Part shown: positions 1 to 32,490 of the stretch, one piece after another
Layout: each line of letters begins with the position of its first letter
Numbering within the stretch: the first letter of the stretch is position 1
NCBI GenBank assembly: GCA_018303945.1
Contig: JAGVXD010000009.1
Location: forward strand, 1 to 32,490
Length of the DNA: 32,490 nt
Direction of reading: 5' to 3'
DNA from: Candidatus Pacearchaeota archaeon
Lineage (GTDB): Archaea > Nanobdellota > Nanobdellia > Pacearchaeales > GW2011-AR1
The notes under the pieces: generated by a model
What the model saw: the letters and a program-made list of their open reading frames with translations, nothing else
Database searches by the model: none
What the model was told of the DNA's origin: nothing
Program-made: the position numbers and the translations under genes

Positions 1-6
1 CATGAA

Positions 7-393
7 ATGGCACTTGATTTTTATAATCAATTACCTAAAGAATTACAAGACTTTGAGAGATTGCCTGCGGTTGTTGTAGGTTATGGATTGAAAAACTTTG
101 ATGGGGGAAATTATAGCCTAGGTCTAATAATGAATGATGGTACTCAAGTAAGGCCTGCAAAGATTCTAGCAGGAAGAAGTGGTAAATTTTCAGATGCAGA
201 CGTCTCTTTAGAAACAGGGTTGCCTTCCAGATTAACTGACGGTAATAGAACTCTTTATACTGCTACCAAAAACGTTTCATCATTAGATAATCTTGGACTT
301 TCGGGGTTGTTCCTCAACAGGAACCTCAATATCAACTCGAGCAGCGGTGATTTGGCTAACTCGATTGAGGCTGGTCGGGTAGTTCTTTTTTAA
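7..393 (+). CDS. Hypothetical protein with DGR-like variable C-terminus, possibly 5'-truncated
   Basis: I recognise no conserved family. The 128 residues look soluble, with no membrane segment or signal peptide. The reading frame is open to the window edge (codons for H-E precede the Met), so the true start may lie upstream. The last 32 codons (298-390) are richer in G+C than the rest and rich in AAC, AAT, AGC and other pyrimidine-ending codons. They encode an Asn/Ser-rich run ending in GRVVLF, as seen at the ends of variable regions of diversity-generating retroelement (DGR) targets. The stop follows immediately in a six-T run, and another frame continues with protein-like sequence to 503, so the gene is probably frameshifted. 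The DGR reading is inference, because no reverse transcriptase or template repeat is visible here. Confidence 0.6.
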   Translation: MALDFYNQLPKELQDFERLPAVVVGYGLKNFDGGNYSLGLIMNDGTQVRPAKILAGRSGKFSDADVSLETGLPSRLTDGNRTLYTATKNVSSLDNLGLSGLFLNRNLNINSSSGDLANSIEAGRVVLF

Positions 394-405
394 GTGGCGA
401 AGCCA
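298..405 (+). other. Candidate DGR variable region 1 with trailing hairpin
   Basis: Codons 298-390 contain aac, aac, aat, atc, aac, agc, agc, gat, gct, aac and att, the pattern expected when AAY codons of a template are altered at their adenines. Just after the block lies an inverted repeat, TGGC-gaa-GCCA (395-405). In the Bordetella phage DGR a hairpin just downstream of the variable region promotes retrohoming. The stem here is only 4 bp, so the hairpin alone is weak evidence; its value lies in matching the arrangement at 9451-9465. Confidence 0.4.
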
Positions 406-503
406 ACGCAAAGATTTTGCAAGAATATATTGCAAGACAAAAATACAAATATCAATTGAGTCTTAAAGAAATTAAATCTCTTGCTCAAAAAAATTCTCAA
501 TGA
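393..503 (+). pseudogene. Out-of-frame continuation of the 7-393 gene
   Basis: From 393 the frame one base behind the gene reads 36 codons to a TGA at 501-503. It gives an Ala/Lys/Glu-rich, helix-like tail beginning SGEANAK and ending LAQKNSQ. One extra T (or two fewer) in the T run at 386-391 would join it to the upstream protein after GRVVLF. It could be a real frameshift, a homopolymer error or ribosomal slippage; the sequence alone does not decide. Confidence 0.4.
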
Positions 504-525
504 AGAGATAGAGAAGGAATAATTG

Positions 526-2079
526 TTAAGGCTTAAACTCCTTCGTTTCGGTGAAATTGCCCAAAGAGGGAGATTTCTTCTTTTCTTCAAGTTCGTCCTT
601 AATTGAATGGATTGTTTTATACATTTTTCTTTCACGGGCGGCGGAGGCGTAATGATGGATTTCATCGCGTGTGTCTTTGGTAATGAGGATGATGAGTTTG
701 CCTGGGGAAAGGCGGGCTGTTCTTCCGGCACGCTGAATTGTGCGAATGGCAGAAGGTATTGGCTCATAGAATATTACTGCGTTGACTTCAGGAATATCCA
801 ATCCTTCTTCTGCTATTGAGGTGGCAATGAGAACATTTATCTCTCCTGATTTGAATTTCTCTATAATCTGCTTTTGTTCTTTTTGTGAGAGACCGGTGTC
901 TTTTTTCTTTGCCTGACCGACGAAGATTGCAGATTTTATGGGGGTGATTTGAGATAGACGGCGGGAGATTACAGAGGCCGTGTCGCGGAATTGGGTAAAT
1001 ACAATTATTTTTGCTTGAGGATTAATTGAGAATTCATTTTCTGCAAGCTCTGCAAGCTCTTCTATTTTCGGATGCTCTACTTTTTTTGTTAAAAGATAGT
1101 TAAGGGAGATACGGGCAGCGTTGAATTCAGGAAGGAGAACAAGTGATTGCACTGCCTTGCTTTTTTTTTCATATGCCTGCTTAATCAACGAGTTAAAATA
1201 CTCATTCAAGCCAGATAGTGTTTGAGTTTCTAAAAGCTCAAGAGCATGGGAAATTTTTATTGCTTGTGCAGTAAGAGACATACCATGCATTGCTGCAAAG
1301 TTACGTCTTGAAACCTGCATTGCCAAACGGGCTTGGAGTTTTAAGAGAGTTATTTTGTTTGCAGGGCCTACAAGATAATTTTTGCTTTTTAATATACTTA
1401 CTTTAGAGTCCCATATTCTTTTTAGAAGGACTCTGATTTCAATAAATTCCTGCGGGAAAGGAACTTCAACTTTTTTAAATTCAAGCTCCTGCAAGTATTC
1501 TTTCACGTCTTCTGAATGTCTTGTGCGAATCTCTATTTCTTCAATGTTTAAATGCATGCAAATCTGCTTGACTATTTCGGGGTCGGAGCCGGGAGAGGCA
1601 GTGAGACCAAGAATTCTTTCATTGAGTGCCTGCTTTTTGTAGAATTCAACTACAGTAGTATAATCATAGTTTTTTAAGCACCGGTGTGCTTCATCTATTA
1701 TAAGAAGAGAGACTTCATGGGAGTCATAGCGGTATTTTTCCAAGTCATTTGCCACGCATTGAGGCGTTGAGAAGATTACTTCTGCAGTCTGCCATATTTC
1801 CTGCCTTTTTTCTGCAGGCACTTCTCCAGTAAATAACTGAAGGTCTGCAAAAAGTTCAGGAAGGTATTTTGTGAAGTATGCATAATGCTGTTCGGCTAAA
1901 GGGCGGGTGGGTGCAAGAAAAAGGATTTTGCTTCCAGGATGCTTTTTCAAGCGCTCAATTGCAAGAAGAAGAGCTATGAGTGTCTTTCCAAGACCGGTTG
2001 GAAGCACAACTAAAGTATTGCGATTTTTAGCCGTCTCAAATATTTTTTGTTGATAATCTCTAGGTGTTATTGATATCAT
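526..2079 (-). CDS. Hef-like superfamily 2 DEAH helicase without nuclease domain
   Basis: ATP-dependent DNA helicase/translocase of the Hef/FANCM/Mph1 group, which acts on forks and branched DNA. About 517 residues. Visible motifs: Q-motif-like start RDYQQ, Walker A PTGLGKT (about residues 27-33), DEAH (about 129-132), motif III LTASPG, and in the second RecA-like domain IVFTQFR, TSIAEEGLD and the arginine-finger motif QRAGRTAR. A helical insert sits between the two lobes, as in Hef. Euryarchaeal Hef carries an extra XPF-type nuclease and HhH domain (about 740-780 residues); here the protein ends soon after the helicase core. The start is ATG at 2079, because a TATA-like TTTAAA box on this strand (about 2101-2109) is centred 26 nt upstream; a TTG directly before it is less likely. 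The fork-repair role is inferred from the family. Confidence 0.85.
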   Translation of the reverse strand: MISITPRDYQQKIFETAKNRNTLVVLPTGLGKTLIALLLAIERLKKHPGSKILFLAPTRPLAEQHYAYFTKYLPELFADLQLFTGEVPAEKRQEIWQTAEVIFSTPQCVANDLEKYRYDSHEVSLLIIDEAHRCLKNYDYTTVVEFYKKQALNERILGLTASPGSDPEIVKQICMHLNIEEIEIRTRHSEDVKEYLQELEFKKVEVPFPQEFIEIRVLLKRIWDSKVSILKSKNYLVGPANKITLLKLQARLAMQVSRRNFAAMHGMSLTAQAIKISHALELLETQTLSGLNEYFNSLIKQAYEKKSKAVQSLVLLPEFNAARISLNYLLTKKVEHPKIEELAELAENEFSINPQAKIIVFTQFRDTASVISRRLSQITPIKSAIFVGQAKKKDTGLSQKEQKQIIEKFKSGEINVLIATSIAEEGLDIPEVNAVIFYEPIPSAIRTIQRAGRTARLSPGKLIILITKDTRDEIHHYASAARERKMYKTIHSIKDELEEKKKSPSLGNFTETKEFKP

Positions 2080-2145
2080 CAAGGAATAAGCAATTTAGGG
2101 AGTTTAAAGTTATTTGTCTTTTTAAACTATAATGAAGACATAAAT

Positions 2146-2273
2146 ACAGAGAACTACGTAGGTTATAGCCTACTTTGTACGCAGTCATCAAGAACATAGG
2201 GTTCTTGAGGTCTCTGTCTGGATAACTGCCACTCCGTGAGCTATAAATAATGCAGTTATTCATAATTGAACAG
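2146..2273 (+). repeat. Modular palindromic element, copy A
   Basis: Intergenic element matching 11989-12110 and 22264-22343. Module 1 is closed by ACAGAGA (2146-2152) with TCTCTGT (2211-2217). It encloses a stem-loop ACTaCGTA/TACGcAGT around GTAGG..CCTAC and a hairpin CAAGAAC-atagg-GTTCTTG (2189-2207). Module 2 is a long hairpin, GATAACTGC (2221-2229) with GCAGTTATt (2252-2260), ending in the tail aattgaaca. It lies between two minus-strand genes, so it may be a mobile palindromic repeat or a structured leader RNA. The strand given is only the orientation in which all copies match. Confidence 0.85.
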
Positions 2274-2284
2274 TTATGCTTTGA

Positions 2285-2923
2285 CTATAGAAAAATTGCA
2301 TAGGACGTGAATATTGCGGTTATAAGAGCAAGGGTTGTCCAGAGAACGCGCGAGCCCATGAATATTTGCATACCATCAAGTTTTGAGTAGGGAATTAGAT
2401 TTACAAAAGCGTAATAAGCTGCAATTTTGGAGAGCGGTTCCCAGCCTATAGGAAGGAAGTAAATTACCAGAGAGACAAGGAGAGCGCCAATTATTCCAGC
2501 GGCACCAATTATTGAGTTGTGCCAGTCTGTAAGCATGGTATAGCTATAGTATCCGAATCTTTTTGCGGAGCGAGTTTTCAGAGCCGTTGCTTCATAAGTT
2601 ATCAGAGAAGGAAATTTTATTCGGCCAAGAGATATTACGGATAAGAATAGGGGGAGTGCAACTCCTGCTGGGAAATCAGTTTTTAGATAACGGTGAGCAG
2701 CAAATCCCCATCTTGAAATTCCCCAAAGTCTGTGCTCTACTCCACAGTCAAGCCCATACGCCATCAATTTTCTTGCATAAACCACAACAAATATCAGTAT
2801 TAGGGAGAAAAGAAATGCTTGAGCCAGATTTATCCATGATTGATTTAATATAGAGTCAAAGCCGGCAATAACACTAAGAATAATGACTGCGGCAAGAAGG
2901 TGCACTGTTTCTGAAAGGTTCAT
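2285..2923 (-). CDS. Polytopic membrane protein, M50 (site-2 protease)-like, catalysis doubtful
   Basis: About 212 residues with roughly six hydrophobic segments. Near the C-terminus, NLIPYSKLDG resembles the NPxxxxDG motif of site-2 protease (M50) family membrane metalloproteases, in which the Asp binds zinc. I do not see the HExxH zinc motif that should precede it, so this may be a non-catalytic M50-like protein or an unrelated membrane protein. I prefer the Met at 2923 (MNLSETV) to the one at 2938, because the TATA box (about 2944-2952) is centred 25 nt from 2923 and only about 10 nt from 2938. It is divergent from the PRC-barrel gene. Function unknown. Confidence 0.7.
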   Translation of the reverse strand: MNLSETVHLLAAVIILSVIAGFDSILNQSWINLAQAFLFSLILIFVVVYARKLMAYGLDCGVEHRLWGISRWGFAAHRYLKTDFPAGVALPLFLSVISLGRIKFPSLITYEATALKTRSAKRFGYYSYTMLTDWHNSIIGAAGIIGALLVSLVIYFLPIGWEPLSKIAAYYAFVNLIPYSKLDGMQIFMGSRVLWTTLALITAIFTSYAIFL

Positions 2924-3034
2924 ACAGGGTAATTGCATAGCTGTTATATAAAGATTATGATGTATTTCATATTTGGGAGAATATATGCTTTTGACAAACG
3001 TAAAGTATAAATAGGGATGCTTCTAGAATCTGAT

Positions 3035-3337
3035 ATGTTACGCATTAAAAAAATAAGTGAAGTTTTGGGAAAACACGTATATACTTCAGATGGAGATTAC
3101 TTTGGACAAATTGAAGAAGTAAGCTTAGTAGACAATAAGATAGAAGGATGGAGAATAAAAGTTGGACCCGGATTAATGGGTGTTCTCGGAGGGGCAAGAG
3201 GAGTTATAATTCCACATCAATTTGTAAAAGCAATCGGAGACGTATTTCTAATCAATAAAGGTTCTTTGCCAAGCAGAGATGAAAGCTTAAATATGCCTGC
3301 AGAAGGTGTCGGTGCTTCAGCAGATGAATTGATGTAA
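3035..3337 (+). CDS. PRC-barrel domain protein
   Basis: A small beta-barrel protein of about 100 residues. The N-terminal 75 residues (MLRIKKISEVLGKHVYTSDG, then G-x-I-E and the IIPHQFVKAIGDVFLI strand) match the archaeal PRC-barrel family, first described in photosynthetic reaction centre H subunits and RimM. Archaeal single-domain versions are common and have been linked to RNA handling or cell division, but no function can be read here. The start is 3035 because the TATA box (about 3004-3014) is centred 26 nt upstream, giving a leaderless transcript; an in-frame ATG at 3017 is too close to the TATA. The last 20 residues are a loose acidic tail. Confidence 0.85.
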   Translation: MLRIKKISEVLGKHVYTSDGDYFGQIEEVSLVDNKIEGWRIKVGPGLMGVLGGARGVIIPHQFVKAIGDVFLINKGSLPSRDESLNMPAEGVGASADELM

Positions 3338-3543
3338 GTTTCTAATGTTTAAGAAAATCATATCATGAATAGAGTGGTAAATATAATTGTCAGTATATAA
3401 AATATAAAGGTTTAGCTTTTTTAGGTGTTATATGTCTCATTTCCGGAAAAAAAGAACTTACAAAAGATTTATCAAATTCTTCAAGGGAGCAAATATTATG
3501 GGCAGAGCAGAATATTTAAATAGATACAAGATTGTAGAAAGGT

Positions 3544-4053
3544 ATGGCAGCTTCAACTATATTTTCTACTCCACTGGGACAGGTGGCTTTGGTCTTTGTT
3601 TTAGTCTTTACAGTTACATTTGCAGTATTGCAGAAATCAAAAATCTTTGGCGATGGCAAAAGACAGATAGATGCACTCGTTGCTCTGGCAGTCGGGCTCA
3701 TCGCTATATCTGTAGGATATGCGATTAATGTGATAAGCAACTTGATTCCTTTTCTCGCAGTCAGCCTGATAATAATAGTTGTTTTTCTAGTTCTTGTAGG
3801 AGCGTTCTACAAGGAAGGAGACTTCAAGCTTTCTTCAGGTGTTAGAATTGCTTTTGGAATTGCAGTCTTTGTAGCTTTAGTTATAGCGGTACTTTATTTC
3901 ACAGGAGCATGGGATTATCTTTATAGTTTAGCCCTAGGTGAGAATAGCTCAGCCATTTTAACAAATACAATAATAATAGTTGTTGTTTTGGCTGCAGTTG
4001 CCGCAGTAATATTCGGCGGCGGCAAGAAAGACAAGAAGGAAGATAAATCTTAA
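3544..4053 (+). CDS. Four-to-five-helix membrane protein, paralogous trio member 1
   Basis: 169 residues, almost all hydrophobic, with about five membrane segments and a basic/acidic C-terminal tail (GGGKKDKKEDKS) likely in the cytoplasm. It shares with its two downstream neighbours an F-A-V-L-x-K-[SA]-K-I-F-type turn between helices 1 and 2, followed by an ALAVGLIAISVGY-like helix 2, so the three look like duplicates. TATA-like ATTTAAATAG about 27 nt upstream supports this start. No family function is recognised; its place directly before the pilus ATPase locus suggests a membrane accessory part of that system (inference). Confidence 0.7.
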   Translation: MAASTIFSTPLGQVALVFVLVFTVTFAVLQKSKIFGDGKRQIDALVALAVGLIAISVGYAINVISNLIPFLAVSLIIIVVFLVLVGAFYKEGDFKLSSGVRIAFGIAVFVALVIAVLYFTGAWDYLYSLALGENSSAILTNTIIIVVVLAAVAAVIFGGGKKDKKEDKS

Positions 4054-4089
4054 CGAAACATATTTAAAGAGGTTTGAGATAAAGAGATT

Positions 4090-4617
4090 ATGGCATATGT
4101 AGACGTTTTGCTTTCACAGTGGGAGAGTTATGGGGTGTTTGATTTTATTCTTCCATTTCTGCTTATTTTTGCCATTGTCTTTGGAGTTTTAACTACTACA
4201 AATGTTTTTGGGACAAATAAGGCAGTTCATTTAATCATTGCTTTAGTCGTGGGCATTCTTGCTTTGAGAGTAGGATATGTTCAGGATTTTTTCAGAGAGG
4301 CATTTCCGCGAGTAGGAGTTGCTCTCGCAGTCGTTTTGATTTTCGTGATATTAACTGCAATATTTATTCCTAAGGAGCATATGTCTGGATGGGCAATAGG
4401 ATTCTATTCTTTAGGCGGAGTTGCAGCATTGCTAGTAGTATTCAATACTTTTTCAGAAGTAAGTTTCTTTGGTTCGACATGGTGGACTGATTGGGGAAGC
4501 ATGATAATCGGGGCATTGTTGATAGTCGGAATAATAATTGCTGTTTCTGTGAGCGGTAAAAGCAGCAATTCCAATAAAAAACCAGTAACATTCGGCAAGT
4601 GGCGCGAAGAAGAGTAA
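4090..4617 (+). CDS. Membrane protein, paralogous trio member 2
   Basis: 175 residues with about five predicted membrane helices. After a short amphipathic start comes LPFLLIFAIVFGVL, then a turn TTNVFGTNKAVH and a second helix ending ALRVGYVQ, matching the FG-x-x-K..ALxVGxxAxxVGY pattern of the gene before it. The tail after the last helix is polar and basic. A TATA-like TATTTAAAG (4061-4069) centred 25 nt upstream indicates its own leaderless promoter despite the short gap to the previous gene. Function unknown; placed with the pilus locus by position. Confidence 0.7.
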   Translation: MAYVDVLLSQWESYGVFDFILPFLLIFAIVFGVLTTTNVFGTNKAVHLIIALVVGILALRVGYVQDFFREAFPRVGVALAVVLIFVILTAIFIPKEHMSGWAIGFYSLGGVAALLVVFNTFSEVSFFGSTWWTDWGSMIIGALLIVGIIIAVSVSGKSSNSNKKPVTFGKWREEE

Positions 4618-4626
4618 GGAGTGAAT

Positions 4627-5091
4627 ATGCCTGCAGATTTTTCTATTGTTCAAGCCGCTGTCCCCTTTCTTACTTTTCTCATAACTTTAGTTGTCGTCTT
4701 GGCAATTCTCTTGAAAGCCAAGATTTTTGACGCTTTCATCTTTAACTTTGTACTTGCTCTCGCAATATCACTTATATTTGTCACTTTCATAAATGCCAGA
4801 GAATTTGTCATAAGGGTTGTTCCATTCTTTGCCATTCTGCTAATATGTCTTGTTTTTATACTGGCAGTTATTGGTTTCGTGGGAAAGGACATATCTTTCA
4901 TGACTAAGGGATTTGGAGCGGCTTTTGCCATATTTCTAGCAGTTGGGATGATTATTGCAGCGATTATATCTTTTAAGCCGTTTCAAAATCCATATGCCTC
5001 ACAAATTCTGGAGCCTCAATGGTACGGAGCAATAATAATTCTAGTTATTGCAGGCGCTGCATCGTGGATATTTTTTAAGGTAAAAAAATAA
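4627..5091 (+). CDS. Membrane protein, paralogous trio member 3
   Basis: 154 residues with four to five membrane helices and a short basic end (FKVKK). It has the same fold pattern as the two genes before it: a helix, a LLKAKIFDAF turn, then a long helix. Start chosen at ATG 4627, because AAGGAG (from 4616) lies at Shine-Dalgarno distance and overlaps the alternative GTG at 4621. Translation is probably coupled to the previous gene, whose stop is 9 nt upstream. Its stop codon directly abuts the stop of the convergent coiled-coil gene at 5092. Function unknown. Confidence 0.7.
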   Translation: MPADFSIVQAAVPFLTFLITLVVVLAILLKAKIFDAFIFNFVLALAISLIFVTFINAREFVIRVVPFFAILLICLVFILAVIGFVGKDISFMTKGFGAAFAIFLAVGMIIAAIISFKPFQNPYASQILEPQWYGAIIILVIAGAASWIFFKVKK

Positions 5092-5769
5092 TTACTGGGA
5101 TTCTTGCTGTTGAGGAGATTTTCTTGCTTCAGGCATGAGCGACTTAAAAGATTTTTGAGTTTCGTGCAATTCGTTTTTCACGTCTTCAACTGCAGAAGCA
5201 TAATCACCTACTTTTTGTAGTATGGCGAGCTGGAGGTGATCTATAATCTTTTCTATTCTCTTCAGTCTTTCATCAAGATAGCTTATTTTATTTTCCACAG
5301 TATTTTTTAATTCTATCACTTTATCTATATCGCGCCTAACAGAGTGTATTTTTTCATTCACAATCTGTTCAGCTAATTCAGTAATAACATCTGTGCTCAT
5401 GGAATTTCCAGAATATTGCTGGTATTCTTGATATTGTGGAGGATATCCCTCGTTTACCTGCGAAGTATAATTGTTCTGTTCAGGTACTTGATATTGTCCA
5501 GTCTGCGGTGATTGCTGTGCTGATTGAGCGGGAGATAACATTGAAGGCTCCATACCTGAAATATGGGAAAAAGACTGCGGAGGCCCATGCGGAGAATCTG
5601 AAGCAGGCATTTCAGGAGTGCCGCCAGCCACCGCTTCTCTTATGCGCGATTGTGCCAGAGCTTCCTGAACTTCCTCCGGAGCGTAACCATGGGATTGCAT
5701 CAATTGAGATATGTCTGACTCGCTTCTTCCCTCTCTCTGCATTGTTTTTATCTCCTCTATTATTCCCAT
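5092..5769 (-). CDS. Helical-domain, Pro/Gln linker and coiled-coil protein
   Basis: 225 residues in three parts. Residues 1-43 form a small UBA-like or SHOCT-like helical domain (EEIKTMQREGRSESDISQLM, then YAPEEVQEAL). Residues 45-115 are a disordered Pro/Gln/Ser/Tyr-rich linker. From about 125 to 215 a continuous coiled coil runs through KNTVENKISYLDERLKRIEK. No membrane segment is seen. The 99-residue gene just upstream on the same strand is also a coiled coil, and both are divergent from the pilus ATPase. They could correspond in role to the cytoplasmic coiled-coil ArlCDE proteins of archaella, but I see no direct sequence proof. A Shine-Dalgarno-like AGAGGA precedes the ATG by 4 nt, with a TATA-like box around 5803-5811. 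Confidence 0.65.
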   Translation of the reverse strand: MGIIEEIKTMQREGRSESDISQLMQSHGYAPEEVQEALAQSRIREAVAGGTPEMPASDSPHGPPQSFSHISGMEPSMLSPAQSAQQSPQTGQYQVPEQNNYTSQVNEGYPPQYQEYQQYSGNSMSTDVITELAEQIVNEKIHSVRRDIDKVIELKNTVENKISYLDERLKRIEKIIDHLQLAILQKVGDYASAVEDVKNELHETQKSFKSLMPEARKSPQQQESQ

Positions 5770-5813
5770 ATTTCCTCTATTTATTATGTGGCAATGTCTT
5801 GTAGTTTAAATTT

Positions 5814-6113
5814 CTATGCTTTCCTAAAAAGGTCAAATTGTCTTTGAAGCATCATAAGCTCTTCTTTTCGCGCCGCCTGTGAGCTTTGCTCTACCAAATT
5901 TTGAATTATTTCTTTTATTCTATCCTGCTCCTCTTTCAATGTGAATAGAATTTTCTTTATATCCTGAATATCTTTAAAGGTTTTCTCTTTCTCATCAACA
6001 AGAGTTTTTCCTATAAGCAGAACTCTGTCCTTAAGAATTCTTTGCTTTTCCTCAACATCCCTTATCTTTGTAAGCGGGTCAGGGGCGCTTGTTTCCGCAT
6101 ATTCTTCCGTCAT
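5814..6113 (-). CDS. Short coiled-coil protein beside pilus ATPase
   Basis: 99 residues, highly charged and almost entirely helical; heptads of I/L/V run from about residue 20 to 95 (EEKQRILKDRVLLIGKTLVD, then KKILFTLKEEQDRIKEIIQN). No membrane segment or signal. The TATA-like TTTAAA (about 6132-6142, read on this strand) is centred 24 nt from the ATG, so the transcript is probably leaderless. It is divergent from the ATPase at 6211 and upstream of another coiled-coil gene on the same strand. An accessory role in the pilus machine is inferred only from position. Confidence 0.6.
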   Translation of the reverse strand: MTEEYAETSAPDPLTKIRDVEEKQRILKDRVLLIGKTLVDEKEKTFKDIQDIKKILFTLKEEQDRIKEIIQNLVEQSSQAARKEELMMLQRQFDLFRKA

Positions 6114-6210
6114 GAGTTAGTAAATAGTTAAGAGTTTAAAATTGTTTGGATAGATAAAACCCCCTGCAGGATAGAAACTTATATAAGAGTATGAGATATT
6201 TAGTTGTAAG

Positions 6211-8502
6211 GTGAACATGATATTCAAAGATAATGCCGCTTTATACGCAAGCGAGATAGACCGAAAGCAGGGTGAGGATGTTTTATACATAAATTACCTA
6301 ACGGCGCCATTTGTTCCATCAATAGCAGACAATACTTCGGACATGGCCAGAGTCATAGATTTAATATCCGAAAATTCATCAATAGCAAGAGTTATTTTAG
6401 TACAGCAGAGAAATTATCATTATCCTGCTGAACAGATTCTGCTTCTAAGCGAGATTGCGGCGCTATACTCATTTCTTACTAAACAAGAAGCGGTTCTTTC
6501 CATACAGAAACTTAGCGTATTTGGAAATGTTGGAGAAGTGCATCAGGATATTTCATACCTTCTTGTTCTCTTAAGACAGGATCCAATAGGGTGCTATATA
6601 GAACTTCAGAGAAGAGTCAGGCAGCTGCGGGGACAATTAGAAAAAGGACAAGTGATTAACGTAAGCGGATTGGTGAATTATATAAGATTTCTTGAGAGAT
6701 TTTTAGGGCTGGTAGAAAGGACGAAGCTGATTCAGAAGACTCTTCCTGAAATAGCAGGAATGCTCGGGAGCAACAGGGAAATTTACAAATCTGTATTCAG
6801 ACCAGACATACTACCTAACTTTACTTTTACCCGTTTAGTTGCCGTAATTCCTTCAGATGCAGAACTTATTAACCAGTATGAAATAAGTGGGAGCTTTGAG
6901 CAAGCTACGGTTACTATACTGAAGCGTAAGAGCGATTCAAAATATCTATATCATGTAATGCCTCCGGAATACACTCTTTCTGAAGAGCACCATCTTCTTC
7001 TCAATATTGCCCGCGGAGTTTTGCTGGAGCATAGACCAAAGGCAGAGGAATTTACAGATCCTGAAAAAACGAGGCACGTTTTTTTCAATGTAGCCAGGGA
7101 CTTAGTCAGCGAATTAGCCAAGAGCAAAAACATGGAGCTTACATATCGCGAACTTCAGAAGCTTGCCAGAATTTTAGTAAGGTACACAATAGGATATGGA
7201 TTGATTGAGATTCTTTTATTGGATGAGAAGTTGCAAGATATCGCTTTAAATGCCCCTATTGCACAGAACCCTATATTTGTAAGGCATGAGCAGTACGAGG
7301 AATGTGCAACTAATATAATACCCAGTTATGAAGATGCAGACTCATGGGCTGCTAAACTTCGCCTTCAATCAGGAAGACCTCTTGACGAAGCAAACCCCAT
7401 TCTTGATAGTGATCTATCATTTGGGAGCGTAAGGGCAAGAGTGGCAGCGATAAAAGAACCCTTGTCGCCTTCAGGACTAGCTTATGCTTTTAGAAGACAC
7501 AGAGACCAACCTTGGACATTGCCATTGTTTATCAAGAACAAGATGATTAATTCTTTTGCAGCAGGACTCTTGAGTTTTCTCGTTGATGGTAGTAGGACTC
7601 TGCTTGTAGCCGGGACAAGAAGTTCGGGAAAGACTTCTTTATTAGGAAGCCTAATGCTTGAAATAATGCCTAAATACAGAACTATTGTTGTAGAGGATAC
7701 CCCTGAACTTCCGGTTGATTCTTTGCGTAAGATAGGATATGACATTTTGCGCATGAAAGTGCGAAGCGCACTGATAGAAGGAACTACCGAAGTTGAGGCT
7801 TCAGAAGGCATAAGGGCCAGCTTGAGATTGGGCGACTCTGCCTTAATTGTAGGGGAGGTAAGAAGCACTGAAGCGAGGGCATTATATGAAGCAATGAGAG
7901 TGGGGGCATTGGCAAATGTAGTAGCAGGAACTATTCACGGAGATTCACCATATGGAGTTTTTGACAGAGTTGTAAATGATTTGAATGTGCCGGCTACAAG
8001 CTTCAAGGCAACAGACATAATAATCGTAGCAAATCCGGTTAAGACTCCTGACGGACTAAAATCAAGCAAGAGGGTAATGAGAGTTACTGAAGTAAGAAAG
8101 CATTGGACAAAAGACCCTCTGGAAGAAGGAGGATTTGTTGATTTGATGAGATACAATGTAGAGAAAGATGAGCTGGAGCCGACACCAGAATTAATAAATG
8201 GGGAATCTGAAATATTAAAAAGCATCGCCGGAAATGTCCGAGGTTGGGCTGGGAACTGGGATGCAGTATATGATAATATTATCCTGCGGGGACTAATAAA
8301 ACAAGAAATGGTTGATGAAGCTCTGCGTCTTGGAAAGCCAGAAATTTTAGAAGCAGATTTCAATGCAAAAGCCAATCATGCTTTTCATGTGATAAGTGAA
8401 AAAGTCAGAGAAGAATATGGACTGCCTTTAAGAGAACACGTTTTACCAAGATGGAAGGACTGGATGAAAGAGAAATTTTCTAATTATAGTGATAGAAATT
8501 AA
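6211..8502 (+). CDS. Type II/IV secretion (TadA/FlaI-type) ATPase
   Basis: Cytoplasmic hexameric ATPase that drives assembly of pilus, archaellum or secretion filaments. About 763 residues: a long N-terminal region (1-330) with no motif I know, an N2-like domain, then the RecA-like core. Walker A GTRSSGKT is at about 469-475, the Asp box VEDTPELP near 494, Walker B LIVGEVRS near 543 and the His box GTIHGD near 573. The extra N-terminal region makes it longer than archaellum FlaI (about 550). The start is uncertain: TATATAA (6178-6187) is centred 28 nt from GTG 6211, fitting a leaderless GTG; ATG 6217 preceded by AAGGTGA is the alternative. It belongs with the platform protein at 9760 and the pilins from 12192. 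Confidence 0.92.
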   Translation: MNMIFKDNAALYASEIDRKQGEDVLYINYLTAPFVPSIADNTSDMARVIDLISENSSIARVILVQQRNYHYPAEQILLLSEIAALYSFLTKQEAVLSIQKLSVFGNVGEVHQDISYLLVLLRQDPIGCYIELQRRVRQLRGQLEKGQVINVSGLVNYIRFLERFLGLVERTKLIQKTLPEIAGMLGSNREIYKSVFRPDILPNFTFTRLVAVIPSDAELINQYEISGSFEQATVTILKRKSDSKYLYHVMPPEYTLSEEHHLLLNIARGVLLEHRPKAEEFTDPEKTRHVFFNVARDLVSELAKSKNMELTYRELQKLARILVRYTIGYGLIEILLLDEKLQDIALNAPIAQNPIFVRHEQYEECATNIIPSYEDADSWAAKLRLQSGRPLDEANPILDSDLSFGSVRARVAAIKEPLSPSGLAYAFRRHRDQPWTLPLFIKNKMINSFAAGLLSFLVDGSRTLLVAGTRSSGKTSLLGSLMLEIMPKYRTIVVEDTPELPVDSLRKIGYDILRMKVRSALIEGTTEVEASEGIRASLRLGDSALIVGEVRSTEARALYEAMRVGALANVVAGTIHGDSPYGVFDRVVNDLNVPATSFKATDIIIVANPVKTPDGLKSSKRVMRVTEVRKHWTKDPLEEGGFVDLMRYNVEKDELEPTPELINGESEILKSIAGNVRGWAGNWDAVYDNIILRGLIKQEMVDEALRLGKPEILEADFNAKANHAFHVISEKVREEYGLPLREHVLPRWKDWMKEKFSNYSDRN

Positions 8503-8540
8503 TAATCGGATAAATCATTTCCTTTCTTATAAATCTTAAA

Positions 8541-8600
8541 TATAGTGAAAGACATAAGTCTTTCTCTTGACTTCAAGAATTTCCAATTCTTGAGACTGAG
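8541..8600 (+). repeat. Hairpin repeat family 2, copy 1 (in 313-bp gap 8503-8815)
   Basis: Two hairpins in series: GAAAGAC-ataa-GTCTTTC (8547-8564) and CAAGAATT-tcc-AATTCTTG (8574-8592). Bases 8542-8570 are identical to 29313-29341. The whole 52-nt stretch matches 29147-29198 with only about three differences, all G/A or C/T. The rest of the gap holds the duplicated TTATAAATCTTA (about 8527 and 8614), a C/T-rich tract near 8680 and the TATA box of the next gene; I see no other gene in it. Confidence 0.8.
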
Positions 8601-8786
8601 AAAATCAATTTGTTATAAATCTTAGTATATAATTTAAGGTGATTATTACTTGAAGAAGACGAAGAGTGATTTATGGTCCCCCCTCTTTTTTGTTTTTTAT
8701 TTATTATTTTGTTTAAAGGGATACGGAAAAGATAAGTCTTTTAACAGTACTATTATTAATTACATAGTAGTAGCTTAATAGAAATA

Positions 8787-8796
8787 TTTATAAATA
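8787..8796 (+). promoter_or_regulatory. TATA box for the 8816 gene
   Basis: TTTATAAATA centred 24-25 nt before ATG 8816, predicting a leaderless transcript. The same decamer lies at 17487-17496. Confidence 0.75.
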
Positions 8797-8815
8797 CCAC
8801 TTTTATTGATTTAGT

Positions 8816-9610
8816 ATGGCAATAAAACTTAATGCAACACCAGAAGCATACAAAGAATTTTATGGCAGAAACGTAGAACAGATGCCTAAGCTAGTAGCCG
8901 AAGGTAGAGTTCCAATGAATGCTTCTCAATTAATGCAAAGGAGACTTGACTTTAGAAATGGTCCTGAAGCTGTAAAAACTGCTTGGATGGATAATTATTT
9001 TGATACTGGCGATGCAGTTATTTATCATCCAAATGGAGATGTAAAGATTGTCCTTGATTCTCAAACATTAAGAGAAATGACTCCTGAAAGCCAAAGAAAC
9101 AGCGGAGCATTGGTTCTTGGTGAGGATGTTTACAAAGCATTACAAGGCGAAGTATTCAAGAAAGGTAAGCTCGGAAAAGTTAATGATTCAATGTCACGAG
9201 AAGATGTTAAAGCTCATCCTGTTTGGAAGGTTTTAGCAAGAGATCAAGCATTACTTAATGATTATACAGATTTTATCTTTGCTGAAAGCAAAGAAAGATT
9301 TGATTACGACACTGCGATGGGAGTATTCCCAGGATCTTGCAGTGGAGATGAGCCTGAAATGAGGGCGTGGTGTGTCTGGTGGCTCGTCAACAGGTCTTAT
9401 GCTATTGGCAGGTGCGTTCTTGACCGTGACAATGGTCGCCTCGTCGGTATAGCGCCGGAGGCGCTTAGTGCGCAGGGCAAGGGTGCCTCAAATATAAAAG
9501 CATATTCAATGGTAGATGTTCAGAAAGCTAGAAAACAATTAGACCAAATAGCTCAATTTATGAAGCCTGAATCTGTAGACAAAGTCAAGTCTTTACTTGG
9601 AAAACTTTAA
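8816..9610 (+). CDS. Hypothetical protein with internal DGR-like variable block
   Basis: 264 residues, soluble, with no membrane segment; family not recognised. Residues 1-180 use the AT-rich codons of the neighbours. From about codon 181 to 223 (9358-9484) base composition changes abruptly to G+C-rich, and nearly every codon in the core ends in C or T (gtc, tct, gct, att, tgc, gtt, cgt, gac). The peptide is Trp/Arg/Gly-rich (AWCVWWLVNRS, then DNGRLVG). After this the sequence returns to AT-rich, with a Lys/Gln-rich helical C-terminus. This matches a DGR target with an internal variable region and a C-terminal tail. Recent foreign insertion is an alternative. A TATA box 25 nt upstream supports the start. 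Confidence 0.7.
   Translation: MAIKLNATPEAYKEFYGRNVEQMPKLVAEGRVPMNASQLMQRRLDFRNGPEAVKTAWMDNYFDTGDAVIYHPNGDVKIVLDSQTLREMTPESQRNSGALVLGEDVYKALQGEVFKKGKLGKVNDSMSREDVKAHPVWKVLARDQALLNDYTDFIFAESKERFDYDTAMGVFPGSCSGDEPEMRAWCVWWLVNRSYAIGRCVLDRDNGRLVGIAPEALSAQGKGASNIKAYSMVDVQKARKQLDQIAQFMKPESVDKVKSLLGKL
9358..9465 (+). other. Candidate DGR variable region 2 with GC hairpin
   Basis: A block of pyrimidine-ending codons inside the 8816 gene, followed directly by the perfect inverted repeat AGCGCC-gga-GGCGCT (9451-9465). Replacing the first two bases of gtc, tct, gct, att, tgc, gtt and cgt by AA would give an Asn-rich template (AAC/AAT), as in DGR template repeats. Fixed flanks and a hairpin just after the block fit the DGR target layout. 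No template repeat or reverse transcriptase lies in the window, so a distant retroelement would be needed. Confidence 0.5.
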
Positions 9611-9650
9611 TTCTTCTTTACCTAAAAAAACTTTCACTTTTTTAGAGCAT

Positions 9651-9671
9651 AGAAAATATAAAATATTTTCT
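9651..9671. terminator. AT-rich hairpin between convergent genes
   Basis: AGAAAATAT-aaa-ATATTTTCT is a 9-bp stem between the 3' ends of the 8816 gene and the platform gene. A second inverted repeat, ATCTAAA/TTTAGAT (9704-9726), follows. They may end transcription in both directions; stems this AT-rich are weak evidence. Confidence 0.35.
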
Positions 9672-9759
9672 CTGGTTCAATAAAGATTATAAACTGATTT
9701 TTTATCTAAATCTTCTCTCTTTAGATAGGAGTTTATTTTTACATATCCAGCGGAAAATT

Positions 9760-11877
9760 CTAAGCGAGACCGCCTAAAGCCAGAGAAGATAAAATAGTAA
9801 GGGCTATGGACGCAAGTGCGGCGGCTATAAGATAGAGAGGAAGGGCAGTCATCAAGTTTCTTGAAAATTCATATTTCTCCTTTAATATGTCTTTGCCTGA
9901 ATTTACAGTTACTAAAGTTACTGTGAGGATATAAACGAGTTCTATTATGTATATTCCCACTATCATTTGCATTGCTGCGGGGGCTATTATCGCTTCAACT
10001 GAAAATATATTCAATATTTTTGAGACATAGCTTAAATCTCCAAGTTCTCCTCCTGCAAGAACAACTTTTTGCAGAGACTCCATCTTGAGAAGTATGGAAG
10101 TTATCATGCTTGCAAGACCGACAACTATTCCTGCAAGAAGAGGAGCCAGGAAAGTCATATTTGATCTCATATCAGATGTTATTTCGGCGAGGAGGTCACG
10201 CAAACGCTGATTGATTTTTTCTATATTTTTTACATACTCTGAAATGGACATAAGAGACTGCGCAGCAATTCGAAGTCCTTTTTTTGTAGATTCTACAAGT
10301 ATTCTCATTGAAGTAGATATAAGAGATGAAGGGAAGAAAAGTATCGCCCCTCTTTTCTTGTCAAATATTGCTCTGTCTAAAGACATTCCAAGCTGCTGAA
10401 TGTTTTGGTTTACCAATGAAAGAAAAGCCTGGGTTTTCTGACCTTGAGTTGATTCTGCTACTTTTGCAAAAGCTATTTCTGCAGGTATGCCATCACCGAG
10501 CCTGTTTCCCAATTGAAACAATGAGTTTGTAAATTCTTTCTCTAGTTCTTTAGTATCATCTCTTGCAACAATAAGCTTCTTTGTTTTTTTGCGATAAGCT
10601 ATAGCAAAGAAAAGAGCTATGGAGAGAGGAACACAAAGACTCAAGAGCAGTCCACCCAAGCCGACAGGACCAAACAATTCTCCTATAGATTGGTTTGTGA
10701 GGAATGGAAGCCCTATCTCTCCCAATGTAAGAGTGCTTTCAATAGGAAAAAATCCGAATTGAATCATAATTGGAATAAGTCCAATTATCAATATTGGCAG
10801 GGCAATCAGAGAAGAAATAATCCATGGCTTTCTAGAGATGAATAAAGGATAGTCCGGGTTTTTTTCCAATATAGAAGCATCACCATATCCGCCAGGTCTT
10901 TTTAGAAGAACTTGCGAGCTTAGATACCAGACATATATTGGCACGAGAATGTTGAAGAATAACATGACATGATACCATGCAATTATTCCCTGAAGAAGAG
11001 TTGCTGCCAGAGGAAGCAGGGCGAGGGTGAGAGTAGGAAGAATAATTCCAAGCATGTAAACATTTGTCAAGGGCGCGCGTATTTCTCTTGAATATTTAAG
11101 CATATTCTCATATACTCCATCTAAAATTACCTGAAGAGCTTTTTCAAGTATCTGAATGCGCCTTGCTTCGGTCGGTTCATAGAGACTGGATTCTATGAGA
11201 TGGAAAGATTCCACGAATTCAGGAGAGTACTCCTTCCAGCGGTCAAGATAAGCATTAAAAGATTGCTTTATAGAAGAGAATTTTGCTACTTCGACATCGT
11301 AGAATATCTTCTTAAAGTCAAGAGCAAGCGGACCTTCCAAATGCTCCGAAGCAAAAGCAATTGCTCTCTCTAAATTTGATGTGTGTTTCATGTATACTAC
11401 AACATAAAGCACTGCAGGGACCATCTGCGCGGAGGCTTTTAGCTTCCAACTGTTTGCCAGACGCTGCGGCTCTGTATAAACATAGTAGAACAAAGAAAGA
11501 GAAGCGAGAATACCGAGGAAAGTAAATAAGAAAGGGAAAGAGCCACCTATGAAGAATATAGAGAGAGCAATTGCCAGGACAAGCACTAATGCACCTATCA
11601 ATGTAGTAATTGATAATGCCAAAGCCTGACTTGGAGTGATTGAAACATGCGCTTCTTTAAGAAATTTTTGCATTTTTAGGCTGTCTTTTTCAGAGACTTT
11701 AAGAGAGATAATGGTTCCAAGTGTTTTTGCCCATCGTTCGTATCGGTTAATTTCAGGGATGTTTTCGTCTTTAAACTGCAGATATTCCTTAGAGAAACCC
11801 TGCGGTGATGAACTATCCGACATTTCAGATTCTATCTTTGCAGCGTATTTTTTCAGAACGTCGCGTGTGCTTGGCAT
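9760..11877 (-). CDS. Double T2SF-domain pilus platform protein (TadC/FlaJ-like)
   Basis: Polytopic inner platform protein of an archaeal type IV pilus or secretion system; it docks the ATPase encoded at 6211. About 705 residues. A cytoplasmic N-terminus (1-85) is followed by two membrane helices. A cytoplasmic helical T2SF domain (about 150-265) contains VPAVLYVVVYMKHTSNLERA. Four or more central helices follow, then a second T2SF domain (about 455-600) with LFQLGNRLGDGIPAEIAFAK, and C-terminal helices. Archaeal FlaJ/ArlJ-type proteins also have two T2SF halves. GAGGGATT before the ATG looks like a Shine-Dalgarno sequence, with a TATA-like ATTTATAAC about 40 nt upstream. It ends convergently with the 8816 gene and is divergent from the pilin operon. 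Confidence 0.88.
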   Translation of the reverse strand: MPSTRDVLKKYAAKIESEMSDSSSPQGFSKEYLQFKDENIPEINRYERWAKTLGTIISLKVSEKDSLKMQKFLKEAHVSITPSQALALSITTLIGALVLVLAIALSIFFIGGSFPFLFTFLGILASLSLFYYVYTEPQRLANSWKLKASAQMVPAVLYVVVYMKHTSNLERAIAFASEHLEGPLALDFKKIFYDVEVAKFSSIKQSFNAYLDRWKEYSPEFVESFHLIESSLYEPTEARRIQILEKALQVILDGVYENMLKYSREIRAPLTNVYMLGIILPTLTLALLPLAATLLQGIIAWYHVMLFFNILVPIYVWYLSSQVLLKRPGGYGDASILEKNPDYPLFISRKPWIISSLIALPILIIGLIPIMIQFGFFPIESTLTLGEIGLPFLTNQSIGELFGPVGLGGLLLSLCVPLSIALFFAIAYRKKTKKLIVARDDTKELEKEFTNSLFQLGNRLGDGIPAEIAFAKVAESTQGQKTQAFLSLVNQNIQQLGMSLDRAIFDKKRGAILFFPSSLISTSMRILVESTKKGLRIAAQSLMSISEYVKNIEKINQRLRDLLAEITSDMRSNMTFLAPLLAGIVVGLASMITSILLKMESLQKVVLAGGELGDLSYVSKILNIFSVEAIIAPAAMQMIVGIYIIELVYILTVTLVTVNSGKDILKEKYEFSRNLMTALPLYLIAAALASIALTILSSLALGGLA

Positions 11878-11988
11878 AATCCCTCTTTTTCCTTTTTTAT
11901 GATATGAATAGCTATGTTATAAATTATATGGTCTTATATCTTTGTTTAATAAGTAAGTGTTGTTAAAAATGTTTATTTTTTTTATATA

Positions 11989-12110
11989 CGGAGAACTGCT
12001 TAGGTTGTAGCCCACTTTGTACGCAGTCATCAAGAACATAGGGTTCTTGAGGTCTCTATCTGGATAACTGCTCTTCCGTGAGCTATAAGTAATGCAGTTA
12101 TCCATATCTA
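11989..12110 (+). repeat. Modular palindromic element, copy B (in 314-bp gap 11878-12191)
   Basis: Nearly the same as 2146-2273. GAGA (11991) pairs with TCTC (12053). The inner stem is ACTGCtTA/TACGCAGT, where the mismatch seen in copy A is a G-C pair, followed by CAAGAAC-atagg-GTTCTTG. Module 2 is a perfect 10-bp stem, GGATAACTGC (12062-12071) with GCAGTTATCC (12094-12103), around the shared loop TCCGTGAGCTATAA. It sits between the divergent platform gene and pilin operon. The rest of the gap holds the promoters of both: a TATA-like box at 11916-11924 (minus) and AATTTAAGAA at 12161-12170 (plus). Confidence 0.85.
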
Positions 12111-12191
12111 TAAAACTGCGCCAATTAACCAAGACACTGAAGATGCAACCCTATACAATAAATTTAAGAATTAAGTGCGCTTTGATTTTCA

Positions 12192-12356
12192 ATGAATATG
12201 AAGAGGGAGAAGAGAGGGGTAGTCTGGAATGTTGTACTAGCGATAATTCTCTCAATTTTAGCTTTAGTCCTAGGGATTATAATAATATTTGCATTCAAGG
12301 AGAAATTTCCTGCATGGATAGATGCATTGGCTAATTTAATGAGGTTTGGCAAATGA
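12192..12356 (+). CDS. 54-residue pilin-like protein with class III-type N-terminus
   Basis: First gene of the pilin-like operon. After MNMKREKRG comes one long hydrophobic helix (about residues 10-35), then a short amphipathic tail with two aromatic residues. Basic residues and Gly directly before a hydrophobic stretch are the class III signal used by archaeal prepilin peptidases, which cut after the Gly. The TATA-like AATTTAAGAA is centred 27 nt upstream, so this ATG probably begins the transcript. Its stop overlaps the next start by 4 nt (ATGA), indicating translational coupling. Filament subunit or anchor role is inferred from N-terminus and context. Confidence 0.65.
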   Translation: MNMKREKRGVVWNVVLAIILSILALVLGIIIIFAFKEKFPAWIDALANLMRFGK

Positions 12357-13516
12357 GAGCCAAAGGGGAATTGGTTTCAGAGAATATTATAAAAGTCGTT
12401 CTTGTAACAGTGATGATAATTTTTGTATTCGGTGGGATAGCTTATCCAGTGACTAAGAATTATATTCTGCCTTTGATACATTCTTTACCAACCTTTAATG
12501 AAAGCAGTCAAGTTCAAACTAACGATGTTTTAGTAAGATATATTTTAGAAGGGGGAGAAGGAATGTCTACTGGAGAGGTGCAATATTTTGACAGGGAATT
12601 ATTGCGATGGATTTCTTTAGATGATGATGGAATTACTCTGGAAGGAAAAAACATTGATTCAATCTCACTTTCTCCAGTTTTTGAGAGATATTATTTTTTG
12701 CGCACTCTCCCAGATTATATAACTCTTATGGGCGGGAAAGAAGCAACAATACAGTATTTTCAGCTTTCACGCAAGTATGGAAATAAGGAATATTCAGGAG
12801 TTGTTTCAGCAGAATTTAAAGGAGAGGAATACCTATTGACTTCATATAATGAGCTTTTAATAGGCACTCAAAATAAAGGTGAAAATTTAGATGTGGCAAT
12901 TATTACAGTTGATGAATCCAAAATTTCAGCTAATATCGTTTTAATAACTCTTTTTATGGAAGCTCCGGCATTTGCAGCATTAGATGGAATAGGAAAAAGC
13001 CATATCCGTGCTTTTCAGGGAGCGAAAATTCTTCTCAAGGGAGACCTGCTTTCTGCAAGCTTAATACAGTTTCCAGTAACTCTCTCTCAAAATAGTGAGG
13101 CTTGCAAAGAGGGATATTCTTTCAGGTATTTAAGAGAAGAGAAAACCAGGACAATTTACCAACTTTATTGCGGAGAGAGAGCGATAGGCTCTCCGGGAAT
13201 ATATCTTGGACTTTCTCTTAATTTGCAGGGAGAACCGGATAAGGGAATTATTTTTGTCAGGACAAACAAAGCAGAATATTATACAAAAGTTAAAAGAATG
13301 AGTTTAGATGAGAGTAAGTTAGCCAAGAATATAATAATATGGAGAGACTCTGTTTTAAGCGAACCAATAAGCATCCCATACAGGAAGCCTAACAGCGAAG
13401 TGGGAATAATGAAAGACTCTTCTTTTAATACTTGTGCAAGAAAAGAAGGTGGAAGCCTAGTGATAGCACTGAACAAGGGAGCTCCAAGCAACGGGGCATG
13501 CAGAGGGAATGATTAA
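12353..13516 (+). CDS. Pilin-like surface protein, 387 residues
   Basis: N-terminus MRAKG followed by a polar stretch and one membrane helix (about 14-34), then a large extracytoplasmic domain of about 350 residues. No family is recognised in that domain. It is mostly beta-rich with a few Cys, including pairs near residues 245 and 270 and two near the end that could form disulfides. Start fixed by the 4-nt overlap with the upstream gene; its stop overlaps the next start (TAATG). The size suggests a minor or tip subunit or adhesin rather than a major pilin (inference). Confidence 0.65.
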   Translation: MRAKGELVSENIIKVVLVTVMIIFVFGGIAYPVTKNYILPLIHSLPTFNESSQVQTNDVLVRYILEGGEGMSTGEVQYFDRELLRWISLDDDGITLEGKNIDSISLSPVFERYYFLRTLPDYITLMGGKEATIQYFQLSRKYGNKEYSGVVSAEFKGEEYLLTSYNELLIGTQNKGENLDVAIITVDESKISANIVLITLFMEAPAFAALDGIGKSHIRAFQGAKILLKGDLLSASLIQFPVTLSQNSEACKEGYSFRYLREEKTRTIYQLYCGERAIGSPGIYLGLSLNLQGEPDKGIIFVRTNKAEYYTKVKRMSLDESKLAKNIIIWRDSVLSEPISIPYRKPNSEVGIMKDSSFNTCARKEGGSLVIALNKGAPSNGACRGND

Positions 13517-13638
13517 TGAAAAGATTATGCAAACGAGGAGAAGCACTGCCTGAATTTGTAATTGATAACATAGAATGGTTTGTTTTTCTTCTCCTGATAC
13601 TTACTTTTTTTATTGTATGGAGGGTATGGGGCTCTTGA
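13516..13638 (+). CDS. 40-residue pilin-like membrane peptide
   Basis: MKRLCKRG is followed by EALPEF, a short polar part and a hydrophobic segment of about 19 residues, ending soon after with WRVWGS. It fits the class III signal pattern of its neighbours, and its start overlaps the previous stop by one base. It has almost no domain outside the membrane, so it could be a membrane anchor or an assembly factor. The coupling and the KRG motif are the main support. Confidence 0.55.
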   Translation: MKRLCKRGEALPEFVIDNIEWFVFLLLILTFFIVWRVWGS

Positions 13639-13678
13639 GCAAGCTAAGAGTTATAAATACCAAAACTTATTGATTGGC

Positions 13679-14737
13679 ATGGAAAAGAGGGGACAAATAG
13701 AGAAGGAAACTATGTATTGGATATTATCCATTATAGGCTTTTTAGTCATCGCTTTTTTCTTATATAGATTATTTGATGCAATATCCTACGAAGAAAGGTC
13801 ATGTGAATTGTCAGTAATAACCAGAGCTACTTCAATTGATGCAGCAAAGCAGTATGTGCCTTTGCAATGCACGACAAGAAAAATATGCCTGCGGGAGAAG
13901 GGAGATTGTTCAGAATCTTTTGCAGGAGAGAAAAAACAAGTTGTTAATTTGGGAAGCGATGCAGGAAAAGCTAGAGAGATAATGGAAAAGACTTTGGCTG
14001 AAGAAATGTATCAATGCTGGAAATTAATGGGTGAGGGAAAAAGAGATATAGTTACTTCCCTTTCAACGAAGACAGGATTCAAGGAAGCTTCAAGCGCATG
14101 TGTTTTGTGCGCCCGCGTAGCTTTGGATAGTGAGCAAGCAGAAATTATTTTGGAGAATATAAATTTAAGCAAGTACTTGACAAGCCATCAAGCTCCTGGA
14201 AGCTCGTTAACTTATCTTCAGGCTTTCACAGACAAGAGCGCTTCTTCATACGCAAGAGTAGGTACGGCAAATGAAGTTTACAGAGAACAGAGCAGTGATA
14301 AGCGCCCTGTTGGAATTGTTGAGCTTGAAGGAAATGAGCCGGAAAGCGCAGTTTTGTTCATGCAGATAAAGCCCCCAAACTATCAGGAAGCTTTTGGGAA
14401 TATATTCAAGAGCGGAGGAATAATTGCAGGCACAGCTTATTTCTTATTTCCGAGGTCCGTTGCATCAATAGCTGTTTCCGGGGCAAGCCGAGCAATTAGG
14501 AATCCTGTTGCGAGCGCAGTAGTGTTGGGGGGGACAGCAGCATGGCAAGCAAGTATTGTAATAATGAATGTTCATGCAGGACGCGCAGCAGCAGCAGGAA
14601 AATGCGACAGGATTACTGTGCCCGGAGGAGAAAGCGAAAATATTGCAGGAAGCGGGGGATGCTCGACAGTTGTAGTGCTTCCTTACAAGGCGAATGCTAT
14701 AAATGAATTATGCGATTACATAGAGAGCAAGCCATGA
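13679..14737 (+). CDS. Pilin-like surface protein, 352 residues, Cys-rich
   Basis: MEKRGQIEKETMYW leads into one membrane helix (about 14-33), followed by a Cys-rich extracytoplasmic domain containing CELS, CTTRKICLREKGDC and CVLCA. A glycine/alanine-rich region with one or two further hydrophobic stretches (about residues 245-310) follows, then a Cys-containing C-terminus. I chose ATG 13679 rather than the in-frame ATG at 13613, because a TATA box (13651-13659) is centred 24 nt upstream and this start gives the same KRG signature as the other genes. An internal operon promoter is therefore likely. Domain function unknown. Confidence 0.65.
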   Translation: MEKRGQIEKETMYWILSIIGFLVIAFFLYRLFDAISYEERSCELSVITRATSIDAAKQYVPLQCTTRKICLREKGDCSESFAGEKKQVVNLGSDAGKAREIMEKTLAEEMYQCWKLMGEGKRDIVTSLSTKTGFKEASSACVLCARVALDSEQAEIILENINLSKYLTSHQAPGSSLTYLQAFTDKSASSYARVGTANEVYREQSSDKRPVGIVELEGNEPESAVLFMQIKPPNYQEAFGNIFKSGGIIAGTAYFLFPRSVASIAVSGASRAIRNPVASAVVLGGTAAWQASIVIMNVHAGRAAAAGKCDRITVPGGESENIAGSGGCSTVVVLPYKANAINELCDYIESKP

Positions 14738-15354
14738 ATAAAAAAGGAAATTTTTTCGGAGACAATGCACTTGGAATATTCATAGCCGTGATTTCTCTTA
14801 TAGCTTTGGGTTTTGGGGCAGCAATGGTTTACAAAGCAATAACTGCGGGAGAATTTGAATTATCCCAGAAAAATATAGATTTGTTAGAAAAAAAGAGCGA
14901 GAGCATAAAGAGCGGACAGGAGACGAAGATAACCATTCAAGAGCCATGTGATGGTCGTTCTGAAGAATGCAAATGGTATATACGGGCATGGGGGGCAAAC
15001 ACAAGAGATAAACCTTCAAGGTGCATTGGGAGCTGCGTGTGTATATGCCCTAAAGATGATTTTAACTGCGAGAGTTCAGAGAGAAGCGTGTGCAGGAAAT
15101 TCAATTTTGATGAAATAAAAATAAGCTCTAAAATGTCAATGCGGACAGCAAAGCCACTTTCTGAAGCTCCTTTGAGACCAATTGATCCAACAAGCCCAGA
15201 CTTTCAGAGAATTATCGGGGTAGAATGTCCATTTGTCATTTTAGACAAACCACTTATAGAATTAAATGTTGCACGCGATGGAGAGTCGCTCTTATTTTCA
15301 GGAGAATGCACTGAATGCATTTTGGATGAATTGGAGGGAAAACTTTGCGCTTAA
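14734..15354 (+). CDS. Pilin-like surface protein, 206 residues, Cys-rich
   Basis: Begins MNKKGNFFGDNALG and continues into a membrane helix (about 15-35), the typical class III N-terminus. The outer domain has a Cys-rich patch (CDGRSEECKWY, then CIGSCVCICPKDDFNC) and a C-terminal pair CTEC, suggesting a disulfide-stabilised fold. Start chosen at 14734, where ATG overlaps the TGA of the previous gene by 4 nt; an in-frame ATG at 14710 would bury the signal. The outer domain matches no family I recognise. Confidence 0.65.
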   Translation: MNKKGNFFGDNALGIFIAVISLIALGFGAAMVYKAITAGEFELSQKNIDLLEKKSESIKSGQETKITIQEPCDGRSEECKWYIRAWGANTRDKPSRCIGSCVCICPKDDFNCESSERSVCRKFNFDEIKISSKMSMRTAKPLSEAPLRPIDPTSPDFQRIIGVECPFVILDKPLIELNVARDGESLLFSGECTECILDELEGKLCA

Positions 15355-15359
15355 ATATA

Positions 15360-15953
15360 ATGTTAAAGTGTCTGACAAACCACGCACTTCAGTGCGTGGG
15401 ACACTTTGAGCACAAGAAAATCCTTCGGATTTTCTGTTCAGAAAAAACGCAGAGGTTTTTTCTGCATCCAAAAGTCCCAAACAAACTGCGCCCTTTAGGG
15501 TGCGGTAAACACAAGGACTTTTTGATTTACAGAAAAAGAGGCACAATACTTCATGATGCCACCATATACCTGTTTATTGCTCTTTTAGTTGCTGTTTTGA
15601 TTTATGGATGGATAAGCAGACAGCATAATGGCGCGGCAGTATGGGAGAGTTTTTACGCGCAGGAAATTGCAAATTTTATTGAGCAGGGCAGTCCCGGGGA
15701 TGAAATCACATTAGACATAAATCATCTTACTAAAATAGCTTCTAAAAATAAATATACTGACTATGAATCAATCATAAGAATTGATGGAGCTTCACAGAAA
15801 GTGATAGTCAAGCTAAGGTCAAAGGGGGCAAGCGAATACCATTATCTCAACAATGTAGGGGTAGGTAGTATAAAGAGCGAACTTGGGGCTTCAAAGGCGC
15901 TTTTCACATTTAAAATTGTAGAGAGAAAAGTTCCGGGAGCAAAAAATGAATAA
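15360..15953 (+). CDS. Pilin-like protein with hairpin-encoded N-terminal extension
   Basis: The mature part is clear: RKRGTILHDATIYLF starts a single membrane helix, followed by an outer domain of about 110 residues. In the other operon genes the K/R-G motif lies 5-9 residues after the start, but here no ATG stands near it. The nearest ATG (15360) is 6 nt after the upstream stop and adds some 58 Cys/Lys/Phe/His-rich residues, all encoded by the four-hairpin element 15365-15522. A TTG at 15522 would restore a normal LIYRKRG start. Either the element was inserted in frame, or it is a structured leader controlling a TTG start. It overlaps the next gene by 8 nt. Confidence 0.6.
   Translation: MLKCLTNHALQCVGHFEHKKILRIFCSEKTQRFFLHPKVPNKLRPLGCGKHKDFLIYRKRGTILHDATIYLFIALLVAVLIYGWISRQHNGAAVWESFYAQEIANFIEQGSPGDEITLDINHLTKIASKNKYTDYESIIRIDGASQKVIVKLRSKGASEYHYLNNVGVGSIKSELGASKALFTFKIVERKVPGAKNE
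15365..15522 (+). repeat. Four-hairpin palindromic block at a pilin gene start
   Basis: Hairpin 1: outer stem AAAGTGTC (15365) with GACACTTT (15400-15407) around CACGCAC-ttca-GTGCGTG. Hairpin 2: GAAAATCC-ttc-GGATTTTC (15416-15434), a UUCG-type loop. Hairpin 3: CAGAAAAAAC/GTTTTTTCTG (15439-15464). Hairpin 4: outer stem AAAAGTCC (15470) with GGACTTTT (15515-15522) around ACTGCGCCC-ttta-GGGTGCGGT. The first and last share a two-level design with ACAAAC-like linkers. The frame stays open throughout, as in palindromic elements inserted in Rickettsia genes. Confidence 0.8.
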
Positions 15954-16404
15954 GAAAGGGGAGAACGCAGGAAATCAGACAATGGTGGTTTATTTTCTTT
16001 TTTTAGTCTTTATTATTGCCGGAGGAATTGCACTGGGAGTCTCAATTTTTTACGGAGAAGGAATTGACTTGAGAGCAAACGGGGCTTCTATAATAAACAG
16101 ACAGATTCAGCTTTGCTTGTCTGAAAAGGATATAGATTGGAAGAATGGCACTTTTACAGATGAATGCGAACTAAATAAGGAAATAATGCAAGACGACCCA
16201 CTTAAATTCATAATTAAGATATGCTCTATTGAATGTGAAAAAGGAAAAGTTTTATTTCAATCCGGAAGCAATTTTGAAGCGTGCGACTTAAAAGGGAAGA
16301 ATAAATATTATCCGCAGTGCACTTCAGGTTTTGTTTCTCATGAAGAGATGAAATATGAAATTATCACAGGAATAGGACAAAGAGTCAAGGAGAGTGGAAA
16401 ATGA
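15946..16404 (+). CDS. Pilin-like protein, 152 residues
   Basis: Starts MNKKGENAGNQ with a hydrophobic helix (about 12-34), then an outer domain of about 115 residues with several Cys (CLSEKDIDW, CSIECEKG, then two more). It overlaps the previous gene by 8 nt and the next by 4 nt, so it is in one translationally coupled operon. The KKG-E junction is the expected peptidase site. No recognised domain beyond the anchor. Confidence 0.65.
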   Translation: MNKKGENAGNQTMVVYFLFLVFIIAGGIALGVSIFYGEGIDLRANGASIINRQIQLCLSEKDIDWKNGTFTDECELNKEIMQDDPLKFIIKICSIECEKGKVLFQSGSNFEACDLKGKNKYYPQCTSGFVSHEEMKYEIITGIGQRVKESGK

Positions 16405-17057
16405 AACGGGGAGTGCTGGGCAAGTTCACAACAGGATTTTTCGCTTTTATTTTTATTGTGCTTATCATGGGGGCTTTCATAGTCTTATCATTAAGTCTTG
16501 CTAAATTGCAGGGAGCCAATAAAATTAATGAAGGTTCGCGTCCGAGCGGAAGCAGTATCTTTTTTGAACACATTAATTTTGAAGGAAGGGAAGTCACTAT
16601 TTTATATATGATATTGGAGAGCAGCGAGCAATATATCTCAAATAAATATACTGCTTCCGCAGATGCAATGGATGCGGGAGCGCAGAGCAGTGGAGAGAGA
16701 CGACTTGATATTTTATTAAAGGGCATTGAAGGGTGGGCTAAAGATGACAACAAAATAAGATTCGCAGGAAAGCCAAGCTGTTTGTTTATCGCACATACAT
16801 TACCATTACGGGCTAGCGACTATTCAGATTATTCTCTCCTGAGAAATCAGGTCTTTAGCCTTTTTATACGAAGTGAGAACGGAGAGGCAAGAAGGGTTCC
16901 CATAGGCAATATAAAGGAGTATGAGAAGAAAAGTGAAAGATTATCTTTATCCATGAATGTTAAAAACAGTCAGAAACAAGAATATCCCCAAGGTGAAATA
17001 GTTGTTCATGGATTTGAAATATATTATGGAAAATGTCTGGAGGGGGAAAATGAATAA
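16401..17057 (+). CDS. Pilin-like protein, 218 residues
   Basis: MKRGVLGKFTTGFF leads directly into a membrane helix (about 10-33); the outer domain of about 185 residues has few Cys (one near residue 127 and one near the C-terminus). It ends with a beta-rich stretch. Coupled to its neighbours by a 4-nt overlap upstream and an 8-nt overlap downstream. Family of the outer domain not recognised. Confidence 0.65.
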   Translation: MKRGVLGKFTTGFFAFIFIVLIMGAFIVLSLSLAKLQGANKINEGSRPSGSSIFFEHINFEGREVTILYMILESSEQYISNKYTASADAMDAGAQSSGERRLDILLKGIEGWAKDDNKIRFAGKPSCLFIAHTLPLRASDYSDYSLLRNQVFSLFIRSENGEARRVPIGNIKEYEKKSERLSLSMNVKNSQKQEYPQGEIVVHGFEIYYGKCLEGENE

Positions 17058-17478
17058 ACTTGGGGATATAGCAATGAGCGTTTTAGTTGCTTTGGCATTC
17101 AGCGCAGCGTTATTTGCGCTTATCGCTTTCATGTCTTTTGACAACTCATATTTAAAAAAAGACGCAGAATATTCTGCAATGAGAGATGAGGTAGGATTTA
17201 CTTACAGATATATAATAGAGGAGTCCCGAATTGCAGGAGAGATTAGCATACAAAGAGGAGGAGATATAAAAACAAATTTCCAGCAGATTATGCAAGAAAG
17301 GGCAGTTCCAATTGCAGGAGCAAAACAGTTTTATGAATTAATACAAGTCGGAGAATTTAGCTTTACATCAAAAGGAGACAAGCATATTTTGTCTGTTCCC
17401 GACGTGATTATTGAATCTAAATCAGGATTTAATAAATATATAAGAAACACGGAAATTATTCTGGAATTTGACAATTAA
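17050..17478 (+). CDS. Pilin-like protein, 142 residues
   Basis: Start placed at 17050, where the ATG overlaps the previous gene's end and gives MNKLGDIAMS followed by a membrane helix (about 9-30); an in-frame ATG at 17002 would add 16 residues and hide the signal. The residue before Gly is Leu rather than Lys/Arg, a weaker peptidase site than in neighbours. The outer part, about 110 residues, has no Cys and predicts as helix plus strands. This may be closer to a true pilin in size and layout. Confidence 0.6.
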   Translation: MNKLGDIAMSVLVALAFSAALFALIAFMSFDNSYLKKDAEYSAMRDEVGFTYRYIIEESRIAGEISIQRGGDIKTNFQQIMQERAVPIAGAKQFYELIQVGEFSFTSKGDKHILSVPDVIIESKSGFNKYIRNTEIILEFDN

Positions 17479-17486
17479 GAGTAAGG

Positions 17487-17496
17487 TTTATAAATA
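17487..17496 (+). promoter_or_regulatory. TATA box inside the pilin operon end
   Basis: TTTATAAATA, the same decamer as at 8787-8796, is centred 27 nt before ATG 17519. It indicates that the last pilin-like gene has its own promoter. Confidence 0.75.
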
Positions 17497-17518
17497 CAAG
17501 CTACTTGTGTTCTCCAAT

Positions 17519-18175
17519 ATGGTGATGAATAAGAGAGGGGCGGACAGCAGTCCGGGGGGAGCAATCACAGGCATAGTTATTGCAATTGCTGTTTTGGTCA
17601 TACTTATAATTGTTCTTGTAAAGTTCTTTGCTCCTGTAAGAAATTTCTTTGATAGTTTTGGAGCGCAGGCACTAGAAGTTAAAGTACAGACTTGCGTTCA
17701 GGCAAGCAAAAGCAATTATATTGCTTCTTACTGTGACACTCCAACAGAAACAAACTTGTTTGGAAAAAATCAATATGTAACGTGCAGGAATCCCGCAATT
17801 CAACGCAATGTTGAAGCGCTGGCGGCTCCTTCGTTTGAGTGTACGACCAGCATTGGATTGGTGGCAAGGCAACAATGCGTAAACTTAGTAAAATCAGGAA
17901 AAGCAGATGATGAAACAATGGTTGAAGATAAACTATGCACAGAATGGATAACATGTTCTACTCTCGGAGGTCAGTACAAGACTCCTGCAGAGTGCAGAGC
18001 AGTAAAAGGAAGCAAGTCTTACAATGAAGGATTTCAACAGACTGGCACAAGCGGAAGTATTTGTTGTGTAACTCCAGATTCTTCTGCAAGAACAGAAGAA
18101 CTTTTAACGACGGATAATTCAAACAAGGTAGCCGGCGAGGAAGAAGTACGAGCTCAAGCCCAATCAGGAAATTAA
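17519..18175 (+). CDS. Pilin-like protein, last of the operon, Cys-rich
   Basis: MVMNKRGADSSPGGA is followed by a strong membrane helix (about residues 15-37), then an outer domain of about 175 residues with at least nine Cys, including CTEWITC and ICCV. The C-terminal 30 residues are polar and probably disordered. A TATA box at 17487-17496 places the transcript start on this ATG; the ATG at 17525 is an equally good translation start for the signal. Having its own promoter, it may be made at a different level from the others. Filament component by context; fold unknown. Confidence 0.65.
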   Translation: MVMNKRGADSSPGGAITGIVIAIAVLVILIIVLVKFFAPVRNFFDSFGAQALEVKVQTCVQASKSNYIASYCDTPTETNLFGKNQYVTCRNPAIQRNVEALAAPSFECTTSIGLVARQQCVNLVKSGKADDETMVEDKLCTEWITCSTLGGQYKTPAECRAVKGSKSYNEGFQQTGTSGSICCVTPDSSARTEELLTTDNSNKVAGEEEVRAQAQSGN

Positions 18176-18384
18176 CTTTCCGGAATTTTTCGTTATTTTC
18201 TATAAATAGAAATTCTATAACCTATCTATAAGCTAAGATATGCAATACACCCTTATTTTTTTATTGCTCCAAATGGGTCTTATACCCCCCACAGCTTGCT
18301 GCGAAGCGAATGAGAGGATTTTTCATTCACGATTGTATTTTATCGTCGGAAAGAAGGCGTTTTTGTTTTTTACAGACAGAAAGG

Positions 18385-18393
18385 TTTATAAAT
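18385..18393 (+). promoter_or_regulatory. TATA box for the 18414-19433 gene pair
   Basis: TTTATAAAT centred 25 nt before ATG 18414, predicting a leaderless bicistronic transcript. The 238-bp gap before the gene also holds weak inverted repeats such as GAATGA/TCATTC (about 18309-18336). Confidence 0.7.
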
Positions 18394-18413
18394 AAAGGTT
18401 ATATGAATAAGAT

Positions 18414-18836
18414 ATGCCACCAAGACCCGTTCGTAATTTACCATTGTACGATAGACTTGTTAATTATATTTTCGGCGCATTTTTAATTCTTGCAGCTATT
18501 GGAGTATGGTTTGATTTTATGCAGGGAATTCCAGGATTTGGAGAAGTGTTTAGGTCTCCAGCATTGGAATCAATCATAATTGTAATAGGACTTTTAATGT
18601 TATTCTTTTCCGCTATGAAAGCAAGATTTATCTTTCTAGGCATATTAACCATGATTATAGGAGTTTTGTTATTATTGCCAGCCGTTGGAGTGCAGATGGT
18701 CATGTTTGAAGCTTTGTCGGGCAGTTTTATAAATGCCTTTAATATATTAGGCTTAGTCCTCTTTGTTACAGGACTTATTTTAATTGCTTCTGTACACGGG
18801 TTTGGAAGAAGAACCATCGCACTACAGAGTGTTTGA
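18414..18836 (+). CDS. Four-helix membrane protein, unknown function
   Basis: 140 residues. A short basic cytoplasmic N-terminus (MPPRPVRNLPLYDRL) is followed by about four membrane helices and a short basic end. No motif is recognised. The first helix is preceded by a DRL turn and the first loop is Gly/Pro/Phe-rich. It is the first of two coupled genes: six bases after its stop the next ATG follows, with GAGG overlapping the stop as ribosome binding site. It lies within the pilus locus, but no direct evidence ties it to the pilus. Confidence 0.65.
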   Translation: MPPRPVRNLPLYDRLVNYIFGAFLILAAIGVWFDFMQGIPGFGEVFRSPALESIIIVIGLLMLFFSAMKARFIFLGILTMIIGVLLLLPAVGVQMVMFEALSGSFINAFNILGLVLFVTGLILIASVHGFGRRTIALQSV

Positions 18837-18842
18837 GGCAAC

Positions 18843-19433
18843 ATGCGAAAGCTTTTTCTGCTTTTATTTATCTCAATAAGCTTTTTGTTTAATTTTGCAT
18901 CTGCTTATGGACCTTACGGGGGATTTGGGGGGATGTGGTCGCCTCAAGAGCTTTTGTATAATGAATGGACAAGGTTTGCGCTTGCATTTATAGTATTTTT
19001 TGTCATCATCTTTTTTGCTTCAGAAAAAGCATTTCATAATGAGAAAAGGGTGTCAATAATTCTTTCTGTTGCATTGTCACTTATAATAAGCTATGCTTTG
19101 CTTATACAGGGATATCTGGAGTTTTATTCTAATTCAACAATACTTGATTGGATTATCGCTATAGCTTTCCTTCTTATTATCGGAATAGTTATTAAGTTTT
19201 TAGCGGGGAGAGAGTCTAAATTTGGGATAATAATGGGGCTGTTTGCTGTTTGGGGCATAATCACATTTCTAGTGTACAATGATATGATACCATTGTATTC
19301 TTTACCAGCAAGCTTGGAATTTCTTATTAATGTAATTGCGAGCACAGCAGGATTTATAGCGGTTGTGCTGATAGCGATATTAATAAGTTTGAAGAAGAAA
19401 GACCACAAACTTAAGCTGCAGTTAGTGGAATAA
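18843..19433 (+). CDS. Multi-helix membrane protein with signal peptide
   Basis: 196 residues. The N-terminal 20 (MRKLFLLLFISISFLFNFAS, then AYGPYGG) look like a cleavable Sec signal, leaving a Gly/Tyr-rich outer segment of about 20 residues and then about five membrane helices. The C-terminus is basic (LKKKDHKLKLQLVE). Translated from a GAGG site just after the preceding membrane protein, so the two probably interact. No family recognised. Confidence 0.65.
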   Translation: MRKLFLLLFISISFLFNFASAYGPYGGFGGMWSPQELLYNEWTRFALAFIVFFVIIFFASEKAFHNEKRVSIILSVALSLIISYALLIQGYLEFYSNSTILDWIIAIAFLLIIGIVIKFLAGRESKFGIIMGLFAVWGIITFLVYNDMIPLYSLPASLEFLINVIASTAGFIAVVLIAILISLKKKDHKLKLQLVE

Positions 19434-19469
19434 AAATCCCAATTACAGCAAGATGGGGGGATTTTTAAG

Positions 19470-19573
19470 TGTCAAGGATTTAACAAAAATCCTTGAGCAT
19501 CTCGAAGATTTTTTGAACAATCTTCTCAGCCTCAAACTGTAAACTATCATAGCGAGTGCATCCAGTTTGAGCA
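19470..19573 (+). repeat. Three-hairpin intergenic block
   Basis: Hairpins in series: TCAAGGATTT/AAATCCTTGA (19472-19496), GAAGATT/AATCTTC (19504-19525) and CTCAAACTG/CAGTTTGAG (19531-19571). They follow the gene at 18843 and precede the small basic gene at 19619. The first could act as a terminator; the set looks like the other multi-hairpin repeats in this window, though its sequence is different. Confidence 0.65.
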
Positions 19574-19618
19574 ATAACAAGACGGTGGATTTATAAAATA
19601 TAATTTCCAGAGTATTTT

Positions 19619-19738
19619 ATGGATTATGGATATCCTGAAAGAAGGAAAAGTAAAAGCGATAAAAGAGCCAAAGCCCGATATAATAAGTATAAACGGGGCG
19701 GAAGCTCAAGAGTACGGAACACATCAGTAAAGACTTAG
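19619..19738 (+). CDS. 39-residue highly basic small protein
   Basis: The start MDYGYPERRKSKSDKRAKAR continues with YNKYKRGGSSRVRN; about 13 of the 39 residues are Lys or Arg. An A/T-rich TATA-like TTATAAAATATAA (about 19590-19603) lies 22-27 nt upstream, as for other leaderless genes here. The stop overlaps the stop of the convergent AI-2E gene by a few bases. Composition suggests a nucleic-acid or ribosome-binding peptide, which is inference only; no family recognised. Confidence 0.45.
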   Translation: MDYGYPERRKSKSDKRAKARYNKYKRGGSSRVRNTSVKT

Positions 19739-20718
19739 CCGTGGCTAACAGTCTGCTGAATTAATTTTAAGGTATATACAAGTATTAAAGGTCCGATAAT
19801 AAATCCAAAAAGACCGAATATAGTCATCCCACCTATTATTCCGATAAGCATAACAAGAGGATTTATGCCAGTGCTTGAACCTACTAATTTATTTCTTAGC
19901 AATATCTCTATTACAAGACTTATTATTAAACCTACAATTATAACTCCTATTCCAGTAGGGTAATCCTGAAGGGCAATGTAAAATATTGCCAGAGGGCCCC
20001 AAACAAGAACAGGTCCGAGACCGGGAATAAATGCAAAGAGAAAAATCAGAGCGGGAAGAAGAATATATGCTTTTACGCCAACCAGATAAAATCCTATAAC
20101 GCCAACTACAAATTCTATCAAAGCCACAAAGACTATTCCATACATCAATTTTCTGCTCGTTTTCCCAATTTCAGAAGAGACTTTATCTTTTTCCTCAAAT
20201 GGAAGATAATTCTTTAATGCCACAGCCAGTTTTTCCCAATTTATCAAGATATAGTACATTCCAAATATAATAATCAACATTGAAATAAGAAGAGCAGGTA
20301 TCTGACCAAGGAAGCTGGTAAATTCATTTATCAGCGAGGCAATTGCTCTCTGGCGGACTTGCTCCACATTTATATTCAGTTTTTCCAAAAGAGGATGATT
20401 TGATACATCGTCAAACAATGAAGCTACATCCTGCTCTTCAAGAACATGATATGCCTGCCTAGTAAGTTCTCCGGTAATGAGGACAACAGGTATTAAGATA
20501 ACTACCAAAGCAAGTATCACGGAGAGAATAGCCGCTATTTTTTCACCTGTTGCATGGGATATTTTTTTATGGAGCGGATGCACAATGTAAGCCAGAATGA
20601 AAGCAGAGACCAGAGCAACAAGAAATGGCTTTACAAGGAAATAAGAAAGCACTAAAAGGAGAAGAACTGTAAGACTAAAAACTATGCGTCGCAAAAGCAA
20701 TGTCGAATCACCCCCCAT
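19735..20718 (-). CDS. AI-2E family (PerM/TqsA-like) transporter
   Basis: Integral membrane protein of 327 residues with about eight helices and the family layout: two N-terminal hairpin helices (LVKPFLVALVSAFILAYIVH), a central soluble region, then conserved C-terminal helices. The signature FIPGLGPVLVWGP is at about 230-242, followed by a re-entrant IEILLRNKLVG region and a final GGMTIFGLFGFIIGPL helix. Members export autoinducer-2 or act as Na+/H+ exchangers; the substrate here cannot be told. The start is supported by the TATA element at 20738-20752, shared with the divergent peptidase gene. Confidence 0.88.
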   Translation of the reverse strand: MGGDSTLLLRRIVFSLTVLLLLVLSYFLVKPFLVALVSAFILAYIVHPLHKKISHATGEKIAAILSVILALVVILIPVVLITGELTRQAYHVLEEQDVASLFDDVSNHPLLEKLNINVEQVRQRAIASLINEFTSFLGQIPALLISMLIIIFGMYYILINWEKLAVALKNYLPFEEKDKVSSEIGKTSRKLMYGIVFVALIEFVVGVIGFYLVGVKAYILLPALIFLFAFIPGLGPVLVWGPLAIFYIALQDYPTGIGVIIVGLIISLVIEILLRNKLVGSSTGINPLVMLIGIIGGMTIFGLFGFIIGPLILVYTLKLIQQTVSHG

Positions 20719-20737
20719 AACTGATAAGAGATACGAA

Positions 20738-20752
20738 GCTTAATAAATATTC
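20738..20752. promoter_or_regulatory. Shared divergent TATA element
   Basis: AATAAATATT is centred 24 nt before ATG 20769 on the plus strand. Its complement AATATTTATT is centred 27 nt before the minus-strand start at 20718. One A/T element thus seems to position transcription in both directions, for the peptidase and the transporter. Confidence 0.55.
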
Positions 20753-20768
20753 TCTTTTTAGTTTATTC

Positions 20769-21626
20769 ATGCAACCAGAATACTTTCTTTTCGGCATAGG
20801 CATGGCGTGGGTTGCAATTGCAACTATACAAGACATAAAGATGCGCGAAGTGGCAAACTGGATTACTTTTTCCCTGATAGCTTCAGCACTTGCTTACAGG
20901 GCATTTTTTGCAAGCTTTTATAATGATTTATCTTATTTTATTATAGGGCTTATAGGTCTTGCCATCTTTATAGGTCTTGCCCATGCATTTTATTATGGGA
21001 GAGTTTTTGCAGGAGGAGACGCTAAATTATTAATGGGGGTAGGAGCGACTCTGCCATACACAAACTTTTTTAGCCTAGTGATATGGGGGCTGGGCTTTTT
21101 ACTTCTTCTTGCTCTCGCAGGCGCAGTTTACACTATAGGATATAGCTTGATTTTAGCTTATCCAGAAAGAAATAAAGTAAAAAGGAAAGCGATAAAAGTA
21201 TTAAAGGAAGTAAGGAAACTTTTTATATTAACAAGTATCTTAAGCATAATTTTTATTTTTGCAGCAGAATCATGGATACTTTGGATTGCAGGAAGCATTT
21301 TTATTTTTCTAGTTCCTTTCCTGCATGCTTATTTGCAGGCGGTAGATGAGATATGCATGCGCAAATTAACAAATCCTAAAGATTTACGGGAGGGTGATTG
21401 GCTAACTGGCAATTTAAAAGCCAGAAATAAGGTTATTTTAGCAAGAGTACACGGGCTAAGTATTGATGATATAAAACTGATAAGAAAGGCGGGAAAGAAA
21501 GTAGTTATAAAGACAGGAATACCTTTCGTTCCAGCCTTTTTAATTGCTTACATTTTATTAGTTATGGTATTCTTCTTGGGAAATGGAAAATTTTCTTTTC
21601 TTTCTGAACTCTTTGCCTTATTCTAA
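20769..21626 (+). CDS. Prepilin peptidase, A24 family (FlaK/TadV-like)
   Basis: Membrane aspartyl protease that removes class III signal peptides from archaeal pilins. 285 residues, about six helices. The two catalytic Asp are visible: D22 in TIQDIKMRE after helix 1 and D84 in the GGDAK form of the GxGD motif. A cytoplasmic basic stretch (about residues 135-150) and an extended soluble part (about 190-250, DLREGDWLTGNL) follow before the last helix, making it longer than FlaK (about 230). It is the probable processing enzyme for the ten pilin-like proteins encoded from 12192 to 18175. Its 3' end overlaps the convergent HIT-like gene by 65 nt. Confidence 0.9.
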   Translation: MQPEYFLFGIGMAWVAIATIQDIKMREVANWITFSLIASALAYRAFFASFYNDLSYFIIGLIGLAIFIGLAHAFYYGRVFAGGDAKLLMGVGATLPYTNFFSLVIWGLGFLLLLALAGAVYTIGYSLILAYPERNKVKRKAIKVLKEVRKLFILTSILSIIFIFAAESWILWIAGSIFIFLVPFLHAYLQAVDEICMRKLTNPKDLREGDWLTGNLKARNKVILARVHGLSIDDIKLIRKAGKKVVIKTGIPFVPAFLIAYILLVMVFFLGNGKFSFLSELFALF

Positions 21627-22185
21627 TTATCTTTTCTTTAGGCTTGACAAGCCGAGCTACTTCATTTAATTCTTCTTGGGATGATTTTTGTCTTGGAGAT
21701 TCAAGAGAAACCGGCTTGTCATAAACCGGAATTACATGGACGACATTCTCCCCGAATTTTTTTTCTATCCGGATTTCTGAAGATGAACATTTAAGCTTTA
21801 ATTTAAACTGTTGAGAGAGTTTTTTTGCAAGAGAAAAAGCCGAAAGAGGCATTTTATCTTTTTCAATTACTACTTTCTTAGGTATTATCAAAGAATGCCC
21901 TCTAGAGATGGGATTTATGTCGAGAACAGCAATAGATTCTTTATTTTCTCCAACCGTTATAGTTTCAATGTCTTTATCTACAATCATCCGAAAGATAGTC
22001 TTGGAGGGGTTTTCTCTTCTTGAAGGCATCTTTTCCTGCTGCTGGTGAAGCATAATTTCAAGGGATTCTGCAGACATTGATTCAATCTGCCCAAGAGCTG
22101 CGTTTTTTTGCTCTTCTGGCAAGTTCTGCACTTGTTTCCTTAATTGAGATTTTAATTCCTCAACTTGTTCCGGAGTGAGAGCCAT
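21562..22185 (-). CDS. HIT-like protein with degenerate catalytic motif
   Basis: 207 residues. Residues 1-55 form a helical N-terminus (PEQVEELKSQLRKQ, then IESMSAESLEIML). Residues 60-155 match the histidine-triad fold (TIFRMIVDKDI, then VLDINPISRGHSLIIPKK). In place of the catalytic HxHxH it has ENVVHVIP, so only one of three His remains and the nucleophilic one is missing; nucleotide hydrolase activity is therefore unlikely. A basic C-terminal tail (EKIIRIRQRVQKEKKIF) could bind nucleic acid. A TATA-like TTTATATA box is centred about 26 nt upstream. The 3' end runs under the end of the peptidase gene. Confidence 0.75.
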   Translation of the reverse strand: MALTPEQVEELKSQLRKQVQNLPEEQKNAALGQIESMSAESLEIMLHQQQEKMPSRRENPSKTIFRMIVDKDIETITVGENKESIAVLDINPISRGHSLIIPKKVVIEKDKMPLSAFSLAKKLSQQFKLKLKCSSSEIRIEKKFGENVVHVIPVYDKPVSLESPRQKSSQEELNEVARLVKPKEKIIRIRQRVQKEKKIFHFPRRIP

Positions 22186-22263
22186 TTTATAGGCAAAGTA
22201 AAAAGGTTTATATATTATTCTATGGAAAAGACTGCATTGTAGCTTAAGGGGGAGTTTTTAGAT

Positions 22264-22343
22264 ATAGAGAACTGCGTAGGTTGTAGCTAACTTTGTACGC
22301 ATTCATCAAGAACACAAGGTTCTTGAGGTCTCTGTAATTGAAC
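22264..22343 (+). repeat. Modular palindromic element, copy C, lacking module 2 (in 302-bp gap 22186-22487)
   Basis: Module 1 only: AGAGA (22266-22270) with TCTCT (22329-22333), stem ACTGCGTA/TACGCAtT and hairpin CAAGAAC-acaag-GTTCTTG (22307-22325), whose loop differs from copies A and B while the stem is kept. After GGTCTCTGT the sequence goes straight to AATTGAACA, which in copy A lies after the second hairpin. The element therefore appears to have lost, or never gained, that module as a unit. Confidence 0.8.
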
Positions 22344-22348
22344 AAAAT

Positions 22349-22428
22349 AGTATGTCTTTCCTATGACTTCAAGAACTCCGAACTAAAGCTGGGAGCGTGT
22401 AAGGAGTTCTTGACAAGCTCATAAGGAT
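22349..22428 (+). repeat. Hairpin repeat family 2-like element, copy 4
   Basis: TATGTCTTTCCTATGACTTC resembles family 2 (8541, 29146). The 10-bp stem CAAGAACTCC (22370-22379) with GGAGTTCTTG (22403-22412) stands inside a looser outer stem, CCTATGA with TCATAAGG (22360-22426). It directly follows copy C of the modular element. Confidence 0.6.
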
Positions 22429-22487
22429 TTTAAGAACTAAAGAATTTAAAATGTTATTATTCTTCTCTAGAAGAACTATTAATTTAT

Positions 22488-22754
22488 TTACACAAATTCA
22501 CCTGAATCCAGACTTTTTCTTAATTTTTCTAATCTTTCTCTGTATGATTGAACCAATTTATCATCTTCTATTCCTAAAATCTTGATTTTAATTTCTAATG
22601 CTGCTAATAAGCTTTTATCTATTTCTTTAAAGTGATATCTTCCTCTATCAGTATTATTTTCTTTAATGTCTACTTCAATTTTTTCAAAATGTTCTTCTAT
22701 TTGCTTTTTTAAACTTTCAATCCCTTTTTCTGCTTTTTTAATTCTTTTAACCAT
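22488..22754 (-). CDS. Small helical partner of the nucleotidyltransferase
   Basis: 88 residues, strongly helical and charged, with heptads from about residue 5 to 35 and again from 40 to 82; no membrane segment. It starts inside the end of the nucleotidyltransferase gene (46-nt overlap, different frame), so the two are translationally coupled like a toxin-antitoxin pair. I do not see the R-x4-6-H motif of HEPN toxins, so calling it HepT would be unjustified. Family not recognised. Confidence 0.6.
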   Translation of the reverse strand: MVKRIKKAEKGIESLKKQIEEHFEKIEVDIKENNTDRGRYHFKEIDKSLLAALEIKIKILGIEDDKLVQSYRERLEKLRKSLDSGEFV

Positions 22755-23479
22755 TTTTTAGACAATTCAATTGCGTTTATTAATTCATTGGGAGAAAGAT
22801 TATTTAATTCTTTCTCATTTCTTTTTATTCTAAGATAAGCTGTATAAGCTTTATCTCCAATTGATTCTAAAAAATCTTTTTTAGAATAGCTCTTTTTAGA
22901 AAGAAGGCACTTCATAAGATATAATTCTCTTAATCTCAAGACAACAGAATAAACAACCCCATCAGGGAGATTTAAATTATTATCTATGCACATGTTTATA
23001 GAATCTTGATTTATTTTAAAAACTCCTGCAATCTCCGAGAGGTTTTTTTTAATATTGAAATTGTGCTTTTTGATTTTATATTTTTCAATTAATTCTTTAT
23101 TTAAAATAACTTTCATTTCTTTTAAAAGGCTTAGATAATTCAGGTTATTCGGTAAGTTTTTTGAAAAAGAACTTTCTGAGACTAGGAGGATCTCATAATT
23201 ATTATAATTGACAAGTTTATTTGTATTTTGTGTGATAATCAAGATATCTATATCGCTATTAAAGTTAAAATCTCCTCTTGCATAACTACCATAAAGATAA
23301 ATGCCCCTTACTTCTTCATTTAGATCATGCTCGAATAAGCAACTTATAATATCTTGAAGAATTTTCTCTTTTGATGGTTCGAAAAGAGTTACAACTACTT
23401 GTTTGTTTAACCAGCTTCTAGGTAATAAAACTCCTGCCGAAGTTCCAACTTCCCTAGTTTGTTTTGTTATAGTTTCCAT
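22709..23479 (-). CDS. MNT-type nucleotidyltransferase with N-terminal AbrB/DUF2080-like segment
   Basis: 256 residues. Residues 5-35 (EVGTSAGVLLPRSWLNKQVV) resemble the short SpoVT-AbrB/DUF2080 DNA-binding module. Residues 40-85 hold the polymerase-beta superfamily core GSYARG (64-69) and SDID (75-78), the metal-binding signature of minimal nucleotidyltransferases. The rest is Lys/Asn-rich and helical. MNT proteins often act as antitoxins that AMPylate a HEPN toxin; here the DNA-binding head and the coupled 88-residue partner suggest a self-regulated module. Composition is more AT-rich than neighbours, consistent with transfer. TATA-like sequence about 25 nt upstream supports the start. Confidence 0.8.
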   Translation of the reverse strand: METITKQTREVGTSAGVLLPRSWLNKQVVVTLFEPSKEKILQDIISCLFEHDLNEEVRGIYLYGSYARGDFNFNSDIDILIITQNTNKLVNYNNYEILLVSESSFSKNLPNNLNYLSLLKEMKVILNKELIEKYKIKKHNFNIKKNLSEIAGVFKINQDSINMCIDNNLNLPDGVVYSVVLRLRELYLMKCLLSKKSYSKKDFLESIGDKAYTAYLRIKRNEKELNNLSPNELINAIELSKKWLKELKKQKKGLKV

Positions 23480-23698
23480 ATCTATTATAATATATTATAA
23501 TGTTTAACTATTTAAACATTTTGATTACAAGCACAGTATATTTTATTCCGAAATAATTTCTAAAGCCATTTGTAAAATTGAGAAAGAAACTTTAAATTCA
23601 TAGATTTCAAATATAGCCGAAGTTTGGAAGATATGCCATCATTCAAGATAATAAAATGAGAAGAGCATAATTATGGAGAATTCTTTGTATCCGTAACT

Positions 23699-23971
23699 TT
23701 AACCGAAAGCTCTGCGGTAATCTTCAATTGTGACTGAAGATACATGGGGGATTGCTGAAAGCTTTGATTCTACAATGTCTGTTCCTTTTTCTTCCGGCAT
23801 GTCTGTTTTCATCACAAGAGCCTTAAGACCGAACGCTATGGGTCTTTCTTCAAAAGAGATGTTTTTAGCCCCTTCCAGGGAGAGAGATTTCTGTGCTTCA
23901 TCGCTTATAAGAGAAAGATCCGCTTCCGGGGAATCAGGCATAATCTTGACAATTATTACTACAGTAGCCAT
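23699..23971 (-). CDS. Translation elongation factor 1-beta (aEF1B)
   Basis: 90-residue guanine nucleotide exchange factor for aEF1A, which swaps GDP for GTP after each round of aminoacyl-tRNA delivery. The family pattern is complete: VVIIVKIMPDSPEADL at the start, FEERPIAFGLKALVM in the middle and VESKLSAIPHVSSVTIEDYR at the end, an alpha-beta sandwich of normal length. The start is the Met at 23971, not the upstream Met at 24106, because a TATATA box (about 23990-23998) lies 23-27 nt upstream and homologues start here. Single gene in a gene-poor stretch. Confidence 0.92.
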   Translation of the reverse strand: MATVVIIVKIMPDSPEADLSLISDEAQKSLSLEGAKNISFEERPIAFGLKALVMKTDMPEEKGTDIVESKLSAIPHVSSVTIEDYRRAFG

Positions 23972-24019
23972 ATATTGGAGTGGAAAATAAGGTATATAAA
24001 ACTCACGTTTGATTTTTAG

Positions 24020-24137
24020 ACTTCGAGAATCCCGATATTCATAAAACCTCCTCGCTTTAGCAGGGAGATATATTTGATTCTCGATAGTGCTCAAGAACTC
24101 AAGCACACCCTATACTTTAGTGTAGCGTTCTTGACAT
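24020..24137 (+). repeat. Two long hairpins (in 348-bp gap 23972-24319)
   Basis: First: TCGAGAATC (24023-24031) with GATTCTCGA (24076-24084), enclosing CTCC-GC-ttta-GC-GGAG. Second: TCAAGAAC (24091-24098) with GTTCTTGA (24127-24134). The CAAGAAC/GTTCTTG arm matches that of the modular element, and module 2 (24184) follows, so the whole may be a diverged copy. The gap also holds the terminator at 24253. Confidence 0.65.
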
Positions 24138-24183
24138 GTCCAGAAATAATTCCCGGTAAATTCAATATATCTTACAGAATTAT

Positions 24184-24232
24184 AGATAACTGCCTATTAT
24201 TGTCATCTAAGAAATGCAGTTATCCATATCAA
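24184..24232 (+). repeat. Isolated module 2 of the modular element (copy D)
   Basis: GATAACTGC (24185-24193) pairs with GCAGTTATC (24216-24224). The right arm and flank AATGCAGTTATCCATATC agree with copy B at 12091-12108 except at the first base or two, while the loop is unrelated. No typical module 1 stands directly before it. Confidence 0.7.
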
Positions 24233-24252
24233 TATTAAAGTCATGTCTATAA

Positions 24253-24279
24253 TAAAAAAGCTCCTGACCTTATAGGAGC
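24253..24279 (-). terminator. Hairpin plus T-run terminator for the 24320-24460 gene
   Basis: On the minus strand GCTCCT-ataaggtc-AGGAGC is followed by TTTTTT, the form of a factor-independent terminator. It lies about 40 nt after the stop of the small membrane peptide gene. Confidence 0.7.
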
Positions 24280-24319
24280 AGATTATAATTTAAAACAAAA
24301 ATAAATGAAGGCCTTATCC

Positions 24320-24460
24320 TTACTTGGCTGCAAGTGCGCCAATAGCTCCAATGATAGCTATAATTCCTCCGATGACAGGTAAAAATGCATCAGGATACCA
24401 TTGACCGATACCTGCGATTATTCCTCCAACGAGTGCTACCCATCCACCCCAGTTTGCCAT
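24320..24460 (-). CDS. 46-residue glycine-rich membrane peptide
   Basis: Begins MANWGGWVALVGGIIAGIGQ and has two short Gly/Ala/Ile-rich hydrophobic stretches separated by WYPDAFLP, ending GALAAK. Expression signals are the strongest in the window: a TATA-like GTTTATATAT (24509-24519), a consensus Shine-Dalgarno GGAGGTCAC 5 nt before the ATG, and a hairpin/T-run terminator. Unlike most genes here it has a leader of roughly 28 nt. The composition resembles membrane-active peptides and small two-helix structural proteins; function unknown. It was identified from the sequence because it is very short. Confidence 0.7.
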   Translation of the reverse strand: MANWGGWVALVGGIIAGIGQWYPDAFLPVIGGIIAIIGAIGALAAK

Positions 24461-24508
24461 ATTTTGTGACCTCCTTTCATCCCTTTAATGATTTTACCTA
24501 GATATTTA

Positions 24509-24519
24509 GATATATAAAC
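24509..24519 (-). promoter_or_regulatory. TATA box for the 46-residue membrane peptide gene
   Basis: GTTTATATAT on the minus strand, centred about 54 nt before the ATG, leaves a leader carrying AAAGGAGGTCAC. This is the only strong Shine-Dalgarno leader promoter I see in the window. Confidence 0.6.
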
Positions 24520-24687
24520 CTTTTTAGGCAGGGTGAAGGATTTTTACAGGAAATTCATTTTATGGAGAATTCACATATTGGAGAACGGATTAAGTTTTTA
24601 CCGGAAAGGAAGGCAGAATAAAATATAACTTTTCTTCTGATGAGCAATCATAGCAATTCTTTTAAAGGGTAAGCACATAAAAAAGTA

Positions 24688-25623
24688 ATGGATAGTTATT
24701 CGCGTCTTGTCGAGAGAATTGCTCAATCTGCTGGAGTTTCTTCTGATGATATAGAGAGAAAGGTTGAAGCCAAAAGAGCCAAATTATCGGGATTGGTTTC
24801 TAAGGAAGGGGCAGCTCAAATTGTGGGAGCTGAATTAGGAGTTAATCTTGAGAAAGAAAGACTGAAAATAGCCGAATTGCTTCCTTCCATGAAGAGAGCG
24901 CACGTATGCGGAAAGATTGTGCGCCTTTTTCCAGTCAGGTCATATTCTAAAAATGGGAGGGAGGGAAAGGTAGCGAATTTTGTTTTAGCAGATGACAGTG
25001 GAAACATACGCGTTGTTCTCTGGGATGCTCACCACATTTCTCTTCTTGAGGCAGAGGAGTTTAAACAAGGAGATTCCGTAGAGATTTCAAATGCAATGAT
25101 GAGAAATGGAGAGCTTCATCTTTCCGCTTTTGGAGATTTGAAATCCAGCAATGAGAAGTTTGTCAATGCTGTGACTGAAACAGTATTTCATGAGAAAAGT
25201 CTAAAAGATGCGCAACCAGGACAGAAACTTCAATCCCGTGCTTTCATTGTACAGGTTTTTGAGCCAAGATATTTTGAAGTTTGTCCTCAATGCGGAAAAA
25301 AAGTTGTTGAACAGCAGTGCAATGCGCATGGAAAAGTAGAGCCACAACGCCGCGCATTGCTTAATTTAGTCATTGATGACGGAACTGGCTCATTAAGGAG
25401 TGTCATATTTGGAGAGCAAATACTAAAACTAGGGCTTAATCAGGAGGAGGTTTTTTCACTTGAGCTTTTCAATGAAAAAAAGAACTCTCTTTTAGGCGAT
25501 GAGAAAATCTTTTCCGGAAACATACGCACGAATTCTCTTTACAATACCACTGAATTTACTATAGAGTTAATTCAGGAAGTTGAGCCTGAGAAAATCCTGA
25601 ATGAGATGAATTCGCGTTTGTGA
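24688..25623 (+). CDS. rpa: Replication protein A (single-stranded DNA-binding), zinc-finger type
   Basis: 311 residues. An N-terminal helical segment (1-60) is followed by an OB-fold (about 68-150; KIVRLFPVRSYSKNGREG, then VVLWD). A second OB-fold (about 180-300) carries a zinc ribbon: C199, C202, C211 and H214 (CPQCGKKVVEQQCNAHG). This matches euryarchaeal RPA41-like proteins that coat single-stranded DNA during replication, repair and recombination. A TATA-like CTTTTAAAGG centred 25 nt upstream supports a leaderless start. RadA and a DHH nuclease follow on the same strand, a sensible functional group. Confidence 0.88.
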   Translation: MDSYSRLVERIAQSAGVSSDDIERKVEAKRAKLSGLVSKEGAAQIVGAELGVNLEKERLKIAELLPSMKRAHVCGKIVRLFPVRSYSKNGREGKVANFVLADDSGNIRVVLWDAHHISLLEAEEFKQGDSVEISNAMMRNGELHLSAFGDLKSSNEKFVNAVTETVFHEKSLKDAQPGQKLQSRAFIVQVFEPRYFEVCPQCGKKVVEQQCNAHGKVEPQRRALLNLVIDDGTGSLRSVIFGEQILKLGLNQEEVFSLELFNEKKNSLLGDEKIFSGNIRTNSLYNTTEFTIELIQEVEPEKILNEMNSRL

Positions 25624-25672
25624 TTTTTTGTGAGAGGCATATCTTTAAATTCAAGATTGTATTTTTTGAGGC

Positions 25673-26128
25673 ATGATGATGCGCACACATCTTGCTTTGG
25701 GAGCATTGGCAGGAGTTATTTTGCTACCTTATGTGACTCATAAGATATCTTTCATTCCAATTATATTATTAGCGAGTTTGCTTCCAGATATTGACAGTAT
25801 GCACTCTTATCTTGGAAAATACTGGATATTCAGGCCAATGCAATGGTTTGTCAAACACAGGGGGATGCTTCATAGCTTGACTTTTTGCTTATTAGTAAGC
25901 TTTATTTTTGCCGCTTTTTCCCCCTTTTTAGTCCTTCCTTTTTTCATAGGTTATGGTCTTCATTTATTCAGTGATAGTTTAACAATAGAAGGAATTCAGA
26001 TTTGGTGGCCTAAGGGGAGAGTAGCGCGGGGGAATATGCTTACAGGCGGGAGAGTTGAAAAAATACTTTTTATTGCAGTTTGTTTAGCTATCGCAATATT
26101 CATTTTAAGACTTTCCAGGTTAATCTAG
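25673..26128 (+). CDS. DUF457 (YdjM-like) membrane protein, putative metal-dependent hydrolase
   Basis: 151 residues with about four membrane helices. Conserved polar residues of the YdjM/DUF457 family are visible: THLALGALAG at the start, SLLPDIDSMHS, HRGMLHSL and GYGLHLFSDSL, whose His and Asp could bind a metal. The biochemical role of the family is not established; E. coli YdjM is LexA-regulated. A TATA-like CTTTAAAT centred 27 nt upstream points to the first of three consecutive ATG codons. It lies between RPA and RadA. Confidence 0.82.
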   Translation: MMMRTHLALGALAGVILLPYVTHKISFIPIILLASLLPDIDSMHSYLGKYWIFRPMQWFVKHRGMLHSLTFCLLVSFIFAAFSPFLVLPFFIGYGLHLFSDSLTIEGIQIWWPKGRVARGNMLTGGRVEKILFIAVCLAIAIFILRLSRLI

Positions 26129-26147
26129 CCTCTAGATTGCTATAATG

Positions 26148-26156
26148 TTTATAAAG
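26148..26156 (+). promoter_or_regulatory. TATA box for radA
   Basis: TTTATAAAG centred 25 nt before ATG 26177, so radA is probably transcribed separately and leaderless. Confidence 0.7.
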
Positions 26157-26176
26157 ACGGAGCTTTTTTATAAAAG

Positions 26177-27187
26177 ATGGCAAAAAACGATGATGAAAAA
26201 ACCTCAAAAAAGGATAAAGTTGATGAGGAAACCGAAAAAGATGCAACTTTAACTGACATTCCGGGAATAGGTCCTGGAATTGCAGCGAAGCTTGAAGCCG
26301 CAGGAATATATGATTTAATGGGGCTGGCAGTTATGTCTCCTTCAGCTTTATCTGAATTAGCAGGAGTAGGGGAGGCTGTAGCAAGAAAAGCAATTCAAGC
26401 CTCAAGAGGGATGATGAAACTTGGCTTTAGCGATGGCATAGAATTTGCAAAAAAAAGAGAAGATGTTTTATATATCACAACAGGTTCAAAGAATTTAAAT
26501 GGGCTTCTGGGAGGAAGAGGTATAGAAACTAAAGCTCTGACTGAAGCATATGGCGCCTTTGGCTCCGGAAAGAGCCAATTAGGATTTACTTTGGCTGTGA
26601 ATGCCCAACTGCCTAAGGAACAAGGGGGTGCAAACGGCAAAGCAGTAGTCATTGATACAGAAGGCACTTTCAGGCCAGAGAGAATAAGGCAGATTGCTGA
26701 AGGAATGGGTGCAAATCCTGAAAAAGTATTAAAGAATATTTTAGTTGCAAGGGCATTTAATTCAGACCACCAGATTCTTTTAATAGACAAAATAAATGAG
26801 CTGATTAAAGAAGGTGAACCCATTCGACTAGTTATTATAGATTCCTTAACGGCTCATTTTAGGGCAGAGTTTGCTGGAAGGGGACAGCTTGCTGACAGGC
26901 AGCAAAAACTTAATAGATATTTGCATAATCTTATGAAGATGGCTGAACAGCATAATCTTGCTGTTTATTTGACCAATCAAGTAATGGCTAATCCGGGAAT
27001 GATGTTCGGGGATCCAACTACTCCAATCGGGGGCAACATATTAGGACATGCAAGCACATTTAGAATGTATCTTAGACGCGGAAAACAAGGAAGTAGAGTT
27101 GCCAAGCTTATTGATTCTCCAAATTTGCCTGACAACGAGACTGTTTTTTTTGTCACGGAGAAGGGCGTAAAGGACGAAGAAGAGTAA
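26177..27187 (+). CDS. radA: RadA recombinase
   Basis: Archaeal RecA/Rad51 homologue that forms filaments on single-stranded DNA for strand exchange. 336 residues, normal length. A charged start is followed by a helix-hairpin-helix domain (about 24-75; [20 protein letters not shown]). The ATPase core has Walker [10 protein letters not shown] near 125-133, Walker B LVIIDSL near 219, and loop motifs including [19 protein letters not shown]. Usual RadA has GEFGSGKTQ; here Glu is Ala and Thr is Ser, the first a notable loss and the second mild. The C-terminus matches the family. Confidence 0.96.
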
Positions 27188-27250
27188 CCCAAATCTTTTT
27201 AAATGAACTTTGCGATTTATTAGCGCATTGAGAGAAAGATAATTTTTGTT

Positions 27251-28798
27251 ATGGAAAATTCAATTAATTCGATTAGCCTTAAAAAAAGCGATGGCAAGGC
27301 AGTTTCTATCATGGGAGTAGTAGACAGAGTAATGCAAACTTCCGGACCTACTTTATTTTCTGTAGGCGACGGCACAGGAACTCTTGTTCTAAAAGGATTT
27401 GAAGGGCCAGGAGTACGCGCCTATCCTATGATAAATGAAGGGGACGTTATAAGAGCCAGTGCAAGAATAAAAGAATTTCAGGGGAGCCTTGAAGGAGAGA
27501 TTAATAAGATACAAAAATTACAAGGAGATGAGGCGAAGAGAGTCAAATCAAGCATTGAATCTATAGAGAGAAAGAGTGCAGAGATTACTCCGCCGCAATT
27601 TTTAATTAAGAGTGGAATTCTGGATAAATTAAGAGATTCTTTCATAAAAGCGGCTGTAGAGATAAGATATGCAATAATAAAAAGCAGACCAATAATTGTC
27701 AGACATCACAACGACTGCGATGGATACAGCGCAGGATACTCTCTTGAAAGAGCAATATTGCCTTTAATCATTAAACAACATGGAGGAGGAAAAGCCCCCT
27801 GGGAGTTTTATACTCGTGCTCCCTGCGCCGCACCTTTTTATGAAATAGAGGACTCAATAAAAGACGCCGCACATTCTCTGGCTGATGCCGCAAAGTTCTC
27901 AAACAAGATGCCCTTAGTCGTAATAGTTGATAATGGTTCCGGCGCGGAAGATTTAATGGGAATTAAACAGGGTAAGATTCATGGGATGGACTTTATAGTT
28001 GTTGACCATCATTATTTTGAGAAAGATTTAATTTCACCTGAAGTTTTAGCTCATATCAATCCATTCTTAGTGGGGGAGGATGGAAGAACATTCTCGGCAG
28101 GAATGCTATGCAGTGAGCTTGCACGATTCATTAATCCAGAGTCTTCTGCAGTTTCTGAATATATTCCAGCACTAGCAGGATTTGCCGACAGAATTAATAA
28201 TCCTGATGCAATGAACGCTTATCTTAAGCTAGCCGAGAAGAAAGGATACAGCAAAGAGCTTTTGTATGACTTGGCAGCTTTAATAGATTTCATAAGCACC
28301 AAACTCCGTTTTATGGAGGCTCGCGAGTACATAGAAGTAACTTTTGGTGATCCAGTTGAAAAACAGAAGGCATTAGTAAATCTTATAGTCCCACATATAA
28401 GGATGCTTGAGAAGAGGGGAATAACTATAGCCCAGTCAGCGGTCAAACGTGAGAAAATAGGGGCGACAGTACTACAAGTTCTATCAATAGAAGATTCTTT
28501 TTCAAGGGGAGCTTATCCAAAACCTGGGAAGGTGGTAGGATTAATACATGATAACCTACAAGAGAAAGGAGAGAAAAATGTAGTAACTATAGGTTTGCTT
28601 AGCGACGCTATAACCATAAGAGCAACAGAAGAATCCAAATTTTCAGTCCATGATTTTCTTGCTTACTTACAAAATAATGTTCCGGAGACTTTTGCTGAAG
28701 GCGGAGGACATCATCAAGCCGGAGCTCTTAAGTTTGTACCATTAGAGCAGAAAAAAGTCATGGATGCATTGCGCTTGTTTTTATCCGGAAAGAAATAA
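27251..28798 (+). CDS. DHH-family nuclease with OB-fold (RecJ/GAN-like)
   Basis: 515 residues. An N-terminal OB-fold (about 17-93; VSIMGVVDRV, then LVLKGFEG) precedes the DHH core. The metal-binding motifs are intact: HHNDCDG with D155 and D157, VIVDNG with D227, DHH at 252-254 and FADRIN near 313. The DHHA1-type substrate domain ends with GGGHHQAGA near residue 485. Archaeal homologues are the GINS-associated nuclease and RecJ-like exonucleases acting on single-stranded DNA or RNA and joining the CMG replisome. The OB-fold at the N-terminus suggests single-strand binding. It lies after radA, about 60 nt away; its own promoter is less clear. Confidence 0.88.
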   Translation: MENSINSISLKKSDGKAVSIMGVVDRVMQTSGPTLFSVGDGTGTLVLKGFEGPGVRAYPMINEGDVIRASARIKEFQGSLEGEINKIQKLQGDEAKRVKSSIESIERKSAEITPPQFLIKSGILDKLRDSFIKAAVEIRYAIIKSRPIIVRHHNDCDGYSAGYSLERAILPLIIKQHGGGKAPWEFYTRAPCAAPFYEIEDSIKDAAHSLADAAKFSNKMPLVVIVDNGSGAEDLMGIKQGKIHGMDFIVVDHHYFEKDLISPEVLAHINPFLVGEDGRTFSAGMLCSELARFINPESSAVSEYIPALAGFADRINNPDAMNAYLKLAEKKGYSKELLYDLAALIDFISTKLRFMEAREYIEVTFGDPVEKQKALVNLIVPHIRMLEKRGITIAQSAVKREKIGATVLQVLSIEDSFSRGAYPKPGKVVGLIHDNLQEKGEKNVVTIGLLSDAITIRATEESKFSVHDFLAYLQNNVPETFAEGGGHHQAGALKFVPLEQKKVMDALRLFLSGKK

Positions 28799-28800
28799 TC

Positions 28801-29121
28801 CTAAGGAAGCTTGTTCTTTTTCTTTAATTCATGGTATATTCTGCGCATTCTTGGGAAAGGCGGAGGAGAGCTTTCTACATAAGGTATTTCTGCCTCTTCA
28901 GACAATCTTCTTCTTTCATTGCGGGAAGAGTTAAGATAGCGATTGACAAATATTAGCTCTTCAATACTTAATGGAGGTATTCCTCTCTGCTCGCCGTCTT
29001 TAATCTCTTCAGTGTAGGATTTTATCCCTATTTTTGTTTCATTATAAGTTCTTTCCAATGTTCCACAACCGGAGCTTAAAACTAGTGAAGCAATAATAAC
29101 TAAGTTCTTTACTTTTGACAT
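28801..29121 (-). CDS. Small lipoprotein, unknown function
   Basis: 106 residues from the Met at 29121: MSKVKNLVIIASLVLSSGC is a lipoprotein signal with lipobox LSSGC. The following 85 residues are hydrophilic and rich in Glu, Arg and Pro (SSPPPFPRMRRIYHELKKKN). It would be anchored outside the membrane. An in-frame Met further upstream (29190) lies inside the repeat element 29146-29233 and is unlikely. Its stop is 2 nt from the stop of the convergent DHH gene. No family recognised; a membrane-tethered accessory role is only a guess. Confidence 0.65.
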   Translation of the reverse strand: MSKVKNLVIIASLVLSSGCGTLERTYNETKIGIKSYTEEIKDGEQRGIPPLSIEELIFVNRYLNSSRNERRRLSEEAEIPYVESSPPPFPRMRRIYHELKKKNKLP

Positions 29122-29145
29122 TTTTTTATTTATTAAATAGCAATT

Positions 29146-29233
29146 ATAATGAAAGACATAAATCTTTCCCTTGACTTCAAGAATTTCCAATTCTTGACAG
29201 GTGTCAGAAACATAGTTTCTGAAGTCGTCAAGG
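29146..29233 (+). repeat. Hairpin repeat family 2, copy 2, three-way junction
   Basis: GAAAGA/TCTTTC hairpin (29151-29168), then a junction closed by CCTTGAC (29169-29175) with GTCAAGG (29227-29233). Inside are two perfect 8-bp hairpins: CAAGAATT-tcc-AATTCTTG (29178-29196) and TCAGAAAC-ata-GTTTCTGA (29204-29222). The first 52 nt match 8542-8593 with about three changes. It is the most completely folded copy. Confidence 0.85.
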
Positions 29234-29311
29234 CATAACTTTTCAATTTATTATGTCTCTGAATATATAAAAAAATATGAAGTAGAATATATCTTTTTCA
29301 GAATCTAAATA

Positions 29312-29390
29312 TATAGTGAAAGACATAAGTCTTTCTCTTGATAGCCAACGACTAACTGTTCAATTATTAAAGTCCTTGACTATAGCAAGG
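29312..29390 (+). repeat. Hairpin repeat family 2, copy 3
   Basis: Bases 29313-29341 are identical to 8542-8570, including GAAAGAC-ataa-GTCTTTC (29318-29335). After the identical part the sequence changes and CTTGATAG may pair with CTAT-ag-CAAG near 29380. It lies about 80 nt from copy 2, in the gap before a small membrane protein gene. Confidence 0.75.
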
Positions 29391-29397
29391 TTTAATA

Positions 29398-29658
29398 ATG
29401 CCAAATTATCATTATTTTTATCACTTTCACCTTCACTATCATGGTCAGCGCACTCGATCCCAAAGACAGCGCGCTGACACTTTGTTTAATAAGATTCGTA
29501 TGACAAGACTAAAATTGGGAATGAACTTCACAGTATTTGCATTGTTTTTCGGGGTTGCAGTTATAGAATCTATACAGACTAGAAGCTGGCTGAAAGTTGT
29601 ATTTTGGCTAGCCATATCATTAGTCTTTCTTTTTGCCGACAATATTAAGAAGAAATAA
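29398..29658 (+). CDS. Small two-helix membrane protein with His/Tyr-rich N-terminus
   Basis: 86 residues. The first 15 are almost only His, Tyr and Phe (MPNYHYFYHFHLHYHG), followed by a Gln/Arg-rich stretch and two membrane helices (about 40-56 and 63-80) ending NIKKK. The His/Tyr part could bind metal, but the Gln/Arg stretch is encoded over an 8-bp inverted repeat (GTCAGCGC/GCGCTGAC, 29444-29478), so this region may be non-coding with translation from ATG 29500 (52 residues). I cannot decide; the two helices are the reliable part. Confidence 0.45.
   Translation: MPNYHYFYHFHLHYHGQRTRSQRQRADTLFNKIRMTRLKLGMNFTVFALFFGVAVIESIQTRSWLKVVFWLAISLVFLFADNIKKK
29444..29478 (+). repeat. GC-rich inverted repeat
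   Basis: GTCAGCGC (29444-29451) with GCGCTGAC (29471-29478), a perfect 8-bp stem with a 19-nt loop, unusually G+C-rich for this region. It lies in the 5' half of the 29398 gene or in the leader of the 29500 alternative. Confidence 0.65.
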
Positions 29659-29684
29659 TATTTATCTTGAGAGATGTGGGGAGA

Positions 29685-30020
29685 ATGTAAAAATTTTGCT
29701 AACATAACGCCTAGGAACGAGGCAACCCACGTCCGACCTGCAAGGCAAAGCTTACATGTTTAACTCTAGGGTATACAAAGACAAAAAATGGAAAAGCGCC
29801 AAGAGGAAAGGAAAAGGTATCTAAGAGAAGTTAATAGGAAGAAACTATCAGAACCGACTATGTATGCACAAAGGTGTAAAAGGGGCTGAGAAGCGATTAA
29901 ACCGTGTTCTTATTGGTTGAGATGAGTGGGAAGTGGCAAGAGGCAAAATGCCAAGATAATTAAGGCAGGTAAGGCAAAAGTTAAGATTACTAGAGAATTA
30001 AACCTAGCAGAAGAGGGGTT
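29685..30020 (+). ncRNA. Unidentified probable structured RNA (in 370-bp gap 29659-30028)
   Basis: No convincing protein is encoded, yet the plus strand is purine-rich with many short pairings: GCCT-aggaacg-AGGC (about 29707), TGCAC-aaag-GTGTA (29864), AACC/GGTT (29900-29925) and GGCA-aaa-TGCC (29942). CTAGG near 29712 could pair with CCTAG near 30003 to close the whole. The repeated AAGGCA motif appears several times in the last third. An AT-rich TATA-like ATAATATTTATC lies before it. I searched for the conserved cores of RNase P RNA, SRP RNA and group II introns and did not find them. Confidence 0.35.
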
Positions 30021-30028
30021 TTCTTAAT

Positions 30029-30163
30029 TTACTTTATTACAATTGTATCTTCATTTTTAGTTATAAATAACTCATCACCCTGCTTAATTTTCAGAGAATT
30101 CCTCATTCATACAGGTAGAGAAATCTGTCCTTTGTCGGTTACTTTGATTATTTTATTTTCCAT
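30029..30163 (-). pseudogene. AbrB/MazE-type DNA-binding protein interrupted by TGA
   Basis: 44 codons matching a SpoVT-AbrB swapped-hairpin antitoxin or regulator: IIKVTDKGQISLPV, stop, MRNSLKIKQGDELFI. The usual pattern is GQ-I-x-[IL]-P-x-x-[IM]-R-x-x-L-x-I-x-x-GD. Codon 19 (30107-30109) is TGA where one coding residue is expected, so a single base change would restore the frame. The promoter is intact (TATA-like TTTATAAG about 27 nt upstream). Other genes here end in TGA, so it is a real stop. The second half starts with ATG. No toxin gene lies next to it. Confidence 0.65.
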
Positions 30164-30252
30164 AACAGAGTAAGAATTTCCTTACTTATAAATTTTTCTG
30201 TTTCCGAAATTTAGATAAATGCTTCTTCGGAGAGCTCAACTAAAAGTATTAA

Positions 30253-30326
30253 CGCCCCTACGAGGATTTGAACCTCGGTCAGCTCCTCCGCAAGGAGCCA
30301 TTCTATCCGGGCTGAACTATAGGGGC
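30253..30326 (-). tRNA. tRNA-Arg (anticodon GCG)
   Basis: A complete cloverleaf on the minus strand: acceptor GCCCCTA with TAGGGGC, TA at positions 8-9, D stem GTTC/GAAT, anticodon stem GCTCC/GGAGC with loop TTGCGGA, T stem CGAGG/CCTCG with TTCAAAT loop, discriminator G. Anticodon GCG reads CGC and CGU. CCA is not encoded. No intron is present. A TATA-like TTTTAAAA lies about 25-28 nt upstream. Confidence 0.94.
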
Positions 30327-30383
30327 ATAAAAAAAGCAAGTGTAAAGAGTTTTAAAAGTTGCTGGTAGTCAACTCTAATATTC

Positions 30384-30399
30384 TAGACTTCGCAGTCTA
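30384..30399 (-). terminator. Small hairpin at the end of ndk
   Basis: TAGACT-tcgc-AGTCTA is a perfect 6-bp stem overlapping the ndk stop codon, between ndk and the tRNA. It lacks a following T-run in the ndk direction, so a terminator role is uncertain. Confidence 0.3.
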
Positions 30400-30987
30400 A
30401 TTCTTACTATTTTCTACGTGTTCAAGGTAAATGTCATGAGCGCTTTTATAGGAATGAATTTCTTCCGGCTTGAACCAAAGAGCTATCTCGCGCCTTGCAT
30501 TTTCAGGAGAATCTGAAGCATGCGTAAGATTTCTCAAGACCCGGCGTTTTGAATCTGCAACAGCATATGACTCTATTGCAGCAAAATCTCCACGAATTGT
30601 GCCTGGGGGTGCTTGTCTGGGCTCTGTTGAACCTATCATTTTTCTAATAATTTCTATTGCATGAGGACCTTCTATGACCAGGGCGATTACAGGGCCTTCG
30701 CAGAGAAACTTCATATTCCAAGACTGAATTGTCCTGCCATATTCAAGGGCAGACTTATACGGGAATTTCTTTCCGTCCTTTTCGTAGGAATTTTTAGTTT
30801 TAGCATATACGTTTTGAGCCCATGTTTCATCTAGCTGATAATGGTTCTCTGCAAGAAATTTTTCAGCAACAAGCATCTTCATAGCCAAGATTTTTAAGCC
30901 CGCTTCTTCGAATCGTGAGATTATCTTACCTACAAGAGCTCTGCGCACTCCATCAGGCTTTATCAAGACAAGAGATTGTTCATTCAT
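30397..30987 (-). CDS. ndk: Nucleoside diphosphate kinase
   Basis: Cytoplasmic enzyme moving the terminal phosphate of ATP to nucleoside diphosphates through a phosphohistidine. 196 residues, against about 150 in typical NDKs. The KPDGV start motif (residues 10-14), ISRFEEAGLKI, RxMIGSTEPRQAPPGTIRGD and the active-site motif NLTHASDS with H156 are all present. The extra length is mainly an insert at about 49-91 (QLDETWAQNV, then KKFPYKSALEYG), in the Kpn-loop region. A TATA-like TTTAAAACC (about 31007-31015) is centred 24 nt upstream. Its stop lies 71 nt upstream of the tRNA gene on the same strand. Confidence 0.94.
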   Translation of the reverse strand: MNEQSLVLIKPDGVRRALVGKIISRFEEAGLKILAMKMLVAEKFLAENHYQLDETWAQNVYAKTKNSYEKDGKKFPYKSALEYGRTIQSWNMKFLCEGPVIALVIEGPHAIEIIRKMIGSTEPRQAPPGTIRGDFAAIESYAVADSKRRVLRNLTHASDSPENARREIALWFKPEEIHSYKSAHDIYLEHVENSKN

Positions 30988-31027
30988 GAGAGATTTTATA
31001 GATAAGAGGTTTTAAAGGTTACGCTGA

Positions 31028-31384
31028 CTAAAAACCTTCCTGCAAGTTACTAAGCAGACCTCTTTTTCTAAGCTGATTTATAGCCGAGGAATGATAGTGA
31101 AATATGATATCCGCTTTGCTGTCATCATCTGACCATGGTTTTACCAAGACAACATCTTTTGGACGGAGCCACATACTGCGCTTAAATCTCCCAGGCACTC
31201 TACAATTGCGTATTTTACCATCTGTGCACTGCACTTCCATCCTGTTTCCCCCAAGACGCTGCATAATAATTCCTAAAACTTCTCCTTCGCGGGGAAGTTT
31301 GACGCGCACAGGAGCAGCTTCTCCTTCACTGACTTTCACTCCCTGCTCATTTATTATTTCTTCAAATTCTCCATACTTTCCCAT
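31028..31384 (-). CDS. Translation initiation factor aIF1A
   Basis: 118 residues, the OB-fold factor that binds the A site of the small ribosomal subunit in initiation (homologue of bacterial IF1). Core visible: VKLPREGEVLGIIMQRLGGN, VQCTDGKIRNCRVPGRFK, MWLRPKDVVLVKPWSDDD and a C-terminal helix AINQLRKRGLL. A TATA-like ATTTAAAAA centred about 26 nt before the ATG indicates a leaderless transcript. It is followed on the same strand by ndk, 40 nt later. Confidence 0.95.
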   Translation of the reverse strand: MGKYGEFEEIINEQGVKVSEGEAAPVRVKLPREGEVLGIIMQRLGGNRMEVQCTDGKIRNCRVPGRFKRSMWLRPKDVVLVKPWSDDDSKADIIFHYHSSAINQLRKRGLLSNLQEGF

Positions 31385-31425
31385 GATAAGTCAGAGATAA
31401 ATAGCTTTTTTAAATCTATAGATTC

Positions 31426-32343
31426 CTATTTATTTTTTATTTCTTTATACAAGTTTTTAGAGAAAAAGATTAAGAGTGGCAGTATGACTATTGAAGAAAT
31501 TATATGTTCAATAACCTGCCTTGTTATTGTCCACGTTATGAATGCGGGAGAATATAAAATTTCTTTAAGTGTATCAAATGCAAACAGACTAGTTACAGGA
31601 ATCCCTATAATAAGAAGGATAAGCTCGGCCAATATCTTTATTATTAAGCCAATAAGAAGAAAAAGCAAAACAGAGGCAAAAATATACCACCACTTACCTC
31701 TAACACTCTTCCAGCTTGCACTGTAAGAATCAAGTATTTTTCTCTTCTCATAGACTAGAAAATATGGAGTCAGAATAAATTTAATAGAAACCCATATAAT
31801 CAACAAAAATATAATTAAAATAGACAATATACCTATAACTATACTTATTTTGGACAAAATGGATATTATCAGTACTGATAATATTAGAGCCAGGAGAAAA
31901 ACTGCAAAAAATAAGACAAAGGTTCCGACAAACTTCCAATATCTGCTCTTAGACTCTTTTAGAATATTTCTAAATTTTTGCCTGGTTGAATGTGAAGCTA
32001 TGACAAATAAGCACAAAATAGCAAAAACATTGACAAGCCAATATGGAACAAGCAATATCAGTGCAGTCAAAGCCACTGGACGAAAACTATCCCATATTTT
32101 CTCGCTAAGTTCAGCTTGTTGCCCTTCCAAGTCCAAATTAAAATTGTTTGTTGATTTTGATTCCTCTAAAGACATATACGAGACTACGTTATTCCAGAGC
32201 CCATTATTGAAGGCGACAGCTAAAATAACTCCTCCTAAAATAAGTGCAGGTATAACTGCAAGAAGAATCATTATTAAAGAAATGTTCTTAAAATGAATCC
32301 TGTATTCATTCCAAGACTTTTTAATCACCTCAAATATAGCCAT
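31426..32343 (-). CDS. Six-helix membrane protein, unknown function
   Basis: 305 residues with about six membrane helices: one after an amphipathic start (FEVIKKSWNEYRIHFKNISL), a hydrophilic outer stretch (about 55-85) and five more in two groups. The layout (helix, KS-W-x-x-Y-R start, DSYSASWKSVRGKWW turn) recalls the glycerophosphodiester phosphodiesterase membrane-domain family found as stand-alone proteins in archaea; this is a weak resemblance. A TATA-like CTTTAAATA centred 26 nt upstream supports the start. Confidence 0.65.
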   Translation of the reverse strand: MAIFEVIKKSWNEYRIHFKNISLIMILLAVIPALILGGVILAVAFNNGLWNNVVSYMSLEESKSTNNFNLDLEGQQAELSEKIWDSFRPVALTALILLVPYWLVNVFAILCLFVIASHSTRQKFRNILKESKSRYWKFVGTFVLFFAVFLLALILSVLIISILSKISIVIGILSILIIFLLIIWVSIKFILTPYFLVYEKRKILDSYSASWKSVRGKWWYIFASVLLFLLIGLIIKILAELILLIIGIPVTSLFAFDTLKEILYSPAFITWTITRQVIEHIISSIVILPLLIFFSKNLYKEIKNK

Positions 32344-32404
32344 TATAATTAATGATAAGGAGTGTATTTAAAGCTTATTCTTAAACTGCAAGGTGTAGAA
32401 GCAA

Positions 32405-32462
32405 CTGACATATGTCAGTAGCTAACCGAAAAATAGTTTGCTGATGATTTCCTGCAAACTAT
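32405..32462 (+). repeat. Palindrome and hairpin at the window end
   Basis: CTGACATATGTCAG (32405-32418) is a perfect 14-bp palindrome, followed by ATAGTTTGC (32433-32441) with GCAAACTAT (32454-32462), a 9-bp stem. They lie upstream of the minus-strand membrane protein gene and may belong to the same kind of multi-hairpin intergenic block as 19470-19573. Confidence 0.6.
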
Positions 32463-32490
32463 ATGAAAAAAGAGGATATCAGAAAAGAAT

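Follow-up and report, generated by a model that had tools for sequence, protein, structure and literature searches.

A contig of 32,490 nucleotides from Candidatus Pacearchaeota archaeon (GCA_018303945.1, JAGVXD010000009.1; hereafter the window) carries an AT-rich gene in which a G+C-rich block is closely followed by a small hairpin. This raises the question of whether the block is the variable region (VR) of a diversity-generating retroelement (DGR) and, if so, where its reverse transcriptase (RT) and template (TR) reside. DGRs as a class are already known in DPANN archaea. The genome considered here is 803.7 kb in 22 contigs and is 87% complete; the window is contig C6. It is highly probable that the gene starting at 8816 is a DGR target acted on in trans, by which a C-type-lectin surface is diversified.

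The target gene and its product

The features of the gene outside its variable part are as follows, all on the plus strand.

8787–8796, TATA-box-like TTTATAAATA, about 20–29 nt 5' of the start codon (sequence reading only)
8816–9610, AvpA-like DGR target gene, 264 aa, predicted C-type-lectin fold (ORF, AlphaFold and PDB fold match)
9509–9604, two predicted C-terminal helices 3' of the VR, as predicted for AvpA (DSSP helices 232–246 and 251–263)

The 264-codon ORF runs uninterrupted through the G+C-rich block, and a leaderless archaeal promoter is inferred for it, solely from the upstream letters. Homologues of the protein occur in 17 of the 140 genomes searched, the named ones being Pacearchaeota and Nanoarchaeota MAGs, and none was found in the viral contigs searched. 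No significant match was obtained in Pfam, NCBIfam, PADLOC or PHROGs, and no signal or membrane segment was obvious by eye, without use of a predictor. The sole strong PDB fold match of the AlphaFold model (pLDDT 89, built from 23 relatives) is 5ioo, which is AvpA, a nanoarchaeal DGR target (Foldseek; E 1.5e-9, TM 0.57/0.71). AvpA was recovered by fold search alone and was missed when PDB sequences were searched with a profile; the similarity is one of fold with no detectable sequence match. By its predicted fold, the protein is an AvpA-like C-type lectin, which supersedes its initial annotation as a protein of unknown family. The gene directly upstream (6211–8502) encodes a TadA/FlaI-type secretion or pilus ATPase, for which no functional link to the target gene has been shown.

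The likeness to AvpA-type nanoarchaeal DGRs (Paul et al., 2015, PMC4372165; Handa et al., 2016, PMC5006420; 5ioo) includes a C-type-lectin target with an internal VR, an RFXGV-like beta-5 segment in the constant 3' end, a hairpin within coding DNA after the VR, a C-terminal extension predicted as two helices, and the presence of several DGRs per genome together with target-only partial DGRs. The AvpA motif GXXVVVYAH is recognisable as GDAVIYHP and RFXGV as GRLVG (GRFVG in relatives); of HPXXXPFXG, only HPVWK is seen. Unlike AvpA-type systems, the matching-subtype RT here bears a C-terminal HTH_40 domain and its gene a G12 tract, and the window target is remote, with its TR not found in the assembly.

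The variable region and its hairpin

G+C content is 52–56% across 9300–9499, against 32–42% upstream in the gene, and returns to 34% thereafter, consistent with the abrupt change described in the initial annotation. The Trp/Arg/Gly-rich peptide noted there is likewise present (MRAWCVWWLVNRSYAIGRCVLDRDNGRLVG), whereas the statement that nearly all codons end in C or T is slightly strong: about 22 of the 29 block codons do so, the exceptions being AGG, TGG and GCG. This composition is explained if adenines are randomly replaced in an AT-rich gene. The block itself is real, and its limits can be refined as follows (plus strand).

9363–9446, variable region (aligned in register over 84 nt with TRs of relatives, the differences being adenine-biased; orthologue divergence at TR-A columns)
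9433–9446, VR 3' end without TR adenines (IMH-like), TGGTCGCCTCGTCG, coding for the GRLVG beta-5 segment (no TR-A column beyond 9432)
9447–9450, 4-nt spacer from VR end to hairpin (TR/VR identity stops at GTCG in paralogues)
9451–9465, target-site hairpin AGCGCC-gga-GGCGCT (sequence, recurrence at five other VR loci, DNA fold)

The 6-bp hairpin is perfect, as originally proposed, and lies 4 nt past the VR end rather than directly after it. In phage DGRs, hairpins are located 4–34 bp 3' of VRs (PMC3240598), and that of the Bordetella phage BPP-1 DGR is likewise 4 bp after the VR (Guo et al., 2011, PMC3240598), but the window hairpin has a 6-bp stem and a 3-nt loop, not a 7–10 bp stem with a 4-nt GRNA loop. 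In AvpA, the RFXGV beta-5 segment is encoded by the IMH (PMC5006420). In isolation, 9451–9465 folds only mildly better than shuffled sequences (z −1.7). Its recurrence is nonetheless not what chance would give: the hairpin is common to five other loci in the genome, and GGTNTAGCGCCNGAGGCGC occurs at six genome sites, always where a VR copy has its 3' end, against 0 matches in the control. In paralogues on contigs C4 and C8, the hairpins are decayed or altered.

DGRs elsewhere in the genome

The genome contains two DGR-type RTs and three TRs that have VR partners, as well as seven additional VR copies. The window block matches contigs C22, C21 and C7, and the C21 TR region additionally matches C11 and C18. 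RVT_1 genes are present on C21 and C17, and both possess the GMPLGNxTSQ and YVDD motifs. Among PDB entries, 8ub7 is the closest relative of the C21 RT (E 1.7e-36, versus 3e-21 for a group II intron RT); this entry is labelled only 'Reverse transcriptase', and we take it to be the Bordetella phage BPP-1 DGR RT. The cassettes, in coordinates of the respective loci, are as follows.

C21 (L007): target 4947–5387, RT-16 RNA 5463–5601, TR about 5607–5691, RT 5722–7167
C22 (L009): target, RT-16 1594–1733, TR 1734–1817, RT remnant 1846–1960
C17 (L008): two targets with VRs 3386–3302 and 800–717 (minus strand), RT-16 5836–6007, TR 6005–6089, second RT
C3 (L162): RT-16 about 2489–2664

In six TR/VR pairs, 78 of 142 TR adenines are changed, compared with 5 of 382 other bases (Fisher 9e-47). 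The initial annotation would have been refuted by the absence of an RT and an A-rich template from the genome; both were found, and its proposal of a distant RT as the server gains support from the two DGR-type RTs and the TRs with adenine-specific partners. As these RTs and TRs are on other contigs, the 8816 gene would be served in trans. Adenine-specific TR-to-VR transfer and a DGR-type RT are shared with the BPP-1 DGR (mtd/avd/TR/brt); unlike in that system, no avd-like gene was seen between the C21 target and RT, and an RT-16 ncRNA precedes the TR instead. More broadly, inspection of the ORFs flanking the C21 and C17 RTs, without an Avd profile, revealed no avd-like gene.

Next to the C22 TR only an RT fragment remains, and the C21 RT may act on this TR in trans. 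One T-to-C difference from TR21 is common to the VRs on C7, C11 and C18, suggesting, by inference from the letters, a slightly different ancestral TR for these VRs. On C7 (L010, 5363–5172, minus strand), the VR is accompanied by a partial tandem copy of its own 3' half past a short insert, and the gene is broken; this copy may have arisen by aberrant retrohoming, or it may be an artefact of assembly at the contig end. On C3 (L162, 2489–2770), RT-16 is followed by a TR-like stretch whose end is formed by a VR-type hairpin, GCGCCgaaGGCGC, and no RT was seen next to it; this stretch looks like a TR/VR recombinant.

RT-16 RNA as a putative template scaffold

In the scanned loci, the region 5' of the TR matches Rfam RF03019 (RT-16) at 62–113 bits, above the gathering score of 50. 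Three of the four RT-16 RNAs in the genome directly abut a TR with a VR partner. Among the 45 RT-16 matches for which sequence was examined, 35 precede a TR with an adenine-biased partner, and the TR starts −6 to +4 nt from the end of the RT-16 motif in 34 of these and at +45 in one; when the RT-16 stretch itself was used as a mock TR, the control gave 1/45. Mismatches in these TR/VR pairs fall at A in 500 of 527 cases. Within 140 genomes, RT was found in 42, RT-16 in 41 and both in 37; across the phylum, 105 of the 371 genomes sampled contain RT-16.

The 5' end of RT-16 pairs with the 3' flank of the TR (e.g., CCCGAGAGG/CCTCTCGGG and TCCCAAG/CTTGGGA), forming a covarying stem which encloses the TR and extends past the 158 positions of the RT-16 model. 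Own partners pair better than randomly exchanged partners (z = 7.4). As the stem was picked as the best helix in each case, this permutation, and not single examples, constitutes the evidence; the genomes are related, and their kinship is not removed by the permutation. RT-16 thus appears, as far as sequence comparison can tell, to be the 5' part of the DGR template RNA, whereas Rfam lists the family only as an sRNA. No link between RT-16 and DGRs was found in the literature searched, where RF03019 occurs only as a row of the Rfam 15 table; such a link may nonetheless have been described before.

Template of the window VR and orthologue comparison

The genome search for an A-rich template beside an RT, suggested at the outset, yielded the TR/VR pairs described above, but not the exact template of 9363–9446: when A was allowed at any position, the 87%-complete assembly returned only the VR itself. 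The window VR fits none of the genome's four RT-16 cassettes. TR21 and TR22 were rejected as templates because of 21 and 18 non-adenine differences, respectively, and the C3 cassette because its TR is of a different type and no RT was seen beside it. The window VR aligns in register with the TR of a relative (G007), with 13 of 23 adenines changed versus 6 of 61 other bases (p=2e-5) and zero VR adenines opposite TR non-adenines.

Comparison of related strains, the other check initially envisaged, likewise revealed excess variation at the predicted TR-adenine positions. In seven orthologous VRs, 63% of pairwise comparisons at the 23 consensus TR-A columns, all of which are first or second codon positions, show a difference, whereas the figure is 7–10% for other VR codon-1/2 columns and 21–24% for codon-1/2 positions outside the VR. 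Because the TR of one orthologue-bearing genome (G023) had helped to define the TR-A columns, this genome was left out of the permutation test; 0 of 100,000 permutations reached the observed contrast. The G023 orthologue adjoins its own RT and TR, and 15 of 15 TR/VR differences are at A. In another orthologue-bearing genome (G008), there is no RVT_1 or RT-16 match, the VR is AT-drifted and the hairpin is altered. Together with the hairpin decay on C4 and C8, this indicates that loss of activity does happen in the gene family of the window.

Proposed mechanism and alternative explanations

In the proposed mechanism, the template RNA would consist of a structured 5' scaffold (Rfam RT-16), the TR and a closing 3' strand. 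A DGR-type RT would reverse-transcribe this RNA, misreading template adenines, and the cDNA would then replace the 8816 VR, the site being defined by the conserved 14 nt at its 3' end and by the hairpin 9451–9465. About 23 codon-1/2 positions in the C-type-lectin binding surface would thereby be randomised, with the frame and scaffold residues unchanged. The identity of the RT that acts on the window VR is inferred, as is the location of its TR, which would lie in the missing 13% of the genome or have been lost recently. That the VR is still being rewritten is inferred without read data, and that the protein binds a partner (a ligand of a host, neighbour or virus) without binding data.

An abrupt change in G+C could also mark a GC-rich insertion or a horizontally acquired domain with no relation to DGRs. 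Paralogues and orthologues, however, have the block in register, with TRs and adenine-specific differences, and the composition is accounted for by random adenine replacement; this explanation is very improbable, and the TR/VR pairs already refute it. Ordinary diversifying selection acting on a binding surface in the absence of templated mutagenesis would fit the observation that variation lies at the first and second positions of codons predicted to be at the surface, but the differences fall on template adenines, not on whole codons, adjacent non-A first and second positions are nearly unchanged, and the mismatch bias in relatives points the same way. Selection alone is strongly disfavoured by the TR/VR adenine counts and is hardly credible.

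A less easily dismissed explanation, still unlikely in our judgement, is that the VR is a fossil which was diversified by a DGR in the past, lost its TR and now evolves as part of an ordinary gene. The absence of a matching TR from the assembly, the degenerate relatives in G008 and on C4 and C8, and the target-only partial DGRs known in nanoarchaea (PMC4372165) are compatible with this. The window ORF, hairpin and G+C-rich VR are nevertheless intact, unlike the drifted cases, the genome has open DGR RTs, and 13% of it is missing. The preferred explanation, a target diversified in trans, rests on demonstrated TRs and RTs, adenine-specific TR/VR differences at other loci, the shared hairpin, orthologue variation at TR-A positions and the AvpA fold match, and these results also support the initial DGR-target proposal.

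Repeat tracts in RT genes

The C21 RT gene contains G12 at L007 6258–6269 with its frame open, which is the sole G/C run of at least 8 in the 121 kb of the genome examined; related RT genes have poly-G or (GA)n at this site, with frames open or broken. A poly-G (6–12) or (GA)n tract is present between the KADIK and GMPLGNxTSQ motifs in 18 of 36 related RT genes, including all eight frame-broken genes, whereas none of the 18 tract-free genes is broken (Fisher 0.0014). Tract density between these motifs is 3.2 per kb, compared with 0.26 per kb (387 kb sequence). This suggests that the tracts might exert phase-variable control. Three caveats make this a strong lead but no demonstration: the anchor motifs were selected once the tracts were already known, the genes compared come from related genomes, and the repeats may have been misassembled. 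No description of a phase-variable RT was found in the papers examined on DGR and phase variation, and priority is unsettled. A C-terminal HTH_40 is present in six of six RTs of the subtype serving the window family (L007, L092, L093, L094, L095 and L097) and absent from six other DGR RTs scanned.

The combined hypothesis for Pacearchaeota, which we favour only slightly, is that RT-gene tracts at a conserved loop site slip and so switch diversification on and off, and that RT-16 and the TR, closed by a long-range stem, form the template RNA.

Implications

Both the template RNA's identity and the possible switch may be new. This archaeon, whose genome measures about 0.8 Mb, devotes several loci to hypermutating one family of binding proteins, and some of the targets in this genome are far from any RT; contig-based surveys state that targets far from the RT are missed (PMC8144416). 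With the RT-16 assignment, an RNA family whose role had been unassigned would become a marker of archaeal DGR templates, which could then be located even where the RT is broken or far away. If the tracts are phase-variable, they would offer a straightforward explanation of how a dangerous mutator is kept under control.
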